From the NCBI GenBank assembly GCA_005524015.1, contig SULG01000021.1:1-46319 (forward strand): a stretch of 46,319 bases of DNA, given 5' to 3'. Below the pieces are notes generated by a model, which made no database searches, was not told the origin of the DNA, and worked only from the letters and a program-made list of their open reading frames with translations. This stretch comes from Candidatus Jettenia ecosi. Its GTDB lineage: Bacteria; Planctomycetota; Brocadiia; Brocadiales; Brocadiaceae. This document shows positions 1 to 46,319 of this stretch, in pieces; the stretch's first letter is position 1; the number at the start of each line of letters is the position of its first letter. The position numbers were made by a program, and so were the translations under genes.

Positions 1-1170
1 CCTTGCCGAAACCATCCACCGCCAGGGAGGTATACCAACCTACCGATCCACCACTATCCACTGCCTGCTTTATCCATGATCCAGAGGCATTCGTCGCGTA
101 CTTGAGGTCTTTATTGGTAGCATCATAGTAACTGATGTGCGCCTTGCCTGAACTATCCAATGCAAGGGAAGTAAACGCACCTACCGATCCTTCGCTGTCC
201 ACCGTCTCTGTTACCCATGATCCGGAGATATTCGTCGCATATTTGAGGTCTTTCGTAGCATCATCATAGTAGCTGATGTGTGCCTTGCCTGAATCATCCA
301 ATGCAAGGGAAGTATTCAAACCTACATCTCCACTACTATCCACCACTCTCTTTACCCACGAGCCGGAGGCATTCGTCGCGTACTTGAGGTTACCCTTACT
401 CCAATCATAATAGCTAATGTGCGCTTTGCCTGAGCTATCCAATGCCAGGGTGGTATACCATCCTACACTTCCACGACGGTCCACCGTTTTCTTTACCCAT
501 GAGCCGGAGGCATTCGTCGCATACCTGAGGTCATCGTTACTCCAATCATAATAGCAGATGTGCACCTTGCCTAAACTACTTACCGCCAGGGAGGTATACC
601 AACCTACACACCCTTCACTGTCCATCGTCTCTGTTGCCCATGATCCAGAGGCATTGGCATTCGTCGCATACTTGAGGTCATTGTTACTATAATCATAATA
701 GCTAATGTGTACCTTGCCTAAACTATCCAACGCAAGGGAAGTAAACGCACCTACCGATCCTTCGCTGTCCACCGTCTCTGTTACCCATAATCTGGAGACA
801 TTCGTCACATACTTGAGGTTACCCTTACTTCGATCATAGTAGCTGATGTGTACCTTGCCTGAATCATCCAATGCAAGGGAAGTATTCAAACCCACATCTC
901 CACCACTGTCCACCGTCTTCTTTACCCATGATCCAGAGGCATTTGTCGCATACTTGAGGTTGCCCCTGGTATAATCATAATAGCTGATGTGCACCTTGCC
1001 GAAACTATCCAACGCTAGGGAGGTATACTCACCCACCCATCCTTCACTGTCTACCGTCTCTGTCGCCCATGATCCAGAGGCATTCGTCGCATACCTGAGG
1101 TCATCGTTACTATAATCAAAATAACTGATGTGTACCTTGCCCCAGGTATCAATAGCAATGGATGCATAGA
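1..1170 (-). repeat. Tandem 141-bp coding repeats, nine copies
   Basis: The sequence ccttgcc recurs at 1, 142, 283, (ctttgcc) 424, 565, 712, 853, 994 and 1135. Spacing is 141 bp (47 codons) except one unit of 147 bp, which carries a 6-bp insertion in the NASGSW segment. All spacings are multiples of three, so the frame is kept. Copies differ mainly at the same variable positions and neighbouring-but-one units are sometimes closest, suggesting recent unequal exchange. Confidence 0.9.
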
Positions 1171-1804
1171 AACCAACTCCAGGCGAAAAATCCACGATCT
1201 GATAATTCCATGCATTTCCATCATGGCAGGCATAATAAAGACGGTCGCCACCATAAGCAATGTGGGGATGGTTACTGGTATCTACTGCAATGGCCCTTGA
1301 GGATAAATAATTAAAATATTTTGGAGCATCCACTGTCTTTATCTGCCATCCAACTGACAAGGTATTTGTTGCATTGCGTTTCGTATATAGTCTTTTTTTA
1401 CGAAGGGTTTGATATGCCGGATATAGTTCTATTCCTGACATCCCCTCCCTCTCTTGATCAGGATGGCGAGGCTCTTTATACTCATGATAAGGGACTCCCG
1501 TTCTTTTATCTGTCATGTGGGGAAAAGGATCAACTTCAGCATGGCAAGACCGACCCTCAGTAGGAATTACCTGTTGCAAGGAATTTCTCTCCTGCTCGTT
1601 CTCTAAGGGAAGACTGCTTACAGTATCAGCCGCAACATTATAACCTGCTGGAGATACTCGAAAAATAAAAAAAGATGGAGGATCGCTTACAGTATCAGCC
1701 ATAACATTATAGCGTACTCCTCCTCGTTCAATAGAAACAATATTGGGTAGTAATACAAATAACAAAAGAAGTACCGGTATTCCAAAAACCTTACCCCTTT
1801 TCAC
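1..1804 (-). CDS. Large secreted repeat protein (47-residue repeats), C-terminus outside window
   Basis: One uninterrupted minus-strand reading frame runs from a GTG at 1804 to the window edge (601 codons seen). GGAGGGG lies about 7 bases before the GTG. The N-terminus (MKRGKVFGIPVLLLLFVLLP) is a signal peptide with no lipobox Cys. A short internal duplication follows (GVRYNVMADTVSDPPS, then AGYNVAADTVSSLP), then a Pro/Glu/Arg-rich linker. From about 1170 to base 1 come nine copies of a repeat of the type DLKYATNASGSW...VDS.G.VG.YTSLALDS.GKVHISYYD. Such repeats are frequent in secreted proteins of environmental bacteria and resemble beta-propeller blades (sialidase/BNR-like); that fold is inference. 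Likely extracytoplasmic, perhaps surface binding; the function is unknown. The gene stands alone, divergent from lexA. Confidence 0.85.
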   Translation of the reverse strand, partial: MKRGKVFGIPVLLLLFVLLPNIVSIERGGVRYNVMADTVSDPPSFFIFRVSPAGYNVAADTVSSLPLENEQERNSLQQVIPTEGRSCHAEVDPFPHMTDKRTGVPYHEYKEPRHPDQEREGMSGIELYPAYQTLRKKRLYTKRNATNTLSVGWQIKTVDAPKYFNYLSSRAIAVDTSNHPHIAYGGDRLYYACHDGNAWNYQIVDFSPGVGFYASIAIDTWGKVHISYFDYSNDDLRYATNASGSWATETVDSEGWVGEYTSLALDSFGKVHISYYDYTRGNLKYATNASGSWVKKTVDSGGDVGLNTSLALDDSGKVHISYYDRSKGNLKYVTNVSRLWVTETVDSEGSVGAFTSLALDSLGKVHISYYDYSNNDLKYATNANASGSWATETMDSEGCVGWYTSLAVSSLGKVHICYYDWSNDDLRYATNASGSWVKKTVDRRGSVGWYTTLALDSSGKAHISYYDWSKGNLKYATNASGSWVKRVVDSSGDVGLNTSLALDDSGKAHISYYDDATKDLKYATNISGSWVTETVDSEGSVGAFTSLALDSSGKAHISYYDATNKDLKYATNASGSWIKQAVDSGGSVGWYTSLAVDGFGK

Positions 1805-2490
1805 AATATACCCCTCCCTGTATAAGGTAAAGCCTGCGTGGCTTGGAGAGTCTTGCACAGAGCGAAACTCTTTTTAGAGCTTTATTTGTAAGAGCATATA
1901 TTTAACTTGTTATTAGCTTTACTTTCAATCAATTTGTATACCATTTTTACTGGATGCTTATGGTTATTATTTTAAATCATTTGCTCAATACAGGATACAA
2001 GAAGTTGGCATAGCATCAAAGAGATATTACAAATTAATTGTATGGAATTTCGGCGTTGGGCAACCCTTTCACTTTGCCTTCTGCAAGGCTAAAGCCTTGC
2101 CCTACAGTAGGAATATATCAATTTGAATAAAAAGTGTGTGACATGAGACATCCTGCCCAATGTCACTTACTTTTCATGGTTTTTAACACACCGCAGCCCT
2201 TCTTTTGAGAGGAGAGATCGAAAGTTCCCTCTATCAAAAGGAGATTTAGGGGTGTGTTTGATACCACTCTATGGCTTAACTTTAAAAAGCGAGTAACATT
2301 GGGCAAGATGCCTGTGCGTACAGACAAGATATCTGCATTACTTTATGAGAAAATTACTAATAGAATACCACTACACCATTCTCCCCTTATAAACAATTAC
2401 CTTTATTTAACTTATGATTTGAAACTAATGATATACTTAACGTTTCAGAATATTTGTGTCAAGCATATCTCAATACCTATCACTTAAAAC
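1805..2490. other. Intergenic region with a palindromic repeat
   Basis: No convincing gene. It holds the perfect 18-bp palindrome gcaaggctaaagccttgc at 2083-2100 within a motif ending ccctacag. A close relative of this motif recurs at 25104-25121, so it is a dispersed genomic repeat. Near 2205-2255 there is a degenerate 'gagagg...aaggagatttaggggtgt' repeat. The rest is AT-rich without clear structure. Confidence 0.6.
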
Positions 2491-2518
2491 TTGACAGGAA
2501 AGTAATAAAAAATATAAT
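2491..2518 (+). promoter_or_regulatory. Sigma-70 promoter of the lexA operon
   Basis: TTGACA at 2491-2496 and TATAAT at 2513-2518 are both perfect consensus hexamers with a 16-bp spacer. The predicted transcription start (about 2524-2526) falls only 2-4 bases before the lexA ATG at 2528, so the message would be leaderless or nearly so. Confidence 0.8.
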
Positions 2519-2536
2519 GGTGAACATATGAACACC
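2519..2536. promoter_or_regulatory. Candidate LexA operator over the lexA start
   Basis: GGTGAACATATGAACACC is an imperfect palindrome: GGTG...CACC arms and a CATATG centre are symmetric, while the two AA pairs are not. It also contains the direct repeat GAAC-N4-GAAC. It sits directly after the -10 box and covers the start codon, the position expected for an autoregulatory repressor site. It is not identical to the SOS boxes known from other phyla; LexA binding is inference. Confidence 0.45.
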
Positions 2537-3175
2537 AATAAGTCAAAAAGCGTAAATGCTTCACTAACCAAAAAACAATCAGAATTCTTCTCTTTCCTGA
2601 AAGAATATCTTCAGGAAAAGGGTTATCCTCCTACTGTACGGGAAATGATGCAAGGGCTTGAGCTCTCCAGTACTAATATCGTGAGAAAATATCTCGATAT
2701 CTTAGAACGGAAAGGGTATATCAGGAGACAATTCAACAGTCCACGGGCTATAGAGATTGTTGAGATGGCTTCCAGAAATAGGGAATTCAGGTCAGTACCA
2801 ATTGTGGGGAGAATCAGGGCTGGTACTCCTCATCCCGTTATAGAAGATATTGAAGGGTATCTCTCCATAGATAAGTCAATATGCCGCAGCAATAATACAT
2901 TCCTTTTAAAGGTAGTTGGAGATAGTATGATTGATGCTCATATCCAGGAAGGAGACTTCGTTCTGGTTAAACCACAGCCTGTTGCTAACAATGGAGATAT
3001 TGTAGTTGCCATTATCAATGGTGAGGCTACTATAAAACGATTTTACAAAAAGGGGGATACGGTACAACTAAAACCAGAACACCCAACGATGAAGCCTATT
3101 ATTCTTAAAGAAGGTCAAGCAGATGTGCATATTGTTGGCAAGGTTACTACCGTAATAAGACAACTTGAGAAATAA
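2528..3175 (+). CDS. lexA: LexA SOS-response repressor
   Basis: Transcriptional repressor and self-cleaving serine protease, 215 aa, normal for LexA. An N-terminal winged-helix DNA-binding domain (about residues 12-75; SFLKEYLQEKGYPPTVREM) is followed by a peptidase S24 domain. The cleavage site Ala98-Gly99 (GRIRAGTPHP), nucleophile Ser133 (VGDSMID) and Lys170 (GEATIKRF) are all present, so it should be active. The ATG at 2528 lies just after a consensus promoter and has no Shine-Dalgarno. It is the first gene of an operon with a small conserved gene and dinB, which it presumably represses together with itself. Confidence 0.95.
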   Translation: MNTNKSKSVNASLTKKQSEFFSFLKEYLQEKGYPPTVREMMQGLELSSTNIVRKYLDILERKGYIRRQFNSPRAIEIVEMASRNREFRSVPIVGRIRAGTPHPVIEDIEGYLSIDKSICRSNNTFLLKVVGDSMIDAHIQEGDFVLVKPQPVANNGDIVVAIINGEATIKRFYKKGDTVQLKPEHPTMKPIILKEGQADVHIVGKVTTVIRQLEK

Positions 3176-3189
3176 TCCGGGAGAGAACG

Positions 3190-3444
3190 ATGATTACAGA
3201 AATTAATGAACCTATTAAGGTAGGAGCTATCTTTGGTGATAATAAGAGGAAACTCAAGCCTGTTTGGTTTCTCTGGAGTAACCGGGAATATCGTATCAAA
3301 GAAATTACCTATACCTGGACAGAAAGAGCAGGGAGGGCAGTCTTACACCATTTTACGGTCACCGACAGCATCCATCTCTTTACCATCTCTTACAATACCG
3401 AGACCCTGGTATGGACACTTCATTCCATAGAGATGATAGGTTAG
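3190..3444 (+). CDS. Small conserved protein between lexA and dinB (DUF6504-like)
   Basis: 84 aa, soluble, no signal. The core reads P-V-W-F-L-W-x-x-R-E-Y-R-I-K-E-I followed by an aromatic W, then beta-rich sequence ending TLVWTLHSIE. This pattern matches my memory of the DUF6504 family, small proteins often found next to Y-family polymerases; the family name is moderately sure and the role unknown. AGAGAACG precedes the ATG, 14 bases after lexA. The same pattern appears at the C-terminus of the transporter at 30825-32090. Position suggests a part in SOS mutagenesis or translesion synthesis (inference). Confidence 0.75.
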   Translation: MITEINEPIKVGAIFGDNKRKLKPVWFLWSNREYRIKEITYTWTERAGRAVLHHFTVTDSIHLFTISYNTETLVWTLHSIEMIG

Positions 3445-3530
3445 TACTCAACCTTGTTCTCCTGGGATTTAACACAGAATAACAAAATCAGATACGAGAT
3501 ATTCCATCAACCACATCAGGAGGAATTACC

Positions 3531-4772
3531 GTGAGCGAAAAGATTATTATGCATATCGATATGAATGCCTTCTTTGCCTCTGTAGAGCAGCAAATCAATC
3601 CAGCATTACGAGGAAAACCTATCGCAGTAATCGGTTCCAATGAAAGAACCGTAGTGACCACTTCTTCATATGAGGCACGTGCATATGGAGTAAAGACCGG
3701 TATGACAAAATATGAGGCCAGACGACTCTGTCCCCATATCATCCTTGTACCTGGTACTACAAGCCGTTATACAGATACCTGCCGCAGGCTTGTAGAGATA
3801 TACCAACACTATACCCCTCTTGTTGAAGTATACTCAATAGATGAGGCATTCTTGGATATTACCGGTTCCCTGCCACTCTTTGGTAATACCGAGATGATAG
3901 CAAAAAAAATCAAGATGGATATTCGGGAAAACCTTGGCAGGCTTACCTGTTCTATCGGTATAGCCCCGAATAAACTTTTAGCGAAACTGGGCAGTGATAT
4001 GAAAAAGCCGGATGGGCTTGTTATTATACGGCAAAAGGATATTAATAAATTAATGGAACATCTGCCGGTAAAAGAACTGTGTGGTATTGGTCAACAAATT
4101 GAAAGCCATTTAGCTGCCCTGGGAATTAAAACCTGTGGTGAGCTGGGAAGGGCTTCAATACAGGTATTGAAGAATCAATTTGGTGTAATGGGAGAACGGT
4201 TAAAGCGTATGGCGCAGGGTATTGATGAAAGTCCTGTCATACCAATGGAACAGGAACCTGATGCAAAATCCGTTGGGCATAGTATGACCCTTGATAGGGA
4301 TGAGAGCGATAGAGAAGTATTAGAGCACCATATCCTTCAACTATCCGAGATGGTCGGCAGACGCTTACGCCGTGGTGGTTATCTGGGGAGAACGATTACC
4401 CTTACCCTGCGGTATGCAGATTTCAGTACCTTTACCAGACGCAGTACTGCAAGAATATATACGAATGATAGCATAGATATTTACCTAATTGCTCAGGAGA
4501 TATTCCATGCACTACGTCTCCGGCAGCCGGTCAGATTGGCAGGTGTTAGTGTTCATAATCTTATCAGGAACATAGCACAAATACCGCTATTTCGTACAGA
4601 CAAAATGAAACAAGCCGCCACTCGTGCAATGGATGAGATCAATGACCGGTATGGTGATTTCTGTATTACCTGGGGTACGTTAATTGAACGGTATCATCAC
4701 AAGGGTGTTATCTCTCCATCTTGGAAGCCGAATGGGATTAAGTGTGTTAATCCTTTAACGAATAAAACATAA
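3531..4772 (+). CDS. dinB: Y-family DNA polymerase IV (DinB)
   Basis: Error-prone translesion polymerase, 413 aa. Motifs in order: metal-binding Asp10 in HIDMNAFFASVEQ, the fingers stretch GVKTGM, catalytic Asp104-Glu105 in YSIDEAFLDITG, CSIGIAPNKLLAKLGSD, a helix-hairpin-helix near residues 180-215 (LPVKELCGIG), and the little-finger domain at about 240-350. The GTG start at 3531 is chosen because AGGAGG (3518-3523) precedes it at proper spacing. Third gene of the lexA operon, so likely DNA-damage inducible. There is no obvious beta-clamp motif at the extreme C-terminus. Confidence 0.93.
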   Translation: MSEKIIMHIDMNAFFASVEQQINPALRGKPIAVIGSNERTVVTTSSYEARAYGVKTGMTKYEARRLCPHIILVPGTTSRYTDTCRRLVEIYQHYTPLVEVYSIDEAFLDITGSLPLFGNTEMIAKKIKMDIRENLGRLTCSIGIAPNKLLAKLGSDMKKPDGLVIIRQKDINKLMEHLPVKELCGIGQQIESHLAALGIKTCGELGRASIQVLKNQFGVMGERLKRMAQGIDESPVIPMEQEPDAKSVGHSMTLDRDESDREVLEHHILQLSEMVGRRLRRGGYLGRTITLTLRYADFSTFTRRSTARIYTNDSIDIYLIAQEIFHALRLRQPVRLAGVSVHNLIRNIAQIPLFRTDKMKQAATRAMDEINDRYGDFCITWGTLIERYHHKGVISPSWKPNGIKCVNPLTNKT

Positions 4773-4960
4773 CATATTGCATTATCCCTATAAGCCTTAA
4801 ATATCTTTATGGCAAACAAGGTATTGATTCCATAGCCTCATAAAAAAATGACATCTCTGATTGCTTTATGTTCTTACCATGAATTTTTAACATCGAACAA
4901 CTTTTTTCATCGATACGGTAATACTAAGGAGATCATCTATCATTTCATCAAAAACCTGTA

Positions 4961-5405
4961 GAGCGTGTTATGCACTTTTGTAGGTAAAATTGTTATAATT
5001 TGGGTATGGAATCTAATCAAAACAAAAGAAAACCATACCCAAGGAAGGAAAAAGGAGCCTTCTCGAGCAATTATCGATAGCCAGACTATTCAGTCTACAC
5101 GGGAGAATCCGCCTTGATAACCTTTGTGGATCAAGGCACACAGGTGATTAGGCAAAAGAGGAAGCTAAAGAGCATGGAATAGAGCTTCAAGTGGTAAAGC
5201 TTCCCTCATGCAAAAAAAGGATTTGTACTTCTTCCCAAAAGATGGGTCATTGAGAGATCCTTTGCATGGAAGAGCAGGTTCAGAGGACTCGTAAGGGATT
5301 ATGGGCGACTGCCTGAAGTGTTGACTGGTCTTCATTTCCTTGCTTTCGCCATACTCATGCTCAGAAGATTTGCTGAGGTGATATTTCAAAGTGCATAACA
5401 CACTC
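4961..5405 (+). mobile_element. Internally deleted IS5-type element (MITE-like)
   Basis: Terminal inverted repeats of about 20 bp (GAGCGTGTTATGCACTTTTG at 4961-4980, its complement GAGTGTGTTATGCACTTTG at the right end) with TA on both outer sides as probable target duplication. The inside still encodes, with stops, a transposase C-terminus: [20 protein letters not shown] then [10 protein letters not shown], typical of IS5-family DDE enzymes. The N-terminal and middle parts are missing, so it is non-autonomous. Confidence 0.8.
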
Positions 5406-5657
5406 TAAGTAAAAAGATATATTGTGATAGGATAATAATATTGCGTGAGAAAATAGTTTTATTTGGTAACTTCTCAGGAAAGATATTTTGAAATACTGTG
5501 ACAATTACATCTACATAATTATGGAAGCATATTACCATTGATCTTTACTATGGCTCTATGCAACAAAGGTAAAACAATTGCCTTATTTGGAAGAGAAAAA
5601 CATGTCTCCATTTCTATAAGGACATGTTTCTCTGTTTATGATAAGGCAAATATCGCT
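5406..5657. other. Intergenic AT-rich region with one hairpin
   Basis: No gene seen. AGAGAAAAACATGTC at 5592-5606 and GACATGTTTCTCT at 5621-5633 can pair (one bulge), a possible terminator or small-element hairpin beside the attC. Confidence 0.5.
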
Positions 5658-5715
5658 ACCCAACGACCAAGCTCAGCCGACTGCGGCTGCGGTCGGCTGC
5701 AGCGCCTGGTTCGGC
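5658..5715 (-). repeat. Integron attC site of the ridA cassette
   Basis: Read on the minus strand, the 58 bp begin GCCGAAC (R'' at 5709-5715) and end GTTGGGT (R', fitting GTTRRRY, at 5658-5664). The inner arms GCAGCCGACCGCAG and CTGCGGTCGGCTGAGC-like sequence fold into a strong imperfect hairpin. This is the layout of the short (about 60 bp) attC class. It lies just after the ridA-like gene, in the orientation expected for a gene cassette. Confidence 0.8.
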
Positions 5716-5765
5716 GGAGGTCCGCCTACCAAGCCGCCGAGCATATCCATTCCGGTTCATTCCCT

Positions 5766-6167
5766 TCATTCCGGAAGAATGGCGGTAACCCGGATCTCGA
5801 CCCGCATCTTCGGGTCTCCGAGGGCGGCGACTCCCAGACAAGTCCAGACGGGAGCATGGTCTGGCATGTAGTAACGGAACCGCTCGGTCATGGTCTGGAC
5901 GGTCTCCTCGTCTAGCCCCACGTGGTAGGAGTTCACATGAATCACGTGCTCCCAGCCCGTGCCAGCAACAGTCAAGGTCCGCTCGACATTGCGGAACGAC
6001 TGAGCGATCTCATCCGTGATCGACTCGGGGAACTCCCAGTCATCGTTCCAGCCGCCCTGACCTGAGATCTCCAGCCGGTTGCCGATCTTGACCGCCTGGG
6101 AATAGTGGAACAGTCTCAGATTGCGCTCACCGTAACCGGGGGTGACAAAGAATTCAGGCTTGTTCAT
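5766..6167 (-). CDS. RidA/YjgF-family protein on a gene cassette
   Basis: 133 aa, the usual RidA length (about 130). Family features are N-terminal ISGQGGW, central RNVERTLTVAGTGWEHVIHVN, and the ending PVWTCLGVAALGDPKMRVEI, where Arg and the final Glu/Val strand match the reactive-enamine deaminase fold. Substrate not predictable. The ATG at 6167 is chosen over one 18 bases upstream because GGAGG precedes it (TTGGAGGACATT-ATG). It is bounded by attC (5658-5715) and an attI-like site (6216-6299). It is clearly richer in GC than its neighbours, a sign of recent capture. Confidence 0.88.
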   Translation of the reverse strand: MNKPEFFVTPGYGERNLRLFHYSQAVKIGNRLEISGQGGWNDDWEFPESITDEIAQSFRNVERTLTVAGTGWEHVIHVNSYHVGLDEETVQTMTERFRYYMPDHAPVWTCLGVAALGDPKMRVEIRVTAILPE

Positions 6168-6215
6168 AATGTCCTCCAATCGCATTTAGACGGCGATAAA
6201 CCATCTCTTCTCTTC

Positions 6216-6299
6216 GCCGAACAATAATTATACATCTGTATAAAACGGCAAAGACAGACTGTCTTCTTCACCCGGTTTATACAGACTGTATAAGCCGGA
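6216..6299 (-). other. attI-like integron attachment region (copy A)
   Basis: This is the sequence between the intI stop codon and the ridA cassette. On the minus strand it contains TATACAGTCTGTATAA, then GACAGTCTG, then TTTTATACAGATGTATAATT and ends GTTCGGC (6216-6222), the likely cassette junction. Parts of it recur at 39334-39363 (again just after an intI end) and at 43371-43414 (again just before a cassette), which is what a shared attI predicts. Confidence 0.65.
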
Positions 6300-6660
6300 T
6301 CAAAGCCTGTCAACCGGACTTCGCACACCGTGTTCTCCTTTGTTTAAAACATGGGTATAAATCATCGCCGTGCTGAAGTCTTTGTGACCCAGTGTCCCTG
6401 TATCGTGCGAATATCGTAGTCTACCTCAAGGAGATATGTAGCAAAGGAGTTGCGAAAGGTATGACAGCGACATGCTTAGCGATGTCTGCCTTGCAGACAG
6501 TCTCATTGATGGCTCTTTGCAAAATCGTTTCGTGAGCATGATGTCGCCTCTCTTCGCCGTTCTTCAGATTCTTCCAGTGGTTATCTTGGGGAAAAACCCA
6601 TTGCCAACATCACTCTTTTGGAGTGTTAGAATATTTTAGGATATTTCTGGTAAGGCCCAG
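6300..6660 (-). pseudogene. intI: Integron integrase IntI, C-terminal remnant
   Basis: Tyrosine recombinase of integrons, only the C-terminal ~120 residues, broken by a TGA and two single-base deletions. Pieces in order: KYSNTPKE-stop-CWQWVFPQ, then RRHHAHETILQRAI (matching the IntI-specific insert between the two catalytic patches), then [20 protein letters not shown] (box II HxxR), [18 protein letters not shown] with the catalytic Tyr, and GVRSPVDRL-stop. The ending YTHVLN...GVRSP is typical of IntI and unlike XerC/D. The N-terminal half is missing. It lies upstream of attI and cassette on the same strand, not divergent. Confidence 0.85.
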
Positions 6661-7032
6661 TAGTTTCGACTTGCGATAAGCCTTCGAGGTGTCTGCTGGA
6701 CGCTCGTTATCGCTATCCGAGTTTATTAGTATGGGGCAAGCTTGTCGCAACACGCTTCTCTCCTCTAATGATAGAAGGTTGCTTTTTTCTTAAAGCTAAT
6801 AAAATATTCATAAATAAAAACAAAGAATATTGCAAGCTTTTTTTAATTTTTTAGCAAAATAAAAAATCAGAGGAAAGAGAAATGGAACAATATAGAAGAG
6901 CGTAGCGTCAGTAAACCGTATGTTTCTACCAAGCTTTGGAATCCAAGCATTTAGAACTTTTCATGTTTTCCAGAAATCTGAGGCTGTTTTGATGAATTGT
7001 GCAAATTGGCTATTCATAGAATACCGCGAAGC
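6661..7032. other. Region between intI remnant and next attC, no gene recognised
   Basis: No gene supported. The minus strand has an open stretch reading into the intI remnant (6661-6780) with no plausible start or family match. If the attC at 7033-7166 was followed by another cassette, it has been lost: only an 18-codon frame starts here. Confidence 0.5.
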
Positions 7033-7166
7033 GCCTAACGATAAAGTTGAGTTGCGCCCAGCAAAAATAGCAACCAGGGGTTTTTAATAAATTAAACTGT
7101 CTATGCTTAACAGTCGCTTGAACGGAGATTTGCTATTGGGCGTCAATCTCCAGCGGCTTGTTAGAT
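7033..7166 (-). repeat. Integron attC site of the parE cassette (134 bp)
   Basis: On the minus strand it starts ATCTAAC (7160-7166, fits RYYYAAC) and ends GTTAGGC (7033-7039, fits GTTRRRY). Inner arms GGAGATTGACGCCC and GGGCGCAACTCAAC pair imperfectly around a variable centre of about 70 nt. The TAA of the parE-like gene overlaps the first core site, as is common for cassettes. Confidence 0.75.
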
Positions 7167-7436
7167 TTTTTCTTTATCGAATATACGTTTTCCATGTATT
7201 ATGGTAAGAATATGAATTTCATTTGCTTTGATTTCATAAACGATACGATATTGGAAAATAAATAATTCTCGAATAAATTCATTGTCAACTTCTGGCACGA
7301 CTCTACTTATTTTGGGATGGTGGATTAGTGACTGAGGGGCTTCAAATATTTTTTGAATTGTAGATTCAGCATAAAATTCAGAATCTCTTGCGATAAACTC
7401 TCCAATAGCCTCTATATCTTCTAAAGCGCCGAGCGA
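7161..7436 (-). pseudogene. ParE/RelE-type toxin, 5'-truncated
   Basis: About 90 residues read in one frame: LEDIEAIGEFIARDS, then IFEAPQSLIHHP, VVPEVDNEFIRE, QYRIVYEI and LTIIHGKRIF. This is the ParE-like fold of ribosome- or gyrase-targeting toxins. The first ~12 residues are missing: a TAG (7437-7439) replaces them exactly where an IS5 end begins. The IS appears to have cut the gene from its start and any antitoxin. The gene ends inside an attC core site, so it was a gene cassette. Confidence 0.75.
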
Positions 7437-7439
7437 CTA

Positions 7440-7605
7440 AGTATTTATCCGTAAATAACTCCAATTTTTCTCCACAAATGATGGCTGCGCCTTTACCATT
7501 GCCCATCAATACTCTTCCACTTCCAGGCTATGCCTTCGGGTTCATCATATTCTGCTAAACCAGCAACGCCATAACCGAAGTATGAAAGCCTTAACACATC
7601 AGGAA
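7440..7605 (-). mobile_element. IS5-type remnant with right-hand inverted repeat
   Basis: The minus strand encodes GLAEYDEPEGIAWKWKSIDG, nearly the same as the transposase piece at 36870-36940 (GLAEYDELEGIAWKWQSIDG). It is followed after about 60 bp by GGAGTTATTTACGGATAAAT, an inverted terminal repeat matching cttatccgtaaatagc at the other copy's left end. Most of the element is deleted. Confidence 0.75.
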
Positions 7606-7666
7606 GCATTGAAAATATAGCAGAACAGGACTATGAGGATAAAACCAAGGAAACATTTAGGCATTC

Positions 7667-8590
7667 TTAAACTCCTTTTAACACCCTCTGCGCCAATTCA
7701 TTCGGCAATTTTGCTTCCAGGATTTTTTTTGATGCCGCTTCCGTATTGTAGGATACCCGCCTAAAGCAGAGATGTTTTGAAGAGGAATCAAATACTACAT
7801 AACAGCCACAAGCGTTTCCATCCCTCGGTTGCCCTACGGAACCTACGTTGATATAATATTTCCATCCTTTGCTCAAATCGATATGAAAAGATTCTACTTT
7901 ATTTGTTGATTCCTTTTCAATAAGCATGAGTCTCATATCATAATTGTCTGTTGGAATCAGGACTGAGGCGTTTACTGTTCTTATCTCTTTTGTATAAATA
8001 TAGGCTGCCGGGCGATGAGTGTGTCCACCAAAGGTTATCTTTGACCATAAATTTGTATATTTCAGCACACCTGCATTCTTCGCATATTCGTATCCTTTCG
8101 GATAGGCGGGTGTGCTATGTACGATTTCGAATTCTTCCTTACCCAATCTCATCCTTAGTGAAAGGCGTCTTAAAAATTTAAGATTCTTTTTTGTTAAGAC
8201 ACCTTTAGTCCAGTCTATGGCAGTCTTTGCTACCGGATTCATTTCTGTAGTAAGAGATGGCTCACCAACTGCCTCTCTGTCGTGATTTCCACCAATAGCA
8301 ATCCCTTTTTTTTCTAATAACTGAAAGGCATTCAGTAAGTTGTCTCTTTCTGATGGGCTCAAATATGGTTGAGATAATATTTTATCTATATTTTCTAAAG
8401 GAACTTCCCTCCTACCGTAAACTAAATACCGTATAATATCGCAGCACTCGTTTGGCGATGCGCCGTAACCAACAATATCACCAACAATTAATACCCTATC
8501 GATACCATGTTCCTTGTCGGTGATTTCTTTAATTACTGCTAGTAAAGCATCCACATTGCTATGGATATCCGATATAATAACGTTTTTCAT
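7667..8590 (-). CDS. Calcineurin-like metallophosphoesterase
   Basis: 307 aa, cytoplasmic. Metal-binding motifs of the family are all present: SDIHSN near residue 8, GDIVGYG, GGNHDRE and GGHTHRP, followed by NVGSVGQPRDGN, as in diadenosine-tetraphosphatase/YfcE-like and protein-phosphatase-like members. The substrate cannot be predicted from sequence. It is the second gene of a two-gene unit, 28 bp after a kinase-like gene, so it may remove phosphate from a target of that kinase (inference). Confidence 0.88.
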   Translation of the reverse strand: MKNVIISDIHSNVDALLAVIKEITDKEHGIDRVLIVGDIVGYGASPNECCDIIRYLVYGRREVPLENIDKILSQPYLSPSERDNLLNAFQLLEKKGIAIGGNHDREAVGEPSLTTEMNPVAKTAIDWTKGVLTKKNLKFLRRLSLRMRLGKEEFEIVHSTPAYPKGYEYAKNAGVLKYTNLWSKITFGGHTHRPAAYIYTKEIRTVNASVLIPTDNYDMRLMLIEKESTNKVESFHIDLSKGWKYYINVGSVGQPRDGNACGCYVVFDSSSKHLCFRRVSYNTEAASKKILEAKLPNELAQRVLKGV

Positions 8591-8618
8591 CCAAAAACAT
8601 TTTTCCCAGAGAAAAGGT

Positions 8619-9428
8619 CTAAATGATACTACTTAACGATTTTTTTAATTCTTCGGCTGATGAAATTCTCGAAGAAACATGTACCTCTAATAATCCCTGA
8701 ATAATTTCTTCCAGTTTTTGAGACACCTGATCGTTTATCTGATGGGGTAAGGTCTTTTCTACTTGCCATAATTTCTTTGTTAGTATTTGATACAACATAA
8801 GTCCTATAGAGTACAAGTCTGTCCTGCCATCGAGCCGGATAGCTGAAGAAATATCCTCATAATGAAATTTTCTTGGTCTGTCTTTTAAATAAGCAAGCAT
8901 TTGCAATTGTTCCGGTGATGCATATTCTTTACTGATTCCTTTAATAATCCCTCCCTTTTTAATAGCCAATTCAAAATCAACAAGGTGCACTAACTTTGTT
9001 GTATGGTTAAGGATCAAGTGTCCGGGTTTTAAATCACAATGAATATAGTTCTTACTATGAAGATATTGCAGAGGATCACAGACGGTAATAAATAATTTGA
9101 TAATTTCCTCAATAGTTCTGATGTCTTCCACATCCTTTTCGTTAAAGTAATCAAGAAGGTCATATCCATTGATGTGTTGCAATACAATAAAATTTTGTTT
9201 AATTAAAAATTTTCCATCTTTGAATAACTCAGCGTGTCCAAAATCGTAAGCTACCGGTATTTGAATATGATTCAGTTCCTTCAATATATAATACTCTTCT
9301 GAAAATTCAAAGTCTGGAGAGTATTTTATTCCCTTTTCCGGCATATCAGTCAAAACGGCATAATTAGATTTATGCAAACTCGCCTGACATTTAAAATCAC
9401 CAAAATGATATTTATTAATTCTATACAT
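8619..9428 (-). CDS. Atypical Ser/Thr protein-kinase-like protein
   Basis: 269 aa, only a kinase domain, no membrane segment. The catalytic loop reads H130-C-D132-L-K134-P-G-H137 (HRDLKPxN in standard kinases), the metal motif is DFE (151-153) instead of DFG, SPE replaces APE (171-173), and D204 in RTDLYSIG is kept. No glycine-rich loop and no clear VAIK lysine are visible. Activity is therefore uncertain: it may be a divergent kinase or a pseudokinase. Probably cotranscribed with the phosphoesterase downstream. Confidence 0.8.
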   Translation of the reverse strand: MYRINKYHFGDFKCQASLHKSNYAVLTDMPEKGIKYSPDFEFSEEYYILKELNHIQIPVAYDFGHAELFKDGKFLIKQNFIVLQHINGYDLLDYFNEKDVEDIRTIEEIIKLFITVCDPLQYLHSKNYIHCDLKPGHLILNHTTKLVHLVDFELAIKKGGIIKGISKEYASPEQLQMLAYLKDRPRKFHYEDISSAIRLDGRTDLYSIGLMLYQILTKKLWQVEKTLPHQINDQVSQKLEEIIQGLLEVHVSSRISSAEELKKSLSSII

Positions 9429-10020
9429 GATAGATTATTAAATAAATATTGTATCTTTATTAAAGACGGGAAATTTTCGAGATTATAACGGAATATAGTG
9501 ATAAAACAAGAATTTTAAAAATTCTGGAAAAAACAAGAAATAAGAATTATCAAACAAATTTTTAAACTAATTATGGCTGAAATAAGCCAACACAATATTT
9601 TCAATTTATAATTCAAATAGTATATAACTCTAATTTAGTGAATATATTAAGTAAAAATACAAACTCATATGAGAAAAACTATCAATGATGCCCATATTAA
9701 AAATCTCTAACAGAAATCATAAAATTATAATCGTAGAAATAAGTCATATCTCGCAATATAAAAGGATTTAGGAATTCTACCCACACTATTGAACATTATA
9801 CGATATTTTTTTAACTTAAGAAGGGAATAATAATTGCATCTTATTGATAAGTTTAGTTGTGATCTTATCACAGGATTTACCTGTTTATTTCACGGTATTT
9901 TGATAAAAATTTTTCACAAGGAGGTGTAAAGGATAAAAAATAAAAGCATTATTACGTATTTTTTTGCTATTGTATTTAATTTGTATAAGAGGTAGTATTT
10001 TGCCAGGAGAGGACAGGTTT
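9429..10020. other. Divergent intergenic region between the kinase-like gene and amt
   Basis: About 590 bp, very AT-rich, no gene. It must hold the promoters of both flanking units. At 9858-9872 lies the inverted repeat TGTGATCTTATCACA. At 9918-9926 there is AAGGAGGTG with no start codon at a usable distance. No sigma-54 consensus was seen. Confidence 0.5.
9858..9872. promoter_or_regulatory. CRP/FNR-like inverted repeat upstream of amt
   Basis: TGTGATCTTATCACA is a perfect TGTGAT-N3-ATCACA palindrome about 150 bp before the amt start. It resembles the half-sites of CRP/FNR-family regulators (TGTGA). The binding protein is unknown. Confidence 0.4.
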
Positions 10021-11574
10021 ATGAAATGCATTTCTAACAAAATAATTGGCATGTGGTTATTGTTAATAACATTAGGGATATTTACTTTAAATTCCGGAGT
10101 TGCTCAAGCCGGGGACCCAAATGGAGCTGAAACATATTCAGACAGCATTGGAGGTTTGAAATATGCTGTTAACTTTACATGGACATTACTAGGAGCTTTT
10201 TTAGTATTTAGCATGCAGGCGGGATTCACCTTTTTAGGTGGATTTTTAAGGCAGAAGAATATGCTGGGTTATATGGCTCACTGCTTCATTGATTCTACTC
10301 TTGGGGCAGTTGTTTTTTATCTTTTCGGATTTGCCTTGATGTTTGGCGGCTCGAAGCTGGTACCCGGACTTGATTATGGCAATTCTTTTATTGGATGGGA
10401 TGGATTTTTCCTGAGTGGAAGGTCGTACGATGTTCAAACAATTATGTTCTGGCTCTTCCAGATGGTATTTGCAACAAAAACTGTTTCAATTATTGCGGGC
10501 GCTGTAGCGGAGAGAATGAAATTTGTGCCTTATCTTATTTATAGTTGCCTTATGTGCGGCTTAATTTATCCTATTTACGGGCATTGGGTTTGGGGCGGAG
10601 GCTGGCTAGGCTCGCTTCCGATTGGAGCCGGAGTAAAAGATTTTGCGGGTTGTGCTACGGTACATACCGTGGGAGGTATTATGGCGCTGGTCGGAGCGTG
10701 GGCATTGGGTCCAAGGAATGGAAAGTATAATCCTGACGGTTCGCCGAATGCCATTCCAGGTCATAATCTTGTATACGTTGTCATAGGTACCCTTATTCTT
10801 GCCTTTGGTTGGTTTGGTTTTAATGCAGGCAGCACCTTAGCAGCGACAGATTTACGTATGTCTGTGATTGCAAGCAATACTTTTATAGCTGCTTCAACAG
10901 GCGCCTCTATTATGATATTTTTCACGTGGGCAAGGATGGGTGTTGTGGACTTGCCATTTGTTTGTAATGGCGCCTTAGCAGGATTAGTAGCTATTACAGC
11001 GCCTTGCGCCTATGTGGCGCCATGGGCAGCCGCAGTAATTGGACTTCTCGCTGGCTTAGCGATGAGATGCGCCTTTTGGTTTGTAGAAGCTAAGATGAAA
11101 ATCGATGATCCGCTCGGCGCAGTAGCTGTACATGCAGCCAACGGTATCTGGGGTATGATTGCTGTGGGTATTTTTGCGGATGGCACCTATGGTGGCGTGA
11201 GTGGTTTGATTACCGGTTCGGGTTCACAATTATTGGCACAATTCATTGGAACGTTAGTCGCTATAGGATGGTCATTGGCATGGGGTTGCGCCGTATTCTT
11301 CTCATTAAAATATACGATAGGTATACGGGTATCCGATCTTGTAGAATCTGATGGAGTAGATATCCACATCCATGGTTCTCCTTGTTACCCTGTTGAGCCG
11401 GAATTCATTGCTCCCGTGATAGGAGAGGAAGAGGTTGATATACAACAGGAAAAGAGACAAGCATCTTTACTTGAGGAAGCATTAAGCAGGGACGCTGACA
11501 GGGAAAAGATATACTCAGATAAACTCGGCCGATGGGTATATGCCAGACTTAAAACGGATACGAAGAGACGATAA
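10021..11574 (+). CDS. amt: Ammonium transporter Amt (copy 1), long C-terminal tail
   Basis: Membrane ammonium channel/transporter, 517 aa. The ATG at 10021 follows AGGAGAGGACAGG and starts a signal peptide (residues 1-30, ending GVAQA), as in AmtB precursors. Eleven membrane segments follow. The conserved Asp207 (DFAG), pore twin histidines His215 (ATVHTVGG) and His371 (VAVHAANGIWG), and IDDPLGA are present. The tail after residue 440 is about 70 residues longer than usual, charged and Glu/Arg-rich. A glnK follows after 53 bp, the classic sensor pairing. Confidence 0.94.
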   Translation: MKCISNKIIGMWLLLITLGIFTLNSGVAQAGDPNGAETYSDSIGGLKYAVNFTWTLLGAFLVFSMQAGFTFLGGFLRQKNMLGYMAHCFIDSTLGAVVFYLFGFALMFGGSKLVPGLDYGNSFIGWDGFFLSGRSYDVQTIMFWLFQMVFATKTVSIIAGAVAERMKFVPYLIYSCLMCGLIYPIYGHWVWGGGWLGSLPIGAGVKDFAGCATVHTVGGIMALVGAWALGPRNGKYNPDGSPNAIPGHNLVYVVIGTLILAFGWFGFNAGSTLAATDLRMSVIASNTFIAASTGASIMIFFTWARMGVVDLPFVCNGALAGLVAITAPCAYVAPWAAAVIGLLAGLAMRCAFWFVEAKMKIDDPLGAVAVHAANGIWGMIAVGIFADGTYGGVSGLITGSGSQLLAQFIGTLVAIGWSLAWGCAVFFSLKYTIGIRVSDLVESDGVDIHIHGSPCYPVEPEFIAPVIGEEEVDIQQEKRQASLLEEALSRDADREKIYSDKLGRWVYARLKTDTKRR

Positions 11575-11600
11575 TTTTCACCGTGATTTAATGTAATTAG

Positions 11601-11966
<366 letters not shown>

Positions 11967-11993
11967 ACGAAATGATATAAATTGAATTTTTCT

Positions 11994-12036
11994 GCTGATG
12001 TTGTCTCTATTCACGTGAGACAACATCAGCTATTTT
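11994..12036 (+). terminator. Rho-independent terminator after glnK copy 1
   Basis: A perfect 14-bp stem: GCTGATGTTGTCTC at 11994-12007 pairs with GAGACAACATCAGC at 12017-12030, loop 9 nt, followed by TATTTTTC. It ends 16 bp before the start of the second amt, so amt copy 2 needs read-through or its own promoter. Confidence 0.85.
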
Positions 12037-12052
12037 TCATGAAGGACTAAAA

Positions 12053-13327
12053 TTGAGACAATACTTTTTTGTATTCACATTATTCATCGGATTACTGATT
12101 TTTCTGGTTAAAGGCGCCTTCGCAGGAGATCCGGGAGGCACCCGAACCTATTCTGATAGCATATTAGGATTAAAATTTTCTGTAAATTTTGCATGGACAT
12201 TGCTCTGCGCCTTTTTAGTCTTTAACATGCAGGCAGGCTTCACTTTTCTCGGCGCTGGTTTTCTTCAAAAGAAAAATACACTCAATTATCTGGCGATGAG
12301 CTTTGCAGATTTTTGTATTGGATCAATTGTATTTTGGTTATTTGGTTTTGCATTGATGTTTGGTGGCTCAAAGCTGGCGCCTGGTCTCTCCTGGGGAAAT
12401 CAATTTATTGGTTATAGTGGATTTTTACTTATCGGAGATTCCTATGACGTATCTGCATCTGTACTTTGGATATTCCAGATGATGTTTGCCGCCTCTGCTT
12501 GCACAATTGTAACTGGCGCTGTTGCAGAGAGAATTAAGTTTCATATACACATTATTTATAGCGCATTCTTATGCGGCGTGATCTATCCTTTGTTTGGACA
12601 TTGGATGTGGGGTAAAGGATGGTTAGAATTGCTGCCGTTTGGAGTAGGCGCAAGAGACTTCGCAGGTTCAGGTGTCGTACACGGAATGGGTGGTTTGATT
12701 GCTTTTGTCGCAGCATGGATGATAGGTCCCAGATTTGGGAAATATAATCCGAATGGTAGTCCGAATGTAATACAAGGCCACAATATGGTATATATTGTGA
12801 TTGGGACCCTTATTTTAATTTTTGGGTGGTTTGGTTTCAATGCAGGCAGCACGCTTGCTGTCACAGAATTAAGGATAGCTGTTGTTAGTGTAAACACCTT
12901 CTTATCTGCTGTTGCCGGCGCTATTACCCTTCTCTATTTTTCCTATTTTAAAACAACAAAATCCGACGTTATAATGACTTGTAACGGGGCATTAGCAGGT
13001 TGTGTAGCAATTACAGCATCCGGAGCTTATGTACCTCATTGGGCTGCAATTATAATTGGGGTTATTGCTAGTTTAATCACAAGAACTTCGCTCTATTTTG
13101 TCGAAAGTAAACTAAAGATCGATGATCCTGTTGGCGCCATATCTGTACACGGAGCAAATGGAATCTGGGGTTTACTTTCGGTTGGAATTTTCTCTGATGG
13201 GACGTATGGTGGTGTGAGAGGTTTAATCACCGGTTCAGGCTGGCAATTGTTAGCTCAATTTATTGCTTGTGTAACATTAATAACCTGTGTGCCTTGTGGT
13301 TGGTTTTTTGTTTTTCTTTGCACTTAA
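12053..13327 (+). CDS. amt: Ammonium transporter Amt (copy 2), C-terminal tail cut off
   Basis: 424 aa, TTG start after GAAGGA; signal peptide to about residue 24 (KGAFA). Very similar to copy 1: Asp202 and His210 in RDFAGSGVVHGMGG, second pore His in ISVHGANGIWG. The frame ends in the last membrane helix with FFVFLCT-TAA. After the stop, the same frame resumes as FFGLRVPVNVERSG and GASCYPG-TGA (to 13414), matching the tail of copy 1. One extra base and one missing base (T runs near 13310-13340) would explain this. The tail is needed for Amt gating and GlnK docking, so the product may be impaired, unless this is a sequencing error. Confidence 0.85.
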   Translation: MRQYFFVFTLFIGLLIFLVKGAFAGDPGGTRTYSDSILGLKFSVNFAWTLLCAFLVFNMQAGFTFLGAGFLQKKNTLNYLAMSFADFCIGSIVFWLFGFALMFGGSKLAPGLSWGNQFIGYSGFLLIGDSYDVSASVLWIFQMMFAASACTIVTGAVAERIKFHIHIIYSAFLCGVIYPLFGHWMWGKGWLELLPFGVGARDFAGSGVVHGMGGLIAFVAAWMIGPRFGKYNPNGSPNVIQGHNMVYIVIGTLILIFGWFGFNAGSTLAVTELRIAVVSVNTFLSAVAGAITLLYFSYFKTTKSDVIMTCNGALAGCVAITASGAYVPHWAAIIIGVIASLITRTSLYFVESKLKIDDPVGAISVHGANGIWGLLSVGIFSDGTYGGVRGLITGSGWQLLAQFIACVTLITCVPCGWFFVFLCT

Positions 13328-13414
13328 ACGTTTTTTGGGTTAAGGGTGCCAGTAAATGTAGAACGTTCTGGTATTGATATTTATGAACATGGGGCAAGTT
13401 GTTATCCTGGATGA
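13328..13414 (+). pseudogene. Disconnected C-terminal tail of amt copy 2
   Basis: In frame with the upstream gene after its TAA, it encodes FFGLRVPVNVERSGIDIYEH and GASCYPG, then TGA. It corresponds to IGIRVSDLVESDGVDIHIHG and SPCYP of copy 1. The conservation suggests the loss is recent or an artefact. Confidence 0.8.
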
Positions 13415-13902
13415 TAATTTAAAAATCTAAATAAGACACATCCTCACAACAGATAATTTTAGAAATGCTATGAGGATTAACCGTTTTATAACCTAACCTC
13501 TATAATAGGTTATGTTAAAGTATATGGTTAAATTTTTAGAGCTTTTCATAAGTAAGTCCTGTTACTCTTCTCTTCTTCCTTTCCATTGTTTTAATTCCTT
13601 GTATCTCATCTTTATTATAACTGTTTTGGTTTTAATCAACCATTTAAAGATTCAGCAAATATTGTGCAACACAATAACGATTAACTGTAAATAAGTATTA
13701 TGTTGTTTAATTATAATTGCATATAATATTATTTTTTTAAATATAATCTTTAGGTATAAAATTTGTTAGTTATATCTATAAAACTTAATTTTTTAAAATA
13801 ATTATTACCATTGTTCAACATACTATAGATTCTAGCCTGATCAACTCAGGTATTAGTTAATGGTTTTTGCCTCATACTAACTATAGAACTGGAGGCTTAC
13901 AT
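13415..13902. other. AT-rich intergenic region between amt copy 2 and the cytochrome gene
   Basis: No gene supported. ATAACCTA (13488-13495) and TAGGTTAT (13506-13513) form a hairpin, and TCCTCA...TGAGGA flanks a weaker one just upstream; neither has a T-run. The remainder is nearly pure A/T and probably holds the promoter of the cytochrome gene. Confidence 0.45.
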
Positions 13903-14847
13903 ATGTTTAACCATAAATTTCTCTTCTGTTTTGCGATACTACCTCTTATTCATGTGCTCGTAGCTTTTTCTGCATTCTCACAGAATTATGTAATCAACGG
14001 GGTTCTGGAAGAAAGTGATCTTAAAATAGAAATTAAAGATAGTATTGTTCGCAAAGAATCTTTAACCATTAAAGATCGTCGGGTTTATATTCAGGTAGTA
14101 CTCGACGAGGGTGCAAGGAATATTGCAAATCATAAAAGATATAAAGAGATGTTTTATCTGCTTCCGAAGGAAGTAGTTTATGACGATGGAAGTAAATGTA
14201 TTTTTTATTATAAAGATAATACAGAAATCGAGATAGGAAAGGTAAAAAGTTTTTTAGGTTTTATGCCCTATATCACTTTAGCCGAAGGTGCGATGATAGT
14301 AAGCTCCCCTACCGATGCTAAGGTATCGATTTCACGAGCTAACAACTATCAGGATATTCCAAAATCAATAATACACTCTGAACAGTGTATGGAAGCAACT
14401 TTACGTAAGAAGTGCGGCCAGTGCCATATATTGGAATATATATTTTCACACAAAAAGTGGATTGAGGAAGATATCCTGCATGCATTTAATAGGCTGCAGA
14501 TGGAAAAGGAAGAAAGGCTTACTGAAGATGAACAGAAAATAATTGATTTGTTCAAAAAATACCAAAAAGGCGAAGTCGATAAAGAAAAGCTTGCTGAATT
14601 TACAACACTAAAACAAATCGGAAAAACTGACATAGTTAATTTTACAAAAGACATTTATATGAATAATTGCGTACCTTGCCATAATCCATCAAAGATAACA
14701 GACGTTTCTCTGCTCTACTCAAAACGGAGATGTAAAAGCATCGTTGAACGAATAAAGGAAAAAGAACCATCTCTCTTTTTACAAAAAGATATGGATAGTT
14801 TAGCCAGCTATTTATGGGAAATAAAGCTCAGGCCATATAAGAATTAA
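13903..14847 (+). CDS. Secreted diheme c-type cytochrome
   Basis: 314 aa from the ATG at 13903 (GGAGG 9 bases upstream), with a signal peptide to about residue 26 (FSAFS). The N-terminal ~150 residues are beta-rich and unrecognised. Two heme sites follow: C171GQCH with LEYIFSHKKW, and C256VPCH with NPSKITDV. The W..D..H.F.RL..E....LT.DE pattern after the first site is typical of small cytochrome c domains in anammox and delta-proteobacterial proteins. Redox role, partners unknown. It sits inside the amt/glnK cluster on the same strand, which is unusual. Confidence 0.85.
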   Translation: MFNHKFLFCFAILPLIHVLVAFSAFSQNYVINGVLEESDLKIEIKDSIVRKESLTIKDRRVYIQVVLDEGARNIANHKRYKEMFYLLPKEVVYDDGSKCIFYYKDNTEIEIGKVKSFLGFMPYITLAEGAMIVSSPTDAKVSISRANNYQDIPKSIIHSEQCMEATLRKKCGQCHILEYIFSHKKWIEEDILHAFNRLQMEKEERLTEDEQKIIDLFKKYQKGEVDKEKLAEFTTLKQIGKTDIVNFTKDIYMNNCVPCHNPSKITDVSLLYSKRRCKSIVERIKEKEPSLFLQKDMDSLASYLWEIKLRPYKN

Positions 14848-15016
14848 ATTCATAATTTTCATGAAAGGAGGTGATGAAACGACATGCCTTACATGATGGT
14901 CTTTTAATGAGAATTGTTTCGTTCCATGGTATTGATGTTATCATAGCTTTCTAGTAGCAGTAAAGTGGCAGCAGTAGTAAGAGGGTATTAACTTACAACT
15001 TTAAAAGGAGACGACA
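14848..15016 (+). promoter_or_regulatory. Leader of amt copy 3 with strong Shine-Dalgarno and tiny frames
   Basis: AAAGGAGGTGATG at 14864-14876 is a near-complete complement of the 16S rRNA 3' end, yet the next real gene starts 140 bp later. Two very small frames are possible: ATG 14874-14954 (26 codons, too close to the Shine-Dalgarno) and ATG 14884-14907 (7 codons, MPYMMVF, good spacing). A leader peptide is possible; the amt itself has AAAAGGAG at 15003-15010. Confidence 0.4.
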
Positions 15017-16357
15017 ATGAGAAAAGAAGCTATTCTAGGCATTTCGTCGATTTTCGCATTATCGATGATAGCGCTTTTTGCATCAGAAGCGATAGCACAA
15101 GATGCGCCAAAAATTGACACAGGGGATAATGCATGGTTGCTTGCATCCGCAGCGCTCGTTTTAATCATGACACCAGGTCTAGCCTTGTTTTATGGAGGTA
15201 TGGTAAGAGCCAAGAATATGGCGAACACCCTTTGGTTAAGTTTTATTGTTATTTGTATTATAAGTATACAATGGATACTCTGGGGCTATAGCTTGTCTTT
15301 TGCGCCAGCGAACTGGTTTATCGGTGGCCTTCAATGGTGTGGACTTGGGGCAGGTATCGTTGGACAAGCGCCGAGTGATATTTACGCTACAACAGTGCCA
15401 CATCTCTCGTTCATGATGTTTCAATGTATGTTTGCTATTATTACCCCTGCGCTTATGACAGGCGCTTTCGTAGAACGATTTAAATTTAATGCATGGCTAT
15501 TATTCATACCCTTATGGGCAACTGCAGTATATGCGCCAATAGCACATTGGGTATGGGCTATAGACGGCTGGCTGCTAAAATTAGGTTCATTAGACTTTGC
15601 TGGCGGAACGGTTGTCCATATCTGTTCAGGAGCCTCAGCGCTGTCCCTGATTTTATTTGTCGGAAAACGGAAAGGATATCCAAAAGAGGTAAAGCCTCCT
15701 CATAATCTTCCCTTTATGATGTTAGGCACCGGTTTACTATGGTTTGGCTGGTTTGGTTTCAACGCTGGTAGCGCAGTTGCTGCCAATGGATTAGCTGCAA
15801 GCGCTTTCGTTGTCACCAATACAGCTGCAGGCGCTGCAGGGTTTACCTGGTCTGTTATGGAATGGATCTACCATAAGAAACCCACCTTACTTGGCGTTTG
15901 TTCAGGCGCAGTTGCTGGTTTGGTTGCTATTACACCAGCATCAGGCTTTGTAGGTCCTATGGCATCGATTGCAATAGGAGTCGGCGCCGGAGTAATATGT
16001 TTCTATTGTGTAACAAGGATGAAAAGAGCTTTAGGTTATGATGATGCCCTTGATGTTATTGGCATCCATGCAATGGGTGGAACATGGGGTGCCTTTGCAA
16101 CAGGCATCTTTTGTAGCACTTCTGTAAATCCTGCTGGCTTTGACGGGGCAATCTATGGTAATATTGCCCAACTGGGAAAACAATGGGCAGGTATTCTGGC
16201 TGCATGGGGATGGGCTTTTGGAATTACTTCACTTTTAGCCTGGTTTGTAAATGCGGTAATTGGCTTCAGGCCGACAGATGCAGAAGAAACCGCTGGCATG
16301 GATATTACCCAACACAAAGAAATCGCTTACCATTTTTATGAAACAGAACAGGCTTAA
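15017..16357 (+). CDS. amt: Ammonium transporter Amt (copy 3), classical AmtB type
   Basis: 446 aa with signal peptide (residues 1-27, EAIAQ) and the canonical start IDTGDNAWLLASAALVLIMT then PGLALFYGGMVR. Eleven membrane helices. Pore histidines His201 (GGTVVHICSG) and His351 (IGIHAMGGTWG), FGWFGFNAGSA, and the standard C-terminal tail ending DAEETAGMDITQHKEIAYHF are intact. It is more like bacterial AmtB than copies 1 and 2, so the cluster holds two Amt lineages. glnK copy 2 follows after 95 bp. Confidence 0.95.
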   Translation: MRKEAILGISSIFALSMIALFASEAIAQDAPKIDTGDNAWLLASAALVLIMTPGLALFYGGMVRAKNMANTLWLSFIVICIISIQWILWGYSLSFAPANWFIGGLQWCGLGAGIVGQAPSDIYATTVPHLSFMMFQCMFAIITPALMTGAFVERFKFNAWLLFIPLWATAVYAPIAHWVWAIDGWLLKLGSLDFAGGTVVHICSGASALSLILFVGKRKGYPKEVKPPHNLPFMMLGTGLLWFGWFGFNAGSAVAANGLAASAFVVTNTAAGAAGFTWSVMEWIYHKKPTLLGVCSGAVAGLVAITPASGFVGPMASIAIGVGAGVICFYCVTRMKRALGYDDALDVIGIHAMGGTWGAFATGIFCSTSVNPAGFDGAIYGNIAQLGKQWAGILAAWGWAFGITSLLAWFVNAVIGFRPTDAEETAGMDITQHKEIAYHFYETEQA

Positions 16358-16452
16358 TCATGTGTGAGTAAAATACTCAGAGAATATAAAATGCCCAAGC
16401 CAGTAATTCAATGAAATGAACAGGATATTTTAATTATGAAGGAGATTCATAA

Positions 16453-16791
<339 letters not shown>

Positions 16792-16830
16792 AAATTTTTA
16801 ATAATTCGTATCTTTCATTTATTATTAAAA

Positions 16831-16870
16831 GGGCGTTGGTTTTCTCATAACTCCAACGCCCCTATTTTTG
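16831..16870 (+). terminator. Rho-independent terminator after glnK copy 2
   Basis: GGGCGTTGG (16831-16839) pairs with CCAACGCCC (16853-16861), loop 13 nt, followed by CTATTTTT. It closes the amt/glnK island. Confidence 0.85.
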
Positions 16871-16913
16871 ATCCATGATTATCAATAAACATAGAATACA
16901 TACATGGTAACAC

Positions 16914-17732
16914 ATGATTGAAAAACGTATACATTCATTACCCTTATGGTTTTTTCAAAACCTGATAAGATATAAGGAAATTCATCATTTTGTGTCCAGT
17001 AGAATTGGAGGATTTAGCAATCCACCGTATAATTCTCTCAATCTTGGGTTCCATGTTGGGGATAATCCAAACGTAATACTAAAAAACCGGGAGAAACTTG
17101 CCTTAGTACTTGGAATCCCTCTGAGTAATTTTACTACTGCAAAGCAAACTCACGATTGTAATGTAGAAATAGTAACAGAAGGCTTGAGAGGCAGCGGTAC
17201 ATTCAATTATGATACAGCAATAAATGCAACGGATGCAATGGTAACGAATATACCAAATATCTGCCTTATGGTTCTTCAGGCTGATTGTGTCCCTATTCTG
17301 TTCTTCGATTTGAAGAAAAAGGTAATCGGAATTGCCCATGCGGGATGGCGAGGAACAGTCCGTATGGTAGCTAAAAACACCGTGAGTATATTAAAGAAAA
17401 AATTTCAATGTTCGGTAAATGATATTTTCGTAGGAATTGGACCCTCTATCGGTCCGTGTTGTTACGAGGTCAATTTAAAAACCCTTACTCCGGACGGTAA
17501 AAGTTTTGATACCAAAAGTGAATATATCGATAATTACAGCTCAGGAAATAAAGGTTACTTCAATTTATGGAGGGCAAATAAAATACAGCTAATACAAACA
17601 GGTATCCCGGAAAAAAACATAGAAACTGCTGAAATTTGTACCCATTGTAATCATGATACATTTTTCTCATACCGTTATGAGAAAAGAGAAACAGGAAGAT
17701 TTGGAGCTGGAATAATGCTTAGTAATTTATAA
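16914..17732 (+). CDS. pgeF: Peptidoglycan editing factor PgeF (YfiH/YlmD, laccase-like domain)
   Basis: 272 aa, normal for the family. Seen: SSRIGGFSNPPYNSLNLGFH, TAKQTHD, LQADCVPILF, GIAHAGWRGT and GIGPSIGPCCYEV. The His/Cys residues in QTH, ADC and AHAGW are the metal-site residues of the multicopper-like fold. In E. coli the protein removes wrongly amidated muropeptide precursors; homologues were also described as purine nucleoside phosphorylases. Cytoplasmic. Not functionally tied to the amt island and separated from it by a terminator. Confidence 0.9.
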   Translation: MIEKRIHSLPLWFFQNLIRYKEIHHFVSSRIGGFSNPPYNSLNLGFHVGDNPNVILKNREKLALVLGIPLSNFTTAKQTHDCNVEIVTEGLRGSGTFNYDTAINATDAMVTNIPNICLMVLQADCVPILFFDLKKKVIGIAHAGWRGTVRMVAKNTVSILKKKFQCSVNDIFVGIGPSIGPCCYEVNLKTLTPDGKSFDTKSEYIDNYSSGNKGYFNLWRANKIQLIQTGIPEKNIETAEICTHCNHDTFFSYRYEKRETGRFGAGIMLSNL

Positions 17733-17995
17733 TATTTTACAACTTGCATTTCTAAGATAAATACCCGAAAACTTAAATATACTCTTAGTATAGCAGTTAG
17801 ATACTATATATAAACACTTCCAGCTCATAGCCCTTCCGTAATGGTGGCAAGTCCTGTTTACTTGTGAAAAACAGAAAATCTAAGAGCCAGTAATAACATC
17901 CTTTACGATTTCAAATCCTATTACAAAACTTAAGAAATTTTACAAAAAAATAATCTATAAACCTTTATTACAAGAAAATGTGAAGAAAAACATAT
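17733..17995. other. Intergenic region between converging genes
   Basis: No gene and no strong hairpin recognised; AT-rich. It separates pgeF (+) from the converging glutamate-synthase-like gene (-). Confidence 0.5.
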
Positions 17996-19669
17996 TTATT
18001 TCTTCGCCTTCCCTTTTGCTTTGCCTTTTACCTTAAGTTTTGGACTTATTTTTGACTTTGGTTTTGCTGTCCCTTTACTTCTGATTTTCTCTTTCCCCAT
18101 AAGAATCTGTTCAGCTTCTTCAGCATCGATATCCATAATGTATTTTATACCCGTTACTTCTGCTGCATCACGAGTAAGACAGGCTATATCATTTCTTGTT
18201 AGATACTCTAAGGAGAACTTTCTTGCACCACACATCAATTGCCTTAACCCCTGGGATAAACGCTGGTAATATGAATATACACCAACTGCGCCAGGAGGTA
18301 CTGTCCTGCCGTTAGAACCAAATAATCTCTTTACTTTAGGCGCTAAAACGAATATCTCATCCATAGTCTTACCATACATTTCGACACTCCTGTCAATTTC
18401 TTTTTTCTCTATTTGTTCACCAAGGAGCTTTCCGACATGTGCAGCTAGGAGTGGTGGACGCGCCATTCCCACAGCCTTGACATAAGGTGCGCCAAGCGCA
18501 AGCACCTTGAAGATATCATCCTCAAATGCAAATCCACCAGCAAGTATAACATCTGGAACATACATACCCTTAGATGCTAGTTTATGTGCATAGTTATAGG
18601 TAAGAGCAGATATATATAAGGATGGCACCCCCCATTCATTCATCATATGCCAGGGACTCATACCAGTTCCACCACCAGCGCCATCAACTGTCAATACGTC
18701 AACTCCTGCAACAGAACAATAGCGAACTGCCCTGGCAAGATCAGCAGGCCTGTAAGCGCCTGTTTTCAGGAAAACATATTTAGCGCCCGCTTTTCTTAAC
18801 TCTTCAACTCTTCTCACAAATCCTTCTTCTGTAACCATTCCAACCCTGGAATGTCTTTCAAATTCTTTAAATGATTTCCCAAAGACAGAAGCTGCAGCAT
18901 TATCATAAGGATCGGGTAGTACAATGTAACCACGGTCTCTCAGCATTCGCGCCTTTTCCAGATTATCAATCTTAACCTCTCCCCCAATATCCTTAGCGCC
19001 TTGTCCCCATTTCAATTCCACAGCCTGGACACCTAGTTTTGTGATGCCATATTCCAGCACACCTAATCGGCTATCTTCAACATTTTCCTGCATTACAATC
19101 GCTCCATAACCTTCCTGCTGCCAATCCTGAAAGGCCTTTACACGATATTCAATATCAGGACAATAGGTAATTCTCCCTTTTTCAATCTTAGAATTGGAGT
19201 CCATACCACCGACATTTTCACCGATAGTTAATGCTGTACCTGAAATCGCAGAGCCAATAGCTATTCCATCCCAATGTGTTTTAGCAACTTTTGTTGAGCC
19301 TAAACCGGGAATCATGACAGGGAACTTTAACTTAATCCCTTTATCTTTTCCTAGCCTCGTTTCTGTATTTACATTCTCAAAAATTGCCTTATCGCTATTT
19401 GTCTCTATTCCTTCAGCCCCAACAGTTGTTCCCATAATATTCAAATGGGAAAAGTCGACAGGATAGCCCTTATCTGCGCCTGCAGTGATGCTTCCAAATG
19501 GCTGTGGATATAAATTCTCACTTGCCCGAAAGGAAGATTTTCCGATTTCACATAAACCAGGACACTCATCCACACAGACAGAACACATACCATTAGATTG
19601 CGTTCTATCATTAGGTGTTCTGTTTTTTGTACGTGTTGCTATTGAAGCATTTGGTTTTGAAAACGACAT
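17996..19669 (-). CDS. FMN-binding glutamate-synthase-domain protein (GltS-like)
   Basis: 557 aa. The central part is the FMN-binding TIM barrel of glutamate synthase: KFPVMIPGLGSTKVAKTHWD, VELKWGQGAKDIGGEV, VLTVDGAGGGTGMSPWHMMN, VILAGGFAFEDDIFKVLALG. An N-terminal cluster C-x2-C-x3-C-x3-C (MCSVCVDECPGLCEIG) could bind a metal or Fe-S cluster. No amidotransferase domain is present, so it is not full-length GltB. The last ~35 residues are a Lys/Gly/Pro-rich repeat (KGKAKGKAKK). Near the amt/glnK island, so ammonium assimilation is plausible; substrates unproven. Confidence 0.88.
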   Translation of the reverse strand: MSFSKPNASIATRTKNRTPNDRTQSNGMCSVCVDECPGLCEIGKSSFRASENLYPQPFGSITAGADKGYPVDFSHLNIMGTTVGAEGIETNSDKAIFENVNTETRLGKDKGIKLKFPVMIPGLGSTKVAKTHWDGIAIGSAISGTALTIGENVGGMDSNSKIEKGRITYCPDIEYRVKAFQDWQQEGYGAIVMQENVEDSRLGVLEYGITKLGVQAVELKWGQGAKDIGGEVKIDNLEKARMLRDRGYIVLPDPYDNAAASVFGKSFKEFERHSRVGMVTEEGFVRRVEELRKAGAKYVFLKTGAYRPADLARAVRYCSVAGVDVLTVDGAGGGTGMSPWHMMNEWGVPSLYISALTYNYAHKLASKGMYVPDVILAGGFAFEDDIFKVLALGAPYVKAVGMARPPLLAAHVGKLLGEQIEKKEIDRSVEMYGKTMDEIFVLAPKVKRLFGSNGRTVPPGAVGVYSYYQRLSQGLRQLMCGARKFSLEYLTRNDIACLTRDAAEVTGIKYIMDIDAEEAEQILMGKEKIRSKGTAKPKSKISPKLKVKGKAKGKAKK

Positions 19670-20145
19670 TTACGAACCCCTTTCTCTAACATAAATTTAT
19701 CAAGCTCTTATGCTTTGTTAGTGATAATTTCAAATTTTGAATATATACACATTTCCAAATTTACTGTCAATATAATTTTAATAAGAAGTGAAATAATTTA
19801 CAAATATTAACATAGCATAATACATACCAAGATACTTCTAGAATACTCTCTACCTGTACTGAAATATATATAGCATTAAATATATACTTGATTTACAACT
19901 GGTTAAAGAAATATAATTTATTTGTAAATACAAAAGGGAGAATATATAATCGTTATTAAACATGTTATTTGTAGCATGCTTTCCGCCACTTTCTTTCCTT
20001 CCGAGCATATAAAATAGGGTTGATAGTGGTTTATTAATATAGGTAAAATTTATATATACTTATCTTCTTTAAAGACTTTTAACTTAATTTATTCTAAAAA
20101 TATATACAAACCTCTACAGGCTTATTCACTATGAGGGGATTAGAT
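19670..20145. other. Divergent intergenic region upstream of moxR
   Basis: About 470 bp of AT-rich sequence between the GltS-like gene (-) and moxR (+). No gene or clear repeat. Promoters for both units must be here but no strong consensus was recognised. Confidence 0.45.
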
Positions 20146-21135
20146 ATGAAATTACGCGCAAAGGCATTAAGTAACAGAGATTCTATTAGAGAGAAGATAG
20201 AAAAGATCAAAAAGGAGGTAGGAAAGGTTATTGTCGGCCAGGAAGAGATGGTTGAAGGTATCATAATTGCGCTTTTATCAGACGGGCACATCCTCTTAGA
20301 AGGATACCCGGGGCTTGGAAAGACCGTTACTGTTAAAACAGTTGCTCGTGTGCTCGATGCAAAATTTCAAAGGGTACAATTTACCCCTGATCTCATCCCT
20401 GGCGATATAACAGGATTTGAGATACTAGACCCGGAAACAAGGAAAAGCAGAATACAGAAAGGACCTGTATTTACCAATTTATTACTTGCAGATGAAATTA
20501 ACCGGTCACCCGCAAAGGTCCAAAGCGCTCTTCTTGAGGCAATGCAGGAAAAACAAGTAACCATTGGCCGGGAAACTTATCCTTTAGAAAAACTGTTTCT
20601 TGTACTGGCAACCCAAAATCCTATTGAAATATCAGGCACATATCTCTTGCCAGAGGCTGAAATAGACCGATTTATGTTTAAATTAAAAGTGTGTTATCCG
20701 TCATATGCAAATGAAAGAGAAATTACTCAAAGGCAGGTTCTGGACACAGAGGCTACCTTAGATGTTATTTTAACGCCAAAAGAAGCGCTCTCCTTAAGGC
20801 ATACCATTGCGGAATGGCTGCCTTTGCAAGAAACATCAGCCATCGTAAAATACATTACGCGGCTTGTCAGAGCAACAAGACCAGAAGACAACAGTGAATT
20901 AAGAGAGCTCGTAATGTACGGGGCTTCTCCCCGGGCAACCATTGCTTTAGCAAAGGCATCCCGTGTATACGCCTTTATTTATGGAGATGATGCTGTATTA
21001 CCCGAACATGTTCATAAAATGGCTTATCCTGTTCTGCGTCATAGAATCATCCTCTCTCACGAAGCCGAATCCCAGGATATCGATTCTGACGATATTATCG
21101 AAAAAATACTTCATCGGGTTGCAAGATTGGAATAA
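20146..21135 (+). CDS. moxR: MoxR-family AAA+ ATPase
   Basis: 329 aa from the ATG at 20146 (AGGGG 7 bases before; an in-frame ATG 15 bases upstream has no Shine-Dalgarno). Walker A GYPGLGKT (53-60), Walker B LLLADE (112-117) with INRSPAKVQSALLEAMQE, sensor 1 LATQNPIE and the arginine-finger region PEAEIDRFM. MoxR chaperones act with von Willebrand A-domain partners to mature periplasmic or membrane complexes. It opens a six-gene moxR/bat unit. Confidence 0.94.
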   Translation: MKLRAKALSNRDSIREKIEKIKKEVGKVIVGQEEMVEGIIIALLSDGHILLEGYPGLGKTVTVKTVARVLDAKFQRVQFTPDLIPGDITGFEILDPETRKSRIQKGPVFTNLLLADEINRSPAKVQSALLEAMQEKQVTIGRETYPLEKLFLVLATQNPIEISGTYLLPEAEIDRFMFKLKVCYPSYANEREITQRQVLDTEATLDVILTPKEALSLRHTIAEWLPLQETSAIVKYITRLVRATRPEDNSELRELVMYGASPRATIALAKASRVYAFIYGDDAVLPEHVHKMAYPVLRHRIILSHEAESQDIDSDDIIEKILHRVARLE

Positions 21136-21140
21136 GCAAG

Positions 21141-21995
21141 ATGAGGAAAAGAATAAGGCTCTCCTTGCAGCGATTAATTGGGAACTTTTTTGATGGAATA
21201 TTCTCTAGCTATCTCCATGCCCCTCACGGGTTAGAGCTTGATGAACTTCGGGGATATCAGCCTGGCGATGATTTCAGGTCTATCGATTGGAAAACAACTA
21301 CAAGGACAGGAAAATTACATGTGCGCATAAAACTTGTAGACAAACGCGTAACCATCTTCTTCCTTGTTGACAGAAGCAGATCAGAAAAGTTTGGATCCCT
21401 TGTAAACACAAAGGAAGATATTCAATCATCTGTTCTTTCACTTCTTGTCTACGCAGCTTCAGAAACTGGTAATGAGATAGGCTTCGTTACCTTTACGGAT
21501 AAGATAGAAAGTTATATCCAACCGAAAGCCGGCGAAAAAGAGGCATTGAAAAATATAAAAAATATTTTACTGAAAGTGCCATCCAGTAATTACACTGATT
21601 TAAATACCGCATTCAGATTCTTAAACGAACAATCGCATTTTCCATCTCTCGTATTTATACTATCAGACTTTTTAGCGCCTTATAATTATGAGCAATCTCT
21701 GAAAACACTCTCATATTACCACGAGGTAATCCCTATCATTATTTCAGACAGAATGGAGACCAACTTACCTGACGCAAAGGGATTTTTATCTGTTCAGGAT
21801 ATAGAAACCGGTATGATAAAATCCCTGGATATTTCAACAACATTAGGAAAATCAGCGCCTTATCTGGCCTTGTTCAGAAAATTGAACATAGATTGTCTTA
21901 CATTATCTACTGAGGAAGATGAGGAAATATGGATTAAAAAAATCTCAGAGTTTTTTGACAAACGCATCAGAAGAGGAGGGAGAAGGAGACGATGA
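21141..21995 (+). CDS. DUF58 protein of the MoxR/Bat cluster
   Basis: 284 aa, soluble. Family signature DELRGYQPGDDFRSIDWKTT near residues 32-52, followed by a vWA-like fold (FFLVDRSRSE, VFILSDF). A basic RRGGRRRR tail ends the protein. Starts 6 bp after moxR and overlaps the next gene by 4 bp (ATGA), so translation is probably coupled. Confidence 0.92.
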   Translation: MRKRIRLSLQRLIGNFFDGIFSSYLHAPHGLELDELRGYQPGDDFRSIDWKTTTRTGKLHVRIKLVDKRVTIFFLVDRSRSEKFGSLVNTKEDIQSSVLSLLVYAASETGNEIGFVTFTDKIESYIQPKAGEKEALKNIKNILLKVPSSNYTDLNTAFRFLNEQSHFPSLVFILSDFLAPYNYEQSLKTLSYYHEVIPIIISDRMETNLPDAKGFLSVQDIETGMIKSLDISTTLGKSAPYLALFRKLNIDCLTLSTEEDEEIWIKKISEFFDKRIRRGGRRRR

Positions 21996-23380
21996 TCTAC
22001 ACTCTTATTATTTTATTTATTAGTGCATTTCTTTTTGGAACAAGTTCTATTCCTGTCTATGCACAAGAACAACTACAAGCCCAGGAACCGGCAGAAACAG
22101 AACAAACCCCTGTCCTTACAGATAAACCGGTTGAAATCTGGACATTTATCGATGACTACAGAATAATTACCGGTAAAATACTGCATGTAACAGTTCAGAT
22201 TGTATGGAAACTAGGAATAACGGTTAACCTTGAAGATTTAGACAAAATCGATCTCCATCCGTTTAAAATTGAAGGTGTAACAACAGGAGAACGCCAAATC
22301 TTTGATAATGATCATGATTATATCGTAATTACCTATACCCTTTCTTTACCCTCAGACGCCAAAGATGGTATTTATTCTATACCTTCTTTTTCCCTCTCTT
22401 ATAAAAATGAGGTTGATAAGACTGAGGGTACGTCCTCATCGTCACCTATCGCAATACAAAAAACACCCATCCTCGTTGGAGGAAAGACAGATAAAGATGT
22501 CATTACCCTGGGTGATAGAATTAACTATACCCTTACCATACGGCATGAGAAGAATGTAAAATTATTATGGGAAAATATTGAAAAACTAAATTTCTCACCC
22601 TTTGAAATTCTCAAAAGGGATATCGAAAAACAAACAGAGGGAAACATTGAAAAGATACTCATTAACTATACCCTTTCTCTCTATGAGCTAGGCGGGAAAA
22701 AAAAGACCCCTGAAATTCCCGATGTATCGATCTTATATTACACAGAGAATACTTCTCAAAACAAAGTAACTGATACTGCAACTATTGAAACGAAAGAAGC
22801 TCAAACTATTCCTATACCCATTATTATCAATAGCCTTCTTAAAGCGGTAGATGTACCTCTGGAAGGAATAAAGGGTCCCGTATACCTATCAAAAAAACAT
22901 GTCTTTTGGTACGGATATTTACCGATGAGTCTTGGAGCCATTTTGTTATTATTTCTATGCGGAATAATTATCCGGTCTACCACAAAAAAGCTTTCCTATA
23001 CTATACCAAAGCCTGTGTTTGAAACACCACAAGCTGCCTTGCAAAGGCTAAAGAACAGCATAGCATCATTTCAGTTTGCCCATGAAGATGCAGTAAACCG
23101 AAAGAATATACACGATATTGATAAGGCATTAAGAGCATATTTGGGCATCCTTATCGGTATTTCAAATGAACTGGCACAGTCCACCACAACATCAGATTTC
23201 CTGAGCTATGATACGCAAAAACAAATATCAGAAGAGACTTCGGCTGTTATCCAAACAGTGTTAAGACAATTGGACACCCTGATATTTGGAAACCATATTG
23301 AGAAAGAAGCGGTAGATAAAATAACGCAAGGAGTGGAGGAGATAATAAGACTCACTGGTTCAAAAGCATTAGGATATTAG
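21992..23380 (+). CDS. BatD-like membrane protein
   Basis: 462 aa. Signal peptide (residues 1-24, SIPVYAQ), a large extracytoplasmic part of repeated Ig-like beta segments (ITGKILHVTVQIVWK and VITLGDRINYTLTIRH look like two copies), one membrane helix at about 305-325, and a cytoplasmic helical domain. This layout matches BatD or the third gene of MoxR/DUF58 clusters. No catalytic motif. Confidence 0.75.
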   Translation: MIYTLIILFISAFLFGTSSIPVYAQEQLQAQEPAETEQTPVLTDKPVEIWTFIDDYRIITGKILHVTVQIVWKLGITVNLEDLDKIDLHPFKIEGVTTGERQIFDNDHDYIVITYTLSLPSDAKDGIYSIPSFSLSYKNEVDKTEGTSSSSPIAIQKTPILVGGKTDKDVITLGDRINYTLTIRHEKNVKLLWENIEKLNFSPFEILKRDIEKQTEGNIEKILINYTLSLYELGGKKKTPEIPDVSILYYTENTSQNKVTDTATIETKEAQTIPIPIIINSLLKAVDVPLEGIKGPVYLSKKHVFWYGYLPMSLGAILLLFLCGIIIRSTTKKLSYTIPKPVFETPQAALQRLKNSIASFQFAHEDAVNRKNIHDIDKALRAYLGILIGISNELAQSTTTSDFLSYDTQKQISEETSAVIQTVLRQLDTLIFGNHIEKEAVDKITQGVEEIIRLTGSKALGY

Positions 23381-23383
23381 ATA

Positions 23384-24403
23384 ATGACAATCGCAAATCC
23401 ATGGTTCTTTCTACTTCTTATTCCTTTTGGTCTCTTATATCTCTTTTGGAGAGAGAGAAAGTTTATTGGATACTCAAGCCTTTATCTTGCAAGAGAACCA
23501 AAAGGATTTAAAAAGATTATAGGCTATGTATTTAAACCTGCATTTTTTGGAGCTGTATTTTTTTTAATAGTAGCCATTACCCATCCGCAAACAAGATATT
23601 ATGAGGAAGAGACTATTCTGCATGGACGGGAAATAATCCTTTCTATAGATACCTCTTTTAGCATGACAGGAACAGCAATCGAGACTATTAAAAAAATTGT
23701 TGGTGATTTTATTAAAAAACGACCACATGATCTTCTTGGTATTAGCATCTTTGGCACTGATGCAGCTCTTATTGTTATGCCTACCATGGAAACTCAATTA
23801 CTCGAAAAATCCTTAGAGCGTGTGCAAGCTTCTCAGGTCGGTTATCAGACAGCTATAGGAGAAGGACTCTTTACCTCCATCTCGGCTTTGTTTGAAGAAG
23901 AAATGGGAAAGATGTTTACAATTAAAGACCTCAGAAATAGCATCAATAAAGAGTACCTTGCAGAGTACGCCATCTCTTTTATCAAAGAAATGGAAAAGCG
24001 GAATGTGCTGAAAAATAAACTTATTATTCTCTTTACTGATGGAATATACAATATTGGCATTTCACCAACAAGGCCGTTACGGTTGTTGAAAAGAATGGGA
24101 ATAAAAGCATATGTAGTGGCAGTCAAGGCATCTGACGTTACTGGTGTTGATCCTGAAATTGCCGCCCAGCATATTGAGGAGCTAAAGGAGGCCGTTGAAT
24201 CAACGGGGGGCAAGTATTTCCATGCTGAGAACTTTGATGAGGTCGCCAAATTTTATCGTGAAATCGACAGGATCGAAAAAGATAAAATTGTCGTAGAAAG
24301 TATTACGAAGAAAAAAGACCTTTTTGTTTATCCCACATTTGTTAGTCTATTTTTTCTTTTCATCTCTATTTTTATTGAAAATTTTTGGATACGAATTCCC
24401 TGA
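23384..24403 (+). CDS. BatA-like von Willebrand A-domain membrane protein
   Basis: 339 aa. Two N-terminal membrane helices (about 6-22 and 50-68), a vWA domain with intact MIDAS motif D89-T-S91-F-S93, the TDG strand (LFTDGIYN), and a C-terminal membrane helix (310-335). The layout is that of BatA/BatB aerotolerance-type proteins. Starts 3 bp after the previous stop. Confidence 0.9.
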   Translation: MTIANPWFFLLLIPFGLLYLFWRERKFIGYSSLYLAREPKGFKKIIGYVFKPAFFGAVFFLIVAITHPQTRYYEEETILHGREIILSIDTSFSMTGTAIETIKKIVGDFIKKRPHDLLGISIFGTDAALIVMPTMETQLLEKSLERVQASQVGYQTAIGEGLFTSISALFEEEMGKMFTIKDLRNSINKEYLAEYAISFIKEMEKRNVLKNKLIILFTDGIYNIGISPTRPLRLLKRMGIKAYVVAVKASDVTGVDPEIAAQHIEELKEAVESTGGKYFHAENFDEVAKFYREIDRIEKDKIVVESITKKKDLFVYPTFVSLFFLFISIFIENFWIRIP

Positions 24404-24447
24404 TGTATTTTAAGGCCAATTCTATCATTCTTTAAGAGGAGAAGATT

Positions 24448-25029
24448 ATGTCTGGAAAAAATCTTATAAAATTGTTTCTTCTCATCGCTGCCTGCTTCTT
24501 ACTATTCTATGGCTACGCATATTATAAGGAATACCATACCTTAGCCCAGTTAGATGAAAAGATTAAAATGGGAAGATATCAGGACGCTTTAATCGCAATT
24601 CAACAACTAGAGGACTCTCTCACATTCGGAACTTTAGAAAAGGTAAAGGAATATCCCCTTATCTCATATAATAAAGGGGTGATATATACCCTTATGGAAA
24701 ACAAAAAAAAGGCGAGTGCAGAATATCGAAAGGCTATGGAGACAGAGGACCCTGTATTAAGGGCAAGAGCAATTTATAATAATGCGAATCTTATTGCAAC
24801 CGATATGGACTTTTCTACTGCCGCAATGCAATATGCCGAAGTATTAAAGATCGATGCCAATGATTTTCAGGCAAAGAGAAATCTTGAAAGGATGCGATTG
24901 GGTGAACAGCAATTCAACACGATGTTTAGCCCGGAACAACAGGAGCGGGAAGACAGGATCGAGGCATTAAAACTCATTCCATGGGGTACGAAATACAAGT
25001 ATAGCGGGGAGCAAAAGATTCGGTGGTAA
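24448..25029 (+). CDS. TPR protein of the Bat cluster (BatC-like)
   Basis: 193 aa. N-terminal membrane anchor (about 7-24), then helical repeats with TPR spacing: MGRYQDALIAIQQLE, ISYNKGVIYTLMENKKKASA, AIYNNANLIATDMDFSTAAM. GAGGAG precedes the ATG. It lies where batC or a similar TPR gene usually lies between vWA genes, and probably scaffolds the complex. Confidence 0.8.
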   Translation: MSGKNLIKLFLLIAACFLLFYGYAYYKEYHTLAQLDEKIKMGRYQDALIAIQQLEDSLTFGTLEKVKEYPLISYNKGVIYTLMENKKKASAEYRKAMETEDPVLRARAIYNNANLIATDMDFSTAAMQYAEVLKIDANDFQAKRNLERMRLGEQQFNTMFSPEQQEREDRIEALKLIPWGTKYKYSGEQKIRW

Positions 25030-25657
25030 TCTTCCAGCTTTGTCAGGTCAGAACAAAGATTAATTAGGCCTTCGGCGACTTTTGTTTTTAATCAAAACGT
25101 AGGGCAAGGCTTTAGCCTTGCTTCCCTGCATGAACGTACATGGGGGAGAGCAACCCTAAAGGGTTGCCCTACAGAATTGAAATTCCTATACATTAAATTA
25201 AGCTGCCTTTGGCAGCGACTTTTTGAATATACGGAAAATATCGGTTAAAAATAACCTCCTGACCCTCTTTACTAACAGAGACAACCCCCTAGCCCCCTTT
25301 CTTAAGGGGGATTTCTTCAAGTCCCCCTTAGAAAAGGGGGATTCAGGGGGTTGTTTCGTATGCTATGATACAAACTTTGAAATTCCTAAACATTAAAATA
25401 GACCTTCGGCGACTTTTATAACAGTAGTGGCAAGGCGCGCCTTGCCACTACAGGGGTGTTTGAAATTCCTATACATGCATAGATTTACAATTGGTGATTT
25501 ACAATGTATAAATCGCCAATCAACTTGTGAAAACATCAACTTCAGATACAGCCGATTATAGAGCAGTATACAGAGCTAAGTCAAAAGCTGATTTTATTAA
25601 TAAATTAAAAATTGTAATTTCGTTATACATAGTAAAATTTAACATAAAGAATACTGT
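25030..25657. repeat. Block of palindromic dispersed repeats inside the Bat operon
   Basis: 628 bp without a gene. Palindromes: gcaaggctttagccttgc (25104-25121), gcaaccctaaagggttgc (25150-25167), an inverted pair of ccccct/agggggg-type arms with an inner CCCCCTT/AAGGGGG pair (25282-25353), and a perfect 28-bp palindrome centred on GGCGCGCC (25424-25451). Direct repeats: TTCGGCGACTTTT near 25072 and 25405, and GAAATTCCTA(T/A)ACAT three times. These are dispersed genomic repeats that separate the TPR gene from the BatB-like gene. Confidence 0.8.
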
Positions 25658-26668
25658 ATGCTATTTTTCAATTACGAAGAATACAAAATTCTTGTTTATA
25701 CCCTTTCCGGTCTCATCTTTCTTCTCTACCTATTTCTTTACAGAAGAAAGCATGCATGGCTAAAGGCCTTTGGGCAAAGGGCTTTAATAGACAGATTTAG
25801 TAAAATCCCTAACATTTACCGAAACATTTTAAAAGGCCTCAGCATCAGCGCCGCCTTTTGTGCCATGAGCCTCGCAATCCTGCAGCCTAAATGGCAAACG
25901 ACACAAGACTATTATGAAAAAGAAGGGTTGGAAATCGTATTTGTACTCGATGTCTCGATTAGTATGCTTGCTGAAGATGTAAAACCAAACCGATTACAGC
26001 GTGCAAAGATGGAGATATCGAATCTCGTCCGGGAATTAGAAGATGACCGTGTCGGTTTGGTGGTATTTGCAGCCAGGGCGTTTTCACTGTTACCGTATCC
26101 CACAAACGATTATGAAAAAGTTTTCTTACGCATACTCAATATGATTAACGAAAACTATGTGCGATTTGTACCTTACGGAACAAATATTGGCAACGCATTT
26201 ATTCTGGCTATGAATTCATTTAGTAAAGAAAATGCAAAGAAGGTTATGATTTTTCTTACGGATGGCGAAGAACAAATTATTACCAGAAGCCAGGTTGCAG
26301 AAGCCGTAAAGTTGTTGTTAGAGAAAAAGGATATCGCTATTTACGTAGTTGGCATTGGAGATTCCAAGAAAGCATCTCCAATACCTAAAAGAGATAAAGA
26401 GGGAAACGTAATAGGTTACGAGGCAACAGAAGAGGGAGAAACGATCTACACGAAACCTAATCCAAAATTTTTAGGAGAAATCGCAGAAATAGTCGGCGGA
26501 ACATATCAGCATGATGCCACAGGCGATGAGCTCAAACACATATTCACGCAGGTTATTGAACAAAATAAAAATATTATTGGTATTAAAAAGAAAAATATCA
26601 TTAGAGATGTTTCACAATATTTTTTAGGTGGTGCACTAGCGCTCCTCGCGCTGTATTTTATCCTCTAA
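25658..26668 (+). CDS. BatB-like von Willebrand A-domain membrane protein
   Basis: 336 aa. Membrane helices at about 10-28 and 58-76, vWA domain with MIDAS D98-V-S100-I-S102, conserved Thr in YGTNIG, the TDGEE strand, then a last helix (about 315-335). Segment EDVKPNRLQRAKMEI is typical of BatB. No clear Shine-Dalgarno is seen before the ATG. Separated from the upstream bat genes by 628 bp of repeats, so it may have its own promoter. Confidence 0.9.
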   Translation: MLFFNYEEYKILVYTLSGLIFLLYLFLYRRKHAWLKAFGQRALIDRFSKIPNIYRNILKGLSISAAFCAMSLAILQPKWQTTQDYYEKEGLEIVFVLDVSISMLAEDVKPNRLQRAKMEISNLVRELEDDRVGLVVFAARAFSLLPYPTNDYEKVFLRILNMINENYVRFVPYGTNIGNAFILAMNSFSKENAKKVMIFLTDGEEQIITRSQVAEAVKLLLEKKDIAIYVVGIGDSKKASPIPKRDKEGNVIGYEATEEGETIYTKPNPKFLGEIAEIVGGTYQHDATGDELKHIFTQVIEQNKNIIGIKKKNIIRDVSQYFLGGALALLALYFIL

Positions 26669-26852
26669 CAAAATAGTACTTAAACTTACCCAACACATCA
26701 TTCCCCCATTCCTTGATGAAGTGACAAACATAGAGAAAGTAAATAAACTTGCCAAAAAAGAAATTTATTATATAGTATAACGCAAGAGTTGAAAATCCTC
26801 AACTTCTATCAGGATTGAAATTTTTAAACATAAATGGCAAGTTAGAGGAATT

Positions 26853-27323
26853 ATGAAATCTCTATCAAATCTGAATCTTGTAGCTATTATCCTTTATTGT
26901 TCTGCGGGCATATTCATCGGCCTAAGTGTCTACACGTTTTATTATGCGCAAGGCGCATCTTATCTCTCAAATGAACCTAAGGCTTGTGTCAATTGCCATA
27001 TCATGCGCGAGCAATACGATGGCTGGCAAAAGGCAAGTCATCATGCAGTTGCAACATGCAACGACTGCCATATACCGCACAGGTTTATACCAAAATATTT
27101 AGCAAAGTTAAAAAATGGATTCTGGCATTCGAAAGGTTTTACCTTTCAGGATTTTCATGAACCAATTCGGATTCATCCGAAAAATCGTATCACATTACAA
27201 AAGAATTGCCTGTATTGTCATGGGGAATTTGTAAGTCAAATCGCTGCTTACCCGGGGGATAATCGGCGAATGTTAGATTGTATCCCTTGTCATAGAAACG
27301 TCGGTCATGGTCCAACACAATAG
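26853..27323 (+). CDS. nrfH: NrfH-type tetraheme quinol dehydrogenase
   Basis: 156 aa NapC/NirT/NrfH-family cytochrome. One N-terminal membrane anchor (residues 9-28) and four CXXCH sites at 45 (CVNCH-IM), 69 (CNDCH), 119 (CLYCH) and 143 (CIPCH). Met51 after the first site suits the unusual heme-1 ligation of NrfH. It takes electrons from quinol and passes them to NrfA, the next gene, 78 bp downstream on the periplasmic-equivalent side. Confidence 0.92.
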   Translation: MKSLSNLNLVAIILYCSAGIFIGLSVYTFYYAQGASYLSNEPKACVNCHIMREQYDGWQKASHHAVATCNDCHIPHRFIPKYLAKLKNGFWHSKGFTFQDFHEPIRIHPKNRITLQKNCLYCHGEFVSQIAAYPGDNRRMLDCIPCHRNVGHGPTQ

Positions 27324-27401
27324 TATTTGATAGGTTACATTTATTATGATTATGGGCTGGATAATAGAACTGAGGATAGATTGAGGAGGAGGAGTAAGAA
27401 T

Positions 27402-28820
27402 ATGAATTGGGAAAATATAAAGATTACTTATCTGCTACTAGTCATTGTAATTGCGGTAGCAACGGTAAGTGTTATCCTGCTATTAGAGAACGTTTCACAG
27501 CGTAAGAAAGAAGCGAGACAACATGTATTTCGCGTTGTGGAAATAACGGAGGATACCATTGATCCCGTTATCTGGGGGAAAAATTATCCACGTCAATACG
27601 ATGGATATCGGCGCACTGTAGATGAAGAACGGACCCGACATGGCGGGAGTGAAGCTTTTAACAAATTAGATGAAGACCCCTACTGGCGTGTGATTTTTAA
27701 TGGTTATGCCTTTGGTATAGACTATCGGGAAGACCGGGGCCACGCTTATATGCTATCTGATCAGGACATGACGGAGCGACTCAAAGTCGCTGCACAGCCC
27801 GGGGCATGTTTACATTGTCATTCATCCGTTATCCCTGCTTACCGCGAGGCAGCTATCAAGGCTGGCGTATCTGCAGACGACTCCCACCGGCAAGAACAAA
27901 TCATGAAAGGTTTTGAAATCGTTTGTGCTATGCCATACCAGGATGCCCGTAATATGGTTTCTCATCCTGTATCCTGTATAGATTGTCATGATTCAGAAAC
28001 CATGCAACTTCGTGTCACCCGGCCGGGCTTTCTCAATGCTATCCAGGCATTAGCCAAAGTAGATTATCCATTACCGCATTTACCGAGTATCGAGCGTTGG
28101 CGTAAAGATGGGCGTAAAGATGAGTATGATGTGAATACCATGGCAACACGGCAAGAAATGCGCTCATTCGTTTGTGGTCAATGTCACGTCGAGTATTATT
28201 TCAAGGGTGAAGGTAAGCTTTTGGTCTATCCATGGCAAAAAGGACTAAGAGTAGAACAGATCGAGAGCTATTATAATGAAACAAGTTTCAAAGATTGGAT
28301 ACATAAAATCAGTGGCACACCCGTGCTAAAGGCACAACATCCGGAATTTGAGATGTGGAGCCAGGGAATCCATGCCCGCAGCGGTGTTGCATGCGCAGAT
28401 TGCCACATGCCTTATAAACGTGAAGGTGCAATCAAAATCAGCGATCATCACGTACGAAGCCCATTACTCAATATTGATACTGCATGCCAAACCTGCCATC
28501 ATTTTAGCGAAGCAGAACTTAAAGCTCGTGTTGAAGTAATTCAGGACCGTACAAAAGCCCTCATGATCCGGGCAGAGGAGGCAGTTGTTGCCCTCATTCA
28601 GGATCTACAAAAGGCAAAAGAATTTGGAATATCTGGCGAACAACTAAAGTCGGCACAGGATTTACAACGCAAAGCACAGTGGCGTTTGGATTTTGTCGCA
28701 GCAGAAAACTCAATGGGCTTCCATGCTCCGCAAGAGGCCGCACGTATTCTTGCAGAGACAATTGATTATGCCCGGCAAGGCCAGCTTGAGGTAATGAAAT
28801 TGCAACCTGTAACACAATAA
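27402..28820 (+). CDS. nrfA: Pentaheme cytochrome c nitrite reductase NrfA (CXXCH type)
   Basis: 472 aa from the ATG at 27402 (GAGGAGGAGG 9 bases before). Reduces nitrite to ammonium. An N-terminal hydrophobic segment (9-29) serves as signal or anchor. Five hemes: CLHCH 136, CIDCH 192, CGQCH 258, CADCH 331, CQTCH 362. The catalytic heme is CXXCH instead of the commoner CXXCK. Active-site Arg in CIDCHDSETMQLRVTRP, Tyr in CHVEYYF, and His in QGIHARSGVACADCHMPY are present, as is the KAQHPE.E motif near the calcium site. Adjacent to nrfH. Confidence 0.95.
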   Translation: MNWENIKITYLLLVIVIAVATVSVILLLENVSQRKKEARQHVFRVVEITEDTIDPVIWGKNYPRQYDGYRRTVDEERTRHGGSEAFNKLDEDPYWRVIFNGYAFGIDYREDRGHAYMLSDQDMTERLKVAAQPGACLHCHSSVIPAYREAAIKAGVSADDSHRQEQIMKGFEIVCAMPYQDARNMVSHPVSCIDCHDSETMQLRVTRPGFLNAIQALAKVDYPLPHLPSIERWRKDGRKDEYDVNTMATRQEMRSFVCGQCHVEYYFKGEGKLLVYPWQKGLRVEQIESYYNETSFKDWIHKISGTPVLKAQHPEFEMWSQGIHARSGVACADCHMPYKREGAIKISDHHVRSPLLNIDTACQTCHHFSEAELKARVEVIQDRTKALMIRAEEAVVALIQDLQKAKEFGISGEQLKSAQDLQRKAQWRLDFVAAENSMGFHAPQEAARILAETIDYARQGQLEVMKLQPVTQ

Positions 28821-28946
28821 ATTAAGTTACTTCCGGCAGCAACTCATAAAAAACAAAGACCGATGTGGGGCAAAGCTTTAGAGCTTGTGCAAAAAGTATG
28901 GCTATTTTTAGTCACGATACACTATAGCTGACATTCGAAATGTTAA

Positions 28947-29588
28947 TTATCTGCTACTATATGTCTTATCAGATGAATTACATAATTTTTCCACTACGCA
29001 CATCTTACAAACTGGCTTCCGGGCAATACAGGTACGCCGACCATGGGTTCCCAGAATGCGACATGATCTTGTCCATGTTTCCTGAGGTATAATTTTACAT
29101 AATTCCATTTCAACCTTATCAGGATTATGAGACTGAGCTAATTCCAGGCGATGGGCAATACGAAAGACATGGGTGTCCACAATAATAGCTTGTTTTCCAA
29201 AAACATTGCCTAAGAGTACATTAGCCGTCTTCCTGCCAACGCCCGCCAGGGTTAAAAGATCTTCCATAGTATCAGGAACTTTTCCATTAAACCGATCCAC
29301 TAACTCCTTGCAACAGGCAATAATATTCTTTGCCTTATTTTTATGAAAGTTTATAGAACGGATTTCTTCCTCAAATGCCTCATGTCTTACATTGGTATAA
29401 TCCTGAACTGTTTTATATTTCTTAAATAGTGTTTCCGTTACCATATTAACCCGATCATCTGTACACTGTGCAGACAGGATAGTAGCAACAAGCAATTCTA
29501 AAGGATTCTTGTAATTGAGATAAATCCTTGCGTCAGGATATGCCTTCTCAAGGAGAGATAGTATCTTTTTTACACGTTCTTCTGACAT
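28947..29588 (-). CDS. nth: Endonuclease III (DNA glycosylase/AP lyase)
   Basis: 213 aa. Excises oxidised pyrimidines and cuts abasic sites. Helix-hairpin-helix LTLAGVGRKTANVLL contains catalytic Lys120; Asp138 is in VDTHV; the Fe-S cluster motif C187-x6-C194-x2-C197-x5-C203 is complete. Converges on nrfA with 126 bp between them. Confidence 0.95.
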   Translation of the reverse strand: MSEERVKKILSLLEKAYPDARIYLNYKNPLELLVATILSAQCTDDRVNMVTETLFKKYKTVQDYTNVRHEAFEEEIRSINFHKNKAKNIIACCKELVDRFNGKVPDTMEDLLTLAGVGRKTANVLLGNVFGKQAIIVDTHVFRIAHRLELAQSHNPDKVEMELCKIIPQETWTRSCRILGTHGRRTCIARKPVCKMCVVEKLCNSSDKTYSSR

Positions 29589-30089
29589 AATACCCTTTTC
29601 AATAAAATTCGTTCATATACGGTAAGTACAGCCTGAACGAGCTTGTGCGAAAAACCTACACCGCATAATAACAGAAGCACGAATACCCGACCAAACTCGA
29701 GTGAAAATTCATTGGCCTGAATAAATAAGTCCCAGACCACAAGTTTTTGTACATTTGTTTATCAGAGAAAGACATTTTTCTCCGCATCAAGCTCAGTACA
29801 ATTGACGCGTGAGCATCTTACCGGGAGCATCTTACCGGGAGCATCTTACCGGGAGCATCTTGTTCCCAAACTCTGTTTGGGAACACAGTTGCCTCGAAAC
29901 TCTGTTTCGAGTTTCATCGGGAAACAGAGTTTCCCGTACATGCGTGTTCCCAAACCATGTCCTCATATAAATGGGGAAGAGTTTGGGAACAAGATGGAAA
30001 GATGGAACAAAAGGGAGATCCCGAAGCTTCCTGCATAAGGAAATAAAGAAAATGTGTTTCGCTCATAATGAAAACTATACAAAGATTTG
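29589..30089. repeat. Intergenic region with tandem 14-bp and palindromic repeats
   Basis: No gene. gagcatcttaccgg is repeated 3.6 times head to tail at 29811-29861. It runs into the palindrome GTTCCCAAACTCTGTTTGGG (plus AAC; 29862-29884), then a cluster of related cgaaactctgtttcgag and gggaaacagagtttccc palindromes up to about 29990. These are dispersed repeats, not coding. Confidence 0.75.
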
Positions 30090-30500
30090 TTGTCAGATAC
30101 CTATTTGATCTTACCGGATGCGCCATGCGGAAAACCAGGTTGAAGCTCGGCAACCATGGACATATCCTCTGGCGCTTCATATTCACAGCCTATGTCGAAA
30201 CGCGCAGCAGGCGAGAAACCAAGGCGAGGGCTGTAACTCGGAGTGTCCCAAGCACAACAACAGCGCCGTAACTAGTCTTTTGCACTGTTTTAGCCCGGCG
30301 CGCACAAGCGCTGACCCGATAACCCATGCGTTGATGCTCCGGTGCGGCTGCCATTGGCGCAAGGCCCATGACCTTGAGTTCGGGATGGCCAGAGAGTAAA
30401 ACCAGCGAAAACATGATGCGGCAGAAAATCGCCTGATTTTCCTCAGCGAAGAACCACGGTAGATTCAGATTATCATTCCCATGCGACTTGTCCTTGCAGA
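30090..30500 (-). pseudogene. GNAT acetyltransferase, frameshifted and 5'-truncated
   Basis: Pieces of one GNAT N-acetyltransferase are spread over frames on the minus strand: CRIMFSLVLLSGHPELKVMG then LAPMAAAPEHQRMG (acetyl-CoA loop region), then IGSALVRAGLKQCKRL, then GYGAVVVLGHSELQPRLGF, ending EYEAPEDMSMVAELQPGFP. At least two frameshifts separate them, and the N-terminal strand/helix is missing. GC content is higher than in the surroundings, suggesting acquisition before decay. Confidence 0.75.
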
Positions 30501-30824
30501 ACTTGCCCTCATGAAAATGGAGAACGGGGAGTGGGAATCTTGTATCCTTTCTCCTGTTTTCTTCCTCATGCTGAATTCCCGATAAAAACATTCGGGAATG
30601 ACAGGAAGGACTATCTTCGATTATGCAAATCCAACACCGGTGTGTTTTCCCATAACCAGGGCGAACACGAGGTTCCTCCCTAACTCTGCCCCGTATTCTG
30701 ACTGGATCAGATATTGTGTATAATTTCTTTCATGTCAATACCAGGTTTTTGAATTTTGCATTCCTGGACAATCTGGAAAGGACATGACAGGCATGAAGCA
30801 ATTCTGTCAGACTTGGAATGCTCA

Positions 30825-32090
30825 TCAGGTTTGAGTTTCGATTACCCGATCAAAATACCATTTTTTTGTCAACATGTTATAGGAGATCTGACAAGTAAGA
30901 TTATTACTGATAACGACACAGTATCGTTTCTTTGATACACCTTGAATGGTTTGATCTACCCATTCATTGACAACTTCCCTTATACGAAAAATTCTTCCAC
31001 GTAATTTGAAGCTATACGGAACCGCATAATTAATCGTCAGGTCGTTAACAGGTACCCATATCGAAGATTTCACCAAATGAATCAGGGTAAATACAGATGA
31101 AAAACACCAGAGTGCAATACAAGCAATGGAAAAACATATCGAGATTATAATAAGATATTGCCCTCCAAATAAGTTAGATAATTGAGTGGTACTATAGGCA
31201 TATAACCCCAGAGCAAAGGCAACCTCCCAATATCCTACAGTAAACACAAGACCATCATCGCAGAAAGCTTGTTTTCTTATAGCCAGGATAACCAGAAACG
31301 GTAACCACCATAAACCTACAGACCAAAAAAACAGAGAAAATCCCTTTAAAAAAGGAAGGAAATCTGTGAATGGCCCATGCATGATATGTATGTGCTGATA
31401 GAGTGCGATACCGGTAAGCGCTGTTAATGCTGCTGCTCCCATGTCCATCCAATAAGGTGACAGCGCTGCATCGCTACTCAATTGATAAAATACCAGTCTT
31501 AACATAATGAATACCGCGAAGATGAGGTACAGACATGCTCCCACAGACCATAAGGCAAATGAAAATAATTGGATAAACGTTACGTGCTGCATTGCATGTT
31601 CTGCGATAGTTATACCAAGGAAAGCTGTCGATTGCGTGCCCACTATGGTAAAAAACCAACCACCATGCAAAATATCCTCAATCTTCCTATCTTCAGATTT
31701 TCGGTGGAGGAATAAAATGCTAAATGAGGAGAAAGAGGCGCTTAGCCAAAGACTAATGGCTACATACCAGAGTATATGAGCTGCTGTAGAGAAATGAAAT
31801 ACTTTAGATAAACAAATGCCAATAAGATTAATTGCACTAACAATGGTAAAGAAATAAAAACTTTTCTCTGGATTGAGCAATTCATTTAAGGAATTCTCAT
31901 AGAATAGCGCAATCTGTGTTGCCTTAAAAATAATTGCAAAGAAGAATATGGCCAGGCTTGTCACAAAAAAGTATGGGACAATGGTCTTGAATCCATGTAA
32001 TGACGAAATAGATACAACCATTATAGTGGCCATGACAGCAGTAAACCATCGGGTATCCATCGAATAGGTTGCGACCTTTAATAAATTCAT
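30825..32090 (-). CDS. TDT/SLAC1 (TehA-like) channel with DUF6504-like C-terminal domain
   Basis: 421 aa. About ten hydrophobic helices over residues 10-340 in the pattern of the TehA/SLAC1 anion-channel family (e.g. YSMDTRWFTAVMATIMVVSI at the start). The last ~78 residues are soluble: PYSFKLRGRIFRIREVVNEW...KKWYFDRV. That pattern matches the small protein at 3190-3444 (PVWFLWSNREYRIKEITYTW...LVWTLHSI). Last gene of a nitrate/nitrite-type operon, so it may pass nitrite, nitrate or another anion (inference). A terminator separates it from narK. Confidence 0.75.
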   Translation of the reverse strand: MNLLKVATYSMDTRWFTAVMATIMVVSISSLHGFKTIVPYFFVTSLAIFFFAIIFKATQIALFYENSLNELLNPEKSFYFFTIVSAINLIGICLSKVFHFSTAAHILWYVAISLWLSASFSSFSILFLHRKSEDRKIEDILHGGWFFTIVGTQSTAFLGITIAEHAMQHVTFIQLFSFALWSVGACLYLIFAVFIMLRLVFYQLSSDAALSPYWMDMGAAALTALTGIALYQHIHIMHGPFTDFLPFLKGFSLFFWSVGLWWLPFLVILAIRKQAFCDDGLVFTVGYWEVAFALGLYAYSTTQLSNLFGGQYLIIISICFSIACIALWCFSSVFTLIHLVKSSIWVPVNDLTINYAVPYSFKLRGRIFRIREVVNEWVDQTIQGVSKKRYCVVISNNLTCQISYNMLTKKWYFDRVIETQT

Positions 32091-32211
32091 AAATAAAGTT
32101 AATAAAACATGATAAGAGATGATATTTACTATAAGGAAATAAGATACCGTTTCATTGAGGATTAGCGAATGAAGATGCTTATTATGGTGGTTCCTTTGAG
32201 AAGTTATTTTA

Positions 32212-32251
32212 TAGGAGGTGTTAAAATCTTACAGAAGTTTAACACCTCCTA
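32212..32251 (-). terminator. Terminator between narK and the TDT channel gene
   Basis: AGGAGGTGTTAAA (32213-32225) and TTTAACACCTCCT (32238-32250) form a perfect 13-bp stem with a 12-nt loop. On the minus strand it is followed by ATAAAATAACTT, a weak tail, so partial read-through to the TDT gene is possible. Confidence 0.7.
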
Positions 32252-32263
32252 CTACTGTAACGT

Positions 32264-33463
32264 TTAAGTAGTGCCCAGCGCTTGTTTGTTTGAGTTTGAC
32301 AAAGTCTTTTCTTCCATAAAGGACAGACACATGAGGCATACAAGAGATACGAAGATAAATCCCAAGTAATAATTATCGGTGTAATCCTTAATTGTACCCA
32401 GTATTATCGGTAGGAAAAAGCCTCCGAGGCCTCCGGCTGCTCCTACCAGACCGCCTACAGAGCCTGTATCTTTTGGAAAATTTTCTGCTACTAATTTATA
32501 CACAACGCCATTCCCAATACCGAGACAAGTTCCCATGATATAGAACACAACGAGTGAAGTCACTAACGATACATTCAAATTAAGGAATACCGTTATGACA
32601 AGCACGACTAAGGTAAGGGCTATTGTTAACTTTCTTCCATTAAACTTATCTCCCAAATATCCTCCCAGGATACGGGTAAATGACGAAAGAAATACAAATA
32701 TTGATGTATAGCTACCTGCTTTTACAGGACTAATGCCATAAAAGTCAATCAGGTAAGATGGCAACCATATTGAGAAACATACAAAAAACCCAAAAAACAT
32801 GAAGTAAATTAAGCAGAAAACCCAGGCTAAACCAGACGACTTATATACCTTTAGTTTCTCTCTGAGGGTTGGAACCTTTACATTTGCCGGCCTTGGTGCA
32901 TTAGAGGTAAAAAACCAATACACAAATGCCATTAAGAGTAAAGGGATTGCATAAATGATAAACGCTTTATGCCATCCTAAAGATTCAGCGATAAATGGCG
33001 CTCCAAAACCAGAAATAGCAGTACCGGCATTTCCCACACCATAAACCCCTAATGCAAGCCCTTGCTTTTTCTTTGGGTACCATTCTGAAACATGGGGAAT
33101 TCCAACGGCAAATGATGAACCGATTAAGCCAAAAAAGAGCCCGCCCACTAATAAAAAGCCATAACTATGTGCGAAACCAGTTAAAAGCAAAGACACAAAA
33201 CCAAACAGAAGCATGATAGTAAAAACAAGTCTTCCACCAAATTTATCCGTCACAATACCCATAGGGATCTTTGCCAGAGAACCGAGCAATACAGGCATTG
33301 CAAGTAATAACCCCACCGATGTGGAAGACAAATTAAACTCTTCCTTAAAGTAGATTGCTAAGGGAGCGAACAAGGTCCAACCAGCAAAACAGAGGGCAAA
33401 TGCCACTGTTGCAAGTATCATTACCTTGGTATTCCCGTTCGGTGTTTGTACAGATTCACTCAT
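32264..33463 (-). CDS. narK: Nitrate/nitrite transporter of the NarK family (MFS)
   Basis: 399 aa, 12 membrane helices. Seen: FAGWTLFAPLAIYFKEEF, the MFS loop GIVTDKFGGR, GNAGTAISGFGAPF, and the nitrate signature GIGNGVVYKLVAENFPKDTG followed by GLVGAAGGLGGFFLP. Transports nitrate and/or nitrite; direction is not predictable. GGAGG lies before the ATG. Downstream of a PAS protein, a CXXCH-containing sensor and a response regulator on the same strand. Confidence 0.93.
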   Translation of the reverse strand: MSESVQTPNGNTKVMILATVAFALCFAGWTLFAPLAIYFKEEFNLSSTSVGLLLAMPVLLGSLAKIPMGIVTDKFGGRLVFTIMLLFGFVSLLLTGFAHSYGFLLVGGLFFGLIGSSFAVGIPHVSEWYPKKKQGLALGVYGVGNAGTAISGFGAPFIAESLGWHKAFIIYAIPLLLMAFVYWFFTSNAPRPANVKVPTLREKLKVYKSSGLAWVFCLIYFMFFGFFVCFSIWLPSYLIDFYGISPVKAGSYTSIFVFLSSFTRILGGYLGDKFNGRKLTIALTLVVLVITVFLNLNVSLVTSLVVFYIMGTCLGIGNGVVYKLVAENFPKDTGSVGGLVGAAGGLGGFFLPIILGTIKDYTDNYYLGFIFVSLVCLMCLSFMEEKTLSNSNKQALGTT

Positions 33464-33526
33464 AAAAACCTCCTAGAAATAGTAAACTAAGCCTATAAAT
33501 TTTAAAATTATTATTGATTCCTTATA

Positions 33527-33922
33527 TTATAAACAGAGCGATGTCTGAATAAATTCAAATTCATTTTTCACCTTTAAAGGACATTTATAGAGGCCCTCTG
33601 TAACAAGAGTACTACTTTGTCTTATAAAGAATAACTTACCACTCTTTGTTTTCATGAGGGTATAGAAGCCATTTACCTGACCATCCCTGAACAGCATTGA
33701 GAGTGTTTTCTCGTGGTCAAAAGGATGCGCATATAATTCATTTATCTTTTTCCCAATTACATCATCAGGCGAGGCAAACCCAAAAAGTCGCGCACCCGCA
33801 CTATTGATATGTATGATGACCCCATCATAGGAAGGCTCGTACTCATACCATCCTTTTACATCCTGCACATCGGGAGATGTTTTTGATTCATCCTTTGCTG
33901 ATGATATATTTTTGTTGTTCAT
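33527..33922 (-). CDS. Single-domain PAS protein
   Basis: 131 aa, soluble. One PAS fold over about residues 25-110: GVIIHINSAGARLFGF, DDVIGKKINELYAHP, FYTLMKTKSGKLFFIRQSST. No output domain is attached, so it would act by binding a partner, perhaps the membrane sensor 37 bp upstream. The ligand is unknown. Confidence 0.85.
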   Translation of the reverse strand: MNNKNISSAKDESKTSPDVQDVKGWYEYEPSYDGVIIHINSAGARLFGFASPDDVIGKKINELYAHPFDHEKTLSMLFRDGQVNGFYTLMKTKSGKLFFIRQSSTLVTEGLYKCPLKVKNEFEFIQTSLCL

Positions 33923-33959
33923 AGATACCTCCTGTTAATAATCCTTTTTAATGCCTTCA

Positions 33960-35366
33960 TTACCAGGTTACTGCCGTTTTTTCTGATGATTGTTTTGCAT
34001 CGGTTTTTACCGCCTCTTTACCCTCATCTTCTTTGTGATTATTTATGGTATTCTCAGATTTTAAGACAGGAATTTGCTCTTTAAATTTAGAGATATTACT
34101 CTTGATGAAATCTTCATCCCTTTTTATCACAATAGACCCAAACACCTCTAAAGGGTTATAAACTCCGTATTTTTGTTCCCGAAGATACCCACGCTCTTTT
34201 CTTACTTCATAACCATCCAGAATAGCTATAACAAATCCAACCAGGAAGACAGTCGTTACACCCAGTAAGGCTTTCTGTGGTAAAGACAGGCCTTTTAACA
34301 TATACCCCGCATTTAACTTCCGGTACATCAAGGTAGCCATAACAAATGCCGGAACGATTATCACCATCATAAGTGACTTTACCATTGAATTGATATTGTT
34401 TATGGTACTGAGCGCCTCGTCTGCATCGATCTCCACGATTAATCCCATATTTAAGTCCTTAACCCAGCTCCAGGCGCCCACAACCTTAAATCCGTCATAA
34501 TCCATATATCCTTCCAAATCGTTTCCACTTGTTTTTTGCGTAATACACTTCTTTACCCCTTTTGTTATCAGATTGGTATCTGGGTCAACAACCTTATGGC
34601 ATGTCTTGCAGGTATCACCGCTATTTTCTTTTATATGATCTGAAAATCTCGATTGCGTAATCATCGTACCATCTTTATTTACCAAATAAGCTTCCCCGGT
34701 TTTCCCTAGCACATCATTCCGTATACCATTATTCAGAACAGACGCATCCATCCATACCAGGACAGCGCCAATTACATCGTAATTTTGCCCCTTGATTGGA
34801 TAAGACATAAACAGAGAAGGGAACTCTTTATCTGTTTTGTCCTGCATATCATTTATAGGAAAATGGATTACATCAGAAATATACGTTTTACCGTCATACA
34901 GAGTTTCCTGAATATTACGGAATGATTTTTCCTTTATAATATTCATGCCCAGCATGGATTTTTCATTTTCAGTTGTAGCCTGAATTACCCCTGCTGCATC
35001 ACAAATAAATATTCCTTTATAATTGTAGTCTGCCTTTGTGCACTCTAATTGCGTTTTTAACCTTAAATATTCATGTTCATCTTTTCCCTTTAAGAGACTC
35101 ACAAAATCCTCGCTACCATGGATAAACAATGCACTCTGAATGGTGTCTGCAATAGCCCTGGCATGCGACTTTCTTTCTTCCCACATGTGTGTAAGGAGAT
35201 CTTTTTGTTCTTTTACGATGCCTTCCAGATTCCTTTTAACACTCTGTTTTAATTCGGCGCTTGCTTTTGGAAATGCAAGCATCCTAAACAAAACAAGGGG
35301 AAATAATCCAAAAAATATGAAAGTAACAATAACGATAACAATGCGTTCTTTAAATATTCGTATCAT
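33960..35366 (-). CDS. Membrane Cache sensor with a CXXCH heme motif in the outer domain
   Basis: 468 aa. Membrane helix 1 (about 8-30), an extracytoplasmic double-Cache-like domain (40-325: GIFICDAAGVIQATTEN, GEAYLVNKDGTMITQS, GAWSWVKDLNMGLIVEIDAD), then helices at about 331-348 and 366-384, and a charged cytoplasmic tail. C253KTCH sits between the two halves, followed by Cys274; a covalent c-type heme is likely. No HAMP, kinase or methyl-accepting domain is present, so a signal must be passed to separate proteins. Between the response regulator and PAS genes. Confidence 0.85.
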   Translation of the reverse strand: MIRIFKERIVIVIVTFIFFGLFPLVLFRMLAFPKASAELKQSVKRNLEGIVKEQKDLLTHMWEERKSHARAIADTIQSALFIHGSEDFVSLLKGKDEHEYLRLKTQLECTKADYNYKGIFICDAAGVIQATTENEKSMLGMNIIKEKSFRNIQETLYDGKTYISDVIHFPINDMQDKTDKEFPSLFMSYPIKGQNYDVIGAVLVWMDASVLNNGIRNDVLGKTGEAYLVNKDGTMITQSRFSDHIKENSGDTCKTCHKVVDPDTNLITKGVKKCITQKTSGNDLEGYMDYDGFKVVGAWSWVKDLNMGLIVEIDADEALSTINNINSMVKSLMMVIIVPAFVMATLMYRKLNAGYMLKGLSLPQKALLGVTTVFLVGFVIAILDGYEVRKERGYLREQKYGVYNPLEVFGSIVIKRDEDFIKSNISKFKEQIPVLKSENTINNHKEDEGKEAVKTDAKQSSEKTAVTW

Positions 35367-35406
35367 ATTTCACCTCTTCTACGTTAAATTCTCCAAAGTA
35401 TATAAA

Positions 35407-35787
35407 TTATTCTGTGTCTTTTTTTGTAAATTCAGCAAGACATGCTTCTATATCACTGGTACTAAAAGGTTTTGTAATTACCTTATTTGCACCTTTTTTG
35501 ATAGCCTCTTTCACGACATCCTCATCTGTATAGGCGGTAATAATAACAATATGAGAATTAACTCTTATCCCTTTCATTTGATCTAAGAATTCAATACCAT
35601 CCATTCCCGGCATCTTCACATCTAATAAAATAATTGAATAACAGCACCTCTTAATCTCTTCTAATGCATCGAAACCATTATTTACCGCCTTTGTCTCAAA
35701 CCCCAGATCAGCCAGGGAATTCGCCAATACCTTTCTATATCCTTCTTCATCATCAACAATCAATATTCTTCTTGCCATCATTTCCAT
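35407..35787 (-). CDS. Single-domain response regulator (CheY-like)
   Basis: 126 aa receiver domain only. Asp12/Asp13 (VDDEEG), phosphoacceptor Asp56 (ILLDVKMPG), Thr84 (IITAY) and Lys106 (ITKPF) are all in place. No DNA-binding output domain. First gene of the operon leading to narK; the kinase that feeds it is not in the window. Confidence 0.92.
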   Translation of the reverse strand: MEMMARRILIVDDEEGYRKVLANSLADLGFETKAVNNGFDALEEIKRCCYSIILLDVKMPGMDGIEFLDQMKGIRVNSHIVIITAYTDEDVVKEAIKKGANKVITKPFSTSDIEACLAEFTKKDTE

Positions 35788-36500
35788 AACTCTTCTATTT
35801 ACTGAAATACCATTATTTGTAAAGATACTTATGCAACCGATATGCCTATAAAAATATAAAACATTTAGATTGCTCTAAGCAGTTTGTATTTTTATAGTTA
35901 CGAGAAATAAAATTTTTTCTCAAATAATTTTTAACAATGTAACTGCAACCAAATTGTTTCATTTGAAAATCTCTGTAATAATCGTAAGTGTTTAATATGA
36001 AAAGATATAAGAGAAATAATAAAAATTTAATAAGTGGAAACAATTTGGTTGCAGTTTAAGAATTAAGGAATAGTGTATGATTTGATTTATACCGCGCACA
36101 CGGGAGAGGAGAAATTAAAACAAAACATCTTCTTTTTCCTTGCTATTACTAACTAAACGCGATTCCAATTGTAAAAGCAGAAATGAGACGCTTTGATAAA
36201 GATTTCAGCATGATCTATCGTGCATCTGGAATTATTATGGCGTGAGGATATTTTGAGAGAATTCTGGTAACTATTCAGCATGATTTTATGGACTACCATA
36301 TATGGCATAGAATGGCCAAACCAGATAAATTACCCACATGTTGTGGTGCTATATATAGACAAAAATGACGAATCGAGAGTTTTTTGCCATATATAGTGTT
36401 TTTTGTTAAAACTACCTGAGTAGTTACGAATTCTGAGGAAAAGACAAAACCAACACTTACCGTATTTTCCTCAGGCTAGAAAATCACTTGACAATAAGAA
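35788..36500. other. Intergenic region upstream of the response regulator
   Basis: About 700 bp, AT-rich. It contains a 116-bp MITE (35941-36056, listed separately). From 36060 to 36500 no gene or family was recognised. The promoter of the narK operon should lie in 35790-35940. Confidence 0.45.
35941..36056. mobile_element. 116-bp MITE with perfect 20-bp inverted repeats
   Basis: AACTGCAACCAAATTGTTTC (35941-35960) is repeated as its exact complement at 36037-36056. The 76-bp interior is AT-rich and non-coding. No transposase with such ends is present in the window. The element lies about 150 bp upstream of the response regulator gene. Confidence 0.75.
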
Positions 36501-37062
36501 CTTATCCGTAAATAGCTAGCTATTTTTTAGGACATGTATTAAGTTCCATTTTATCTATAACTTTTAGATTATAATGGAGGTGGATATGCCAAAAAACCAT
36601 CATGGGAAGTATCAGATGCATTTTGGGACAGAGTGAAACTACTGATTTCGGTTATACCGAAGAGGAATCCGGCAGAAAGAGTATAAGAGAAAGGCTGGCG
36701 GAGAACGGAAGCCAATGGAAGCATGAAAGGTATTTGAAGGAATCGTGTACGTACTGAGAACCGGTTGTCAGTGGAAGGCATTACCGAAAGAACGCTTTGG
36801 CAGTGCAAGTTCGATTCATGCGTACTTTCTTCAATGGCTCAGAGCAGGCTTCTTTCTCCAGCTCTGGCGTGCCGGTTTGGCAGAATATGATGAACTCGAA
36901 GGCATAGCCTGGAAGTGGCAGAGTATTGATGGATCAATGGTAAAGGCGCCTCGCGCACAAGAAGCCGTAGGAGCAAATCCCATGTATAGGGAAAAAAGGC
37001 AGCAAGAGACACCTGCTGGTAGACGAGCATGGCATCCCCTTATCGATAGTCATAAATTGTTA
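36500..37062 (+). mobile_element. IS5-family element, 3'-truncated
   Basis: Left inverted repeat cttatccgtaaatagc at 36501, then a broken transposase: WEVSDAFWDRVKLLISVIPK (with stops), then an open stretch from 36745 encoding LRTGCQWKALPKERFGSASS, GLAEYDELEGIAWKWQSIDG with the first catalytic Asp, SMVKAPRAQEAVGANP. The reading ends at RRAWHPLIDSH where the element is cut near 37062. The right half, including the other catalytic residues, is missing. The remnant at 7440-7605 is a relative. Confidence 0.8.
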
Positions 37063-37287
37063 TTCGGTTTTTTTTAATTTAAGCATTTTAGCTTGTGATG
37101 ATTCCAGTATTGAATCGCGAAGAAAAGAACTTGCTTCTAATATTTCTATGCCAATTAATTCGCCGCTTTCATTCAATTCAGCCGTAATATTTGGGCTTAA
37201 CTCAATGCTATCTGCTTCTTTTTCCTCAGAAATAACTATGTGCAGAATGTCTTCAGCTTTAAAATATGACATCTTTGTTTTATCCAT
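37060..37287 (-). CDS. DUF2283 protein (probable antitoxin-type partner)
   Basis: 75 aa. DUF2283 pattern: YFKAEDILHIVISEEKEADS, ITAELNESGELIGIEILEAS. Such small proteins often sit behind a DUF4258-like toxin; here its start overlaps the upstream gene's stop by 8 bp. The IS5 remnant abuts its 3' end and has probably removed the end of the cassette or flanking DNA. Confidence 0.8.
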   Translation of the reverse strand: MDKTKMSYFKAEDILHIVISEEKEADSIELSPNITAELNESGELIGIEILEASSFLRDSILESSQAKMLKLKKTE

Positions 37288-37567
37288 ATATGAACCTCCC
37301 TGTTTTAAGTCGAAAATTAATCTGTTGACGCGTAGTAGTATGAATTGAGACAGGTATTATTTCACTTCCCTGTTTCTCATATGGAACTATAACCAGCCTA
37401 TCATCATGTTTACCTACTGCAATTAAACGTTGGGTTGCAGTATCGAAGTATATCTCTTCCGAATACCGTAATATATTTTCAACCTTTGGAAGTTCAAATC
37501 CTCTTAATTCTGCTCTATACTTCATATAGTCCGTCCATACGATCTTTGATTCTTCAGGGGTTCTCAC
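37280..37567 (-). CDS. DUF4258-like small protein (probable toxin-type partner)
   Basis: 95 aa with a GTG start after GGAGGGG. Core: IVWTDYMKYRAELRGFELPK, YFDTATQRLIAVGKHDDRL, VSIHTTTRQQINFRLKTGRF. The H.D...V..Y and IH..TRQQ features resemble RelE/BrnT/DUF4258-type small proteins. Two-gene unit with DUF2283, overlapping by 8 bp. Toxin activity is inferred from the arrangement only. Confidence 0.75.
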   Translation of the reverse strand: MRTPEESKIVWTDYMKYRAELRGFELPKVENILRYSEEIYFDTATQRLIAVGKHDDRLVIVPYEKQGSEIIPVSIHTTTRQQINFRLKTGRFIYG

Positions 37568-37574
37568 ATCCCCT

Positions 37575-37669
37575 CCAATGTTTTATATTTAATTATACCG
37601 TATAATACCTGCCTCACCAACTGGTGCCGCTAAAGCTTGTTGGACGAAGCAAGCACACAAAGTTTATCA
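37575..37669 (-). repeat. Possible truncated attC after the yggL-like cassette
   Basis: On the minus strand, shortly after the YggL-like stop, stands GTCCAACAAGC (fits the R'' consensus RYYYAAC), followed by a CCAAC/GTTGG inverted pair. A matching R' end is not recognisable, so this is at best a damaged attC. Confidence 0.35.
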
Positions 37670-38026
37670 CTAGTTTGGTATAGGCGGTTGTTCGATCTCT
37701 TTCGTAATTTGCCCGAAGTTGCCGTGCCACAAGTCGAACTCATCGCTTACACTCCATGACTGTACATCCGGGTGAGCCTCCAGCCATGCTGCGATGCTTT
37801 TCATCCTCGCGTCTCGATCATCGGACGGACGGCCAACTTCGACGACCACGTCCAATCTGGCCTCTTTACCTCCGCCGCCGCAATAGCAGCCGTTCGCCTC
37901 GATTACATCAATGAAGGCATCAAGGAATTCATCAAACTCATCTTTGCGATTTCGCGTAATCACAAGATGTCGCCCCCATTCGGTGAACTCACCACGATGC
38001 TTCTTCTTTCGAAGTCGTCTATTCAT
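37670..38026 (-). CDS. YggL-like (DUF469) 50S-ribosome-binding protein, probable cassette gene
   Basis: 118 aa, close to YggL length (about 108). N-terminal RRLRKKKHRGEFTEWGRHL, middle FLDAFIDVIEANGCYCGGGG, and SWSVSDEFDLWHG near the end match DUF469. YggL binds the large ribosomal subunit. GC content is higher than in the flanking DNA, and DUF469 genes are known from integron arrays, so this is probably a captured cassette. Confidence 0.8.
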   Translation of the reverse strand: MNRRLRKKKHRGEFTEWGRHLVITRNRKDEFDEFLDAFIDVIEANGCYCGGGGKEARLDVVVEVGRPSDDRDARMKSIAAWLEAHPDVQSWSVSDEFDLWHGNFGQITKEIEQPPIPN

Positions 38027-38201
38027 ACTGTATTTCTTCCTCTATTCAATCCATTCTTATCGATCAAACATTAATGAGATTGATCCGCATACTATGCGGA
38101 ATAAAGGTTTTTTTCAACATAACATACCTTTAAGGAAAATAATTGTATAAACGTAAAGAAGAATGCAAGCCTTTTTCGGTTTTTCCTCAGAGAGAAAAGA
38201 T

Positions 38202-38388
38202 ATGACGGGGAGTAATTCTATTGAAATTCTTACTACCAGGAGACTTGATCATCTTCCTTTGGTATCTGCGTGTATGCGATACTTGGAAATTGATCAGATT
38301 ATTGATAAACACCTTACAAATTCCGGAGACACTATACTTAATTTGGAGATTCCTATTTTTCATTTAGATCCTTTGGGCCAAGTTTCTG
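38202..38388 (+). pseudogene. IS transposase N-terminus (DUF4277/IS1634-like), truncated
   Basis: From ATG 38202: SIEILTTRRLDHLPLVSACM, RYLEIDQIIDKHL, which is the DUF4277 N-terminal domain of IS1634/IS4-type transposases. After about 60 residues the frame is cut by the MITE at 38389. No catalytic domain remains. Confidence 0.7.
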
Positions 38389-38657
38389 CTAGCGTGAGTT
38401 TATTACGAAAAAGGTACTTGCTGTTTTTAAACCCTTGATAATAAATAGGCTAGGTGAAATAATAACGTATACACTAAAAAGAAAATATAGCTACACATAT
38501 TACGATATGTTATATTACTTCAGAAAATATACAGATTTCGTAACTTATTATATAATAAGGAGTTTCAGTGTATACAAAAATTATACATACATACATATTA
38601 TGAAACATAACAACTTACTTCCACAATAGTACCTATTATATAATAAACTCACGCTAG
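38389..38657. mobile_element. 269-bp MITE with 30-bp interrupted inverted repeats
   Basis: CTAGCGTGAGTTTATTA (38389-38405) then 7 bp then GGTACT; the exact complement order AGTACC, 7 bp, TAATAAACTCACGCTAG closes it at 38657. An inner inverted pair GTATACACT/AGTGTATAC also folds. The interior is very AT-rich and probably non-coding, although one frame of 64 codons is open. It is inserted in the IS1634-like remnant. Confidence 0.75.
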
Positions 38658-38987
38658 AGTATTCTCTCAAGAATATTCTCAAGCCAACCTATAAAGCTAT
38701 CATTTTTTTCAGTACTATAGTTGTGGAGCAACCGGCATGGAGTAATGGATTGTTGTTATGAAAATCACCATTACTCCAATACTTCATATTAACTTCAGTC
38801 TCATGATAGGAGTAGGAATGCGGGTCATTGCGAGGGTATTGTCCGAAGCAATCTCATAAACCATCATAGAGGCCCTTCCATTTTCCATATCATCCTCTCT
38901 CGGTCAACATGCATATGGCGCGGTTCGTCGCAGAGCGTAGGAATAGAAGTAAAACGATAAGGCCCAATCCTTAATGTCGTTGGTTAT
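38658..38987. other. Intergenic region with dispersed repeats
   Basis: No gene. ATGGAGTAATGG and CCATTACTCCAAT (38738-38782) form a hairpin. At 38824-38856 stands gtcattgcgag...ccgaagcaatctc, a dispersed repeat common in many bacterial genomes. Confidence 0.55.
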
Positions 38988-39320
38988 AGGGCCACACCTT
39001 GATTAGTGATTTAATTTCTTCTAATCGTTTATGAATTTCATCATCTTTCGATATCATTGATTTCATAATAGTTACTCGCCGACTTATGGAAGAATAACCA
39101 AGACCAAACAAATTGCCAATCCCCATTTTCATGAGGACAAGTTTCTTGGTTATTGAAAATATTCCTTCGCTCATTTCCCCGTGATAAGACTTGTCCTCGT
39201 GCAAACGGGGATGTGATAGTATGCCCCTTCAAATTCTATGCGTCATTGTCTTGTCATGGCAGACAAGATAGCACAATTGCCTTTTATCGCCAATAATTCT
39301 AATCAAGGTGTGACCACTTT
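38988..39320 (-). mobile_element. Internally deleted RAYT/IS200-like element
   Basis: Ends cacaccttgatta (38993-39006) and its complement taatcaaggtgtg (39299-39312), as in the fuller element at 40700-41760. The minus strand encodes the first ~25 residues of the transposase (SPFARGQVLSRGNERRNIF) joined almost directly to the last ~40 (IGNLFGLGYSSISRR). The whole catalytic region is deleted; a non-autonomous derivative. Confidence 0.8.
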
Positions 39321-39333
39321 TGACCCCTTTGGT

Positions 39334-39363
39334 GACCCGGATTATACAGACTGTATATCCAGT
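39334..39363 (-). other. attI-like fragment (copy B)
   Basis: Contains TATACAGTCTGTATAATCCG followed by GGTC on the minus strand, directly after the intI end, matching TATACAGTCTGTATAAACCG of copy A (6216-6299). It is cut short by the RAYT-type element at 39320. Confidence 0.6.
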
Positions 39364-39440
39364 CTACAACCCAAGAACCGGGCTTCGGACACCGCGACCG
39401 CCTTTGCTCAAAACATGGTGTAGATCGCCGTTTTTAAACC
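39364..39440 (-). pseudogene. intI: Integron integrase IntI, second C-terminal scrap
   Basis: About 20 codons on the minus strand: GDLHHVLSKGGRGVRSPVLG-L-stop. It matches the integrase end at 6300-6360 ([19 protein letters not shown]-stop). The catalytic Tyr is lost here (HH in place of YTH). It is followed by the same attI-like sequence, so a second intI-attI junction once existed. Confidence 0.7.
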
Positions 39441-39444
39441 GCTA

Positions 39445-39543
39445 TAGCTAGGGAGTTCCCGGACGGTTTGAATATTTGATTTTAAGCAAATATCAATCTT
39501 TCTCCCTTACAATATAGCTGTCAGCTTCATTACGTTGTTAGAT
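39445..39543 (-). repeat. Truncated attC after the DUF2442 gene
   Basis: On the minus strand it starts ATCTAAC (39537-39543), overlapping the TAA of the DUF2442 gene. Inner arms GCTATATTGTAAGGGAG and CTCCCTAGCTATAGC pair. The expected GTTRRRY end is missing; the intI scrap begins there. Confidence 0.6.
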
Positions 39544-39804
39544 CATTTTTTTATAATATGTTAAATCTTTGTTCCCCAATATTAAACCAGGAACACTAAT
39601 ATCTTCATCAATTTCTTCCCAATGAATTCCCGTTCCGCCTCCGCTCAACTCATAATTATTTCTCTGTTCAGGAGTAGCGTTTAACAAACGTGGAAAATAA
39701 AGTAAAGGGATAGAAAGTTGCCTTCCATCCGTTAAGGCAATCCACATATTTTCATTATCAAACCAAATTTTCGTTGCATTTGCTTCAAATGTTAAAGTGT
39801 TCAT
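39538..39804 (-). CDS. DUF2442 protein (cassette gene)
   Basis: 88 aa. DUF2442 pattern: IWFDNENMWIALTDGRQLSI, YFPRLLNATPEQRNNYELSG, GIHWEEIDEDISVPGLI. Usually paired with DUF4160, as here; the two overlap by 20 bp. Such pairs resemble toxin-antitoxin modules, with this protein the likely antitoxin (inference). Its stop codon lies within an attC core. Confidence 0.88.
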   Translation of the reverse strand: MNTLTFEANATKIWFDNENMWIALTDGRQLSIPLLYFPRLLNATPEQRNNYELSGGGTGIHWEEIDEDISVPGLILGNKDLTYYKKMI

Positions 39805-40030
39805 TCCATTTCTCCTCTATTAATTTACTTTTATTTTCTATCACTTTTCTGAATTCACTCAATTCCTTACTTGAAAATCCATAATTATATTCAAGGCTGA
39901 CAAATGGTTTAATCCAAAATTTAGCCCTGTTCGGACCTTTTCGGACATGAATATGAACTGGTTCCAACGGATAACCCTCATTTGAAAAGAAGTGAAATCT
40001 ACGTCCTTTCCAATCAAAAACTTTAGGCAT
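39785..40030 (-). CDS. DUF4160 protein (cassette gene)
   Basis: 81 aa. DUF4160 pattern: FHFFSNEGYPLEPVHIHVRK, AKFWIKPFVSLEYNYGFSSK. Partner of DUF2442. Probable toxin-type member; activity unproven. A TIR element lies just upstream at 40088-40183, where its promoter would be. Confidence 0.88.
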   Translation of the reverse strand: MPKVFDWKGRRFHFFSNEGYPLEPVHIHVRKGPNRAKFWIKPFVSLEYNYGFSSKELSEFRKVIENKSKLIEEKWNEHFNI

Positions 40031-40087
40031 GCAATTATTCTACCGTAAGGATTTCTTTATTGAGACCACCATGGCCACATCTTAATA

Positions 40088-40183
40088 GGTTGTCCGAGGA
40101 TGCAAAATCATGAAAATCCAGACATTGATTTATAACGACTTATGACATGAAAAATCACAAAAAAGTGAATTCTCGGACAGCCC
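40088..40183. mobile_element. Small TIR element (about 96 bp)
   Basis: GGTTGTCCGAG at the left and CTCGGACAGCCC at the right are inverted repeats (10 of 12 match when aligned with a one-base offset). The interior is AT-rich and non-coding. Probably a MITE. Confidence 0.5.
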
Positions 40184-40273
40184 GTTAAATATCAAGTATT
40201 GATATTTTGCACGACACCATTATAATGATTTTTCGATTTTCTTTCACTCTAAAATTTAAACAAGAGAAAGACT

Positions 40274-40400
40274 CATGGCAAGACCCTTACGTGTGGAGTA
40301 CCTTGGGGCGTATTACCATGTTATTAATCGTGGGAATGCCGGTGAAAATATATTTACAAAAGACATCGAAGAAGAGGTCATATCTTCCAGGGCAGGTTTA
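40274..40400 (+). pseudogene. RAYT/Y1 transposase, N-terminal fragment
   Basis: From ATG 40274: MARPLRVEYLGAYYHVINRG, NAGENIFTKDIEEEV. This is the N-terminus of a REP-associated tyrosine transposase of another subgroup than the one at 41666. The HUH catalytic part is gone. Confidence 0.75.
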
Positions 40401-40699
40401 AGCATTACTTTGAATTAACGCGATAAAAATTTTTTTTAAGTCATAAGTCGAGTTTGGCATAACTTAGTAAAAAACAATGCTTTGCGACTTGCTTTATGCT
40501 TGACTTATTCCTTTACTCCTGCTATTAATTGCACTTGTGAACTTTTTGACCAACCAACAACAGGAGCAAAGGATTTGAGTATTTTTGGCGCAAACATCCC
40601 TCTGTTAAATACGTTTCTGAAAAATTTCGTCTCCTGTTTTAGCAAAAAACAAATGTCCATTCCCCATTTTCATGAGAAAACAGGAGAAAACAGAGAAAA
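40401..40699. other. Intergenic region, nothing recognised
   Basis: About 300 bp between two RAYT-related elements. No gene, RNA or clear repeat seen. Confidence 0.4.
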
Positions 40700-40715
40700 C
40701 AGGGTCACACCTTGA

Positions 40716-41666
40716 TTAGGATTTAATTTCCTCTAATCGTTTATAAATTTTATCATCTTCTAATACCATTGATTGCATAATAGATACTCGCCGACTTATG
40801 GAAGAATAACCAAGACCAAACAAATTACCAATTTCTTGATTATTATACCAACCCGTACTCCATAAAAGAAAGATCAATACATCACGATTGTGTTTATCCG
40901 AATCGCATATCCTGGCGGATCGTAAGAAATCATTCGTATTGCATTGCAAGACCTTTGCAGCTTTCTCTAAGATGGTTTTAGGATTGGTATCTCTTAAAAC
41001 GTGCCGTTTTTGGGGGATTTCAACATCAGGTTTTTCTGATAAATATTTAGACCTGATACGATCAATAAACTTCTGGGATCCCAAAAATAAACCGTGCCGA
41101 AAATCTTCCCATATTCTTTTCTCTTCCCGGGAATATTTTTGAACCATTTCTCTCTATGCCTTGTTCTTGTCTTTTGTATCAAAATGAGAAAGAATAGGCG
41201 CTGTACGTAACCACTCTGATGATTTTTTGCCATAGGCATACACGGGATAACTACTCCAGGGATAATCTGCTAACCGAGTAACTATTCCGGCACGCAGCGG
41301 ATTCCTATGGATATAGCAGGAAAGAAGCATCAGGTATTCATTCTTTTCAACAAGAAAGTTTTTGAACCGTCCCTGGAAAAGGTGACCATTTCGCTTGTGT
41401 TTTATATTATACCGACGTGTGTACGTGGTTCCAAACCACTGCATGCCTTGAGAAATATTGGGCTTATTGGTTTTGAGGAGTAAGTGATAATGGTTATTCA
41501 TGAGTACATAGGCATAAACCTCAATCTCAAATCTTTCAGACATGTTTCCCAAAATGTCCAGAAACACAATACGATCATCATTATCAGTAAAAACGTTCCT
41601 TCGCTCATTTCCTCGTGATAAGACTTGTCCTCGTGCAAACGGGGATGTGATAGTACGCCCCTTCAA
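40716..41666 (-). pseudogene. RAYT (Y1) transposase with DnaA-like C-terminus, split by one stop
   Basis: One frame of 317 codons with a single internal TAG (41151-41153). Part 1 (170 aa) has RGQVLSRGNERRNVF, the HUH motif YAYVLMNNHYHLLL, RRYNIKHKRNGHLFQGRFKN with the catalytic Tyr region, and RNPLRAGIVTRLADYPWSSY. Part 2 (143 aa) has a helix-turn-helix like the DnaA C-terminus (NQEIGNLFGLGYSSISRRVS). Normally one protein, so this is a nonsense mutant. The element ends are gtcacaccttgatta (40699) and taatcaaggtgtgac (about 41748). Confidence 0.85.
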
Positions 41667-41800
41667 ATTCTACGCGCCATTGCCTTGTCATGGCAGACAA
41701 GATAGCAAAATTGCCTTCTCTTGGCAACAATTTAATCACTAATCAAGGTGTGACACCTTTGATCCCCTTGCATTGCAATTCCCTTGACCGTGCTAAATTC

Positions 41801-41934
41801 ACATAACGCCAGCGTCACTGACGAGTGCCACCTGAATGATAAACAAATACCTAAAACCGATTTGCACGCGTCATAACAATGCATGATCAAACAACGTCCT
41901 GTGGCACTTGTTCATGTGCATGCAGTTGTTAGAA
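41801..41934 (-). repeat. Integron attC site of the YgiT/DUF4258 cassette (134 bp)
   Basis: On the minus strand it starts TTCTAACAAC (R'') and ends GCGTTATGT (R', as in the Vibrio VCR type). Arms AAGTGCCAC and GTGGCACT pair perfectly, with further pairing towards both ends, around a loop of about 55 nt. It begins 12 bp after the antitoxin-type gene's stop. Confidence 0.7.
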
Positions 41935-41945
41935 AATCATTTTCA

Positions 41946-42158
41946 TCAGCTTGCGACAGCTAACTTCTCGGTCTCTTGATCAATCTTTCGCAGAATTTCC
42001 TGAATAGCATCGACTTCTGCTTCTTCAAAGTACGCTTCGCCGCACTGTCCGCATACCCAAGCAGGGATAGCATCAAAAAGCAGGTGATATCCTTTTCTGT
42101 TAATGTGAAAAGGTGCTGTCTTTCTAACCATATCCCCTTTGCAGTAAATACACTTCAT
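41946..42158 (-). CDS. YgiT-type zinc-finger antitoxin-like protein (cassette gene)
   Basis: 70 aa. Two CxxC pairs (MKCIYCKGD and WVCGQCGEAYFEE) form the zinc finger of the MqsA/YgiT N-terminal domain, followed by a short helix (VDAIQEILRKIDQE). No DNA-binding HTH domain, so the short form of the family. Start overlaps the upstream gene's end by 4 bp. With the DUF4258 gene it makes a typical type II toxin-antitoxin pair carried on a gene cassette. Confidence 0.88.
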   Translation of the reverse strand: MKCIYCKGDMVRKTAPFHINRKGYHLLFDAIPAWVCGQCGEAYFEEAEVDAIQEILRKIDQETEKLAVAS

Positions 42159-42484
42159 GTTTTTTTCCTCTTTCTAAAATTATCTTCCCACTGTTCATAA
42201 TCAGGAAGATATGCTGTTATTATTGCAAGATAATCTTCTTTTGGCGAACAAACGATATGTATGGGACGGTTATCTTCTCCGTGGCCTAAAATCAAACAAC
42301 TATGACCTCTGACATCTTCCGGATAATCTTCAATAATCTCTCCGTTATCTATTGCCTTATGGACTTCTGATGTACTAATCATTCTGTCAACTCGCGACAT
42401 CTGCCGAATAGCATGAGGAAGAAATAATATCTTCTTCATCGATGCATCTCGGACAAGTTGGATTATGTCATCTTGAATAGTCAC
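42155..42484 (-). CDS. DUF4258 protein (toxin-type, cassette gene)
   Basis: 109 aa. DUF4258 features: FLPHAIRQMSRVDRMISTSE, VHKAIDNGEIIEDYPED, SCLILGHGEDNRPIHIVCSP, AIITAYLPD. First gene of a toxin-antitoxin-type pair with the YgiT-like gene. A few codons at the N-terminus are uncertain because several starts are possible. Confidence 0.88.
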   Translation of the reverse strand: MTIQDDIIQLVRDASMKKILFLPHAIRQMSRVDRMISTSEVHKAIDNGEIIEDYPEDVRGHSCLILGHGEDNRPIHIVCSPKEDYLAIITAYLPDYEQWEDNFRKRKKT

Positions 42485-42588
42485 ATATAAACTATACTCT
42501 TAAACTATTCAATTCTTCAATCTTTTTTTGCAATATCGTGTGATGTGCGATCAATAATATCATGGGAATGAAATTAACCTCTTTTATT

Positions 42589-42659
42589 TTCTAACGCTGG
42601 AAATAACCGGCAAAAAGCCCGCGCAGCTGGTTTTTTGCCGGTTGATTGACTTGTTAGGC
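42589..42659 (-). repeat. Integron attC site (71 bp) of the 190-codon cassette
   Basis: On the minus strand it starts GCCTAACAAG (R'' at 42653-42659) and ends AGCGTTAGAA (R'). The core arms AACCGGCAAAAA and TTTTTGCCGGTT pair almost perfectly, and the ends GCCTAAC/GTTAGA pair too. This is the clearest hairpin-type attC in the window. Confidence 0.85.
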
Positions 42660-42671
42660 GCATATACGGGA

Positions 42672-43345
42672 TTAAGCATTTGCCTGAGCCTGCATATAAT
42701 CCCATATGCGGGCATCAAGGTTGGTTGCAGAAATGCCCATTTTCTTGGCTACTGCTTTTAGTGCTGCAATACCATCTGCTTCAGAGACCGTTGGGCCTAG
42801 CGAATTTTGCAGGAAATTTGCAATGTGACGATCAAGCTTGATTGAATTCACTCCATCAATGTACCAAAGTAATTGTTCATATGCGCGAGGGCCTAGACCC
42901 TTTATTAGCCCTACAAATTGCTCCTTGCGTACCGAAGCAGCCCATTTTTTAAGTGTGACGATTTCTGCTTCTTGTGGGCAGAATTTCTTGCACCAGTCAG
43001 AAAGACACTCCGCTAACTGTGTAAGTTGATGGGCTTTTTGCCATTCATTATTTTCCCATAGCGCATTTGAAAATAGTTTCCAATCATTAGTGTCGCCAAC
43101 AATCTTTCGTGCGAGTTTTACCAACTCTTCTAATGGCTTTTCTGACAGGTATGCGTATTGTCCTTTTTCAAAGCGTGTTCGTGCAGGTAATGCTTGGGAA
43201 TACCACTTTCGGCTCAGACTTAGAACGGTAGACATAGCGATCAAAAGCGGGCTTCCAAAGACGTGAGATTCCTCTTCAAGACACTGCTCTTAGGGAGTTT
43301 TTGACATTCCAGATACAGCCGGTCTATTTGCTGTTGTGTAACCAT
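42672..43345 (-). CDS. Unknown cassette gene, possible frameshift near the 5' end
   Basis: Open frame 42672-43244 (190 codons from a TTG; ATG at 43235-43237) with no family I can name. Visible: LSRKWYSQALPARTRFEKGQ, LARKIVGDTNDWKLFSNALW, and GPRAYEQLLWYIDGVNSIKL with DRHIANFLQNSLG, which look like an HhH-GPD-type helical protein. Upstream in frame stands CLEEESHVFGSPLLIAMS, which looks coding but lacks a start. A frame from ATG 43345 (MVTQQQIDRLYLECQKLPK, with Shine-Dalgarno AAGG) would join it after a one-base shift near 43290. The gene lies between an attI-like site and an attC, all in cassette orientation. Confidence 0.65.
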
Positions 43346-43365
43346 TGCTTTTACCTTGATGTGCG

Positions 43366-43415
43366 GCCTAACAATAATTATACGTCTGTATAAAACGGCA
43401 AACACAGACTGTTCT
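43366..43415 (-). other. attI-like fragment (copy C) before the first cassette
   Basis: On the minus strand: ACAGTCTGTGTTTGCCG, TTTTATACAGACGTATAATT, ATTGTTAGGC (junction core 43366-43372, GTTAGGC). Over about 44 bp it is nearly identical to copy A before the ridA cassette. No integrase sequence is found beyond it. Confidence 0.65.
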
Positions 43416-43725
43416 GATATATTTAAGAAGTTACCGATCTTCTTGTCACGTGATGAAAAAATTAAAAATCACTCACAACATAACACAAATAAAGAAGAAT
43501 GCAAACTTTTTTCAGAGTTAAATTGGTTCGATTGTTTGTAATAATTCACCGCAGAAGGCGCGGAGAACGCAGAGAAATAAAGGAAAGATAGAAATTTTGT
43601 ATAATACTTCTGCTTATACCTCTATTACATTCTCAGCGACCTCGGCGTTCCCCCATTCCCCGTTTTCACGAGGATAAATTTCATGAGGGCAGGCTCCGCG
43701 GTGGGCTGAACTCTTGTACGATTCT
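43416..43725. repeat. Intergenic region with a dispersed repeat
   Basis: No gene. 43548-43577 (caccgcagaaggcgcggaga followed by acgcagag) is the widespread 'ctctgcgttctccgcg...gcggtg' genomic repeat. A related piece (ctcagcgacctcggcgttc) follows at 43632. aaagaagaatgcaa at 43488 is also found at 38156, beside the IS1634-like remnant. Confidence 0.55.
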
Positions 43726-44913
43726 TTAAACCTTCTTATCTTTTTCAATGATCTCACCAGGCCCTGTGCCTACTCCTGGCCAAATCTTTCTTCCCGGATA
43801 GATTGTTGTATTTATTCCTGTATGAACATCATCAGCGATTATAGCCCCAAACTTCCTTCTGCCGGTATCAATCAGTTCGCCTTTCACTTCAGATTTCACG
43901 TTTTTATTGTCGTGTCTTAAATTAGCGGTTATTGTTCCTGCGCCCAGATTGCTATTTTCTCCAACAACACTATCTCCAATATAAGAAAGATGAGGAACTT
44001 TTGCTTTATCCATAATGATACTGTTTTTTATCTCAACCGCCTGTCCAATATGACAATTATTTCCGATAGAGGTATTTCCTCTTAAAAAGCAGTTAGGTCC
44101 TATGGTGCAGTTTTCGCCAATAACAACGTTCCCGTCAATGTACGTTCCCGGTAAGATTACCGTCCCTTTTCCTACATGTATCTTCCCTTTTACTACAACG
44201 TTCTTTTCTAATTTTCCCTTTATTTCATTTTTTATTTCAGAGACTAAAACGTTATTTACCTGAATTAAATCCCAGGGGTACCCTACAGACAACCAATGTC
44301 CTTTTACCTTTTCACAGACCACTTTCTCTTCTTTGACAAGCTCATTGATGTAGTCAATTATTTCGTATTCACCTCGTGGACTTTTTTTCAGCTTAAATTT
44401 GAACACATTTTTATCAAACACATATAATCCCGTATTCGCTATGTTTGACACATATGTCCGGGGTTTTTCAACGATGTTTTTCACCCCTTTACCTGACAAG
44501 ACAAAGACGCCGAATCTGCCTGGATCTTCAACTTCACATCCCAGGACAGCGTATTTATGCTTTAAACATGCTTGTATGTCTTTTCTGGAAAAGAGATCGT
44601 CGCCGCCTAAAACGAGAAATTTATTTTTCATCAAATCTTCAACAGACTTCAGGGCATGCCCCGTACCCAACTGTGTTTTTTGTTCTCTATACTGAATGCT
44701 TAATTTCCCGTATTTAGGCCCTATCTCGTTTATGATCATCTCCTTCATAAACCCTACGATTATAATAACCTCGCTAACCAATCCCTGCAAAGCATCCAGG
44801 TTATGTTTTAGTATCTCTTTATTCATTACTTTGAGTAATGGTTTTGGCTTTGTTAAGGTCAGTGGCCATGTTCTTGTACTTTTTCCTGCAGCTAAAATGA
44901 CGGCTTGTATCAT
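43726..44913 (-). CDS. GlmU-like bifunctional sugar-1-phosphate nucleotidylyltransferase / acetyltransferase
   Basis: 395 aa. The N-terminal domain is a nucleotidylyltransferase (MIQAVILAAGKSTRTWPLTL, TKPKPLLKV, QLGTGHALKSV, LGGDDLF). The C-terminal domain is a left-handed beta-helix of hexapeptide repeats (VIGENCTIGPNCFLRGNTSI, NLGAGTITANLRHDNKN). The PLTLTKPKPLL form is that of archaeal-type GlmU-like enzymes, not classical bacterial GlmU. Likely makes UDP-GlcNAc from glucosamine-1-phosphate, the product of GlmM, whose gene lies 3 bp upstream. Confidence 0.88.
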   Translation of the reverse strand: MIQAVILAAGKSTRTWPLTLTKPKPLLKVMNKEILKHNLDALQGLVSEVIIIVGFMKEMIINEIGPKYGKLSIQYREQKTQLGTGHALKSVEDLMKNKFLVLGGDDLFSRKDIQACLKHKYAVLGCEVEDPGRFGVFVLSGKGVKNIVEKPRTYVSNIANTGLYVFDKNVFKFKLKKSPRGEYEIIDYINELVKEEKVVCEKVKGHWLSVGYPWDLIQVNNVLVSEIKNEIKGKLEKNVVVKGKIHVGKGTVILPGTYIDGNVVIGENCTIGPNCFLRGNTSIGNNCHIGQAVEIKNSIIMDKAKVPHLSYIGDSVVGENSNLGAGTITANLRHDNKNVKSEVKGELIDTGRRKFGAIIADDVHTGINTTIYPGRKIWPGVGTGPGEIIEKDKKV

Positions 44914-44916
44914 AAT

Positions 44917-46275
44917 TTAAATCCCGATCTCTCTTTTTATACCCTGAGCAATTTCATTCGCCATTTTTTGAATTTCTTTTTTATGCTCACCTTCAATCAT
45001 AACCCTGCATAAATTCTCTGTTCCTGAATATCTGACGAGCACCCTTCCCTTTTCCCCTAATTTTTCTTCTGTTTTCCGGATATGCTTCTTTACTTCCAGG
45101 GTATCGATATCTCTTTTTTCTTTTACCTTAACATTGATAAGCACCTGGGGCAGGGATTTCATGCATTCCGCTAACTTACTTATTTTTTCGCCTTTCTCCT
45201 TCATAATTCCTAACAATTGTAAGGCAGAGATTATTCCGTCACCTGTTGTTGTATAATCTGAGAAGATTATATGTCCGGACTGTTCCCCGCCCAAAACATA
45301 TCCTTTCTTTCTCATCTCATCAATAACATATCGGTCTCCCACCTTTGTCTTAACAACACGGATATTCTTTTTATCCATCGCAATGTCGAACCCTTTATTC
45401 GTCATGATCGTGGTAACAACGCAATTTTTCTTTAATATGCCTTTCTCTTTCAGGTAAATTGCGCATAGTGCAATGATATGGTCGCCATCCACATTATTTC
45501 CCTTTTCATCACAAACGATAACTCTATCCGCATCACCGTCTAGTGCTATTCCAATATCTGCCTTTTCTTTTTTCACAACATCCTGCATTATTTCAGGATG
45601 CAGCGCCCCGCAATTCAGGTTTATGTTGAGTCCGTCTGGTTTATCGTTGAGCACAATAACTTCTGCGCCTAACTCTCTGAATACCTGTGGTGCAATGTTA
45701 TATGCGGCGCCGTTAGCACAATCTAAGACAATTTTTAGTCCTCGTATACTCAGGTTTTTCATAGAGGCTTTTGCAAATTCTATATACCTTCCTTTCGCAT
45801 CATCAACGCTATATGCACTCCCTATGAGACCGCCTGTTATCTGTTCTGTTTTTACCTTTTCTGTTAAGATATATTTTTCAATTTCCTCTTCGGCGTCATC
45901 GGACAGCTTATAGCCATCACCACTAAAAATCTTTATTCCATTATCTGCAGCAGGATTATGTGAAGCGCTAATTACCATACCTGCATCAACATTCAGCGAT
46001 TTTGTTACATGAGCAATGGCAGGCGTTGGCATATGACCAACGAGGAAGACATCGGCTCCTACGGACAAAATCCCTGATGTTAAAGCATTTTCTATCATAC
46101 AGCCGCTGAGCCTGGTATCTCTTCCGATAACGAGTTTAGGCCTTTTCTTCCCGTTTTTTTCCCTGAAAACATGCGCAGTGGCTTTCCCAATGTTCAACAC
46201 TACTTCAGGTGTCATAGGGAATGTATTTGCTATACCTCGTATACCATCTGTTCCAAATAATTTTTCCATGTTCAT
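44917..46275 (-). CDS. glmM: Phosphoglucosamine mutase GlmM
   Basis: 452 aa, full length. Converts glucosamine-6-phosphate to glucosamine-1-phosphate. Motifs: LFGTDGIRG at the N-terminus, phosphoserine loop ISASHNPAADNG (catalytic Ser about 104), metal loop DGDADR, sugar-specificity loop GGEQSGH and phosphate site RYSGTE. Coupled to the GlmU-like gene, together giving UDP-GlcNAc for peptidoglycan and lipopolysaccharide. Confidence 0.95.
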   Translation of the reverse strand: MNMEKLFGTDGIRGIANTFPMTPEVVLNIGKATAHVFREKNGKKRPKLVIGRDTRLSGCMIENALTSGILSVGADVFLVGHMPTPAIAHVTKSLNVDAGMVISASHNPAADNGIKIFSGDGYKLSDDAEEEIEKYILTEKVKTEQITGGLIGSAYSVDDAKGRYIEFAKASMKNLSIRGLKIVLDCANGAAYNIAPQVFRELGAEVIVLNDKPDGLNINLNCGALHPEIMQDVVKKEKADIGIALDGDADRVIVCDEKGNNVDGDHIIALCAIYLKEKGILKKNCVVTTIMTNKGFDIAMDKKNIRVVKTKVGDRYVIDEMRKKGYVLGGEQSGHIIFSDYTTTGDGIISALQLLGIMKEKGEKISKLAECMKSLPQVLINVKVKEKRDIDTLEVKKHIRKTEEKLGEKGRVLVRYSGTENLCRVMIEGEHKKEIQKMANEIAQGIKREIGI

Positions 46276-46319
46276 TTATTATCTGTCCAAAAATAACCGT
46301 GTAGTACCTTATGAAAAAT

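Follow-up and report, generated by a model that had tools for sequence, protein, structure and literature searches.

The operon on the minus strand of the window (the whole 46,319-nucleotide stretch of Candidatus Jettenia ecosi DNA that was analyzed) encodes, in order, a receiver-only regulator, a dCache membrane protein containing C253KTCH, a PAS-only protein, NarK, and a SLAC1-type channel, and is best explained overall by sigma-54 two-component control combined with a split, kinase-less accessory receptor that would feed back on it (probability about 0.6). According to this reading, the histidine kinase HK828 would phosphorylate the NtrC-type activator (bEBP), both encoded at G000:C79, and the activator would bind two upstream sites, UAS1 and UAS2, and fire the -24/-12 promoter in front of the five genes. 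The products of the first three genes (REC, dCache-TMT, and PAS) would constitute a kinase-less receptor in pieces, probably assembled as one complex, which probably reads the extracytoplasmic state of nitrogen oxyanions, NO, or redox and probably feeds back on HK828, for whose phosphate the orphan receiver and the activator's receiver would compete; the transporter may also be affected directly. The CXXCH motif of most lineages carries a probable c-type heme, which may tune or extend the signal and appears to have been lost in several lineages. The cassette, the promoter with its enhancer pair, the linked or co-occurring kinase and activator, the swapping of modules, and the variable heme motif are read directly from the sequence.

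Gene cassette and sigma-54 promoter

The first operon gene encodes the receiver-only response regulator (35407..35787, minus strand, as are all five genes; PF00072, E 3.8e-28) and is followed by the genes for the 468-aa dCache membrane protein with a C-terminal TMT segment (33960..35366; PF02743 dCache_1, E 3.4e-10) and the PAS-only protein (33527..33922; PF13426, E 9.2e-10), three open reading frames whose positions had been given correctly in an earlier note on this DNA. The operon continues with a NarK-type nitrate/nitrite MFS transporter (32264..33463; TIGR00886, E 2.4e-68, with a score of 230.9 bits that lies under the 311.7 cut-off) and ends with a fifth gene missing from the earlier list, a SLAC1/TDT-family anion channel (30825..32090; PF03595, E 8.8e-36), the intergenic gaps being 40, 37, 63, and 173 bp. 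The proposal that the sensor genes form one operon with the transporter is borne out by comparison, with the three-gene order being found in two anammox families and kept adjoining a nitrogen-oxyanion transporter, and with a NarK gene following the sensor genes in 40/40 cassettes compared. The SLAC1/TDT channel occupies the equivalent position in most A-type cassettes, and the five-gene order extends from Brocadiaceae as far as the Scalindua-like family f4, a label inferred from relationship. Among named organisms, the closest relatives are Candidatus Brocadia and Loosdrechtia, and orthologues of the Cache protein were found in anammox families f1 and f4 only (E≤1e-60, in a sample of 392 genomes of the phylum). 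A histidine kinase, as expected of a classical linked two-component system, was sought in the window operon and none is present, and the domain search likewise found neither a HAMP nor a kinase domain in the Cache protein, as had been described.

Several further features of the window were observed. NarK of the window's genus (perhaps including G012, which sits on a long branch) falls in the clade formed by NarK of the B-type cassettes, which lack a receiver (100% SH-aLRT), while the Cache, PAS, and receiver proteins are of the A type, indicating an apparent transporter swap. Three Amt-type ammonium transporter genes lie at 9964-16357, the second and third being separated by a gene for a CXXCH-bearing protein (13867-14847), and an NrfH/NrfA-like multiheme cytochrome pair, recognized by eye, is encoded close to the operon on the plus strand (26853-28820).

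The receiver gene is preceded at a distance of 60 bp by a -24/-12 element, AGGCATATCGGTTGCA (35832..35847, minus strand), with the GG-N10-GC pattern and the sigma-54 consensus. A putative enhancer, UAS1 (GAAACAATTTGGTTGCAG; 35943..35960, minus strand), lies 114 bp upstream of this element, and its inverted copy, UAS2 (36037..36054, plus strand), lies 94 bp further upstream; the exact matches to this site in the 3.86 Mb genome are these two only, both at this operon. The -24/-12 element is conserved in 25 A-type loci in the form AGGYAYANNGGTTGC, mostly ~55-200 bp before the called receiver start, and the two conserved sites upstream, GAAACNAWTTGNTTNCAG, form an inverted pair with a spacing of 113-116 bp from UAS1 to the promoter and 93-97 bp from UAS2 to UAS1 (21 loci tabulated). 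UAS scores of at least 11 occur by chance at a rate of 24 per 1.6 million positions, and controls with the reversed UAS pattern gave zero matches in every genome searched. The promoter and the inverted pair precede the cassette from Brocadia to Scalindua-like genomes, while B-type cassettes, which are without the receiver, have neither the -24/-12 element nor the UAS pair. In three genomes (G024, G029, and G030), the receiver, the -24/-12 element, the kinase, and the activator are jointly missing and only a remnant of UAS2 is left. Control of the operon by sigma-54 and a bEBP is very likely, and since the operon sits behind the conserved sigma-54 promoter, the sensor genes are themselves part of the regulated operon. 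A palindrome is also present between UAS1 and the promoter in most family f1 cassettes (window ~35868-35892, minus strand; ACGCTTAGAGCAATCTAAGCGTTTTTT in L064). Its arms have changed in a paired manner in Brocadia (CTTGG...CCAGG), and it may be another binding site or a hairpin resembling a terminator.

Kinase, activator, and orphan receiver

HK828 is a dCache-HAMP-PAS-HisKA-HATPase kinase of ~828 aa and bEBP is an NtrC-type activator of ~465 aa; they were found in 27 and 28 of the searched genomes, respectively, always as a single copy per genome. In the window genome, the pair is encoded at G000:C79:5154-9052, unlinked to the operon, with the activator (5154-6542) matching PF00158 (sigma-54 interaction domain, 1.2e-70), PF00072 (receiver, 7.7e-27), and PF02954 (Fis-type HTH, 3.1e-6), and the activator orthologues carry GAFTGA. 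The kinase and/or the activator adjoins the cassette at four loci (L046, L058, L064, and L076). Across genomes, HK828/bEBP co-occur with the promoter (22/25 genomes vs 3/31; Fisher 2e-9), as they do within each of the two families (1e-3 and 3e-3), all of these figures being inflated by relatedness. The three promoter-bearing genomes in which HK828/bEBP were not found (G014, G018, and G046) are 83-92% complete, and among the three genomes counted as having HK828/bEBP without the cassette promoter is G009, where the sites lie elsewhere. In G009 (L210:6543-6771) and in G016 (L208:5230-5460), two genomes from which no cassette was recovered, the same UAS pair and a -24/-12 site stand directly behind the bEBP gene. 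The sites in G009 precede an operon of the type II DMSO-reductase family with the subunit make-up of nitrite oxidoreductase, which would make it a nitrite oxidoreductase (NXR)-like operon, and those in G016, whose contig ends just after them, precede a gene cut by the contig end, with an N-terminus resembling the start of the G009 operon. This placement connects the sites both with this activator and with nitrite/nitrate metabolism. A conserved -24/-12 promoter was also sought before HK828, where no conserved site was found. The statement that the sensor set has no known output module stands for the operon but not for the genome, which encodes HK828 and the NtrC-type activator elsewhere, and signal transfer, earlier held to be unexplained, would largely be accounted for by a conserved sigma-54 promoter, paired enhancer sites, and the unlinked kinase and NtrC-type activator.

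The window receiver retains the complete phosphorylation set (DD...D56...T...K), and among the receivers of its own genome it is closest to that of the bEBP at G000:C79 (47%, 2.2e-27; the next match has 4.8e-19). The alpha1 helix, through which receivers dock to kinases, is 64% identical to that of bEBP receivers vs 42% elsewhere in the domain, while the same comparison for other receivers gives 30% in the docking helix vs 33% elsewhere. The peak of the likeness in the docking helix points to the kinase, and the chances that HK828 is the kinase serving the orphan receiver appear even. G032, G056, and G057 have the activator but a missing or decayed receiver gene, and the receiver is therefore not essential. 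These losses would also fit a receiver that is a decaying remnant or serves as a phosphate sink, accompanied by a Cache/PAS pair that is a functionless passenger, an explanation made very improbable by the intact phosphorylation site of the window receiver, the gene order kept from Brocadia to Scalindua-like genomes, and the many residues that are invariant among the Cache and PAS orthologues.

Receptor modules and the CXXCH motif

The TMT segment of the Cache protein (~residues 350-400; 34170..34320, minus strand), recognized by profile homology, comprises a third hydrophobic helix and the basic stretch GYLREQKY. A profile of 40 Cache tails matches a family of free-standing proteins of 177 aa (E 3e-7 and 3e-8, Z=5000), with reciprocal genome matches of 3e-6 and 4e-6. 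This one-helix protein occurs in a second cassette, at G000:C68:5928-11146 (L144), and in its relatives, where the order is HPP > dCache-HAMP-PASx3 > TMT > receiver > FocA/NirC, located behind another kinase/NtrC pair; a conserved -24/-12 promoter was sought before this FocA/HPP cassette and no conserved site was found. The best matches of the window PAS protein in its own genome are PAS domains of the dCache-HAMP-PAS proteins of the second cassette, and the best paralogues of the window Cache protein are the dCache domains of these same proteins. A dCache-PAS protein is split into separate dCache and PAS proteins at L211 and L212, and TMT is fused to a PAS domain in family f4, so that across genomes TMT exists free, dCache-fused, or PAS-fused. 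The three helices of the Cache protein would place the TMT tail outside, whereas the TMT-PAS fusions suggest that it lies inside. Since the same modules are swapped between fused and separate forms, they can be expected to work as one unit, which is rather probable for the receptor parts encoded here. At L060, the dCache-PAS and TMT genes have a second copy, which adjoins a B-type NarK cassette.

The same association with transporters could instead reflect post-translational gating of NarK/SLAC1 by the three proteins, by analogy with PII on AmtB, rather than control of gene expression. The sensor parts are stably linked to transporters in two cassettes (NarK/SLAC1 and FocA/HPP), the sensor set is without an output domain, and the receiver and PAS proteins are small and soluble, all of which would suit such gating. 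However, the docking-helix likeness of the receiver to the bEBP receiver points to a kinase, and sensor and transporter are not strictly co-inherited, because NarK of the window genus, and not its sensor, belongs to the B-type clade; direct gating is accordingly considered unlikely.

The putative c-type heme attachment motif C253KTCH (34596..34610, minus strand, from the translation) lies in the membrane-proximal half of the dCache domain, in the loop before GYMDYDG...KVVGAWSW. The window protein aligns through residues 37-312 with positions 12-240 of the PF02743 profile at 40.3 bits, under the 45-bit Pfam cut-off, and the dCache_1 profile, run over both halves, matches 14/14 members (best 1.4e-14). 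In a check for the double PAS-like fold, no solved structure matched the Cache protein by sequence, and an AlphaFold model from six sequences was poor (pLDDT 38.6) and was set aside. CXXCH is kept in 29/40 Cache orthologues from two families, which argues against a chance motif, and the close Cache paralogues read in the window's genome have the corresponding loop without it, so that it represents a derived, retained trait. Insertion of the motif as a cytochrome fragment, as in sCache_heme, was considered and rejected, the paralogue loop being of similar length with no insertion apparent by eye.

In the remaining 11/40 orthologues, mostly all three heme-binding positions are replaced (e.g., YRSYFK, FRTFHK, DAMSYK, HKTRYT, or a deletion); usually both cysteines go together, a single one being retained in only one case (CRGSYK). 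Conservation of the motif in homologues, raised beforehand as a point that could refute the heme reading, is thus broad but not universal, and its distribution needs at least five changes on the tree. Loss is the simpler and best reading of these changes because the motif is present in both families and both cassette types; the cassette and promoter persist where CXXCH is gone, and the heme is apparently dispensable for the system. Anammox bacteria are rich in c-type cytochromes and the domain is extracytoplasmic, which makes a c-type heme plausible, and it is quite likely that the window protein binds one. That the bound heme acts as an NO or redox sensor is more doubtful. The earlier suggestion that a CXXCH in an extracytoplasmic Cache domain could carry heme therefore holds, but not as the core of the sensor, with 11/40 orthologues lacking the motif and their operon intact. 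An explanation centered on the heme, in which the dCache protein would mainly sense NO or redox state through a c-type heme, with PAS and the receiver as a relay, could draw on the motif as a derived trait and on a heme Cache protein with signaling architecture that binds NO and releases it slowly (PMC12889525). It is nonetheless improbable, given at least five apparent losses while cassette and promoter were kept and the lack of a match to the known heme-Cache family PF11845. In the PAS protein, residues ~64-75 carry a near-invariant ELYAHP(F/Y/N)DHEKTLSML, whose two histidines are other residues, e.g., Asp or Arg, in paralogous PAS domains and could form a cofactor or metal site.

Significance and comparison with known systems

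Little is known about the regulation of nitrite/nitrate handling in anammox bacteria, whose transporters show high redundancy, and no description of this circuit was found among open PMC papers. In K. stuttgartiensis, both narK genes are expressed at ~100 RPKM and are unchanged between nitrite- and ammonium-limited growth, so the signal of the operon is not simply nitrite limitation, while the focA_2/HPP neighborhood (KSMBR1_1070/1075), presumably the same locus as the FocA/HPP cassette described here, is induced by nitrite limitation (PMC7438415). The enhancer/promoter code, a specific kinase/activator pair, and a split receptor together amount to a concrete, testable NarK regulatory circuit, and the same code stands in two genomes next to the kinase/activator pair and before a nitrite-oxidoreductase-like operon or its apparent first gene. 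A double Cache domain with an optional c-type heme, if true, would be a second, independent entry of heme into a Cache sensor, for which the natural heme-less orthologues are built-in controls. More tentatively, the dCache, TMT, PAS, and receiver modules, which can be fused or split freely, may make up a family of kinase-less "kit" receptors in anammox bacteria. Each member would accompany a nitrogen-oxyanion transporter and act back on its own dedicated pair of kinase and NtrC-type activator; in one branch of the family, a c-type heme would have arisen independently in a double Cache domain and then disappeared about five times.

The closest known kind to the window Cache protein is sCache_heme (DUF3365, Tll0287, PF11845; GSU0582/GSU0935), an extracytoplasmic Cache domain with CXXCH and often no fused output (PMC12889525). 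The window protein likewise has an extracytoplasmic Cache-superfamily domain with CXXCH and no fused output, but its domain is a double Cache (dCache_1) instead of a single one, 0/14 Cache orthologues match the PF11845 profile at E≤1, and the motif, conserved in 99% of sCache_heme proteins (PMC12889525), has been lost repeatedly here. Membership in sCache_heme fails because of the missing profile match, the double Cache, and the variable motif. The FocA/HPP cassette at G000:C68 resembles the window operon in having dCache, PAS, TMT, and a receiver beside nitrite transporters and its own kinase/NtrC pair, but its dCache is fused to HAMP and three PAS domains, its TMT is separate, and it has no CXXCH. 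Extracytoplasmic sensing adjoining narK genes is also known from NarX/NarQ-NarL/NarP, whereas the operon described here has no NarX-type kinase, sigma-54 instead of NarL-type control, and a split receptor. With NtrBC, AtoSC, and ZraSR, the system shares a kinase and a receiver-AAA+-Fis activator, a -24/-12 promoter, and paired upstream enhancers; it differs in that the genes for the kinase and activator mostly lie apart from the target operon and in that the operon encodes a second, kinase-less receptor set together with an orphan receiver resembling that of the activator.
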